Assembly: GCA_963969365.1 (NCBI GenBank)
Contig: OZ017758.1
Location: 930,001 to 994,000, forward strand
Reading direction: 5' to 3'
Origin: Asterochloris sp. CNOR1
Lineage: Eukaryota; Chlorophyta; Trebouxiophyceae; Trebouxiales; Trebouxiaceae
Length of the DNA stretch: 64,000 nt
The notes beneath the pieces are model-generated. The model was not told where the DNA came from. It did no database searches and saw nothing but the letters and a program-made list of their open reading frames with translations. Below, piece by piece: positions 1-64,000 of the stretch (the first letter of the stretch is position 1; the number at the start of each line of letters is the position of its first letter). A program made the position numbers and the translations under genes.

Positions 1-179
1 CCCCGTTCACATGCTGAGGATGTCTGCTGATGCGCAGACTGCTCTGCTAACTGCTATAAACTGTCAATCCAACCACATATGGCCCTCAAGCCTGGTTGCT
101 GATGCTGGGGCGCCCAGTGCCGTGCATTGGGGCCCCCTTATTCATGAACATTCTCACAATGCTTTGTCCTGCCCTGCAG

Positions 180-596
180 GCTGCTAAGGAGGCTGTGAGC
201 ACAGGCCCTGGAGGCCTGGCAGAAGCCGAGTCCACCCTGAGCTTTGCAGCCGAGCCCGCAGCAGCAGCCATCTCCTCAGCCTCAGGCGTGGTAGCTGGAG
301 CTGTCGGGCCAGTGCTGGAGAAGGGGGCGGAGTCAGTCAAGCAGGCTGCCTCGGACGCAGTGGCCAGCGTGTCACGGGCAACAAACAATGCTGGCGTGGG
401 CGCCAAGCAGCAGCGTGCCAGCAAGCCTCGGAAGGAGCAGTTCCCTGTTCAGAAGCCGAAGGCGCGCAAGCCTGTCCCCAAAAAGGATCTGCAGCAGCAG
501 GGGCTAGCACTTGTCAAGCAGTACCAAGTGCCCCTGGTGGTAGCAGCAACCATCCTGCTTCTCGCTGTCTTTTGCAGCATCGTCTTCAAAGTTTGA
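180..596 (+). CDS. C-terminal exon of a tail-anchored membrane protein (partial)
   Basis: Only the last exon is visible. It opens after a CTGCAG acceptor near 174-179 and ends at a TGA at 594-596. The residues are rich in Ala, Ser, Gly and Lys, with a basic stretch about 40 residues before the end (PKARKPVPKKDL). The protein closes with one hydrophobic segment (PLVVAATILLLAVFCSIVF) and a two-residue tail. That layout suggests a C-terminally anchored membrane protein facing the cytosol. No family was recognised. The gene is convergent with the helicase at 780 and leaves about 180 bases between the two stops. The upstream part lies outside the window, so the function cannot be named. Confidence 0.5.
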   Translation, partial: AAKEAVSTGPGGLAEAESTLSFAAEPAAAAISSASGVVAGAVGPVLEKGAESVKQAASDAVASVSRATNNAGVGAKQQRASKPRKEQFPVQKPKARKPVPKKDLQQQGLALVKQYQVPLVVAATILLLAVFCSIVFKV

Positions 597-779
597 AGCC
601 ATACCTCACAATCAGCCCAGGACCCATCCTGATCTGAGAATGCTGCGCGCCTACCAGAGTCAGCTATGTGCATGAGCCTCATTTGGCATGCTTGCAGTTC
701 ACATACGAGTACAGTAGCACATGAATGACAGAGGACCAGCACCAGCCTCGATGTGAAAGTTTTGAGCGTTTGTGCAACA

Positions 780-3700
780 TCAGGCAGCCTTGATGCGCTC
801 GTCTCTGGACACAAAGTGGCCGTATTTCTTGATGGTGTGCCGAAAGGATCTGTTGCGACTGAAGGCCCCTTCCACTGGCTGGTCAGTCTCTATGGCCTGC
901 TGGATGGCGCCAACCAGGTGCCTGCTCTCAGCTGTGTACAGTGAAGTCACATGCCCATCAGCTCCTGCCCTAGCTGTCCTGCCAATCTGAGAGTTATGAT
1001 GAAGGGGTGTCAATCACACAGCATACAGCTGTTGGTGAGACAAAAGGGCGTTAAGGCATCGCACAGACGCCGTAACCTGATGTCATATCATAGGAAGGTC
1101 TGCAGGACTGCTGACTCACTCTGTGCAGGTAGACGACTGCATCTGCGGCAAAATCGGCCTGCACAACATGTGTGACGAAGGGGATGTCGATCCCACGGGC
1201 TGCAGCGTCTGTGCAGACCATGACCCCTCCCTCACTCCTGCAGAGGGCCGGGGTGGGTCAGGCTGAGGCTGGCGGCACAGTTGCTGACGCTGGCAGGGCA
1301 CCGGCACAGGCACAGGGAGGGGTGCGGGGTGCCATCGCAGCCCTGCACACTGCTGCGCAGACTCCAGGAGACCCCTGAACCCAAGCTGTCATGCAGCTAA
1401 GACGGGGCCCCTTCTGCGCAAGCACCTCTCACCTGCACAGACATCCAGCACTCACACTGCGACGCATCAGGTGCGACTGGAGGCCCCCACCTGCGCATGC
1501 TGTCCAGCGCTGCCGCCCTCTCCGCTGCGGGCACCTGTTTGTGGTACTGCAGGCAGGCAATGCCTGCCGCGCTGAGGAGGGCGGCTGCCCGCTTGGCTGC
1601 CTTCACATCTGCCGCAAAGACCAGGGTGCGCCCCCTGCCGGCTGCCAGGTCAGGGTCTCCCTTCAAGCAGTCCTGCAGGGAGTGAGGCAGGGCTCACTGG
1701 GGGCGAACTGGGCCGCCTCAGCGCCAGCAGAGTTCTGATGACTCAATCCATAACACCAGCAGGCCTGCTGCTGCTGTGTAACACACCCATCAGCAAGAGG
1801 GTTGACGCCGCATGCGAGGCCAGATGCAGAAAGGCTGTACAGAAGGAGTCTTGCCCTGATGGCAGCCAAGGTCAGTCCTGTCAAGGCACGGTGCCGCATG
1901 AGGTCGTGCCTGAAGAGCTGAATGCCAGCCCTGCTCGTCCACCTCAAGCCAGGTGTGGCGCAGCGAACGCTGCCCCTGGTGCAGGCGCTCCGAGTTGAGC
2001 CAGCGCAGCTCCGGGAAGCGTCGCTGCAGCTGGGCGCCCACAGACATCTTGCTCTCAGCGGGCAGCGTGGCCGCCACAAACACGTACTGCCTGGCATACC
2101 GCCTGCAGCACAGCACACAGTGCCAGCTTAGGCGCAGGTCGCTTTCGTGCCTGCCCAAGAGGCACCACTGTGGCAACAACTGGGGGATGCAGCAAGGCAG
2201 ACAGCGTCTGTGAGCCTGGGGCCTTTGACATGGTGCAGGCAGACTTCGGATTTTCTTCCTTTGTGTTGGAACAAGCTGGAGGGCTCAGAGAGATTCCCAC
2301 AAGTCATAAATGTCATCAGAGCTGAAGCTCAGATGTCTCTATCTACTGATTGACTTGAGTCATCACAGCCCTCCAGAGCACAGCTCAAGCAGGCAACACG
2401 CGCCAGCCACAAGCACTGCGTAACACATGCAAGGGCAGGCCAACGCATGCCACTGACACTGTAGAGGCACCCTGCAGCACGATACAGACCATGACAACAT
2501 TTGCTGGCACCTCCCCAGGTCGGAGGACTCATAACAGATAAATGCTCACCTGTCAGCAGGGACCTGCCAAGAGCCGTGGTCAGGCGCAGGTACGAAGCCA
2601 GCCTCTTGCAGAGCCTGTGCGCCACCTGCAACCGGAGCTTGGCTCAGTGGACAGCAGGCACATCAGCTTTGCCACAGCCTGGTCACTGTAGCAGGCTCCT
2701 GCACACGGAAGTGGCCGGCAACATCGCCAACAATTAACATGCACTGCTTACCCTGCGCAGCTGCCTGGCGCTGATGACGGGGCAGGGCCTCGACCTCTGC
2801 AGCATGCAGGCCGAAGGCTGCGCAGGCGGCCTGCACGTGGCGGTCCCGGTCGCCCTGCTGCAGGCCCTCCAGCAGGCGCACCGTGTCGCGCTCAAACCCC
2901 CCCGTCAGCAGCAGGTCTGCCTCGTCCACCACCACATGGTGCATCCTGCACAGCACGTAAGCCCTTCTGGACAGATGTCGTCAAGAGCAGAGGGCAGCAT
3001 GCCTTTGTCGGCGGCAGGCCTGGCGCATGCAGGGATGCATCGTCCACCTCTGGGAAACAACTGCCCTGGCAGATGTCTATGACTGACAGGGTCAATGATT
3101 GCTCCATTGCAGCGGACTTTGGGCATTGTCAATGTGGTGCTCAGGCAAAGGTGGCAGCGCCTGTTCAGGCAAACGGATGGCAGGCTTCCCCTCTGGAATC
3201 TGGCGAAAGGTTATGTGCAGCTATGACGGTCACAAGTGCAGAGTGCCCAGCCAGCCAGCACACAGTGTGCTGCCAGCCATCAGCAGAACATGAAAGAGCT
3301 TAAAAGCTCTGAGCCTGGCTAAGTGGCTTTGAATCTGAAGCCGCACTTGCAAATGGTCAAAGGTTTGACCGACGTTACCTAGCAACGATGCCGCCCTTGG
3401 TCCAGCTAGGGCCGTAGTAAGCATTGTCGGCCAAGTTGATGAGCCCAGCTGGGGTGGACACGACAACGTCTGGCACCTCGCTTGGGGGTGGCTTGCTGGA
3501 GGACGCATGTGTGGCAACCACCAGAGGATGCCCTGTGGCGGAATCTGTGAGGCTGTTGGCTGCTGCCACGACTTGGTCGCAGAGGGCTGCATTGGGGCAC
3601 AGGACCAGAGCTCCAGGGATGATCACCTCATCTGGCCTGCAGGGCAGGTTTAGAGGAACCTTTCACTGCCTGCGGTGGTACAGGCCTGGCAGCAGCAGAA

Positions 3701-4813
3701 GCACGCCTGCTGAGCCTGATGCACATGGGAGCAGGACTGAGGCACAGCAAGGGCTTTCTGGGTGTACAAGTCAGGAGGGACTGTGTGGCATCAGCGAAGT
3801 GTGAGGTTTGAATATCTCCCATTGCAGAGCTCAGAGACAAACATGATCATCATGTGCCAGCCATCCCCTGGGCTCACAAGTGCAGGTGTCATAACGCATG
3901 TGCTGCTGCGGCTGATGGACACTTGCATGCGCCAAAGTCAGCAGGGTCTCATGGCCCTGCTGCCAGCAGTCACCGGCCTCAAATGTAGAGCATCCCGGCC
4001 ATCCTGCTGCCCCTCCTTTATCCGCAGCAGCGAGGCAATGAGTGGTGCCAGGTAGGCCATGGTCTTGCCACTGCCGGTCTCTGCTGCCAGAACCACGCTC
4101 TCCCCGTTGCAGAGGGCAGGCAGTGCAAGCTCCTGCACAACGCAGGGCACCTTGGAGCTTTCCCCAAAGCTTCCCTGGGCAGCAGCTCGATTGAAGGTCA
4201 ACATGTATGGCATCTCTCTACACCAGAGCTGGCGCTCGCGATTCGTGCCAAAGTGTTGGCAGGTCCTCATCCCTGCTGCTGCTTTCTTCATGCAAAGCCA
4301 TGTCTCCCAGGCAGCGTCACCTTCTTTAGCATAGACCACATTGCTGCTCCTAGTATGGCATGCAGTGTCCAAGCACAATGAAGGACAGTCACAGAGCAAG
4401 CATAGGGGGCCTCTGCTGCTGCTGCAGGCCAGGGGTAATATCACCTGTACGGCAGCAGGCTGCTGGAAGCCGGCGGTTTGCAATGCCTGGACAACCTTGT
4501 CAGGCAGCCCCAGGCTCTGAAAAGTCACTGCCTGGGCTGCCCAGAAGTCGCTGCCAGGGCGCGCTGAGGCAGAGCCGTAGCCGTCAGCAGCTGCTCCTGC
4601 TGCAGCTGGGCTGGCTTCACATGCTCTTGCAGTGAAGAGAAACTCCTGGGCTGGGCCCGCAGCAGAGATACAATTTCCACGGAAAGCCGCCTTTGGCCGC
4701 CAATGGCAGAGGGAAGGCAACTGCTGAAGTGTGGGGGTTGAGATCCAGCCACTGTGCAGTGCAGACTGCATGCTGCTTGCTACAGATCTGGCCCCTGCCC
4801 TCAAGAACTGCAT
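780..4813 (-). CDS. DEAD-box ATP-dependent RNA helicase, probably organelle-targeted (RH22-like)
   Basis: This is a spliced gene of about eight exons. In order the motifs are: a Q-motif region (FQSLGLPDKVVQALQTAGF then P-x-A-x-V-Q); Walker A AAETGSGKT (exon about 3974-4132); motif Ib-like VVSTPAGL (about 3375-3630); motif II VDEAD (about 2900-2950); motif III in the variant form VAATLP (about 2050-2110); motif IV LVFAADVKAAKR (about 1590-1640); motif V VMVCTDAAARGIDIP (about 1185-1235); and motif VI HRIGRTARAG, split by an intron near 1010-1120. Together these cover both RecA folds, so an active RNA-dependent ATPase is expected. The first ATG in frame is at 4813, followed by about 75 residues poor in acids and rich in Ala, Ser and Arg, which suits an organelle transit peptide. 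The tail FSRNRSFRHTIKKYG recalls plant RH22, but that assignment is inference. The exact junction between the Walker A exon and the next exon is not resolved. Confidence 0.85.
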
Positions 4814-4860
4814 GTGAGGATATACGGCAATTCCTTTGACCAGCACTACCTGGTCAAAGC

Positions 4861-7800
4861 ATGGCGAAGCTCGGCAGGGCCGAGCTGCAGCACCTTGAGG
4901 AGCAGGAGCAAGTGCTGCTGCAAAACATCAACGCGGTAAATCAGAGGCTCTCAGCAGCTATGAACAGGTGTGGCCAGCATGTGGCAGTGAACATCCAGTT
5001 GGCAACATACCCACAATTTTGATAGCTGCAGGGGAGGCAGTAGTCGAACACACAGGGGCAGCAAGCCCAGCGTGCCTGCCCTCAAGCTGCCCAAACAGCA
5101 GGAGCCATATGCTGACCCTGGTGCCTCCAGTGCGCGGGTGGCAGCACCAACACAGGCAGCTTCTGATGGCTCTGCACTCCTTGTCAAGTCAGTAGTACAG
5201 GCCACTGGTTCAGGTGGGCTTTCTGCAGGCTATTCGGAATTATTGCTCTGGCTGCCTGAGCAACGCCGTTCATGTGCTTTTGCAGGCTGCAAATATGTGG
5301 TCGCCCTGCAGCCCAGCAAGCGCAGGGGTGCGCAGCTGCGCCAGCGTGACAGCTGGGTCAGCCGCAGCTATCGAGCCCACATGGCCAGTTCCTGTGTGCT
5401 GGAGCTGGCAGGCAGCTTGCACGCTGATGTCGTCCTCAAGGTCAGCCTGCAGTATGCAGCGCTGCTGGCTGCCTTCCTGGCTGGCAGCTCTGCAGTGCCT
5501 GCGCCAGGTTCAGCCATCAGTCCTTGATCTGCATGCAGCTTCTGCCACGCCACAGAGACAGCCTGGCAGCATGCAGTGTGTCCTCTGCCCCGGTCCCCAA
5601 TCAGCACCGCTTCTGCCGCAGTTGTTGCCTGCAGGCTTGCAGGTGACCCTCTCAGGCGTGACCACTTTGCTCACGCTGGTTCTAGGGGCTGCTGCTGCTT
5701 GCTGGGCTGCAGGTGACCTTCTCAGACGCAGCCTCCTCGCCGGCTCAGGTGCGCCTGGCCCATGCAGAAGTCGGGCGAGTGCAGTTTGCGGAGCTGGGAG
5801 TCATTCAGCTGCAGGCTGGTGTGCCTGGGCAGCTGCAGCACGTGCTGCGCCTGAGCGGCACCTGCGTGGGACGCCTGCTGAGCATCTGCTTCGAGGGCTC
5901 GCTGCAGCAGCCATCATCAGGTGAGGAAGCACCTGCCTAGGCGCCCTGCTGGGTACTCCAGACCATGTCAGGCTGCCGCTGCAATCACACACCAGCCCTG
6001 CCTGGTTGCATGTCCAGGCAAAAGCCGCACAATTGGAAGGGCACAGCCCATCTGTCTCAATTGAGGCTACATCTGCATGCAGTGGCATCGCGAGGTGCCT
6101 CAGCAGTGCAGCACCACTCTGCCAGCTGGTGCACACCCTCTGCCAGGGTACAGGCTGCCCAATTCAGCTCTGCATGCTGCCCGCCTGCCATGCAGGGATG
6201 CACAAGGTCATGAAGCTCTCTGTGGCAGGGCGGGTGCAGCCCGAGCCGCCAACACGGCCACCCTCCCGCGCCCGCCAGCTGTCAGCTCGCAATGCTCGGG
6301 AGGTGCAGGCGGAGGTAGCCCAGCGCCAGACAGCTGTGGCCACCCTGGCAGGCCACCTGGCTACGTCCAGGAGCTTTGCGCGGCATGTGGCCACGCTGCA
6401 GGCAGAGCGCAGCGCTGCCAGCCTGGCCGCAGAGGCCAGCTGTGCCTCGGTGGGCAGTGAGAGCGAGGCCAACGGGAGTGGCAGTGGGGGCAGCAGGGCC
6501 AAGCTGGCGGGGCAACAGGGCGGTGATGAGCACAGTAGGCTGGAGGTGGTTGGCTGTGGCCCGTGTGGGGGTGCCTGGGGCAGCAATGGTGCTCTGGAGG
6601 GCGGCACACTGGCAGCAGGGTCCACAGGCAGCGGCAGGATGGGACCAGGTGGTGCTGGTATCAGCCCAAGGCTGGCTGGGCGTCTCAGCAGCACCCCAGG
6701 GCCCAGGTATGCCATGGCCCCGGTGCCAGCCCCTGTCAGCCTGGCAGCACAGCAACCCGTCAGCTTTCAGGGCGCAGCCCGCGGCCCTCAAGGGAGCAGC
6801 ACACGCCGAGCATGCAACAGAGACGCCCACACCAGAGCTGCGCAAGTGGGCAGGGCTGAGCTCAGTAACCCCGTCCAGGCAGTTGCGTGGCATGACTCAG
6901 CAGCTGTGTCCCTGGACTCCTGCCAGGGCTCAAGGGGCTGCACAGGTGCCCAGTACAGCTCAGCAGACGGGAGCAGCGCTGACATGCCAGCTCAGATGCA
7001 GGGGCCTGTGATGGCCGCAGCAGACGCTGGCATCGAGCTGCAGTCGCCTGGCCTGGCCACCAGCCCTGCAGTGGAGAGGTGGGGCCGGAGAGCCTGCCCA
7101 CCAGCCTTGACTGGCCCTGCCTGGCCGGCTTGCTCTTGTGCAAGTGCCAGCAAGGCTAGTGCGCTGGCAGAGGGGCAAGAAGGGGAGTCCTGCAAGTTAG
7201 TTTGTGCATGAGACCCAATGTCATGCTGCCTGTGTGCAGGCTGAGCGACATATCAGCGTCAGCTGGGGGCAGCTGTGGGCCCGGCAGCCATGATGTCACC
7301 AGTGATGCATGCCAGCCTCTGCAGGTAATCGTTCGCACCCCGACTCTGGCGCAAGCCCATCTGCACATGTGTTATACATCTGCCGTCCAGCTCACTGTGG
7401 TCACCTCAACAAGCTGAGCATGCTTGGGGACTGCCTGCCAGCTCTCACAGCAGAGCCTGCTTGGTGCACTGCAGCCACCGCACCCTTCAGCAGCCGAGGC
7501 TTGCTGCCTGCTGTAGTCCACACAGCAGGGACTGCTTGGTCAGGAAGTTTGAGGCTGCCCTGTGCAGCTCCCACCTGCCATGAAGACTGCCTGCCATGCC
7601 TGTGTGACGACACGTTTGCTGAGAATATCTGCCACCCTCGTATGCAGCTGTCGGCTGCCATGGAGGCTGCAGCGGATGATGATGCCTGGGAAGACATGCT
7701 GCAGCAGCCTGCAGCAGCAGCACACTTTGGGCAGAGCTCTGTGGAGTGGGACCCAGAGACTCCCTCGCTGGACCCCAGCGGGATGCGTCAGCAGCAGTGG

Positions 7801-10800
7801 CCAGGGAAGGAACCCTATGAGAGACAGGGCAAAGCTGGCGGCCCCTCTGCAGGTAAGCAATCTCAAGGGCCAAGCAAATGGCGGCCCTGACAGCTACAGC
7901 CTGTACCTGCAGGTGTAATGCTGCAAAATTTGACACTAGCCCCATTTGAGCACACACTTGACAGCTCTTCAATGATGCTGGTCTGGCTGCAATTTCATCA
8001 AGGTTTGGGCTTCACACCAGTTCTGCTTGCCGCTGTCAGCCTCTGGTGCACCTCAAAGCCAGCTGACCACTCCTTAGTCTTGAGGAGGGCAGCAGTCCAG
8101 ACTCACCTGTCCTGTGGTGACGGATGCGCTGCAGGGGTGCAGCTGCCAGGCCTGACGATGCCTCAGACTGCGCTCGCATCGGGGCTCGGTGAGGGGCCAG
8201 AGGCATCCTGCAGCATTGAGCTTGCCAGCCCAGCCGACACCGCCTGGAATGAGGTGTCTACCCGGCAGCGCGCTGGAGCAGCTCCTGTGGGAGCAGCGGT
8301 CTGCTGCGGCGGACAGGGCAGGGCTGCAGCTGCTGCAGCTGCAGCACAGGCTGGGGATGGGCACAGTGCAGAGGATGCGGCGGGTGCGGCTGTCACCCAC
8401 GCTGAGGCAGGCGCTGGCAGTGGCGGGCTGCCTCAAGGGGAGGCATTGAGCCGCCCGGGCAGCCGCTGCAGCAACTTGCACTGGTCCAGCGAGGCTGCCT
8501 TCGCCATCAGGTTGGCCAGCCCACGCAGCCAAGGGCAGCCTTCCAGAGCAAGCACAGCCGCGGCGGAAGCTGAGGAGCAGCCGATGGGGCAGCAGGAGGG
8601 GCCAGGTCAGCCACAGAGGCAGCCTGCCCGGGTGAGTCAGCCTGCGGCAGGCCCGCGCCAAGTGTGCTGGTCACCCCTGTTGCAGGGACGTGCTCACGCG
8701 AGTGGTGGTGCCTGTGTGCCCAGCACATGGATTGCAAACGCAGCGACTGCGTGGCAACTGATGCCAGCCTTTGCGTGCAGGCGGCTCAGCTGCAGCTTGC
8801 CGAGATGAGGCAGACGGAGCGAGGGGCGAGGCCGCAAGGGCGGAGGCTGCATGAGCGGCACGCAGGTGATCAGATCCAGCCTGTTGCCGAGTGCAATGCA
8901 GGGCACCAGCAGCATGTGCCCTCAGCGGCTCATGAGTGCAAGCAGCTCTCTGGTTGGTCCCGGGCCATGAGCTCTCCAACCCCCATGCTGCAAGCATGCA
9001 GGTGACATCAAGCCCTGCTGTGCAGAAAGCCAGCGCGGACCATCGCTGAGTATGTTTGGCGTATCACCGCTGGACAGTAAAGCCCAGCCTGAGACATCGT
9101 CATCCCCTCAGCTGGGGTTTGCTCCCGAGGTAAGGAACACCTCTGCCTGGCAGCCAGCACCTGCGCCCACTCCTCCGCTACTGCAGCAGCCAGCTCAGTC
9201 TGGGGTGCTGGCACCCTTTGACATGTCCGAGTGGTCAGGGCAGTCAGCTGCCCAACCTGAGGGAACCAGGGGCCAGCGCCAGCGCAGCTGTGCGGCTGAG
9301 GCGCACTCAGATGCAGAGAACGACGAGGGGCTGCTGCAGCGTGCGTCCTTGCAGCTGCAGCAGGGGCACAGCCTGCTGCTGGCCCACACCAGCGAGCATT
9401 GCAGCCTGGAGGCCGACGTTGTTGCCAGTGCGGGGGGGGCACAGCCCGGCAGTGGCGGTGCAGCAGGGCCTTCAGGAGTGTGGGGGCCACCCGGCCCCCA
9501 CCAACAGCAGCAGGCTGACCCCCAGGCGCAGCTGATGCAGCTGCTGTCGACGGGGCTCAAGCTACGGCAGGCGTCGCCGTCCCCCCTGCAGCGCCCTCTG
9601 GAGCAGGGAGTGCGGAGGAGCAGCGTGCTGACCAGCCTGGCGGGTGCGCTTGCACTGGCAGCCGCCCTGCAGAGAATCTGCCTGCCAGAGCCGGGCCTGC
9701 TGCGTCACCACTGCCGGGCTCTGGCCCCACTGCGGCTGGCACTTGTCCAAGCACAGCTTGCCTGCACTGCCTGGTTGGGCACGCAGAGGCATGGCCCTCT
9801 CTGAGAAGGCACTGCCTGCTGCTGCAACCCACAAAGAAGGCAAGCGGCCCTCTTGTGAGCCATGCAATCTCTGTGCAGCTCATGCCACAACAGCTGTGGC
9901 TTGGCTCAGCCGGGGGCTCAAGGCTGTGTGGTGCAGCGGCCAAACAGGTGGGCCATGGATATCTGAAGTCCCCCTTGGCACATCACATCCTCATGCCCCA
10001 GGTCTGCAGAAGACAAGCATCCGTGTTGCTTACCTAAGGCTGACTTTTGCCTGCAGATCCAAAGGCCCTGGCAGCTTCAGCGGCTGCACTGGCGCAGCCG
10101 CCCAGGCGCGGCCGGCCAGGTTCAGCAGTGTCAGATGGGCTGGACTCCGTCATGGCCCCCCTGCGCACCTTCCGGGCGCGGCAGCGGGGCGGCTCACGCC
10201 CAGGCAGCGCTGCCCGGCGTGCAGAGGCCATGCAGGGGGCCACTGCTGCCAGCAGCAGTGGCGGCACGCTGATGGCAGCAGGGGCTAGTGGCCCCAAAGG
10301 GAGTGCAGCTGCAACCTCTGCCCAGGGTGTGGCTGGCGCCACGAGGCTGGCAATGGGGTCTGCGTCCACTGGCAGGCTGCTGGAAGACTCGTCAGCACGT
10401 CAGCCTGGGGCCACGCCGCTGCCTGAGGCACGCTTTGCGCTGCTGCACGGGCGCCAGTGGGGGCAGGTCCCCCTGACCACACCCCAGGCTGTGGCTGCCA
10501 TGGGGCGCAGGCTGTCGCCAGGGCCCCTGCAGAAGGCTGTGCACGGCCTGCAGCAGCTGGGAGGCCCTGAACATGCTCATCCCACGCAGCAACACCAAGA
10601 GCGGCTGAGGGCCACAGGCCCGCCGCCTGAGGCCGCTGTGCAGACAGAAACGGGTGACATGGCAGAGGTTCAGCTGCCAGGGACACCCAGCCAGGCAGGC
10701 GACGCCGTAGGGGAAGGAGAGCGCATGCAGCTGCAGCAGGTTCGACAGCAGCGCCACTTGGCGCAGCAGTCACCTCGCGCGGCGGCTGGTGAGGGCGAGC

Positions 10801-12031
10801 CTCGGTGCAGGCGGTCCCTTCAAGCAGCAGAAGCGGAGGACCCCTGCGGGCGGGTCGCAGCAGGAGAGGTGGCAGCCAGCCTCAGCCCTGGCCTCCCGCT
10901 GGCTGCCAGGGAGCCTCAAGTGGTTACTGAATCGTCACAGGGGGATTCAATACCAGAGATGCTGCTGGATGTGGCAGCAGAGCCGGGGGCTGGGAGGCCA
11001 GCCACTGCACAGGTGGCAGACGACCCCTGGGAGGCTGCTGTGAGGGCAGCGGAGGCCTCCTTGCTGCACTCCACAGGTGAGATCAACCAATGGCACAGAC
11101 GTCTGTGCACAGCGAGCCATACAACCCAGCGGCATCTGCTGGCATTCTGCACTTGCACAGCTTGCTATCAATGTGTAGCAGGCCATGCCACAGCTGGCAG
11201 ATGCGTTCTCATTCAGTGGCGATGCAGTGTGGTATGTGCACCATGCAGGCCTTGTGCTGCCGGCAGTCTCAGCTGGGAACCCAGACCTGTGGGAACAGCC
11301 TGCTGATGAAGTGCAACCTGAAGCAGGCCAGGAAACATGTGGTGGTGCCCTGCCTGGGCTGCCCTGGCAGGAGTCCCTGAGCAGCAGTGTGCATACCCCG
11401 CTCTGGGACGAGGAGAGCATCAGCAACTCTCGACTGCAGTCCTCCCCACGGGTGCAGCCCTTGTGTGAGTCTGCTGTGGTGCACGTGAGGGTGGCTCAGC
11501 TGCGTCTTGATGGGCAAGCCAGCAGGTGCAGCACATGGCATATCATCTGAGCCAGTGAGACCGCCTGGCCCCCTCATCTTTACCAGAGCTCATGAGCTGT
11601 GTTACGAGACAGACATGCTTTGCTTTGCTGCTTGCTTAGTACCATGAGCACTGTGCCTTGACTTGTGAATGATGTGCTAAGCCGCTCCCCTGTGCTGGGC
11701 AGGCCCCTTCTTTGACATCACCAACCATCAACCCATACGACCCAGCAGCACGCCGAAGCTACTGGCACGTAACAGGCTTCCCAGCCATCAGCCAGCAGAG
11801 TCACCTGTGCAGGCAGCCGTCAATGCAGGGTCGCAGCTGGGAAGCCCTCAGCTGCAGCGACTGTCTGAGCAGGACTTTTGGCAGCTGGCCAGGCAGGATT
11901 TGATCAAGACAGGCCAGCCAGCGAGGCCGGGCAGGCACTGCAGCAGCTCTGTCGCCAACAGCTCTGGGTGCTCTGTCAGCTTTGAGACAATGTCTCAAGC
12001 AGATTGGGAAGATGCAGGTTTGGACTTTTAG
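4861..12031 (+). CDS. Very large low-complexity protein of unknown function
   Basis: The start ATG at 4861 opens a short helical exon (4861-4967, MAKLGRAELQHLEEQEQ). Exons 5056-5213, 5286-5440 and 5713-5920 follow with matching phases and give a compact beta-rich region, for example QFAELGVIQLQ and LRLSGTCVGRLLSICFEG. The next exon, from 6196 to about 7195, is long and rich in Ala, Ser, Gly and Gln. Further exons include 7240-7324, about 7645-7852, parts of 8100-8650, about 9050-9640, about 10056-11080, about 11180-11465 and the last exon 11703-12031. The carboxyl part is disordered and holds acidic tryptophan motifs (DDDAWEDML, DDPWEAAV, DWEDAGLDF at the end). No family is recognised. The exon chain between 8100 and 9050 is uncertain: one frame there stops at 8449, so two genes are possible. 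Its start lies only 47 bases from the divergent helicase start. Confidence 0.5.
5637..5729 (+). repeat. Duplicated splice-acceptor and exon-edge segment
   Basis: The real acceptor and exon start at 5708-5729 are preceded 71 bases upstream by a near copy at 5637-5658. Both read T-GCAG-GTGACC-TCTCAG-CG with only a few differences. The upstream copy lies inside the intron. This is one instance of the exon-edge echoes seen in several genes of the window. Confidence 0.7.
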
Positions 12032-13045
12032 CTTGAAGAGGCAGTCTAGTGCCAAGTGTATGTTTTGTCTGCTGCATAGTCTGATCAAGGATCTCCATCA
12101 ATGTAGTGTGGGATGTGGTCATTGCTGGTCATCAAAGCAAAGTGGTATCTGCAATGGACAGTGAGCTGCTCAGCTGTTGTTCCTTTCTGCTAGATCTTCC
12201 AATACCCCGTGAAGATGTAGCTAGGCAAGCAAGACTCATGCAAGCAGCTGCACCATGCTGCTGCAGCAGCTCACCTCCACTTCACCACATGTACAGATTG
12301 ATTGCTCTGCAGCTCATGTCTTTGCATCATGTCAACTGCAAAAAGCAGCATATGGTGGACTCAGTGTGCCAGGTCTACCAGTCTAGCATACTCACCTCAG
12401 GCCACCTGACTGCTCTGTTTGCCTCATCATGCACGCCCTAGCCTGCTGCGCTGGCTCAAAAAATGGGCGGGCTGACTTCCTATGGCGTCAAGTGCACCAG
12501 CATTGCCCCCATGCAGTGCTTGCAGGGTAGACAGGTCACACTCACTAGTTGCCCTTGTAATGCTCAGAAAGCAGTCACATCATACATGTGGGCTGTGCTG
12601 ACACCTTCCATCGAGTTGAAGAGTCCCAAGTGGCCAACTCTGAGGATCACTTCAGGATGTCTTATTTCTTAAGGGGTCAGTCAATGCTTTCAAGGTGTCA
12701 CAGGAGCGGCTTCTTGGTGCAGGTCAACACCAGCAGAGCTGGCAATGCTGCACAATGCTTGCAGGGAAAAGACTGCAAAGCCACTCGAAAACAGTGAACT
12801 CAGGGAGTACGGGATGAACTTGAACACCACTGGGATTTTTTGACTGTAAAGCTCTTTGCAAACTTAGCTAGCATTGCCATGCCGCCAGTAAGTCCCTGAA
12901 TGTTCCTATGAAATAGGGCCCAGCATATGCCAGGGGACTCACAGCGCAGCTGCGCAAACTTCAGGACAGAAAGATGAGGTTGTCATGCGTGGCGTCAGCA
13001 CTTGCTGTCAGCAATCATCATTATGTGTTGGGCGCCATCGCCCGC
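12032..13045. other. Intergenic stretch between two convergent genes
   Basis: About 1 kb separates the stop of the large plus-strand gene from the stop of SAH hydrolase on the minus strand. It should hold both 3' untranslated regions. The base composition is less GC-rich than in coding exons. No convincing ORF, RNA gene or mobile element was seen. Confidence 0.5.
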
Positions 13046-17551
<4,506 letters not shown>

Positions 17552-17837
17552 GATCGCACAGACCTCTGAATACACTCAGAAGGCTGGAGAAGTTCGCAAC
17601 TGAAAGCCAAAAATGTGGCCACGACTTATCGGCTTGCTTTCTTGGGTCAACGGCACTATGATCTGCGCCGCTTCCGTGCACTGCAGTTCTTGACAATTCC
17701 TGGCTGTTGATGACTTGTGCATTCACAGGCACTTTGAGCAAGGTTGTAACTCCAGCTGCTGCAAAATTGATGGGGTGCCCATGCAGGTGCAGCTTTTAAC
17801 AAAATAAACAATATGCCACAAACGTTTGTGCCGGCCA

Positions 17838-20800
17838 TTAAAGATCTCCTCCTGTGGCAGGCGGGGGGGTTCGCTCAGGAGCCGCCTGGGTCTGTTTCTG
17901 CTCATCCCTGGAAAGCTCTCCCCCCGATGGGAAGACCAGGTTACTGAGCGACCTGGTTGTATGCCAGTCATCCCCATCTCTGTCAGCCCCAGCGGGCAGG
18001 TTCACACTGGTGTCTTTCGAGGATTGGGGTGGGGGGGCCTCCTGGTCTGATGTATATCGCCTTAGGGCTTCGGCCGTAAGGTTGGATGAGTGAGCACCTG
18101 CAAGCCAATGAATGTCTCTGGGAAAGTGATGGATGAGCTGACAGACACACTGCGCACAGCTTAGGACATGTGCAACCAGGACAGATGCAGGCCTATTGAG
18201 AGTTACTTGCAGCCATAGGCATGAGGGCATATCAGGTGCGGTGAGGAGGACGCGGCATGCAAGCATGCAGAGCATACCTGAGGGCTGATGACCCTGGACT
18301 CAGTCAATATGCTAGTGGTTGAGAACTGAACTGCCTCAGCCATGCAGCCTTGCCGTCGTCTTGCATCCGCCAGGACACCTCTCAGCTTTGCAGGACCTTT
18401 GCATGGGACCCTGTGATGGTGGCCATGCAATAAGCTGCTGCAGCCATGTAACCTTGCCTTTGTGGTGCAGCTGCCAAGACATGCTGACCTAGAAGGTTTC
18501 TGGAGGAGGAGCCTGTTATGGTCATGGTGGACTGGGGGTTTTCCCCTCTGGGCCCATCGCTGGTGCCCCTCCGCGGTGGCCGCTGAGGGCTCGCCGCCAC
18601 CACGTCCGATAGGTTAGAGGTGCTGCGCTCACTGGGGGCGTCCTCATCATCGAAGTTCCACTTGGGCTGTTTCTCCTGGTCCTGCTGCTGCTGCTGAGTC
18701 TGGACAGGGGTGCTGGGCCAGGCGGAGCCGCTGCCACTGGCAGAGGCACGCTGCAGGTGCCTCACGGAGCGACGTCGCTGCTTGGGCGCCAGGGAGAGGG
18801 AGCTTTCATTGCCCGAGATTGAGGGCCACTTCTGCATTGTGCCAGCAGGCATGCCTGCAGCACAGCAGCCTGTTAAGCGGATTTTGCCCCCAAGAAGCTC
18901 CAACAATGAAGGGGCGCCTCAGTATGACGCTGTTTGAACGATGCCGTCGTTACGAAAGAGCCGCCTCACCGTGGTACCCTCAGCATGTCTGCAAAACAGC
19001 AGCCTCTTGGGAGTTCAGCGTTGTTTACAATCACAAAGCGGTGCCTATGCCTGCGCGCAATTACCGCTTCACACCAGGGGCAATGCAGTCTGCTGCATGC
19101 CTGCAGCATGGCAGGGAAGCAGTCTGTGTGACTGGAGCTCTGGATGCAAGACTGATTGGGCATCGGGCTCACTGGCATGCCTGCTGCAGCACAGCAGCGC
19201 ATTAGACAGAGCAGCACACTGGCTCAGGATAGCTGACTGCCTGCCCCCAGCCACACAGTCCCCAAGGACTGGCAGTGCATTGGAGCTAATGAGCACCAGC
19301 ATGTCCAGTCTGCGACTATTTAGGCAGAGCAATTTGAGAGCTTGGCTGACTGGTTGGCTGATGCCTCAGGCAACCCCATCTGACAGCCAAGGCCTGCAGC
19401 CCTGCCTGGCACCAAACAGGTGGGACCTTGCAAGCACAGAGGGTATCAACGCTCACCTGAAAGTGTGCCTGACTCCCCAGGCACCCCCACATCACTGCCA
19501 TTCTCCTCGGTGTCATGGAATCGCCTCCAGTCCACACGAGGGGCAAACCCAACCCCACTCCGCTCAGGAGCTTGGACAATGGTCACAAAGTGATGCCCCA
19601 CTTTGATGTCCTGGCTCACGCGATAAGCTCGCTGCCGTAGCGCAGGGCCCCCGGTGCTGTAGCTGGTCGCCTCGACCTGCAGGGCGGGACACTTGAGCTG
19701 GCATATGTTGCAGCGGTGCTTGCAGGCTGGAGGAGACAGTCGTCCAGCTGGCTGCCAACATTAGCCAGTGGTGCCCAGTCAGGCCTCTGCAGCCCACCAC
19801 ACAAACTCAAAGCCATGCAGAGCTGCATCTGGCATCAACATTCGCATGCTGCTCAGCGGGCTCTGCAGACCTCTACGGCAGAGCATTGGCAGCAACAGCA
19901 AGGCGGCGTTGCCCAGGTACCATACCTTCTGTGACCCAGCACAATGGTCACGCTTGTGCAGCCACTCCCAGTCCTGAGCCTGTTTGTGACGACAAGTCTA
20001 GACTCAGCCAGGGGAGGCACCCTGCCGTCAAGCAGCAGGCAAGCAACCAGAAAGCACCAGCAAAAGTAAGCTGCTCCTCAGTTTCCGACATGGCTGACCA
20101 CGACAACACTGCCGTGCACCAGGCAAAGCTGTGCAGTGCTGCATGGCGCCATACAGAACTCACCGTAACCACAATGTCAAACTCTGCATCCATCATCATA
20201 GAAGATGTGCCCTGCCGCCAGGATGCTAGGGGTGACTCATCTTCAATGACGTGCTCCAGAACCACAGGCATGCGCAGCAGGACCTGGCCGCTACATGAGA
20301 ATCCATCTGAGAATTTGAGGGCGTCGGACTGGCAGGGGATCAGCTCGCCCTCATTTGTCATGATGGGTTTCCACCTGCACATGGCCAGGGAGGTTCTGAA
20401 CATCCACTGCTGCAACACCTTGGCTGCCAGGGCATCAGCAGGTACGCTGCATGGCAGGCAGGATAGAGCTGGGAAGCAAGACATCCATCATGTACATGCA
20501 AGCCAGGCCACCTGATAGCGATGGGCGCCGCCTGGTAGCGATGGGTGCCACCTGATAGCAATGAGTGCAGAGTGCAGAATCAGGCAGCACTTCAGCAAGA
20601 GCTTCCAAGACGAGGCACCTGTACAGAACAGCCTTGACCTGGGCATGCATCATCTGGAGGCTGTAGGTATCACCAACCCTGCAAGCAGCGCAGCGGGCAG
20701 GATGAGCAGAGCCAGGTCTGGGACTTTGGCGTGGCCAGGCAGCTCTGAGAGATAAGATTGCTCAAAACCCAGCTGCAATTGCACAGCTTGTGGCCCCCAT

Positions 20801-23800
20801 TAGGGCAGGGACTGTCTGTACCTGATCATCAGCATGAGCTTGCCGTTCCGCGAGGTCAACACCATGCATTCGCTGAGCACTAGAGTATTTTCCTGCAGAA
20901 TGGGTGTGGGCACTGCACGCGGGCGCTGCTGAACAATCATCACTGAGCTGGGGCCAGGTGGTAGCATGGCCAGGTCTGTCTGAGGCTCAATTTCATGAAA
21001 TCTGCAGCCAGGAACACACTCTGTGGCCTGTACAAATGCTTGGCCAGGATTGACTGGGGCTCAATCGCCTCATTGCTGCAGTCATGAACAGGAAGCAGAT
21101 GCATGTTCAGCTTGGCAGGGGTTCAAGGAGCCAGTGTAGCAATCTGCTTGCTTGCTGTCAGCTGGCATGCTATTGAACGATGCTCTTGGAATCTGCTGGC
21201 ACAAAGTGTTGAAGCAGCAGCACTGTCAGGTCTAGCTGGGGCTCAATGGCCTGGAACCTGCAACTCAGCAAGGGTCCCAGTGCAGCATGCTTGGGTATGG
21301 CCAGTGCCTGCACAGACGCAACGAGCCTGGTGCCAGGAGCAGTGCACCATTTTGATTATGATGCTGCCAGGGGTTCACAAACATGAGGCCCACAGTGCAT
21401 GAAGGGTGCAGCTCCCCCAGCTGGAGAGCTGCATCTGTGCCTCTGGGCTGCCCTTTCTGGGCCAGCAGAGGCAGCGTCTGCAGCAGCTTTCAACCCCCAA
21501 GGTGGTGTGGTAAACCAGGCAGCACCTCAGTGCTGGAGCAGACAGAGCTGCAGTTTGTGACAATCATGATCCAGGGGTAAAGAACTGATGCCGGCTGGCC
21601 AGACGGCAAATATCTTACCACTGGCAAAAGCTGAGCTGGCAGGGGCAGTGCTGCAATGGCACCCAGCTCCAGAGGCAATTGATTGTATGTAAGCCTGCCA
21701 GATGGTGCCTGTTGTGCCACGGGGGAAGATCCTGGGCAGGAGCAGTGCTGTGTTTTAGTGGCACTCACCTCCAGAGGTCCACGATGTGGCGTGGCTGGCC
21801 ATGCGGCGCCCTCTTCACCACTGGGGCAAACACATAGCCCCAGTGGATCTCTGTGGGCAGGTAGGAGCGCCTGGACATGAACATGGCGCCACTCTCTGCC
21901 GTGCCCTCAAAGGTCACAACAATCTCGGCTTGCAGAGCCTGCAGCAAAAGCGTGAACCAAGTGAACCCCACATGTACTGGTTGCAGGACAGCACAGCTCT
22001 ATACTCACTGTAGAGAACAGCAGCAGCAAGCTGGGTACAGCCCATTGCCAGGGAGCGCTCGGATCCAGATAAGCTAGCAGGCGCCTGCACGGCTGGCCTC
22101 ACCTGCGCTGTCCTCCACCACAAAGGGCAGCAGCAGCATGCAGAGGGCAGGGTTGCGCTGCCACCTGGCCCTGCTCACCACCAGAGAGTCATGAGTGTGC
22201 CCATACAGTGGGCTCCTCTCGTCAATGGTGTGCTCCACCACAGTGGGCAGCAGCAGCATGCCGGCGATGCTGCCCAGTTCAATGGGCTCCACGCGCACAG
22301 GCAGGAACTCGCCCTCAGCAGTTCGGTACCCGGCCCAAGTGTACAGGTAGGCATTGACTGTCGGGGCAATCACCTGCAGGAGGCAGCTTTCTCTGGGTGG
22401 CTGCAGCCTCACAGACTGCACAAAGGCATGTGGCACCACCCTCTGCTGCACAAGCGAGGCTGTGGCTGCGCCAGACCCGGCAGGCGATTTAGGCAGCATC
22501 AGACAGACGGGGCAAAACCAGGTTCCAGATGTCTGAGCTTGGCTAGCTCATAAAGCCATCAAGAGCAGCAGCTGGTAGCTTGGGGAATTGGGCACCAGCA
22601 GAAGATGTGCTGGGCACCAGCAGCCCTGCTGCACCTGAGTCTGCCTGATGTCTGCCACCCTGAACATGAACTTCAGAATGCCATCCCGTCGCGCAATGAC
22701 AGCAGAGTCTGACAGGAAGACTGTGCGTCCGCGCTGCTTGGGGTGGCTGATGCGCGCAAAGATGATACCCAGCGTGACAGCATTCAGCAGCATGGCCCAG
22801 ATGCATTGAGCCATGACCAGCCAGGCTGAAATCCAGCACTCTTTGGGGCTCCTGGAGCCATATCCTGCAGAGCGGTGAGTGCCAGGTCAAATGTCACTGC
22901 ACAGATGGGCCACATGGGACCCAGAGCCCCTTGGGGTTCCGGGAGCCACAGCCTGCAGAGCAGTGGGTGCGCTGAATGCATACTTGAAGCTCCCAAAGCC
23001 GCACTGTGGTCCAGAACTCCTTGTACCTCCTGGAGCCAAACGTCAAGGCAAGCCAGGTCGCTTGTCTCACACGGTGCTGCTGTCACCAGAAGCAGTCACT
23101 GTGGTGCCCCAAGGAGGGCCACATGACCACCAACCAGCATGCAGCAGGCCTCACCAATGGTCTGCTGGGTCTCAGTGGCAAATAGCACCGCCGCTGAAAA
23201 GCTGTGAAGAGGGCTGACACAGTGGGGCTGAAACCTGCAGCCACAGCCAGCAGACATGAGGCTGTGGTGGCCAGTTGCTACATGCATGTGCTCGGCCTTT
23301 CTCCAGCCAGGGTCTGCTGGCAAGGGCACCTCTGCTGCTGCTGCCAGTCCCTGTGGCTGCTGTGCAGCTTGGCAAGCATATGATGTGCAGGGCTTACTTA
23401 TAGAGGATGTACCAAATGACAGCCCAGACTGTCCAGGACAGCACATAGACAGCGACCATGATGCACAGCCCCAGGCGCAGCTGCAGCTGGACACATGAGG
23501 TGAAGAAATCTGCAAGGCCACAGGCAAGTGTCAGGGCCAGGCCTCGAGAGCAATTTTTGTTGTGAAGTTGCAAAGCAGCACACTGAGGCAGAAGCTGTCA
23601 GCGCGCACAAGCAGCCTCAAGTGAAGGCGGGGCCAGGTCAAGACTCATTGACAAGCCTCCTTGACATAGCCTTGGCAGGCCTCCCTGGCAGGCTGCAGAG
23701 CAGGACAACAGTACACGCCATTGATCTGGGGCAGCATCAGCTTCAGGCAGGCAAGCACCTCGTTTCCAGATGTGGTGGATGAGAGCTCGCTTGGTGAAGT

Positions 23801-24265
23801 TCTTATACTGCACTCGCGACCTGCCGGCATGCCTGCAGTCACGGCGCACCATCGTGTTTGCAGTGCACAGGCTCACTGCCAGGGCTGTCAATGCTGGCAG
23901 GCTGCGCAACGCTACAGTAGATTGAAGGCTGCATCTGGACAGGGCGACAAGCTTCTTGCCTGCAGGCTGCACGGCATACTCACTTCCCCGTCTCCACCAG
24001 CGCAGCCTTGTGCTGCCTGTACCTTTGCCTCTGGTAAAACCCAGCTCCCCTGTCAGGGGTCCACAGACTGCAGCAGATTTGACGCTGGGTCCCGGCACAC
24101 CCAAAAAACTTGACGCATAGCTTTAGCGCCGGCAAAGAGATCAGACTACCTGTCATGGCGCTGCCAGGCAGGCTTCACAAGCCTGTCCAGATCGTCACTG
24201 GCATGTCGGGACTCAGACGGCGACCGGCCTTGTCCGTGATGCTGGGGCAGCAGAGGCTCAGTCAT
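17838..24265 (-). CDS. Inward-rectifier (Kir-type) potassium channel with duplicated cytoplasmic domain
   Basis: Fourteen exons join in phase to 781 residues: 24150-24265, 23984-24067, 23759-23820, 23398-23509, 23155-23234, 22635-22864, 22179-22373, 21769-21938, 20822-21001, 20619-20678, 20164-20374, 19457-19676, 18489-18854 and 17838-18097. M1 lies at about residues 98-124. The pore helix and filter read FATETQQTIGYG (Thr150 to Gly154). Glu146 and Arg156 match the Kir pore salt-bridge pair, and Cys130 and Cys161 match the conserved extracellular disulfide. M2 runs from about 163 to 186 and is followed by the ARISHPKQR linker. A first Kir C-terminal domain (about 187-350: FLSDSAVIARRDG, VVEHTIDERSPL, RRSYLPTEIHWGY) reads in frame into a second (about 375-555: LVLSECMVLTSRNGKL, VLEHVIEDESPL, VGHHFVTIVQAPE). 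A polar tail with a run of five Gln ends the protein. It should sit in a membrane as a tetramer and pass potassium. The start codon could lie further upstream. Confidence 0.88.
20960..21270 (-). repeat. In-phase copies of the Kir linker exon start inside its intron
   Basis: The real exon starts at 21001 and reads R-FHEIEPQTDLAML. A copy behind a CTGCAG at 21076-21081 reads S-NEAIEPQSILAK. Another, behind a TTGCAG at 21258-21263, reads R-FQAIEPQLDLTVL. All three share the phase set by the upstream donor and an ATTGAGCCYCAG core. Weaker traces lie near 21114-21160. Confidence 0.8.
22114..22261 (-). repeat. Copy of a Kir exon 7 segment inside the following intron
   Basis: Exon 7 encodes MLLLPTVVEH at 22234-22261. 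The intron after it holds a copy at 22114-22141 encoding MLLLPFVVED, followed by a GTGAGG donor-like site. The two 27-base cores differ at only about two positions. Confidence 0.85.
22833..23044 (-). repeat. Three degenerate copies of the Kir selectivity-filter exon edge
   Basis: The real exon edge covers 22833-22872. A copy at 22921-22960 matches it at 32 of 40 bases by my count and keeps the CTCTGCAG acceptor. A third, shorter copy starts at 23011 and lacks the acceptor. Spacing is about 88 to 90 bases. The second copy would encode TIG then CGSRNPKGLW in phase. Confidence 0.85.
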
Positions 24266-24780
24266 GCAAATTTGCAAAGAGCTCGAGGCTGCCGAGACTG
24301 AAAATTCCTTGGACACATGCCAATCTATCAGAAAACCTGATTGAGCCAGCCTTGATCTCTTGAGGACTGATTACAGCGCTTGCGTATCACAGCCATTACA
24401 GCGAGCCAGCACACAGCAATTACAGCAGGGCAGCAGCACACTCCCTGAGGACCGCAGGCAACAAGCTGGCGCTACCAGGGTCCACTGATGGCATTGACAC
24501 AAGCGGCTGAGGGGTCTGATCTCTGTTCAAAAGCGGCGCGGAGGGTGCCTGCACAAAAGCTTGAGGGAGCGCTGGCAGCAACCCAGAGCATCAGCAAAGC
24601 ATGACACAAATACAAGGGCATCGCTCCAATAAATGCCGCAAAGCCATGCAGAGTGGACCGGGAAGGCTGCAGCTGCCAGTAAAGCTCCCACCGAGAATGA
24701 TGATGCAAGAGCCAGGACAACACACAACAGCCATAAAGCAAGACGAATCATCTTAAAATGCTGGAGCTGCCAAGCGAATC
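24266..24780. other. Gap between the Kir channel start and the zinc-finger gene end
   Basis: Both flanking genes are on the minus strand, so this stretch should contain the Kir promoter and the 3' region of the zinc-finger gene. No clear coding exon was found. A hydrophobic minus-strand reading frame at 24527-24850 is treated as noise. Confidence 0.4.
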
Positions 24781-27047
24781 TCACCGAGGACGCCAGGGGT
24801 GGCCTCGAACACAGCAAATTTGGAAGAAAGCACCAGGCAGTGACCTCCACAGCTGCAGATCTGCTATCTGCTTACCGGCCGCTTGGCAGCAAGTATCTTG
24901 CTGGCACGGATCATTCTGGGAGTCATGTGCCTGCGTGGGCAGGCAGTGCCCCGTGGGCAGTGCCCCCGCACAAAGTCCTGACAGATTGGCGCTACTGGGT
25001 CCACATTGACATGCGCATAAGGGCACTGCTCATTTGTGCACATCCCCTGCACAAGCATGAGCTGCTCAGCATGACTCCACACCCAGCATGTCAACTACCC
25101 TGCACCGGCCACCGGCTGCTCAGCATGACTTCTGCATCTACAGCTGCAGATCCATCCTTTTACAGCACAGCAGAAAAGATGGCTCACAGCTGCTGATGAA
25201 GCCCACACTGAAGTGACAGCCATGCACGCCAGCTCACCTGGAGGAAGAAGGTGCAGACTGGCATGACCTCAGGACACCTGCTGTGCTGCAGGGGGCAGGC
25301 CACCGTATTACAATTGCCTAGCAGCCATCGCTGGCAGACAGCCACCTTGGTGGGATCATGCTTCAACAGGCATCGTCCCTTGGCCTGAGCCTCACACCTG
25401 CCTGTCCTGCAGTCAAACATCAACAGAGCATATGCCTCAGGATATCACGTTGCGCCCTCAGAGCAAGACAGACTCACGGCTGAGCACCGTGCAATTGTGC
25501 AGCAGTGCTAGACATCATACAGGGGTGCTGGCGGCTCACTGGCAGAAGACCAGGCACTGGTTGTGCCCTTGCCCCTGTTGATCCAAAACGCTGCCGTGCG
25601 TGGTTCCTGACAGGCGTGTCCGGGGCCTCACTGGCGCATTCAGAGCCCTAAGCCTCAGGGCCTGCGCACGCGCAGCTGCACTGGCTGGCTGTGCTGATCT
25701 GGGGCCAACCAGCTGGCCTGGGTTAGGCCTGGCTAGAACAGCATTTGCCTGCAGTACGACTCAGCTTGCAGAGCAATGAATGCGGTTGGTGAGAGCGGCA
25801 CCAAGTCAGTGCAGTTTGTAAGCAGCTGGGGTAGATGAGCTGTACACAGCCTCACGCAAGACGTGCTTTTGGGCAGAAATTGCAGTGGAGTTCATCCCAT
25901 GGGACAGGTCCTGCCAGCAGCTCACAGGTGTCTTTGCCACAAACTTTTGCAGTCCTGCGTCAGCAACAACAGCAGCTGTGTTGCTTGCTGAGGCAGCCGC
26001 CTTGGGGCTGGACGCCTGCCGTTGCAGCTTCCTTCCCTTGCCCAAGCCTGACACCCGATACAGCATGCCATCGATGCGCTGCAGCTTGACAGCATCTCTC
26101 CTGGGGACCCTGTTGCTGCCTGCAGCCTGCTGGGTTGGCAATGGCCGCAGCAGTTGCCCCTGCGCTGCAGTCCCGACAGTCAGCCGCCTGCGCTGCCTGG
26201 CAGCGCGGGCGTGCAGCAGCGCCCTTGCTGTCAATTTGCGGGTGCCGGCAGCGCTGCTGGCCGGCATGTGGGCAGGTCGCAGCTTCAGCAGGCGCTGAGG
26301 GGTGGCAGCAGCCTGCCCATCTGAGACTCTGGTGACTTGCAACCCATGCCTGGTCTTGATGTAGCACGGCAGGGGGTGAGCAGCAGCAGATGCAGCCTGG
26401 CCCAGCTTGGGCTGTTGCCCAATGGCGGTGCTGCCAGCTGCTGGCCCTGCACTGCTGGGAGCAGGATTCACCCAGACCTTGCTCCTCTTGCGCTGCTGAG
26501 CGCCCTGCTGCTGCACTGTGTGGGCCCGAGCGCGCTTCTGCCCCTGCTGCAGCGGTCCAATGCCAGCAGCAGACCTCGGAGCAGGGTCAACAGCAGTGGA
26601 CTGGCCTGCAGACTGCACCAGCTTGTGCCTCCCCTGCCTGACCAGCCGCCTCTGCATCGCGGCCTCTGCCTCTGCAGCTGGCGCCACTGGACCTGCACTC
26701 ACAGCAGCAGCCGCCAGTCCAGCTGCTGCTGCAGCAGGCGCTGCCGTCTGTTCAGGCCTGCCTGCCTTCTGAGGGGCTCCATAGCTCACAGGCTTGGACA
26801 CTGGGGTCGCTCCCCCAGGCGCACACTGCAATGGAGTCCCAGGCCCTGTGCTTGGGGTGGACACTCTGACCAGCTTTGAGCGGCCATGACTGACGTAGCC
26901 AGCTGACTTGGTCGGCTGGGGCAAATTCGGCCGTCTACAGCTCCCAGCTCTGCGTAAAGGATTTGGCCACAGATGTGATGCTGCTGGTGCTGGCCTGGTC
27001 TGCGATTGGCAGGCCGTTGCTGCTGCTGGCTCTGCAGGGCGCAACAT
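24781..27047 (-). CDS. CCCH zinc-finger protein of the ZC3H3 type
   Basis: The long first exon (25856 to about 27047) is basic and low in complexity. It repeats short motifs such as GRSKLVRVS, GRHKLVQS and KLQRIDGMLYRVSG, which resemble the region before the fingers in ZC3H3 and plant homologues. Exons 25540-25675, 25238-25406, 25046-24876 and 24852-24781 follow in phase. The zinc fingers are CLVFCQTGRCEAQAKGRC then LLKH, CQRWLLGNCNTVACPLQH, CTFFLQGMCTNEQCPYAH and CQDFVRGHCPRGTACPRRH. Spacings are C-x8-C-x7-C-x3-H for the first, C-x7-C-x4-C-x3-H for the second and third, and C-x7-C-x5-C-x3-H for the fourth. The animal relative acts in nuclear mRNA polyadenylation and export; the same role here is inference. 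Both the start (ATG at 27047 or an upstream exon) and the short last exon are uncertain. Confidence 0.75.
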
Positions 27048-27813
27048 ACTCACAATTCATCTGATGCCCTTGGCAACAACAGCCTGCATGCAGGAGCACA
27101 AGAGGCACCTTGAGTCTTTGCCTCTGCCCCTGTGGTGGTTGGTCGCGTCCACGTATTGGTCTTCCCAGGCATCCTTGCAGAATGGTTGGCTGGCCCCTGC
27201 CAGCTGTGCCTCTTCTGCAAGGGCGACAAGCCTGGCCTCTGGCCAGACCTCCTGCTGCCGACATGTTGCCACAGCATGCAACGATTACGCAAGACAAAGC
27301 AACGGGCGGGTACGCAGACCGCTCCTTCCCGCAGCCCGGTAGAGGTCCAGCCTGCTGCAGTGCACTCAAGAGCTTGTGGGTCCCGCCAACGCTGCGCTGT
27401 CCCAGCGAAAGTCCAGGGCCTTAAACGAAAGAAGAGTAGTGGAAGCTGGTGCTGCAGCTGGAGGCAGCTTCTGACACACAGCAGCATGAAGCAATTCTGA
27501 AACTGCTGCAATTGCAAGAAGCAGGCATGCTGAAGGGCCACAGCAGCCTTGTGTTTCGACAACTCAACAACAATCAGCACAGATCCCACAGAGTAGGTTG
27601 GCTGGCAAGCTGTATGAGTTCTGAAACTACAGTCCCTGACTTTGTGCTCATGACCGCAGGTGCAGCACAAAGCATTGCGCCGGCACACCTGCAGGTTTGC
27701 TTCTGTCCAGGCCTCAACAGACATGGTGCGCCTCCAGCAGAGCTTGTGCCATGTGCATGTCAGCTCAGCAGGGGGTACCTGAGTTACCACGACGTTGCCT
27801 GCAGAAGAAGAAA
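27048..27813. promoter_or_regulatory. Divergent promoter region between zinc-finger gene and PGP phosphatase
   Basis: About 765 bases separate two genes read away from each other. The stretch should carry both 5' regions and may hold an upstream zinc-finger exon. No TATA-like box or conserved motif stood out. Confidence 0.35.
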
Positions 27814-29292
27814 ATGAAGTGGTGGCAACAGCTGGGGCAGAGCTTTAATGCTGATGGCATTCGCTTGTTCCTGTACATCCTTGCAGTGAGCCCGGACATT
27901 GGGGTGGCAGAAAGCCACACCTTGGCTCACACCTGGACTGCTTTGCCAGGCTTCTCTGGTGGCTGCCATGCACTGTCTGAACATCCCACCTGGCCAGTCG
28001 ACCTGCGCACAGCTGCAGTGCGCTTCCATAGTCCTCTGGTGTCTCCCCATGCAAACATCTGTTGACACGCACAGATGCAGTGCTCTTGCCAGGGCTTTCA
28101 CACATTGAAAGATGGCAATCTGGTCATGTGCAGGGCCATGAGGCACTGGCAGTGCCCCACATAAGCGTGCCAGACATCCGTTGGATTGACTGGCATGCGC
28201 TCCGCGCAGTGGGCTTCAAGGGCTGCGTGTTTGACAAGGACAACACCATGACAGAGCCCTACATCCTGTCGGTCCACCCACCCCTGCAGCGCAGCATGCA
28301 ACAGTGTCAGGAGGCGTTCAGCGGGCACCTGGTGCTGCTCAGCAACTCTGCTGGCCTGCAGCAGTTTGATCCTGACGGTAGGCAGGTCCCTGCCCAGTGT
28401 TTGATTGACTGATTGCACCTGCGTCAGACTGCTGCTGAATACAGTCAGGAGGCCTATCGGGGTAGCCTGCTGCTGCTCAGCACCCTCCCTGCAAGTGCAC
28501 AACTTCCCAACTGAACGGCCAGGCCAATGAACCTTTTCAGTGATGCAGCGAGCGGCAATCTTGCAGGCTGTTCTGCAGGCACTGAGGCTGCCAAGCTGGA
28601 GACAGTGCTGGGCATTCAGGTGTTGCGCCACTCAACCAAGAAGCCTGCTGGCGATGTGAAGGACCTTGAACGCCACTTTGGGTAAGCGTCTTTGCTCGAA
28701 GATTTTCAAAATGTGAGCACCCTTGCTCAGACTTGGACAAGCTATTGTCATGTATACTTTGATGTTCCTGCAGGAAGCGCCTATGCTCCCTACCGCTGCT
28801 GCACCCGAGAGTGCGCTGCATCTTGCAGGTGCTCAGCCAGTGAGCTCATCATGATTGGGGACAGGTATCTGACTGATGTTGTGTATGGCAACCGTCATGG
28901 ACTGCTCACGATCAGGCCTGCACCTCTGGCTGTGAAAGGGGAGCCACAGATGGTGCAGCTGGTGAGCTCGTTGCTTCATTGCCTGTGCCACTCTGCTGCA
29001 ACATCTTAATTGTGGTGGGCATCCCATTTTGAAAGGAGGCCATACCTTGCTTGCCTTTGTGCCCTGAGTCCATTCTTTATGTTCTCAGGTGCGCAAGATA
29101 GAGGACAAGCTGGTAAAGCGCTGGACGCGCCAAGGTTTAAGGGTCAGTTGTTGTGTCACTCACTCGCTGTGCAGCATGCAGGGCCTGGCAGCCACGCTGT
29201 TTTGGTGCTGCCTGCAGGCCCCTGCGCACAGTTTTGCATCTGATGACAAGCTTCAATCCTTTCAAAAGGAACCCAGCCCCTGGCAGGATTGA
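27814..29292 (+). CDS. HAD-family phosphatidylglycerophosphate phosphatase (GEP4 type)
   Basis: Exons 27814-27885, 28134-28377, 28579-28681, 28829-28961 and 29089-29292 join in phase to about 251 residues. The protein starts MKWWQQLGQSFNADGIRLF and then reads VPDIRWIDWHALRAVGFKG. The HAD nucleophile motif is VFDKDNTMTEPY (D-x-D). Motif II may be LLSNSAG, and the metal-binding motif is MIGDRYLTDVVYGNRHG. This order matches the YqeG/GEP4 family, which dephosphorylates phosphatidylglycerophosphate on the way to phosphatidylglycerol and cardiolipin. Mitochondrial or plastid placement is inferred from the family. The last exon may contain a further in-frame intron after RWTRQGLR, where GTCAGT follows; both readings end at 29292. 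Confidence 0.85.
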
Positions 29293-30400
29293 AAGTCAGG
29301 CGCCCTGCAAACCCTGGACGGAGCACGGTGCATGCATGTGCTTACAGTGCAGCCAATCTCCCAACTATCCCCACGCCATGAATTGCTTCCCCAACTCAAG
29401 GTCTCGAAGAGCCATTATGCATGCTCTGCTTTGCTCAGAGCACTTCATTTGTTTGCTTCACAGAACAAAACCTCTGCATAGCTTCATCCACCTCCTTGGG
29501 CCCACACACAACTTCTGAAGTCACGTGAATGTTGCTAGTCAATATGAGGCACTGGCAGTCTCGCTCACCTGTCCTGCTGTGCCCAATGTGAGCAGTACTC
29601 AAGCTTGACAATGTCAATGGCAGGCATCAATATGTCGAGACCATTCATCAGCTGCTTCCCTCATGCAGCAACACATCCATCATCCAAACTTTGCGAAGTT
29701 GAAACCCTGCAGGGAGTCTCCTTATGCATGAGGTGGCTGCAATGCAGTGTCAATGTTGTCCGACTGAGATGCACACCAGGTGGGTGTTTGTGTTCCTGAG
29801 TGCCTGAGGTTTATGTGACAGGGCAGGCCTACCCAAATGGACGATGGCAGACCGTGAGGGACTGTTGTCACTGCACGGTTGTACTTAAGGGAGGTGTTGA
29901 CAGCAACAGGCTGCCTTCTAATACCCACACAACAGCAGCTGGCTTGACCTTCGTCGCCGGGACACTCTGGCAGTCATGCTGTAACCCCCACAAACGGGGG
30001 GGGGGGGGGTTCCACATGTTGCACACCTCTTGTGTCATGCTGCCTTGCCGCCAGGGGACAGCAACGCTCCCTACACAGGAAGAGTCCAAGAGGCTGAAGG
30101 CACAGTGGCAGAACAGCAGCTCAGGCAGGCATGGTTCCATTATTACAGCATTCATCTGGACCTGCAGGGCAGGCACATGCAGGATGAGACACAGCAAAGC
30201 AAAGTCTGGTGCAGACCCTGGGCCTACAGTCAACCTGGGCGCAGCTCCAGAAAGATGAACATGCTGTGTGGTTGCAGGCCGCCAGCCTGGCCTCATAGCA
30301 AGCTGCGACTTGCTCCATGCATGAATGTGCTGAGAAGCTGGAGGGCTGCCAATACCTGGCACTGGCTGCAGCTGCAGCTTCTGTGAGAGACAAAAGTACC
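29293..30400. other. Low-information stretch with a poly-G run
   Basis: No convincing exon was seen on either strand. The stretch contains a run of 14 G at 29996-30009, which may be a sequencing or polymorphic site. It should include the 3' region of the PGP phosphatase and of the minus-strand gene above it. Confidence 0.4.
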
Positions 30401-31460
30401 TTGCGGCCTGGTTGAGGTCCATGTTAGAGGGGAAGGCGCAGATGTTAACCAGCCTCTCCAGCAGGGCATCCGCCTGCCACCAAAGCAGGAGGGAATCACA
30501 CTACATTGCAAAGAGCACTCTTTGCAAGACTCAGGCAACTTGTGGGCACCTGCCTATAGCCCCACCTGCCTGCAGCTGAAGCAGGGGAGGGCTGCACTGG
30601 CGGATTTTGAGGGGAAGAAGTGCATCTGGAGAATGGCTGGTGTCAGCAGCGTGACCAAGGAAGCACTTGTAGGAGGCCACCTGCCTGAAGCCAGTCCTAG
30701 CCAGCAAGATGGGATCAGCAACATTGGCTAGCAGGCTGCAATGACTGCAGCTGACAGCGTTGAGCCATCCATGTGACAAGCAGGAGCTGTGACTGCAGTG
30801 GTGTCACGTCATCACACCATGTGGCGATATGCTCTGCTGTGCTGCAGGGTCCCAGCAGGAATGATGCTGCCATGGCTGCAGTTGCAGATCTGTGCCAGCA
30901 GCTTTGTTGAGCAGCTTGCAGCTGGTTGGCACTGTTGCTGTGGGGAGGCGCACTTGCATCATGGTCGATGCCAGGGCCAGTTTCAGGCCCTGCCCATATG
31001 AGCAGGGCAAGAGCCGGGAATTCCAGCCGCTAAGTGGACCTGAGGGCTGGCAGGCTGCAATGGGCACAAAAAGGATGCCTTGGGCTGGGAGATTGCAGCT
31101 GGACACTGTGTGCGGGGCACAGTGCACAGCAGGGCGGATCGAGCTCTGCATTCTGTGAAGTGCTGCTGGGCCAGCCGGTTGTCCCAAAACAAGCGCAGCA
31201 TGGGAACTTGACCTGGAGAGTGCATCAGCATCCGCAATCTGATTAGTGCCTGTGGTGTGAACTGCAGCGCTGCAGCAGCAAGCCAGCTTCCAACATGTGC
31301 CCACTGCGTAGCCCTTGACAAGATCGTGCAGGCTTATGCCCCCAGCTCCACTCACCATGAGCATGATACTTGGGATGTGTGTGAAAGTCACAAATGTGAT
31401 GACGTTTGCCTGATAGCAAGTCTTGGCCACATGACAGGTGCTGTAGGTCATGAATGCCAT
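30400..31460 (-). CDS. Unresolved minus-strand gene, several candidate exons
   Basis: A probable start ATG at 31460 opens an exon reading MAFMTYSTCHVAKT and ending PSIMLM before a GTGAGT donor (about 31356). A second candidate exon near 31145-31213 reads VPMLRLFWDNRLAQQHF after CTCTCCAG. A third near 30411-30473 reads ERLVNICAFPSNMDLNQAAR before GTACTT. These look like conserved protein rather than noise, but I could not chain them in phase or recognise a family. The first exon is hydrophobic enough for a membrane segment. The start lies 38 bases from the divergent gene at 31499. Confidence 0.3.
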
Positions 31461-31498
31461 GACAAGGCACACATGAGAGCCTGATCCATAGCAGCAGC

Positions 31499-33328
31499 AT
31501 GTCTCATGCTCGTGTCGACTTGAACGATCAGCAGCGCAAGTGCCTGCTGGAAGCTGGCGATGTCACTGTCGAGTTGGCAAAGAGGCTGCCATACAAGCCA
31601 CGGGCTGAGGATCGTGTGCCCATGCAGAAGTGCTTTGCATGTGGGTGCTCTGCAATCGAAGCCATCTGGCCACAATACTGCTGATGACCAGCAACACACA
31701 TGCTTATGCCGCACAGCATGCATTGCAGTGAGCCTTCAGAGGAAAATCAGTTGGACCTTAGGGGGCGCTACACTTTCAGGTGCGTCCAGCTCAGCGGAGC
31801 ATTTTGCAGGTCTCCCTGTGTTCTCAACTTGCTGGTATCTCCCTCGCAGGCCTGCTGTGGTGGAGGATGCCCGTCCGGAGGTCAGCACTAGCCAGTGTGC
31901 AAGCCCCTGCTCCTCCACTGGCAGTGCACCCTGCCTGACACGGGCTCAGACTTCTCTTTCAGCTGTGCAGGCCTGTGAAACTTGTTGGAGTGATCGTAGG
32001 AGGGTGGGCCGCAACAACCCTGGCCCCATTTTCGGAAGCCAATGCGGCAGAATGCATGTCAGGCATGGCTCTGACCAGCAGCCCGCTAGGTAGGACTTGC
32101 TTCCCCTACGTACTTGCAACGTAACAAATCATGAACCCACTTATCGCTGCTGCATCTGTAGGCGCTGAGTTTCGAGCCCAGCTGGCTGCTCGTGACCCCA
32201 TGCACCCTCTTCTCAGGCAAGTCAAGGTATACTCTTGGGCACATGGCTTGCGGCATGCTGCCCCTTGAGGGCTGCTGGGTACAGGCTTGTGGAAGCATAG
32301 ACTTGTGGCCTGCTGTGACCACGCACTTGCTGCTGCTTAAGCAGATGTGGTCATATGCTAGCAGAGGCATGCCTTAGGCCTGTTTTTGCCCTTGCAGCAT
32401 GCTGTTGACAGAGCACAACTGCTGTGCCCTGTACACAGTGTGGGCTCGGAATACACAGCGGGTGGCCACAGCTGCCCTGGCTACCTTTACCACCAACTAG
32501 AGCAGGTGCGTTGCAGGGCAGATTGAGCCAGTGCTGCTGAGGTTGCTGCAGGCTTGCAGAGCAGATGGACCTGGCACCCACCCCGCGGATGCTGTCAGAG
32601 GCTGAGCAGGATGCCCAGGACCCATTTCTGCACAGAGTTCAGGGACAGCAGGATGGCAGTCGGCCTCCACGGCAGCAGGCTGAGTGGGGCCAGTCTGCCT
32701 GGGAGCACGCCAGACAGCACGAGGACTCGCCTGCTGAAGGTGAGGTTTCCTTTTCCTGCTCGCCTGCTTGAGGTGAGGTTTGGCCTCTGCTAAGCTCCTG
32801 TCCTTCCTGCCTCTTCAAGTGCTCTCAAAGGCCAGACACCATGCTGCACTGATCCTGCATGCAGATAGCTCTGCGGCAGAGCTGCAACTGCTGGGGGATC
32901 CCTTTGATCTCACCAGCATGGATGCCGAGCCTGACACCTCAGGCAGGGGCCAGCACAGCGTCAGCCCAGGGAGGCTGAGCAGGCATGAGCTGCGCCGCCA
33001 GCGGCTGCTGGAGCGGCGCCAACAGCATGCGGCAGGCGAGGAGGGCTGCATGGTGGCGTTAAGTCTCATGTGATAGAGAGCTGCTGTCCACTCAGAGGTT
33101 CTCTGCCTTGTATGACCTGGCCCTGTCTCCTTGGCAGCTCCCTTTGTGTGACGTGTTGCTGCCAGTGAGCCGCTGCCAGGAAGTGCTCATCTTGACCTGG
33201 TCAATTGCTGCTGCGCAGGTGGCAACCAGATGGCAGACCTTGTGGGGGACCAATTGCAGAGGGAGAAGCTGCAGGCCAAAAGGGCAGCGCAGCAGAGCAT
33301 CCCGCATGATGAACAGCTGCCAGACTGA
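31499..33328 (+). CDS. Unknown small to mid-size protein, spliced
   Basis: The first exon starts at the ATG at 31499 and reads MSHARVDLNDQQRKCLLEAG and ELAKRLPYKPRAEDRVPMQ. Later candidate exons encode EENQLDLRGRYTF (about 31730-31780), RPAVVEDARPE (about 31851-31880), GAEFRAQLAARDPMHPLL (about 32161-32216), QMDLAPTPRMLSEAEQDAQD (about 32560-32740), a charged segment with RHELRRQRLLERRQQHA (about 32818-33045) and the end MADLVGDQLQREKLQAKRAA (about 33219-33328). The carboxyl half is helical, basic and glutamine-rich. The donor after LLR at about 32216 appears to be GC (GCAAGT). No family was recognised; the internal junctions are only partly fixed. Confidence 0.5.
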
Positions 33329-33551
33329 CACCTGCTGCACTAGATCCATTGTGTGTGTGTTCTAGTGCCCAGCTTTGCCCATTCCTGAGTTTGTCAGCGT
33401 ATGCGCCACAATGGGCCGAGGGCTTTTCGATTTCAAACTGAGCCTATCTGTCAGCCTGGGACACTTTGCAGCCACGTCTGCTGACAGACACTCCGGCGAC
33501 TTGCAGCAAGCTACCTTTTCAAGCTGTTTCGGGGTCAACCTGTAGCTTGGC

Positions 33552-36500
33552 ATGGCGTTCCCAGATTTCATTCGCACGAGCGTGGGCAAGAACATCAGAG
33601 CCCGTGTCACTGGCCACTCTCTGAAGGGGCTCAACAGTTCTGGGACCTCCATCTCACATAAACAGCAAAACAACACAGCGCGCACCAGCTTCCAAAACAC
33701 ACATGTGCTCAAGCAGAGCCACCTGCAGAGCCATGCCCTGACAGACCTGCCCCATGACCACCCCCAGCATATCAAGCGCAGGGGCAGGGCCCTGGCTGCG
33801 CCTGGTGTGGCGGCGCCAGCGCGGGAAGCCGTCACCTCACGGGGCAGCACAGACTCCGATGATGCAGAGGAGGACCACTTTGATGCCAGCCACGTCACGC
33901 AGCTGGCTGCGCAGCTGTCCAGTGGAGCGGCCAATGGCTCCATGCCACCGCTCGACACTGTGCCTATAAGCCAGATTCTGGCCCCTGTGCAGGTGCGTCT
34001 GCCTGAGGGAATGTCAGCTCATGTCGTCCTGCGGTGCAATCTGCCCTTCCCAGGGCAAGGACAGGCACACTTGAGGGGTCATACGAATAGGGAAGGGATG
34101 TGCTTTGTCTGTGACTGCTTTTGTGAGATTGTGGGGTGGCCATGCCTCCCTCTCTGCTGCATGGGTCAGCTCTGGTGCTGTTGCTGCCGCCGCTTCAGCT
34201 GTGTGTCACTGCCTGACCACCGCTTTTGGAGACCTTTACAAAGCAGCGGGGTGAGAGTGTGGCCATCGTGTGTTGTGTGTGCCCTGGCCCATCCGGACTC
34301 TCCCAGAGCGCGCCAGGAAACAGCCTGCTGCAACTGAGGTCTTGTAGGGTGCATCTCATGAAACATCTGCAGCAGGACTTTGAGGCCGCGTTCTTGAGTG
34401 TGCATGTTTTGAGGTTGATCACAGTGCACAGGGAGGCCAATGGCCTGCAGCTTGGTACACTGGCTGGCAGTTCTATGCAGTGCAGCGTGGTGAGCACCAC
34501 GTGCAGCTGTGAAGCTTGTCCCCAGAAATGCAAGGTTCCAGGGATGCCCAGCAAACGCCAATTGCCAGCCCCATCAGCCTGACTCTGTTGCAGGCGGACA
34601 TGGACCTGATGAATGCCAACCTGCGCAGCGTTGTGGGCAAGCGCCACCCCCTGCTGGTTCAGGCCGCAGAGCAGATCTTTGGCGCGGGCGGCAAGAAGCT
34701 GCGGCCTGCGCTGGTGTTCCTGGTGGCGCGTGCCACCTCTGAGCTCATGCACCAATCGTGAGTTGTGGGTTTGCTGCTTTGCTCTGCAGCATGCTGCCTG
34801 CTCGTCACGTTAAAAATGTTGCAGCCGTGTCTGACGTCCTGAGTCATCCAGCATTGATGCTCAGCATGCGGTGACATTGGCAGCCCTAAGATGCCTGGTC
34901 TAGCGGGTTGCAGGCATAACACTTTTGTCTGCATCACAGCTGCCTGCCTACACCTATTTAGTATGAGAATCCTGAGATTTGCCTGCAGGGACATTGTGCC
35001 CAAGCACAGGCGCCTGGCAGAGATCACGGAAATGATCCACACTGCCAGCCTTGTCCATGATGATGTTCTTGATGAGTGCGACACTAGGAGAGGTGAGGCC
35101 GCTGAGCTGGGCTGCAGTCCCATGCTGAAAGCAAGCTGTCGTCTCCTGCGGGCAGGCAGGGCTGCTTCCTCAACTTTTGAGCTGCCTTGCCTTGAGCATG
35201 GCAGGCATTCTGCAGTCCTCTGGTCTTTTTACACACTCAGAGGATGTGCAGCATGTTGTCTGTGCTGAAGGGGCTGCTCATGAGGGGGCTTCATTGCAGA
35301 GCTCTCAAAGGCTGTGGTCAATGCTGCCTGGGCTGCTGAGGCAAGACCTGCTGCCCTGCCTGCAGGACAGTCCACTGTGAACAAGATTTTTGGCACCAGA
35401 ATAGCAGTTCTGACAGGCGACTTCCTTTTTGCCCAGTCCTCATGGTTTCTGGCCAACCTAGATAATCTTGAGGTAGGTTGCCATGAAAGCCAGCGAACTG
35501 CCTCGGGCTTTTACTTATCTGACAGCTGTTGCAGACCTGACTTCTGCATTAGTTGCGTGCTTGGGTCCCAGCTTAGGTGGTACCCCCTCTCACTGGCTCT
35601 GCTGCACCTGCCGCAGGTCATCAAACTCATTAGCCAGGTCATTGCAGACTTTGCAAACGGCGAGATCAGCCAGGCAGGGAAGCTGTTTGACACCAGCATC
35701 ACCCTTCAGGTCAGCGACTCTGCTGGCTCTGCACCCAGCCTGTGCCTGCACTCAGCTCTGCTGTACCGTGATGTCTTCCTATATCGTCAACATCAAGACC
35801 TGCCCTGACATGCATGCATGCTTCTGCACACCTGCCGGCTCAGTGGCATGCTAGAGCATTGAGGGGCCTCTCAGCGTCCGCAGATCTGCAGGCTGCCCTA
35901 TAGTCTTGACATCATGTCAAACACTGCTTCGATGCTTTGATTGCAGGAGTACTCAGATAAGAGTTTCTACAAGACAGCTTCTCTCATAGCAGCCAGCTGC
36001 AAGTCGGCGGCCGTCTTCAGCGGGTGCAGCCCAGAAATCAAGGCGCAGATGTGGGATTATGGGCGCCATCTGGGGCTGGCTTTTCAGTACATTGATGACA
36101 TCTTGGACTTCACGCAGACTGAGGAGCAGCTGGGCAAGCCGCAGGTGGGAGCTGTCGAGCGCGTCTGCATGCCGTTGAACGTGTCTGCACGCCACTGCAC
36201 TACCAGTGCTGGGCAATCTGCAGATGAGGCTGTCGGAGCTTGTAGCATGCTTGTGGGCAGGTTGAAGTTGAATGCTGGAGCCCCTCTGCATGCCGATGGG
36301 CGGGCCGCAAGTGGATGCTAGTAAGGTGCCCGCTGCAGAGATGTGCAAGCCCGAGCTGGGCTGTAGCTGACCTAAGCAGTCTGCTTGCTGGAGCATGCAC
36401 TGCAACTAGATGAGCAGACCAGGAGCAGGTGGTCAAGTTGCAGATGGGCGGCGGTGCCCATGACCTGCGTGTCCTCTGCCATTGCTTTGCACAATCTCCT

Positions 36501-37554
36501 GCATCTTCGATTGGAGTCTTGGGAGCCTTCTGGTTGTAGCGTCAAGTGACTTAGCTGAATGAGACAGGCGTTGGTTGCTGCTGAGGTTTGCAGAGCACAG
36601 TCATCCTTCAATCGTGCTCCATTATTTGCAGACTCTGACACATCCGCCCCACACTGACCCCTGCAGGGCCAGGACCTGGCCAGCGGCAACATCACGGGAC
36701 CAGTGCTGTTTGCGCTGCAAAGCCCAGACAGCGCTGAGCTGGCTGCGCTGGTGGACAGCGACTTCCAGGAGGCTGGGGGCCTGCAGAGGGCCATAGACCT
36801 GGTCAAGCAGAGCGGAGGTTTGGCAGATGCCAAGGCACTGGCCCAGCAAGAGGCAGATCTGGTAAGAACCTGTGGGTCTTCTTGTCTGGCCGCCATGCTT
36901 TTGCAATGCTGCGAGCTGCTTGTAGCTACGTGCGGAGGCGAGCACAGCTGGAGGTCAGGAGCAGCTGACTGTGCTCAAGCGCCTCGCTGACGCTGCCTCT
37001 TGCCAGGCCAGCTAAGTGCTCCGCAAGATCCTGTTCCCAAAGTGGGAATCTGTGCGGCAGCATGTCGAGGGTCGGTTGCCGCTGCCTGGTTCATGTGTAG
37101 ATCTGGTGGCATGCGTTGTGGGCTTATATCGCTCTGCAGGGTTGGGTGGGCGGGCGTTAGTTGCTGCATGTGGGCTCTTGCACCAACGTGTGCATCGAGT
37201 TGAGGGAACTGCAAACACACAGCATGTAAGTAGAATGTACTGGTAAGGGAGCAGGATGTGCTGAGCTCAAGCGTGCGCCAGGTCCTGCCTGCGTGCACTG
37301 GCCCCCCAGGCTACAAGCTGAGACCCTCCAGCCTCTATCCAGACTGACAAACTCAGCCGCATACAGCAGGCTGCACGTGTGTACATGCTGTTTGGACAAG
37401 GCATCCAAGTACCTGCTGTTGTTGAATAGGAAAGCTGTTGAGTGTTCCAGCTCTGTGCATGCAGGCACTCAACGCCCTTAGGTCTTTGCGACCATCCCCT
37501 GCCAAGGAGTCTTTGGAGCTGATGGTGGGATACGTCCTCCATCGTCTTTATTAG
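33552..37554 (+). CDS. SPS: Solanesyl diphosphate synthase, plastid type
   Basis: This trans-long-chain prenyltransferase should make the C45 side chain of plastoquinone. Exons 33552-33992, 34594-34757, 34989-35092, 35366-35472, 35617-35709, 35947-36144, 36667-36861 and 37465-37554 join in phase to 463 residues. The first exon encodes about 147 residues of Ser/Thr/Ala-rich leader, consistent with a chloroplast transit peptide. Key motifs are [16 protein letters not shown], the first Asp-rich motif [12 protein letters not shown] (Asp226 to Asp230), [36 protein letters not shown] and the second Asp-rich motif YIDDILDF (Asp353 to Asp357). The end, GYVLHRLY, comes from a short last exon after a 603-base intron. 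All catalytic residues expected for the family are present. Confidence 0.93.
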
Positions 37555-37879
37555 ACCAGCCTATGCTGATCTGCTTTGTGTATACTCATTCGATGTCTGT
37601 ACCCCCTATGACCCATCTGTCTCAGAGTTGCTGCCACCAGCTGATTCTTTTCCCTTATATATGAAACACTTGTGAGACCCCTAATTGTCATGCGATGCCA
37701 ATAGCCCCCCTCCACATGAGCGAACCCCACTGCCAAGGCTGCTTAGTGTTACAGGCAAGACAGTTCAAGCTTAAGCTCTCCTAACGACAGTTAGCACAGA
37801 ATGCACATGACAAGGCTGGGGATGCACAGGAGCTGCAAGCTATTCTGAAGGTGCAAGTTCTGGTATTCTGCTGCCACAG
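37555..37879. other. Short gap between convergent genes
   Basis: About 325 bases lie between the stop of solanesyl diphosphate synthase and the stop of the NSUN2-type gene. It should hold both 3' untranslated regions. Nothing else was seen. Confidence 0.5.
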
Positions 37880-46826
<8,947 letters not shown>

Positions 46827-46916
46827 GGCGCCGTTACTGATCTGAACCTGATGCCATTGTGACCTAAATCCGGCAACAGGTTGTAATAGACGTGCCTGTT
46901 GCAGCTGTCAGTCAAC
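46827..46916. promoter_or_regulatory. Compact bidirectional promoter between NSUN2 and ATP synthase b-prime
   Basis: Only 90 bases separate the two start codons, which point away from each other. Transcription start sites and 5' leaders of both genes must lie here or inside the coding regions. No TATA box was evident. Confidence 0.6.
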
Positions 46917-49174
46917 ATGGTGGCCATGGCACAGCAGCTGTTGCGAGGGTCAGGCCTCCAGACCCGCACCTGCAGCTGCAGGCGGAGCAGCACCAAGAAG
47001 TGCGTGGTGCTGGTGCGGGCTGGCCAAGGCCCGATCCGGGCCGCACAGCAGGCAGTCAGGTATGCTGCAGGCTTCACCCTTGCTGTGTGGCTGCTGATCC
47101 CTTATCCTGGTGTGGGCCTCCCTAAAGCTCACATGAGCTGGGCACTCCTCTACTTGCTGCACCGTGTGCAGATGCAGCTTTGCATGGTGTCAGATTGCTC
47201 TGGGACTGCATGTTGCATGGGGGACCTTCGTTACTCGTGCCTTGGGACCACTTCAATCTGCACTGCTCTGCCATGCGCTCTTGTGTGGCAAGGAAGTCCA
47301 AAGCGCAGCGCTCCAGAGGGCGTGGACCCTGACATCATGCACCGCTGGTCAGCGCCTGGCAGCATCTAGGACCGTGGCCTGCAACATAGCGACCTCTACC
47401 TCCATTCTCCTGCGCGTGCAGGAGGATGGAGCTAAGTGCTGCGGTCAAGCCTGCAGCCCTGGCCGCCATGGTCAACATTCTGGCCGTGCTGCCCGCCCAT
47501 GCCGAGGCCGGCAAGATTTTCGACTTCAACCTGACCCTGCCTGTCATGGCCACCGAGTTCCTCCTGTGCATGGTGTTCCTTGAGAAGACATGGTTCACCC
47601 CTGTCGGACAGGTGACTTTGCCTGTACCATTCACATGCCGCTGCTATTCTTCTGATGTGTCTTGGGGCGACAGGGAGGGATGTGATGGTTGGGAGCCTGT
47701 ATCTGGCAGTCGAAGGCTCACCCTGTGCCGCTTGTCTATATCATCAGCAAAGAGGTGATGCCATGGGCCACACAGACTTGGTGCAGCCATGGTAGCTTGC
47801 TCTGTTGCTCTTGTGGAAGCTGCAGCAAGTGGAGTCTACAACCCACGCAGTGTCGCTGCCCTCAAAGGTGCGCCCCTAAGAGATTTGGTGAGGGAAAGGC
47901 TGCGTGCCATGAGGCTGCTTGCACTGGGGGCAAGCAGCAATCAGCAAGCAGCACGTCGCACGCAGCTTGCTCGGTGTGACTGGTGCCTGGTGGGACACTG
48001 GTGCTCGGTGTGACTGGTGCCTTGAGCAACCAACATCTTGGCTGCAGGCCCTGGACAAGCGTGACAAGGACCTGCGCGACAAGCTGGGCTCGGTGAAGGA
48101 CAACTCCACCGAACTCAACTCCCTGCAGGAACAGGCAGAGAAGGTGACTGCCTTATGGCTGCCCCTGTCAGCGCTGGCTGCTCAGCAGCTTGTGCTGGCT
48201 CACCATCAAGGGTCAGCGAGAGCGGATGCTCATCAGCCAGGTGTCCACTGTGTTGTGCTGCCACTGGTCATGCTGAAGGGAAAAGCAGCTGCCACCCCGC
48301 TGGCTTTTGGGTGGGGGAGTGCACACTGTTGCTACTTTGTGCTGAGCGCCTGTGAGGCTGCATAGACGATCCTTGGTGTTATATGAGGTGCAACAATCGC
48401 TCTCTAAGCATGGCTGTGCAGGTAATCAGGAGACCGCCAGCAGGCCATTACTGTGGCGCTGCTTTGTGCTGTCTTGCACAGTGAGCCAGCAGCAGAACCT
48501 CAACACCTCAGCAAGCGTGCAGGCTATCATGGAGTCCTCTAGGACCCCCAGCAGACCATTTGCACCGGCTTCAACTGAACTCGCATCTGAATTGTGGCTG
48601 TACAGGTGATCAGTGAGGCTCGCCAGGAGGCCCAGCAGCTCATTGCTGAGGCCAAGGCTAAGGCTCAGGAGAAGCAGACAAAGGAGGTGGATGCTGTCAA
48701 GTCCAGGATTGACAAGGAGCTGGCCAGTGCACTGGCCACACTGGACAAGGAGAGAGACAATGCTCTCAATGACCTGGACTCACAGGTGGGGGTCGCAGTC
48801 ACCTGAATGCACATGCTGTGTGGGAGATTTGGGGTAAAAAGGCTGGCATCTGCTGCTTGCTTGCTCCCTGAAAATGTGCAGCAATAAGCCTCATGTGACC
48901 TGGACATACAGGTGAGGGTCTTGGCCCCTTTGAGGCATTGTGCACTGGCTAGCATTTCTTGGTTGCTTCTGCTGGCAGAAATCAGGCACCTTGACACAAC
49001 AGAAACACTGAGGTGCACCAGCACTTGCAGGCCTCCACTGGTCGCAGTGGTGAGCATAGGCAGTAAGCATAGGTGGCCTTGCTGAGTGATGTCCCTGTTC
49101 TGCAGGTTGACAACCTTTCCAAGGATATCCTGGCCCGTCTCATCCCAGAGGGCGTGAAGGGAGCACCCCAATGA
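46917..49174 (+). CDS. atpG: Chloroplast ATP synthase subunit b-prime (CFo subunit II)
   Basis: This is the nuclear-encoded peripheral stalk subunit linking CF1 to CFo in the thylakoid. Exons 46917-47059, 47422-47611, 48048-48143, 48606-48785 and 49106-49174 join in phase to 225 residues. The first exon is an Arg/Ser/Gln-rich stromal transit peptide. The second holds a hydrophobic thylakoid-transfer segment ending LPAHAEAG, a likely cleavage region, and then the membrane span in FDFNLTLPVMATEFLLCMVF. The stromal part is a long charged helix (KRDKDLRDKLGSVKDNSTEL, EARQEAQQLIAEAKAKAQEK, DKERDNALNDLDSQ). Length and motif order match the family closely. Introns 2, 3 and 4 contain direct repeats, two of which copy exon edges. 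Confidence 0.95.
47974..48025 (+). repeat. Short direct repeat in an atpG intron
   Basis: The unit GCTCGGTGTGACTGGTGCCT occurs twice, separated by about 13 bases, shortly before the acceptor of the third exon. Confidence 0.8.
48419..48920 (+). repeat. Copies of atpG exon 4 start and end within flanking introns
   Basis: The exon 4 start (acceptor at 48604-48605) is echoed upstream at about 48420-48455 and 48521-48560, each with a GCAG acceptor and a recognisable CCAGCAG-CCATT core. The exon 4 end with donor (48771-48794) is echoed downstream at 48897-48920, where GACCTGGACATACAG is followed by GTGAGGGTC. Confidence 0.8.
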
Positions 49175-49388
49175 GAGGACTTTACTTGCCCTGGTCTTTC
49201 CGATTTTGGCTGGGCAGATGTCTGGCCACATTTTTGCTGAAGCTGAACTTACGTCCCAATCTGAGTGGCCCTGTGCCAATGTTAGCCAAAAGTTGAAAGT
49301 CTGACTGTCCATTTACAGCTGTCTCAGGCGTCAAAGTGTCAGCAGGCCAAACACCCCAGAGCAAACTAGCTGCTGGACTGACTACATG

Positions 49389-52300
49389 ATGGTGCAGCCC
49401 TGGCCCTCCTGCTTCTTCTCCTCTGTCTTGCCCTGCACCTTGTTGACAGCCTGCAAACCCGCAATTGACCAAGTCAGTTGCAGCATCAGCAAAGAGCACC
49501 CTGACAGCAGCAGGAGCTTGCCAGGTTACTGTGTCGCATGTGATGAGCAGACTGCAGTCTGTGCACAGGCTTACATGTACAGACAGCACCACAGCCTTGC
49601 TCTGGCACACTATCATTGGCATGCCTGTCAGCAGCGAGCAACAGCAGGCATGACAGCCGGATGCCATGCTGGCTCAGCTATTGCTCTTGCCCATAGCATC
49701 CTCAATTGTTGAATGCCTCATACTGTTGCATCCAGCCAAACTGTCTATCCTTACGTAGGAGAGCACCGTGAAGTGCAGTCCTAAATTCTTGCCAGTCTCC
49801 TTGCCCTTCTGCCATCCTTTGGCAAAGAAGAACCTTGGCAGCAGCTGGAAACACCTATGACCCAGGCAAGCAGCCTAGTTGCTTGCCGGGTGCCTGGCTC
49901 CCAAGCAGTGTGCTGGACACCTTCTGCCAAGCTTTTCTGTGACAGGCACCCTGTGAGGCGCAGCAATGACACCCCTACCAACCTCCTTGCCCTTGTGCTT
50001 GGCCTCCTTGGCGGCGTCCTTGATGTCCTCGCGAGGCTTGTGGCTGTTGTCGTAGGCCTTCCTCACGTTGTGGTCACTCTTTTCTGAGGCCTTAAGCCCC
50101 TTGCGCTCAACCTCCAACCCCACGTTGTCCACCTTGTCCTGCAGGGAGGCAGTGCTTGTAATGAAACATAACATTGTTGACATGAGCTGAGCCCTGGTCC
50201 CATGCAGCAAAGCCACGTCTGCAATGCTGCAGCTTAGCAAGTGGTGGCACCAGGAGGCCCTGCAGGCTGCGCGTGCTGGTCCCTTGGAGAGGCTGCCTTT
50301 GAGACGTCCTGAAGGGTTACAACTTACAGGAAGCTTTAAAGGCAGCCTCTCCAGGGTGTCAAGACCCTTGGCGGCGCAGACGAACATGTCCGCGATACAG
50401 GCTCAGAGGGTGTAGTGCAGCAAATGGTGGACATAGCTTGCGCCCAAGATCAGCATAAGCAGGCGCGCATACACCACCCATACAAGCATTGCGCAAGCAG
50501 GATTTGCCAAACAGACTGGAGCTGTGGAGCATGCCTGCACAATACAAGCACCAGGTTTGGAAGTCGGCAGACAATGGGAAGCCAGACCAGCTGCAAGCAC
50601 TTGCAAGCATGCCTGGAACGCGCAGCAGAAACCCCCTTGGCCTGGCTCAGCATGTCGCCAGCAGCGTGGCTGGCTGCTGCAGAGCATGCCAATGTAACAC
50701 AGGCACCATGTCTGGGGGTCAGCAGAGAATGCACAGTTATGACAACTGCATGTAGCTGCAGCGACGCTGTAAAGTCAGCGCACCTTAGCATGCCCCAGCT
50801 TGTCGCTCGCGGCGTGACCGGCGTCCTTGACTGGTTTGGGCACCACCTGCACCACCTGGTGCTTAGCATGGCTCAGCTTCTCCTTCACATGGTCCACTGC
50901 ATGCTCCGCCTTAGCCTTGGCCTCGTCAGTGTCGATGTCGTCATCATCCTTGTTCTGCAGGGGCAGCACAAATTGGTCGGGAGGGTTGCAGGTGACTGTC
51001 AGAGTCCAGCTGTGACCAGGGTTGCCCTGCAGTGTCACTCAGGGGTGCTGTGGGAGGTTGCACCCAACAGCAAAACCACAACTCAGCAGGTGTTTTGCAG
51101 GAGTACACAATGCATAGCCACATTCTTGGTGCCACCTGCTGCTGTGGAACCAAGATTGCTGCTGTGCAGATGTCAACCTGGTTATTGCTCTTCTGCAGGG
51201 GGAGGCTAAAGCACAAATGCTGTGTGTTCAGGAGCTCAGCTTCTTCCAGGAAGCCTGCAGCAGAGCCTCAACCTATTGGGCTGCAGACTCTTGTCAGCAT
51301 GCTCTGCTGTCGACGTCAGGCCAGCTCTGTCTGTCACTGTGTAAGGGTACAGGCCAGGCAAGCTTGTCATGATGCTGAGACCATGCAGCCCTCATGTGCA
51401 CTACCATGCGGCACGGTGGTCTCTGCTCAAGCACCAGCTGCTGCAGTGCGCAGCGCACTGTACCTGGTCATGTGAGGTGTGTGCCTGTCTCTGCAGTAGC
51501 AGAGCAGAAAGTCTGGCTTTGGAGCTTGCTAGTGTGCGGTGCAGCCATGGGTGCTCGCGGCCTGCAAGTGCACATGTGACACCTCGCTGTTGTGAGGAGG
51601 CATCAGCCTTGTTCTGCAGGGGCAAAACCATACAGCCTGGACAAACTTTTGTGAGCTGCTGCAGACTCACGCAACATGCTCCGCAGAGTATGCATTGCAA
51701 GGGCTGTGGTTGCCTTCTTCTGCAGGGGCAGACCACTCGCAAGTCAGGGGTCTGACTCTTGCGACAAGTCAGGACATGACATCCATCAGGACACTCATCA
51801 CATGAGCTTCCTGCACTGTACGCTGTGCGCCAGGCTGCTAGGACTTACAGGTGGCCTACCTTCATTTAAGTTGCAGCTCACATGGTGCCTCGCAGCGGGG
51901 TACCTTGCTACCTGGATGCACCACATGCTGTTCTTTCAGTGCTAAGCTCACCTCCCGAGCCTTCTTCACGCCAAGGACAATTGCTGTGATTGCTGCCACG
52001 CCAGCTGCGACGGTGAGGAGGAGCTTCTTCTTGTCCTCGGCGTCCTTGGTGTTGCTCTTGCCCTTCCTGCATGTAGGGGGTCTGGGTGAGTTGCTGGAAG
52101 AGTCTGGGTTCACAGCTGAAGCTGGCTGCAACTCACCCAATGCAGGCTGCTCAAGTGATCGTGTTACCAACTTTTGCTCCATACTTAGAGCAGGGTGCTA
52201 GTGTTGACTGAATACATTGCAGGCTGCCTGTTTGCTTGAGAGGATGTCCTGCTGCTGACAGTCTGTTGTAAGGCTTTCAGTGACAGTGGCTTGATTGTGC

Positions 52301-52796
52301 GCCAGTGATCGACTGCACTCCCGCCCTTCACGCCTGAGGGCAAGCCCTTTGCAGCAGCCCTGTCATTGCCTTCATAAAGTCAGGAGGTGCGAGGCGTGCA
52401 AGTGGCGCATGGGAATTTACCCGGCAGAGTGCTGGGAGGACGACCCTGCTCCTGTTGAGTGGGAGCCTGTCGACGCAGATCCACCACTGCCTGTCGCTGC
52501 AGAGCCACCAGTTGCTGTGGCTGAGGAGCCACCCGTGGGGCCCGTTGCTCCAGGAGCCCCATACATTCCTGCAGGGCGCTCTTGAATGCATGATCCGCCT
52601 CACCCATACTGAACTGCATTTCCTCATCAAGCTGGGGCCAGGGCAGGCCACAAAGAACAAGCTGGCATGTGGGAACCTGCTCCGAAACAGGCAAAGAAGG
52701 CATCCGTCAGACGGTGAGACTTCACTCACTGGCTGCTGCTGGGTCAACCTTCACATCCTTCACCTCCTCGGGAGTCGATAGCGCGCCAGTGCTCAT
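49389..52796 (-). CDS. LEA-like membrane protein ending in a CaaX box, unknown function
   Basis: The start ATG at 52796 opens a short exon (MSTGALSTPEEVKDVKVDP). The next exon (about 51953-52070) encodes KKKLLLTVAAGVAAITAIVL, a single membrane span flanked by lysines. Exon 50788-50957 encodes a charged helix (TDEAKAKAEHAVDHVKEKLS, HAASDKLGHAK). Exon about 49985-50143 encodes another (DKVDNVGLEVERKGLKASEK, DIKDAAKEAKHKGKEVG). The last exon ends KKQEGQGCTIM at about 49389-49456. CTIM fits a farnesylation CaaX box. The helices resemble LEA or apolipoprotein-like 11-residue patterns, suggesting membrane-surface binding or stress protection; that is inference. A small middle exon near 50330-50390 (DMFVCAAKGLDTL) is uncertain. 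The gene is convergent with atpG, 214 bases away. Confidence 0.6.
50951..51730 (-). repeat. Four echoes of one exon acceptor in a 1-kb intron
   Basis: The real exon begins CCCCTGCAG then NKDDDDID (acceptor at 50951-50960). Similar CCCCTGCAGAA sites occur at about 51190-51200 (KSNNQVD), 51607-51620 (NKADASS) and 51717-51728 (KKATTAL). All would read in the same phase. Confidence 0.7.
52075..52772. other. First intron of the LEA-like gene, containing an open proline-rich frame
   Basis: The plus strand is open at 52295-52585 and reads as a Pro/Glu/Ala-rich sequence (EWEPVDADPPLPVAAEPPVA). The minus strand also stays open at 52380-52703 (LDEEMQFSMGEADHAFKSAL). Neither has clear support as an exon. 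Confidence 0.3.
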
Positions 52797-53327
52797 GCTG
52801 CTGCTGCTTTTAGCCTCAGCTGCTCTTAATGTGGCTGGCCGCAGCAGGTGCAGGGATCCTATCGATTGCTGGGCAGCTCACAATGAATTCAAACGCAGGC
52901 GGGTCGGATATCAAACAAAAATGCTGAGAAAATGATGAATATCACTGCGCCTTCTTGTGCTCTCTGGGCAGTGCTACGTACAAGCAAGATCACTTCCAAC
53001 GGAACCTGAGAAAAGGTTCATTATGGCCAGTGCAGGGGAGTCCCCTGCAGGCAAAACTGATGCCCTGAACAGGTTGAAGACCACCCAGGCTGCCAGAAGA
53101 GCTGCAGGTTGCTGCCATTTGATTTGCCAATTCGCTATTTCATCCAGATGACCGCTGTGCAATTGCCTGAGCCCTGAAGCATGCAGGCCCCTCCAAGTAC
53201 TCAGCTGCATCATCCCATGTGCTCAATGACAGGTACAGTTGTTTGCATGACACACACCTGCTACTCAGTTGCACACAAGCTTCTTGTGGCTGTGTATATA
53301 GAGCACAACCTGCTTTGATGCAGATAC
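52797..53327. promoter_or_regulatory. Divergent promoter region between LEA-like and WD40 genes
   Basis: About 530 bases separate two genes that read outward. A TGTATATAG sequence at about 53293-53301 could be TATA-like for the WD40 gene, 28 bases or so before its ATG, but this is weak. Confidence 0.35.
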
Positions 53328-56300
53328 ATGGACGATTTTGAGGAGGCCTGGAGCGCCATGCAGATTGCCGACAGGAGCCCCTCGGCCGTGCATCCTGCAG
53401 CCAAGGTCCAGCCTCAGCGCAGTGCGATTCCAGCTCACAGACCCAGAGTGAGCAGTGGAGCAGTTGCCAGGCAGACGGGGTGGGGCCTGTCAGCGCAACC
53501 AGGACCGGTCTGCATTTGCTTTGGCGCAGTGACTCACATGCACTGCCTGACTGCTGCAGGGGTTCACAGCATATCAGCCCTTTCCCTGCCTCTGTCTCAG
53601 CAACCTGGGCACGGGGGCCCAGGGATCCTGCAGGTGGGTGGGGTTGGGCTGCTGCACACCCATCCAGGTGCACAGTGCATGCGTCTGCCAATAGGTGTCT
53701 CCTCATGCCCCTGCATTGAGTCAGCCTTGGGCCACAGGCAGGCAGGCGACCTTTCAGGCAGGCTCTTGTACTGCTGCATGTGCCCGCCCTCAAATGGAGT
53801 ATGGCTGACTCCTGCAGGCGCAAACGTTGCTGATGCGCTCAGACGGAGCCTTTGCCGCCCCTGCATGCAGGCAGGCGCTGCGAACTGTCAGAGAGGCCCC
53901 TGCTGTGTGCTAGTGTGAGCTGGGCTGCTGGGGAAGCAGTCATTGGGGGCTCTGACCATGCGCTGTACACTGTGGATCTTCAGACGGGCAAGAAGCGGCG
54001 TACCCTGTACACTAAGACCTGCGGTCATGCCGAGTGAGCCCTTTGCACTGGCCTCATGCGCTGTAAGCTCTAGGCACTAAAGCAACGAGCTCATAGGCTG
54101 AGCTGCAGCGTTCCCCACCAGCGAGTCTCTTCAGCAGCAGCACCACCACAAGAGCTGAAATGCCGTGGTGTTGCCATGCTTTGCCTGGGATGCACTGAAT
54201 TCAGGCTACGATACACCCAGCAGCAGTGCAGCACTGCAGACAGATGGTGCAGAGCAAGGCAGCACCTGGGACTGGTGCCTATGCCTGGCTGGCTTGGCTT
54301 TGGCGTCAGCAGCACTAGCCGGCAGGTCCTCGCAACTGCCCCACCTACAGCTCCCAGATAGTCAAACCCACACAGCTGCAGCGCTGCAAGTCTGCACCTG
54401 TGTACAGGCCACCTCTGTGGACAGCCCCACAGCATTGCTTGCGAAGGCTGGCCAACAGGCTGTGGCCATGGCCGACCACCTCTGTGGACAGATGCACCGC
54501 ATCGCTTGCGAAGGCTGGCCAATAGGCTGTGGCCATGGCCGACACAAACTCTGCAGGTGTGCCCCTGCAGGTGGGTCACCTCCTGCCAGCACCTGCCGGA
54601 TGGGCGCATCATCTCCGGCGGCATGGACAGCAAGCTCTGCCTCTGGGAGCGTGCAGGCAACAGGTCGGTCCTGTTGAAGCTGGGATCTGCCCATGTTCAA
54701 ACAGCGTCCAGCAGGTCCTAGCAGCGCTCATGGCAGCAGACTTTTGAAAGGCTGCCAGAGCAGGCTGTCACCTGACCAGCTGATGCTGGAAGCAGCCCAA
54801 GGCTGCACTTCCTGCTGTGAGCTGCTGAACAAGGATCTTGCGCACCCCGGGTTTGCAGACGTGAGAAGGCATAGCATGGTGCGTATACTCCGTGGCAAGT
54901 GGCGCAGCTGCTTGCTGAGCCAGACTGCCCAAGCAGGTGCCAGGACCTGAGAGCCCACAGTGGCCCCATCTCAGCAGTGGACGTGGACTGGGAAAGCGGC
55001 GCCGTTGTCAGTGCCAGCTATGACAAAAGCGTCAGGGTGTGGAGCGTGACTGGGGCACGGCCGAGGGAGGGCTGCTGCCTAATCGGACATGGGGCACCCG
55101 TGTTGCAGGTGAGCCCTGGGCAAAGGGCAGGCCTGACTGTTGCATGCGTTGGTGCCCATCAGAGCATCCCTTGCGCATTATTGCGCTGAGCCCAGGTGCC
55201 TGGCGTTGCCTTGCGGGGCACAGGTATGCTGCCACCACCTTTGGCCAGGCAGCCCTAAGCTGCTCAAGTCCAGCCTGCTGCCAAAGCAGCTCACGACCTG
55301 CATTTCGGCCGCGCCTCTGCGCTGCAGCTGCTGTGCGGCCCAGGCGGCAGCATACTGAGCGGGGACAGGGGCGGCACTGCCGTGCTGTGGGACCTGGGAG
55401 CAGGCAGCGCATCCTGGAGGCTGCAAGATGCTCACGCAGGGCATGTGACGGCGCTGAGCTGGCTGCACAACAGCTCAGGCGCAGCCACAGACGTCTTCCT
55501 GACAGCTGGCCAGGATGGCTGTGTCAAGATGTGAGCGTGCATGGCTCCAATCGCGTTGCAGCTGCCTCAGCTGGCAGGCAAGCTCGACCGTGGGGGAGCC
55601 AAATTCAGCAAAGCAGCAGTCCTCAACGGTGGGGCTGTTTGCTGCAGAGGGACTGTGCAGTGACAAAGCTTGTTTCAGCATGTCGTTGCACAAGCTCGTG
55701 TCCTAAACGCACAACTGCTTGACAGCGATCTACCCAATGCAGCCCGCAAGCCTGACAATAGCGGTGTAGGGTCGCCTTGCTTTAGCCATCACTCAACGGC
55801 ACTGCAGACGATCCGCCCTTCGTGACCGAAGTTAGCACAGCAAAGCAATTGCTTTGCACCAGCAACAAGTTGCATCCTACGGACCCAATTGCTAGTGTTG
55901 CACAGCACCCGTCTTGCTACGAATTTTTGATGCTGCTGTTGTCCGCCGTTCCCTTGAGCATGGCTGAGCACCCAGGCCTGGCTGCTGCAGGTGGGACAGC
56001 AGGACCCAGAAGCTGGCCTACCGGGCGCAGGCTCATGTGAGCAAGTCTGGCAAAGGAGCTGTGGGGAACATAATAGCCGCAGGCCCTGCCACACATGATC
56101 TGGTGGTCACAGCCGGTGCAGATGGGACTGTGCAGGTCCTTGACCCACGGTCAGAGCTGTGCCAGGTGCTCAACGTAACAGTGACAGACTTTCCATACTC
56201 CCTGGCTGCTGCTGGGGGTTATGCAATGTGCGGATGTGGAGATGGCAGCTTGCACATGATCTCGCTGGCAGAGGGCAGGACAATGTATGCGCTTGGGACC

Positions 56301-56393
56301 AACACTGCAGCAGTCAGGACACTGCACGCCTCTGACAATCAGTTGGTTGCCTCTGGTGACGATGGCTGCGTGATCCTGTATGACTTCCCCTGA
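53328..56393 (+). CDS. WD40-repeat protein, specific role unknown
   Basis: The start ATG at 53328 opens MDDFEEAWSAMQIADRSPSA (exon 53328-53447). The WD40 repeats follow in separate exons: SVSWAAGEAVIGGSDHALYT (about 53870-54030), HLPDGRIISGGMDSKLCLWE (about 54570-54665), SGPISAVDVDWESGAVVSAS and YDKSVRVWSVTG (about 54946-55110), GGSILSGDRGGTAVLWDLGA and GHVTALSWLHNSSG (about 55345-55530), and a long last exon to 56393 with HDLVVTAGADGTVQVLDPRS, AAAGGYAMCGCGDGSLHMIS and ASDNQLVASGDDGCVILYDF. About six to seven blades are visible, enough for one propeller. The protein is likely a scaffold. The frame between the first exon and the first blade is unresolved. The intron at 54409-54542 contains a tandem repeat. 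Confidence 0.75.
54409..54542 (+). repeat. Two-copy tandem repeat of 67 bases in a WD40-gene intron
   Basis: Copy one is 54409-54475 and copy two 54476-54542. Both begin CCACCTCTGTGGACAG and end GGCTGTGGCCATGGCCGA, with only a handful of differences. Confidence 0.9.
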
Positions 56394-57170
56394 ACTTGGA
56401 CTGCATCAGCTGGCAAGACTTGCAGGGCATTTTTGAATGTCTATCTGAACACAATGCTTGCACATGCTGCCAATATACGGTCAGTTTCTCGGCCGTAAGA
56501 GGGCAAAGCCAAGCTGCACACATGTGCCAAGCTGGTTGCAGAGCACTTTGGGCTGAAGCAGGGCACTGGAGCAGACACTGAGCTCTTGGGTTGCCCTCAC
56601 ATCAAGTGCCACTGCAGTGGCTGCCAGCTGGCAGCCACCGAATCCAAGGTTCAGGGATGTGGCAATTTTGAGCGTGGCAGGGTGCTGACCAAGCCCCGCT
56701 CTTGTGTTTGGTCTCTTCTTTAGGAGCCTGCTGCAGCAATGGGCATGTTGTCTTTGCCATGTGACCCTACCCTGGCAGCACCAGAGCATTTAACATACAA
56801 GTTTGCATGCTGAACAGGGCGTCTCCACACTTTAGGCTAAGACCCAGATTGTTGCCAGACATGGGGCAGCGCTGCTGGCCAACTTAGCCAGAACACTCAC
56901 GGGTGCCTGCAGGACTGGCAGCCGCATCCAACATCATGCCCTGACGAGCAGGCTGCAGTATTAGCAGTCTCACTGTAGCTGGCGCCACCTGAGCCTTGCT
57001 GCAGACTCACTTTGCAGGGCCACAACATGCAGGCTGCACACAGGGTGCTGCCATCCACTCACAATGCAGACTGACTCGGCTTTCAAAGGCTGCAGCACTC
57101 CTGGGAGCAGCTGCATCAGCTGGCACCTCACTGCCTTGTGCAGAGTGTGGCTTGACAAAGTCTTGAGGAA
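56394..57170. other. Region between the WD40 gene and the pocket-protein gene
   Basis: Both flanking genes are on the plus strand, so this should hold a 3' end and the next promoter. I saw no reliable exon, although the N-terminal part of the pocket protein must begin here or just beyond. Confidence 0.4.
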
Positions 57171-59316
57171 GATGGCATCAGTTGCCTCTGCAGAGCATGC
57201 ATCTACAACCTGTCCTCAGCAACCTGGTGGTGCAAGGTCAGCAAGTGGCACAGCACAACACACAGTGACATCTGCAGGGACCAGTGCTGGCAGGCAGAAA
57301 CCCTCACAGCAGCTGGGGATCTGCACACAAGATGCACCACAGCAGAAATTGAATGAAGGGCAGATTGAGGAGCAGCAGCAGCAACACGTCATGCCCAGCA
57401 GGCCCCAGCCCCCCATGCATCAGCAATGAAAGCTGTAGCAGGCAACAGCCTCGCTCTTGGGTGTTGCACCTTGCAGCCGATGCGGTGCAGGCTGACCCTC
57501 AGTTCATCTGCGGCCTGACCTGGAACACCACACTGTCAGGCCCATGGCTGCCAGTGAGCTCCGCAGACACTTCAAGATACTGAAGTATTTTTTGACCAGT
57601 CAGCCCGCTTTGTCCCGATGTTGCAGGGCCTGCATGCCTTTCCAGCCTGGTCCGATGGACGTGGTCATGATGGACGCTGCCAGCGTGTATCAGGCCTGGG
57701 AATGGCTGCAGAGGCTATCTGCAGCCTGCAGCACATGCAATCCAGCTGAAGAGCTCCTGTCAACTTTGAGGGAACCGGCGCTGACCGTACGTAATAGGCC
57801 TGAAGCACTCAGGTCCAGCAGGGGCCTGCAAGAGGCTCAGAGTCTCATGTTGTGTTTGCAGGTCATGATTGTCAATCAAGCGAGAACCTTGGCAGCCCAG
57901 GCAAGGCAGACCGTTTCACAATATCCCATCACAAGCTGTCTCCAGCGTCGTGACAAGCAAGTGGCCTGCAGGCCTTTCAGTCTCATGGCCACATCAGCGC
58001 AGCAGCAGGTCTGGAGTGCTCCAGCTGCTGCATGTATCTGTACTACAGGTCAGGCAAGGCGGGCTTGCACAACTGACTTGTTTCAGCTTGGAGGGAAGAT
58101 ATGTAAGCGTGCTGCTGAGCAATCTGCAGCGTGCTCAAGCGTCAGGTGGCTGCCATAATGGCAGCAGGCACAGCAGACAATTCCAGGCGGCTAGCTATCT
58201 CCCTGCTGTCCATGGCTGACCATCAGGCAGCGCTTCTGACTCTGGCAGCAGAGGTTGTCTTCTATGGCCTGCTGGGAGCATCTACCTTCCCTGCTGCCAT
58301 GGAGCAGCAAGGCCTCATGTTGCGTGTGAGTTCCTGTGTCTAGTTGCTTTACTGCAGCCTAGCCTCAAAGCTGCATCTCCAAAGCTGCAGCCGTCATGCT
58401 GCCTGCAGGGCCCGGATGTGTTTGAGGCTGTTCACCTGTTCCTCGAGCACTTGAGACTGCCAGCTGAGCAGGGCCTCGCCCTACCTGACTCTGTCAGGTG
58501 CTGCACCAAAGTTGACAACACGCCACTGCGCAGCCCACAGCAGCTGCACATCCAAAGTTGCTGTTCCCTGTCTGCAGCCTCAGAAGACGTCCCCTCCTGC
58601 CATGCAGGGTCTTTCTGCATTTTGTCCAGATCAGGCTGGTGGAGGAGCTTATCTGGCAAAAGGGCAGCTCCATGTATGCCTGCATGCTGGAGGGAGGCGG
58701 GGGCTGCACCCCTTGGGGCAGCATGCTCCTGGTGGAGCGCATCCTGCGCAGCTTGGCCGCCCTGGCAGCCCAGCGAACCCGCGTAGCCTGCCTGGCTTAC
58801 ATGCAGACCGTCCCAGAGCTGCAGCCGACTGTTAGCCTGCCTGCTTTTACGATGCATGTCATGGATGAGCTGCTGGCTGACAACCTGGACCTGATCTTCG
58901 GACGCCACCTGTCAGCCCTGGTGGTCTGCTGCGTGTACGGCGCCATCAAGGCACGCACCCCCTGCAAGCCCTCCTTCAAGGAGGTAACCTCCACAGTGCT
59001 GGCTGTCTGCCCCCACAGTGACCTTGCAGCTCTGGACGAGGTAGACATGAGTGACTGCAAGCCAGAGGGGCAGCAGGCCAGCACAAGTCTTGGCCAGGTA
59101 TGCCGCCCCCTGCGAGCTTTCTACAATCAAGTGTTTGTAGGGCGCATGGCGACAGTCCTGCATGAGCCCTGGCCACCAGCGCAGCAGCCCAGCACAGACC
59201 CCACACCAGCAAAGCAGCCCACCAGAGCCGCACGTGCCCCCATGAATGCACTATCAGCCTCAGACCTCAACCAACCCAGGAGCGTGCGCTTCATGGCCAA
59301 CATCCAGGGCCTGTAG
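57171..59316 (+). CDS. RBR: Retinoblastoma-related pocket protein (RBR/MAT3 type)
   Basis: Pocket A is seen in exons ending at 57786 (AWEWLQRLSAACSTC), 57862-57900 (VMIVNQARTLAAQ), 58130-58325 (VLKRQVAAIMAAG, ISLLSMADHQAALLTLAAEV, STFPAAMEQQG) and 58409-58497 (FEAVHLFLEHLRLP). The last exon, 58608-59316, opens with VEELIWQKGSSMYACML, closely matching the conserved end of pocket A. It continues through a pocket B region (LLVERILRSLAALAAQRTRV, RHLSALVVCCVYGAIKARTP, RPLRAFYNQVFVGRM). Rb proteins bind E2F/DP and restrain cell-cycle entry in the nucleus. The start near 57171 (MASVASAEHAS) is a guess, and exons around 57430-57640 and 57900-58130 are not fixed. I saw no N-terminal cyclin-like domain. 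The VMIVNQ exon seems to use a GC donor. Confidence 0.75.
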
Positions 59317-59548
59317 CCCACCATGTCTGCTGTCCAACACAAGCTTTCAGAGTGACAAAAACATTCAGTCTTGAGGGAAGACAGGGTAAGCATGGACCAT
59401 TTCCTCGAAAATCAATGTAATGAAAAGAAACAACCAACAGCTGTGCAACTGGCAGCTCATGCAAGGGCAGCTCATGCAAGGCTGGCTCGTGATGCTATTA
59501 TTGTTGACATGCAGACATACGTACACGTTATCGTGTACGAGGCAAGTC

Positions 59549-62500
59549 TCAGCCCTGCTTTGCTGCTAGCATGGCTGGTGCAGCCATAGGAGCCGCACTC
59601 ATGCTGCCCATGGCCTCTGACAGGCTCTCTGCCGGCGCTGGCGCAGGTGCTGTGTTCAGGCTGAAGGCGTAGCCTGGTGCCCAAGTGCCTTGGATGGTGT
59701 TATTGAGGCTGCTGCCCACTGTGTACCGTGCAGGTGCCTGGGGCGCCACCAGTGGCGTGCTGGTGACATTGGATTCAATCTGTGCACGATTGCTGCTGTC
59801 TGGTGTCTGAGGTTCGGTGGTGGGCTCAGGAACTATCTCTGCTGCACCAAAGCTCTCAACTGCTGCACCTGAGCCAAATGAGCTGGCTGAGCCTGAGCTG
59901 CCAGGGGTATTGGGGTTCAGAGGCACCAGCTGCAAGGCTTGGTTGACGTCCAGCCTCCCATTGGCCACCTTGTTGCCTGGCACTGGGTTGGCTGCCTGCT
60001 GGATGATGGTCTTCAGCTGGGTGCCCAGGCCATTGTTGTTGGTTGTGGTGATGGACCACCCATTAGCAAGGAATCTGCAGGCACATCAAGGAAGGTCAGG
60101 GGCTCCACCAGAGTCTGATGAACAGCAATTTGCACGGCAGGCAGTCAACTTTCAGCAGGCTGCTGGGACCACAGGACTCCATTTTGCAGCCAAGCATGTG
60201 CACAGCATAACTGGCAATGCAGTTGGCATGCGACCAGCAGGCCAGCATGACAGCATGCAGCACTCACTTCTGCAGCAGCAGGGCTGCACATCCTGAGACA
60301 TGAGGGGTGGCCATGGAGGTGCCTGACAGCTTCACATAGAGGCCACCCAGCCCAAGGGACAGCACAGACACGCCAGGCGCTGCCATCTGTAGGCAGATTC
60401 TGTGCGGTGTCAGAAGCCAGCAAAGGGCAGTGTACAGGGGTGTGCAGCAGACAAGAGCAGTGCCATGCTGTATACTGAAGGGAGTCCACAGTCGCTTCAC
60501 AGGCGCTCATCAAGGTATTTGCTGCTGTGTCCGGCTGGCAGCTGGTGGAATGGGGACACTGAGGGGGCCCTATGAGACGAAAGACACGAAGGAGCCTCCG
60601 CCATCATCTCCCCTGTTCGTGCACGTGTCAGAGCACCAAAACTTCCTGGATCGGCCACCGTGTGGGAGACGCTGGCGTGCAGTGGAGGCAAAGTATGCCC
60701 ACTGCACAGTGTTGACATGAAAGCAGGGGCATGCAGCAGCCATGAGGGAGACAGCTCTGAACCCCTGTGAGGCCAGCATGCCCACCTGGACAGTCTTGGT
60801 GCCATAGTTGCTCTGGGGCCAGAAATTGTCATAGCTGTCTGTGGCACCCACAGCCACAATGACTGGGCTGCTGATGGTGGAGGGCAGGTGCTGCACAGTG
60901 TCGGTGTTATCACCGTCATTGCCAGCGGAGGCAACAAACAGGGTCCCGTGGGTCTGTGCTGAGGCAATGGCTTGCTGCAGCCAGCAGGGCAGAGGAGTCT
61001 TCAGCAGCTGAGCAGGCAGTTGTGACAGAGGTGTCAGGCTGGCATGCTTGTTGCTGGTGCAAAATGCTCAGCACCAGGTACAAGGCAAGAGCTCCCTGCA
61101 GCCAGTAGCGGTACATGGGACATCAGCTGCCAGCAGCTCTGCAGGAAGCAGCTGGCGGCAGTATGTGCTGGCAGACGACATGGACTGCGCACTGGACTTG
61201 AGCGCTTCTTTCCATGTCTGGGAACAGTGTGCAGTGCATGACGCAGCACACGGCCAGCCTGCCCACCGTGAGGGCGTCTGAGGGCGCCACACCTCCCCAG
61301 GAGTTTGACATGATGTGGGCATCTTCGGTGATGCAGTAGTCGATGCACTGCACAGCGTCTGAGACCCAACCGTTGCCTGTGGCGTCCATGAACTGGCAGG
61401 TCACAATTTCGACGCGCTCGTTGAGACCTGTTACGCCAATCTTGTTGTTGCCCACAGCGCCCACCACACCTGCAGCACCCAGGGATATGAGCGCCAGAGG
61501 CTAATGGCGTGAACACATTAGTTTGAATGTGGAGCCTGGGGCTGGACTTGCTCTTGAAAGTGCCCTTGGTGCCTGCAGCAGCCTGCAGGTGCATGACCAC
61601 TGGTGGCACATGCAGTACAGTACCTGGTGGCAGCCGGGCTGTCTGCCCTAAGGCACCGAAACACCTGCAGCAGCATGCAGATCATGCTGGCATCAGTGGC
61701 ATGAGTAATTAGACTGAGTCCCTGATGCCATTCTTGTTGCTGCCCCCCGCACCCCCTATACATGCATGACACTCAATGGAAGCTTCAGTCAGTCTTGCCA
61801 GCAGCCAGCATGAGGCAGCACTTTGCTCCAATCAGTAGCAGAAAGTTGGCTGCCAGGGCAGTGTCAGGGCAGGCGCCTGGTACCTTTGGCCGGGCATATC
61901 TCCATGTGACCCAACAGAAGAAAATGTGGCTAGATGCTTGCTGAGGCACAAACGTCCCTGTGCAGGAGCCGCGCTGACTGGCCATGGGGACTCTGTGCCT
62001 GGTGGCAGACAGACAGACAACAAGGATTCCCAAAGGTACACGTCTGGCAGGGCACTTGCCACCAAGCAGCACTGCCCCTCACCAGCCACAAAGGTGCCGT
62101 GCCCATTCTGGTCCTGGGGGTTGCCGCTGACAGCTCCATTCACAAAGCTGGCACCATAGATGTCATCGACAACACCTGCAGGCGGCAATCACCAACACAT
62201 CTGGTCATATCTTGTGCTATGCAACAAGAAACAACTGTTTGAGCTATGGCAGGGCAACACACCTGCCGCCAGGGAGCACCACCAGACGAGGCAGCAGTGC
62301 AGTAGACGGAGTGCTTCTGCAGACAGAACTTGCAGTGCTGTGCAGGTGCAGGTGCGGGATACAGTGCCCCAGCAAGGGAGTCTAAAAGAAGCAACTGCCA
62401 CTGTGTAGGAACACCCAGCAGGTGAGCCAGCCTCATCATGACTGACATGGAGGTCTGACACTCTGTTAAAGTTCTGCAGTGATCAGCAGATGCTGGCCTG

Positions 62501-63955
62501 CAAAGCACCGGCCCAGCTGCAGGCAATGTGATCTGCACAGGCTGGCTCAGCAAGGGACACAATGCTCACCATTGTTGTCATCATCCACTCCAGGCTTGCC
62601 ATTGAGCTCTGCCTGGTTCTGCCAAAGGTTGCTCATGATGTCAGGGTGGGTGAGGTCGGTGCCAGTGTCAATCATGCAGACTCTGACACTCTGCAGGGCA
62701 CATGACATGTGATGGTTGTCAAACTTGGAGCATGTCCTGTGCTTGCTGGACACGTTGCTGCTGTCTGAACAAGAATGGGAGTCCCCGCCCAAGTTCTGGT
62801 CGCAGAGCAATCGACGGGCACTCAACGCTTCTGCAGACAGCTGTGCAATGACGCCTCAGGCGCTTGAGTGCTGTGATCACATATGCAGCTGCTTCCCAGG
62901 CATGGAGCAGGGGTTCAGTGCAGCAGCTCAGACCACCTGGGCTCCAGCAAGCCCTGCCTGCCTGTCATGTGCAGCAGCGACTGCATGTACCGCATGCCCA
63001 CCTGTGTCCCCGTGAACCCGGCCTGCCACGTTGGCACCACATCAACGCGCTGCATGTTCCACTGCTGCGCATACAGGGCATCGTTGGGCGTGGCCGATGT
63101 GCCATTGGCGCCTGTGCTGCTGGAGCTTGTCTGGAGCAGCTTCCTGCCAGCAGCCAGCTCAGCGACCAGCTCCTTCTCTGCAGCCATGACGGAGCCATAA
63201 TGTGAGGATGCTGGTCTGCGTCCTCCCATCAGCCTTGTGGGGAGTGGTAGAGCCTTCACTGCTAGCAGCAGACTGCAGGACCCTTCTGCCAGCAACCAGC
63301 CCAGCAAGAAGCTCATACGCTGCAGCCAGAAGGGGTCAAGATGTCGGATGCTGCTCTGCATCCTGCTAATCGTCAGATTGGGCAGGTTCCTGCCTGCAGC
63401 AATCAGCTGCGCCTCTGCAGCAAGGCCACAAGCTGAGGAGTGCTGAGTATTGCGAAGACCTGTGCTGCTGGAGGGCATCTGCAGGGAACTAAATGCAGAT
63501 TGCAAGTTTTGACAGTAGCTTAGGAGCAGAGTGCCGATGCGCTGGCAGGCGGCTGCAGTATCAGCAGAGAAAGTTGTCCAGCAGCCCCCAGGCCCCCTGA
63601 CACAAGGAAATTGCAGGCTGCACCCGTGAGCTGAGGGCTGAAAGCTGCCCTGCCACCCAGTAAGAGCAGGGGATCTGTAGCCAGGTTGCACCTTCTTGAG
63701 TAGGCCAATGCATGCAGGTGCCTTTTTCTTAGCGGGCCATGGACACAGCTGCTCTCCGCATTGCATGAGACTGGCTCACACATTCAGGCAGATAGCTACC
63801 TTGGGCAGGCAGAGCTACTGCACCGCCTGCATGCCCTTCACAGAGGCATGGGGTCTCACGACGAACATGGCCCGCACCTGTGTAATGCCGAGCCTTGGAG
63901 ATGTCTGTGAGGACGTCTGTGTGCACCTGGGAGTCGGGCTCACAGAAATTGACAC
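59549..63955 (-). CDS. Subtilisin-like serine protease (S8 family), secreted; 5' end uncertain
   Basis: The full catalytic triad is present in separate exons. The Asp is in VCMIDTGTDLTHPD (62570-62690), the His in NGHGTFVAG (62083-62175), the oxyanion Asn in LFVASAGNDGDNT (60786-60974) and the Ser in LSGTSMATPHVSG (60268-60386). Exon 61267-61469 carries GNNKIGVTGLNERVEIVTC and MSNSWGG. The last exon (59549-60074) ends in a Ser/Pro/Ala-rich tail with PAPAPAESLSEAMGS. The upstream exon near 63002-63182 contains EKELVAELAAGRKLLQ; R-K-L-L-Q segments are common after signal or pro regions in algal secreted proteins. An exon at about 63891-63955 (GVNFCEPDSQVHTDVLTDIS) may belong to the same gene, whose start would then lie beyond the window. 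One small exon between 60974 and 61267 was not found. Confidence 0.85.
63130..63480 (-). repeat. Repeated copies of the protease propeptide exon edge
   Basis: The exon segment AAEKELVAELAAGRKLLQ (about 63130-63185) is echoed by SFLLGWLLAEGSCSLL (about 63265-63320) and AAEAQLIAAGRNL (about 63380-63425). A SSSTG-like echo is near 63455-63480. The copies share a GCTGCAG start and a GCTGGCAGGA-like core. Confidence 0.65.
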
Positions 63956-64000
63956 CTGTGCAGCAGAGGGATCATGTCTGACTAGGGTTGGCGCAAGGGA

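Follow-up and report, generated by a model that had tools for sequence, protein, structure and literature searches.

A Kir-type potassium channel gene on the minus strand of the window (the whole 64,000-nucleotide stretch of DNA analysed here) very probably encodes a single chain with two Kir C-terminal domains. One such domain (IRK_C) per subunit is usual in the Kir family, a count that we do not treat as defining; the window gene has two, as does a second Kir gene in the same genome. Because that second gene has the same layout, it is very unlikely that the two-domain gene model is an accident. On its predicted sequence, the two-domain chain is a variant within the Kir family, known here from one genome and two genes.

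The gene model comprises 14 exons with GT-AG borders (24265-17838, minus strand), which join in phase into a 779-residue Kir-type channel. The chain order is M1, the TIGYG filter, M2 and then two successive IRK_C domains, here called D1 and D2. By Pfam, D1 covers residues 191-354 of 779 (20983..22742, introns included) and D2 covers residues 379-556 (19503..20910, introns included). An earlier note on this DNA had read M1, a TIGYG pore, M2 and two Kir C-terminal domains, and Pfam together with the in-phase model places all of these landmarks where it had put them. It had also claimed one landmark order for both domains, which we find again: SDSAVI, EHTIDERSPL, VVT and RSY-LPTE-IHWGYVF in D1, and SECMVL, EHVIEDESPL, VVT and RAY-RVSQD-IKVGHHF in D2. 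The joint it proposed between them is likewise present: the ...IVDLW exon, whose last base is 21769, continues in frame at 21001 to read ...VDLWRFHEIEPQ. Its 781-residue model holds up as a two-domain chain; the length obtained here is 779 residues.

All exons lie on the minus strand. Exon 1 (24150..24265) carries the proposed start codon (MTEPLLPQ...) and the cytosolic N-terminus, and was placed because it is open in phase. Exon 2 (23984..24049) is 66 nt long and ends in ALVETGK; it is supported by a 66-nt stretch in the paralog (the second Kir gene) with the same end, ALVETG[K/H]HAG, for which the paralog acceptor was placed by eye. The acceptor at 24067 scores 7.4 vs 4.7 for the one at 24049, and exon 2 may start at the former rather than the latter. 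Exon 3 (23759..23832) is also N-terminal (HAGRSRVQY...WKR), while exon 4 (23398..23509) holds the M1 helix and exon 5 (23155..23234) the pore helix, with TIG of the filter as its last residues, both on the basis of the Pfam IRK match. The K+ selectivity filter TIGYG, which is also found in the paralog, spans exons 5 and 6. Exon 6 (22635..22864; Pfam IRK and IRK_C) supplies its YG, followed by M2, the C-linker (PKQR) and the first strands of D1. The middle of D1, including EHTIDERSPL, is in exon 7 (22179..22373; IRK_C exon match E 1.0e-4), and exon 8 (21769..21938; E 3.4e-8) runs from the VVT strand of D1 to IVDLW. Exon 9 (20822..21001) is the junction exon, with the last D1 strand (FHEIEP), the linker and the first D2 strand. 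D2 continues through exon 10 (20619..20678; VGDTYSLQ...) and exon 11 (20164..20374; EGELIP...EHVIEDESPL...VVT, IRK_C exon match E 1.5e-8), and it ends in exon 12 (19457..19676) with PRVDWRRFHDTEE. The C-terminal tail, S/Q/P/R-rich in exon 13 (18489..18854), runs on to the stop codon in exon 14 (17838..18097), and both of these exons were placed only on being open in phase.

On the same strand, a CCCH zinc-finger match lies directly upstream (frame 25094-24864, best E 3.5e-7) and an AdoHcyase (S-adenosylhomocysteine hydrolase) match lies directly downstream (17188-16982, Pfam E 9.7e-18), so the Kir gene sits between two unrelated genes.

The Pfam and PDB searches of the window gene used a 13-exon version (757 residues). 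The IRK pore domain (PF01007) matches in one stretch (E 2.2e-22, 79.9 bits, cut-off 22.7), and IRK_C (PF17655) matches in two, which score 203.9 bits together and are each above the cut-off when run alone (pore plus D1, E 3.1e-34; D2 alone, E 1.2e-25). A chance resemblance of D2 to IRK_C is ruled out by the last of these values. By BLASTP, D1 and D2 are 34% identical to each other (E 4e-23). The best PDB matches of the whole chain are Kir3.2 and Kir2.1 (E about 1e-44), and those of D2 alone are Kir3.1, Kir3.2 and Kir2.1 (best E 3.7e-17, residues 26-196 of the 212 given). Pfam reports only IRK_C, IRK and Ion_trans_2 in the chain, with no RCK domain at E up to 0.1 and, IRK being confined to one stretch, no second pore domain of the two-pore-domain K+ channel type.

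Animal Kir channels (Kir2, Kir3 and Kir6) share M1, TIGYG, M2 and an IRK_C domain with this chain, as well as a C-linker three residues longer than in two bacterial chains, but here a second IRK_C follows. The earlier note's view that a known Kir subunit carries a single domain of this kind is borne out by the solved structures: each of the 59 PDB sequences listed matches in one stretch, many of them being variants of the same few channels.

The genome (56.4 Mb, 21 contigs) has 31 matches to the light-harvesting family PF00504, which among 14 control genomes matched in the cyanobacterium alone. Together with the introns, this points to a photosynthetic eukaryote, likely a green alga. Searching this genome with the IRK_C profile gives matches at two places, the window gene and C3:2904848-2906620 (5 matches, 8 candidates scored), and protein searches with D1 and D2 return the same two places (6 and 10 matches, 8 candidates each). 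No further IRK_C locus was present among the 8 candidates scored in each of these profile, D1 and D2 searches. As the searches work exon by exon, the match counts are lower bounds. A pore search of the genome returned the window gene only, and because it missed the known C3 pore, the genome may hold a third Kir gene. The C3 paralog model, which has hand-built exons and is without start and tail, consists of 14 in-phase exons with IRK once and IRK_C twice (D2 alone, E 5.8e-14). Over 511 and 518 residues, its protein shares 46% identity with that of the window gene.

The junction exon bears most directly on whether D1 and D2 form one chain. Exon 9 starts with FHEIEP, close to the FHQIEP with which the Synechocystis Kir ends, and FHxT stands at the matching place in Kir2.1, Kir2.2 and Kir3.1. 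From there the exon stays open as far as the first D2 strand (PILQENTLVLSE, which aligns with PKKRAETLMFSE of Kir3.1), and it therefore both completes D1 and opens D2. The paralog has a homologous junction exon (L006:6366-6554, DNA alignment score 62 against exon 9). On this evidence it is scarcely credible that the model has fused two genes, with D2 coming from an independent gene or from a damaged Kir copy next door. Such a reading could draw on intron 8, which at 767 nt is the longest of 13 introns, but it would have to divide an exon that holds the D1 end and the D2 start without interruption and that the paralog shares. There is also no second IRK pore match in the chain or nearby, and every phase fits. 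We therefore rejected a separate gene for D2 on the junction exon and the paralog.

A different objection is that D2 belongs to the chain but is the decaying remnant of an old duplication and has no role. The duplication does predate the split of the two genes, because in trees built from ten C-terminal domains (four of this genome, four of animals and two of bacteria; FastTree and IQ-TREE) the two D2s group together (support 0.994/100) and the two D1s group together (0.986/99), with D1 and D2 joined at 0.772/72; that it may have arisen within this lineage is less sure. D2 has also diverged more between the genes than D1 has (39% vs 62% identity), as a remnant would. However, neither gene model has a stop or frame break in D2, and the two D2s agree in 69 of 184 columns. 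Simple counting gives a dN/dS of 0.51/1.41 (about 0.36) for the pore part, 0.33/1.57 (about 0.21) for D1 and 0.70/2.25 (about 0.31) for D2, ratios that are rough because dS (1.4 to 2.3) is near saturation. The linker between D1 and D2 (24 codons; dN 1.13, dS 0.92) is without conservation between the genes and shows no constraint. As judged from the two gene models, D2 itself is under constraint, and we regard a remnant without a role as very improbable.

The residues kept and lost in each domain (Kir2.1 numbering throughout) suggest how the two copies may differ. Those reported for PIP2 sensitivity include K187, K188, R189, R218, K219 and R312 (excerpt of PMC3884141). According to the same excerpt, single changes at K182, K187 or K188 of Kir2.1 were without marked effect on PIP2 binding (PMC3884141). 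In both genes, D1 keeps K187, R189, R218 and R312, with Q at K188 and Q or R at K219 in the alignment, and the D1 region has R at K182 and H or L at K185 (counted along printed alignments). In both genes, D2 is without K187, K188, R218 and K219 and keeps R213, E299 and R312, while R189 is retained as R in one of the two D2s. The loss of K187 and K188 is therefore a weaker sign of lost lipid contact than it seems. D2 also departs at two positions that do not vary among the four animal Kirs compared, Y315 (to R or H) and W322 (to V or P), and may therefore be packed differently. The M2 position D172, which has a role in rectification, is N in the window gene (22635-22864) and D in the paralog (L006 4197-4426) in the alignments, so the two channels may rectify differently.

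As an explanation of the whole, we lean towards a Kir subunit with a duplicated domain, in which D1 would provide standard lipid coupling and D2 a second regulatory ring. Its cytoplasmic domain would have doubled within the chain at a time before the two Kir genes known from this genome diverged. In the Kir family four subunits share one pore, and by analogy with the family four of these subunits would form one pore. D1, tied to M2 by a basic C-linker and retaining much of the lipid site, would couple lipid binding at the membrane face to that pore, and D2 would hang under D1 on a linker of about 24 residues, with no M2 of its own at the membrane. We propose the second-ring role because D2 has lost lipid-contact residues and kept E299 and R312: most likely it would form a second tetrameric ring beneath the first, extending the cytoplasmic pore, and would bias D1 on binding a cytosolic ligand or partner. 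Taken by itself, the stacking of D2 as a regulatory ring is a tentative reading of the sequence in which we have limited confidence. As the earlier note suggested, there would be eight domains per channel if the channel is a homotetramer, and D2 could be a second ligand-sensing layer below the pore.

D2 could instead lie off the axis while remaining part of the chain, i.e., on the flank of D1, between subunits, or interleaved in the RCK-like manner of BK gating rings, an arrangement that we consider possible but rather doubtful. It fits the loss of the C-linker basic residues and of some aromatic positions in both D2s, but sits poorly with the retention in both of E299, a residue lining the cytoplasmic pore of Kir channels. 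It is also favoured by the tandem RCK domains, which BK and TrkA arrange in different ways (excerpt of PMC4565861). Returning to the stacked ring, a more elaborate version assigns membrane lipid to the upper ring and the cytosol to the lower one, which would be freed from the membrane, and lets alternative acceptors, present in both genes, give a pore with or without the lower ring; we consider it distinctly improbable.

The idea of alternative acceptors comes from intron 8, where the beginning of exon 9 is present a second time further upstream (21170..21257, minus strand); read from exon 8, this copy gives RFQAIEPQLDLTVLLLQHFVPADSKSIVQ and then a stop, a one-domain end. Acceptors were scored with a matrix from 27 hand-called acceptors, leaving out the one being scored. 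Of the 56 AGs in intron 8, the best is the acceptor of this copy (21257) and the second best is the real one (21001); in the junction intron of the paralog, the real acceptor (6366) ranks first and that of an upstream copy (6269) second among 27 AGs. The window copy has a DNA similarity of 51 to exon 9 (maximum 35 in 2000 shuffles), and the paralog copy has 42 to its junction exon (maximum 37 in 500 shuffles). Both copies read in phase through a plausible last D1 strand (RFQAIEP in the window, EFHMTA in the paralog) to a stop. An F/Y-H/Q pair in that phase is rare after an AG: it follows 4 of 537 AGs across all introns of both genes, and two of those four are the copies. Background segments reach the score of the window copy in 4 of 6771 cases, all four being the paralog's own junction exon, and that of the paralog copy in 6 of 6828 cases, four being window exon 9 and two 10580-10451. 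The paralog junction exon also resembles window 10580-10451 (score 52), but as a gapped match without shared reading this was dropped. Intron 8 also holds a third stretch resembling IEPQ, at 21075. Aligned to exon 9 it reaches 37, with 30 the highest value in 300 shuffles; aligned to the 21257 copy it reaches 33, equal to the shuffle maximum, and its acceptor scores -0.9. Use of the 21257 copy as a cassette exon was rejected by eye, its two donor-like GTs breaking the frame.

Each gene might thus make two products, a one-domain Kir through 21257 and a two-domain Kir through 21001 in the case of the window gene, with mixed tetramers tuning the channel. The acceptor ranks, the resemblance to the junction exon in both genes and the rarity of the in-phase motif all favour this, but we judge it unlikely. 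Similarity between the upstream copies of the two genes is weak, being matched by 59 of 6779 background segments. Nor are partial copies of flanking exons confined to the junction introns: of 52 tests (26 introns, both sides), 7 reach the floor p of 0.0025, the two upstream copies among them. These decayed copies lie at 22964-22921 and 21268-21219 in the window and at 4509-4549, 6084-6133, 6257-6309, 6584-6623 and 7757-7811 in L006 (the paralog). Decoys that score above the real acceptor are present in 6 of 26 introns: besides window intron 8 and the intron with 22952, there are four further cases (window intron 1; paralog introns 4, 5 and 7). At 22952, where the beginning of pore exon 6 is copied, a strong acceptor outscores the real one yet would yield a dead product, TIGCGSRNPKGLWVPCGPSVQ and then a stop, with the filter reading TIGCG instead of TIGYG. 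For this reason the exon copies in introns may be relics, and decayed exon copies are possibly a general feature of this genome. Since partial exon copies and decoy acceptors occur in other introns, the short form is not our main reading, although the splice-site sequences make a regulated one-domain form possible. The earlier note had named a transcript ending between 21769 and 21001 as evidence that would count against its two-domain chain; the strong in-frame acceptor at 21257 could give such a transcript.

Among more distant relatives, KirBac and cyanobacterial Kir channels have the same domain family, including the similar last strand of D1 in Synechocystis, but identity to two bacterial chains is 24-29% for D1 and 18-23% for D2, and the whole chain of the Synechocystis Kir has 312 residues. 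BK (Slo1) and TrkA are alike in carrying a duplicated cytoplasmic regulatory domain, tandem RCK, in one chain (excerpt of PMC4565861), and BK is the closest parallel to the proposed second ring, but RCK is unrelated to IRK_C and, as given above, unmatched here. Viral contigs yielded no relative to a search with the pore-to-D2 alignment (28 pattern stretches, 0 confirmed) or to one with D2 (55 stretches, 0 confirmed), and bacterial and archaeal genome contigs yielded no relative (66 stretches, 0 confirmed). Plasmids gave nine records with distant bacterial Kirs, all of them covering less than 80% of the query. Among the literature matches listed, in a search with most subscription journals outside it, no title or abstract opening describes a Kir with two C-terminal domains, and an excerpt of PMC7935092 contains nothing on one.

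Having arisen before the paralogs split, the two-domain layout is old and has been retained in this lineage. In the current picture of Kir gating, a single cytoplasmic ring acts on a single pore, and a natural two-domain subunit would be a ready test of whether the cytoplasmic ring can be extended. It would also test whether one copy of the Kir domain can serve lipid sensing and the other cytosolic sensing, a division of the kind that tandem RCK domains brought to BK.
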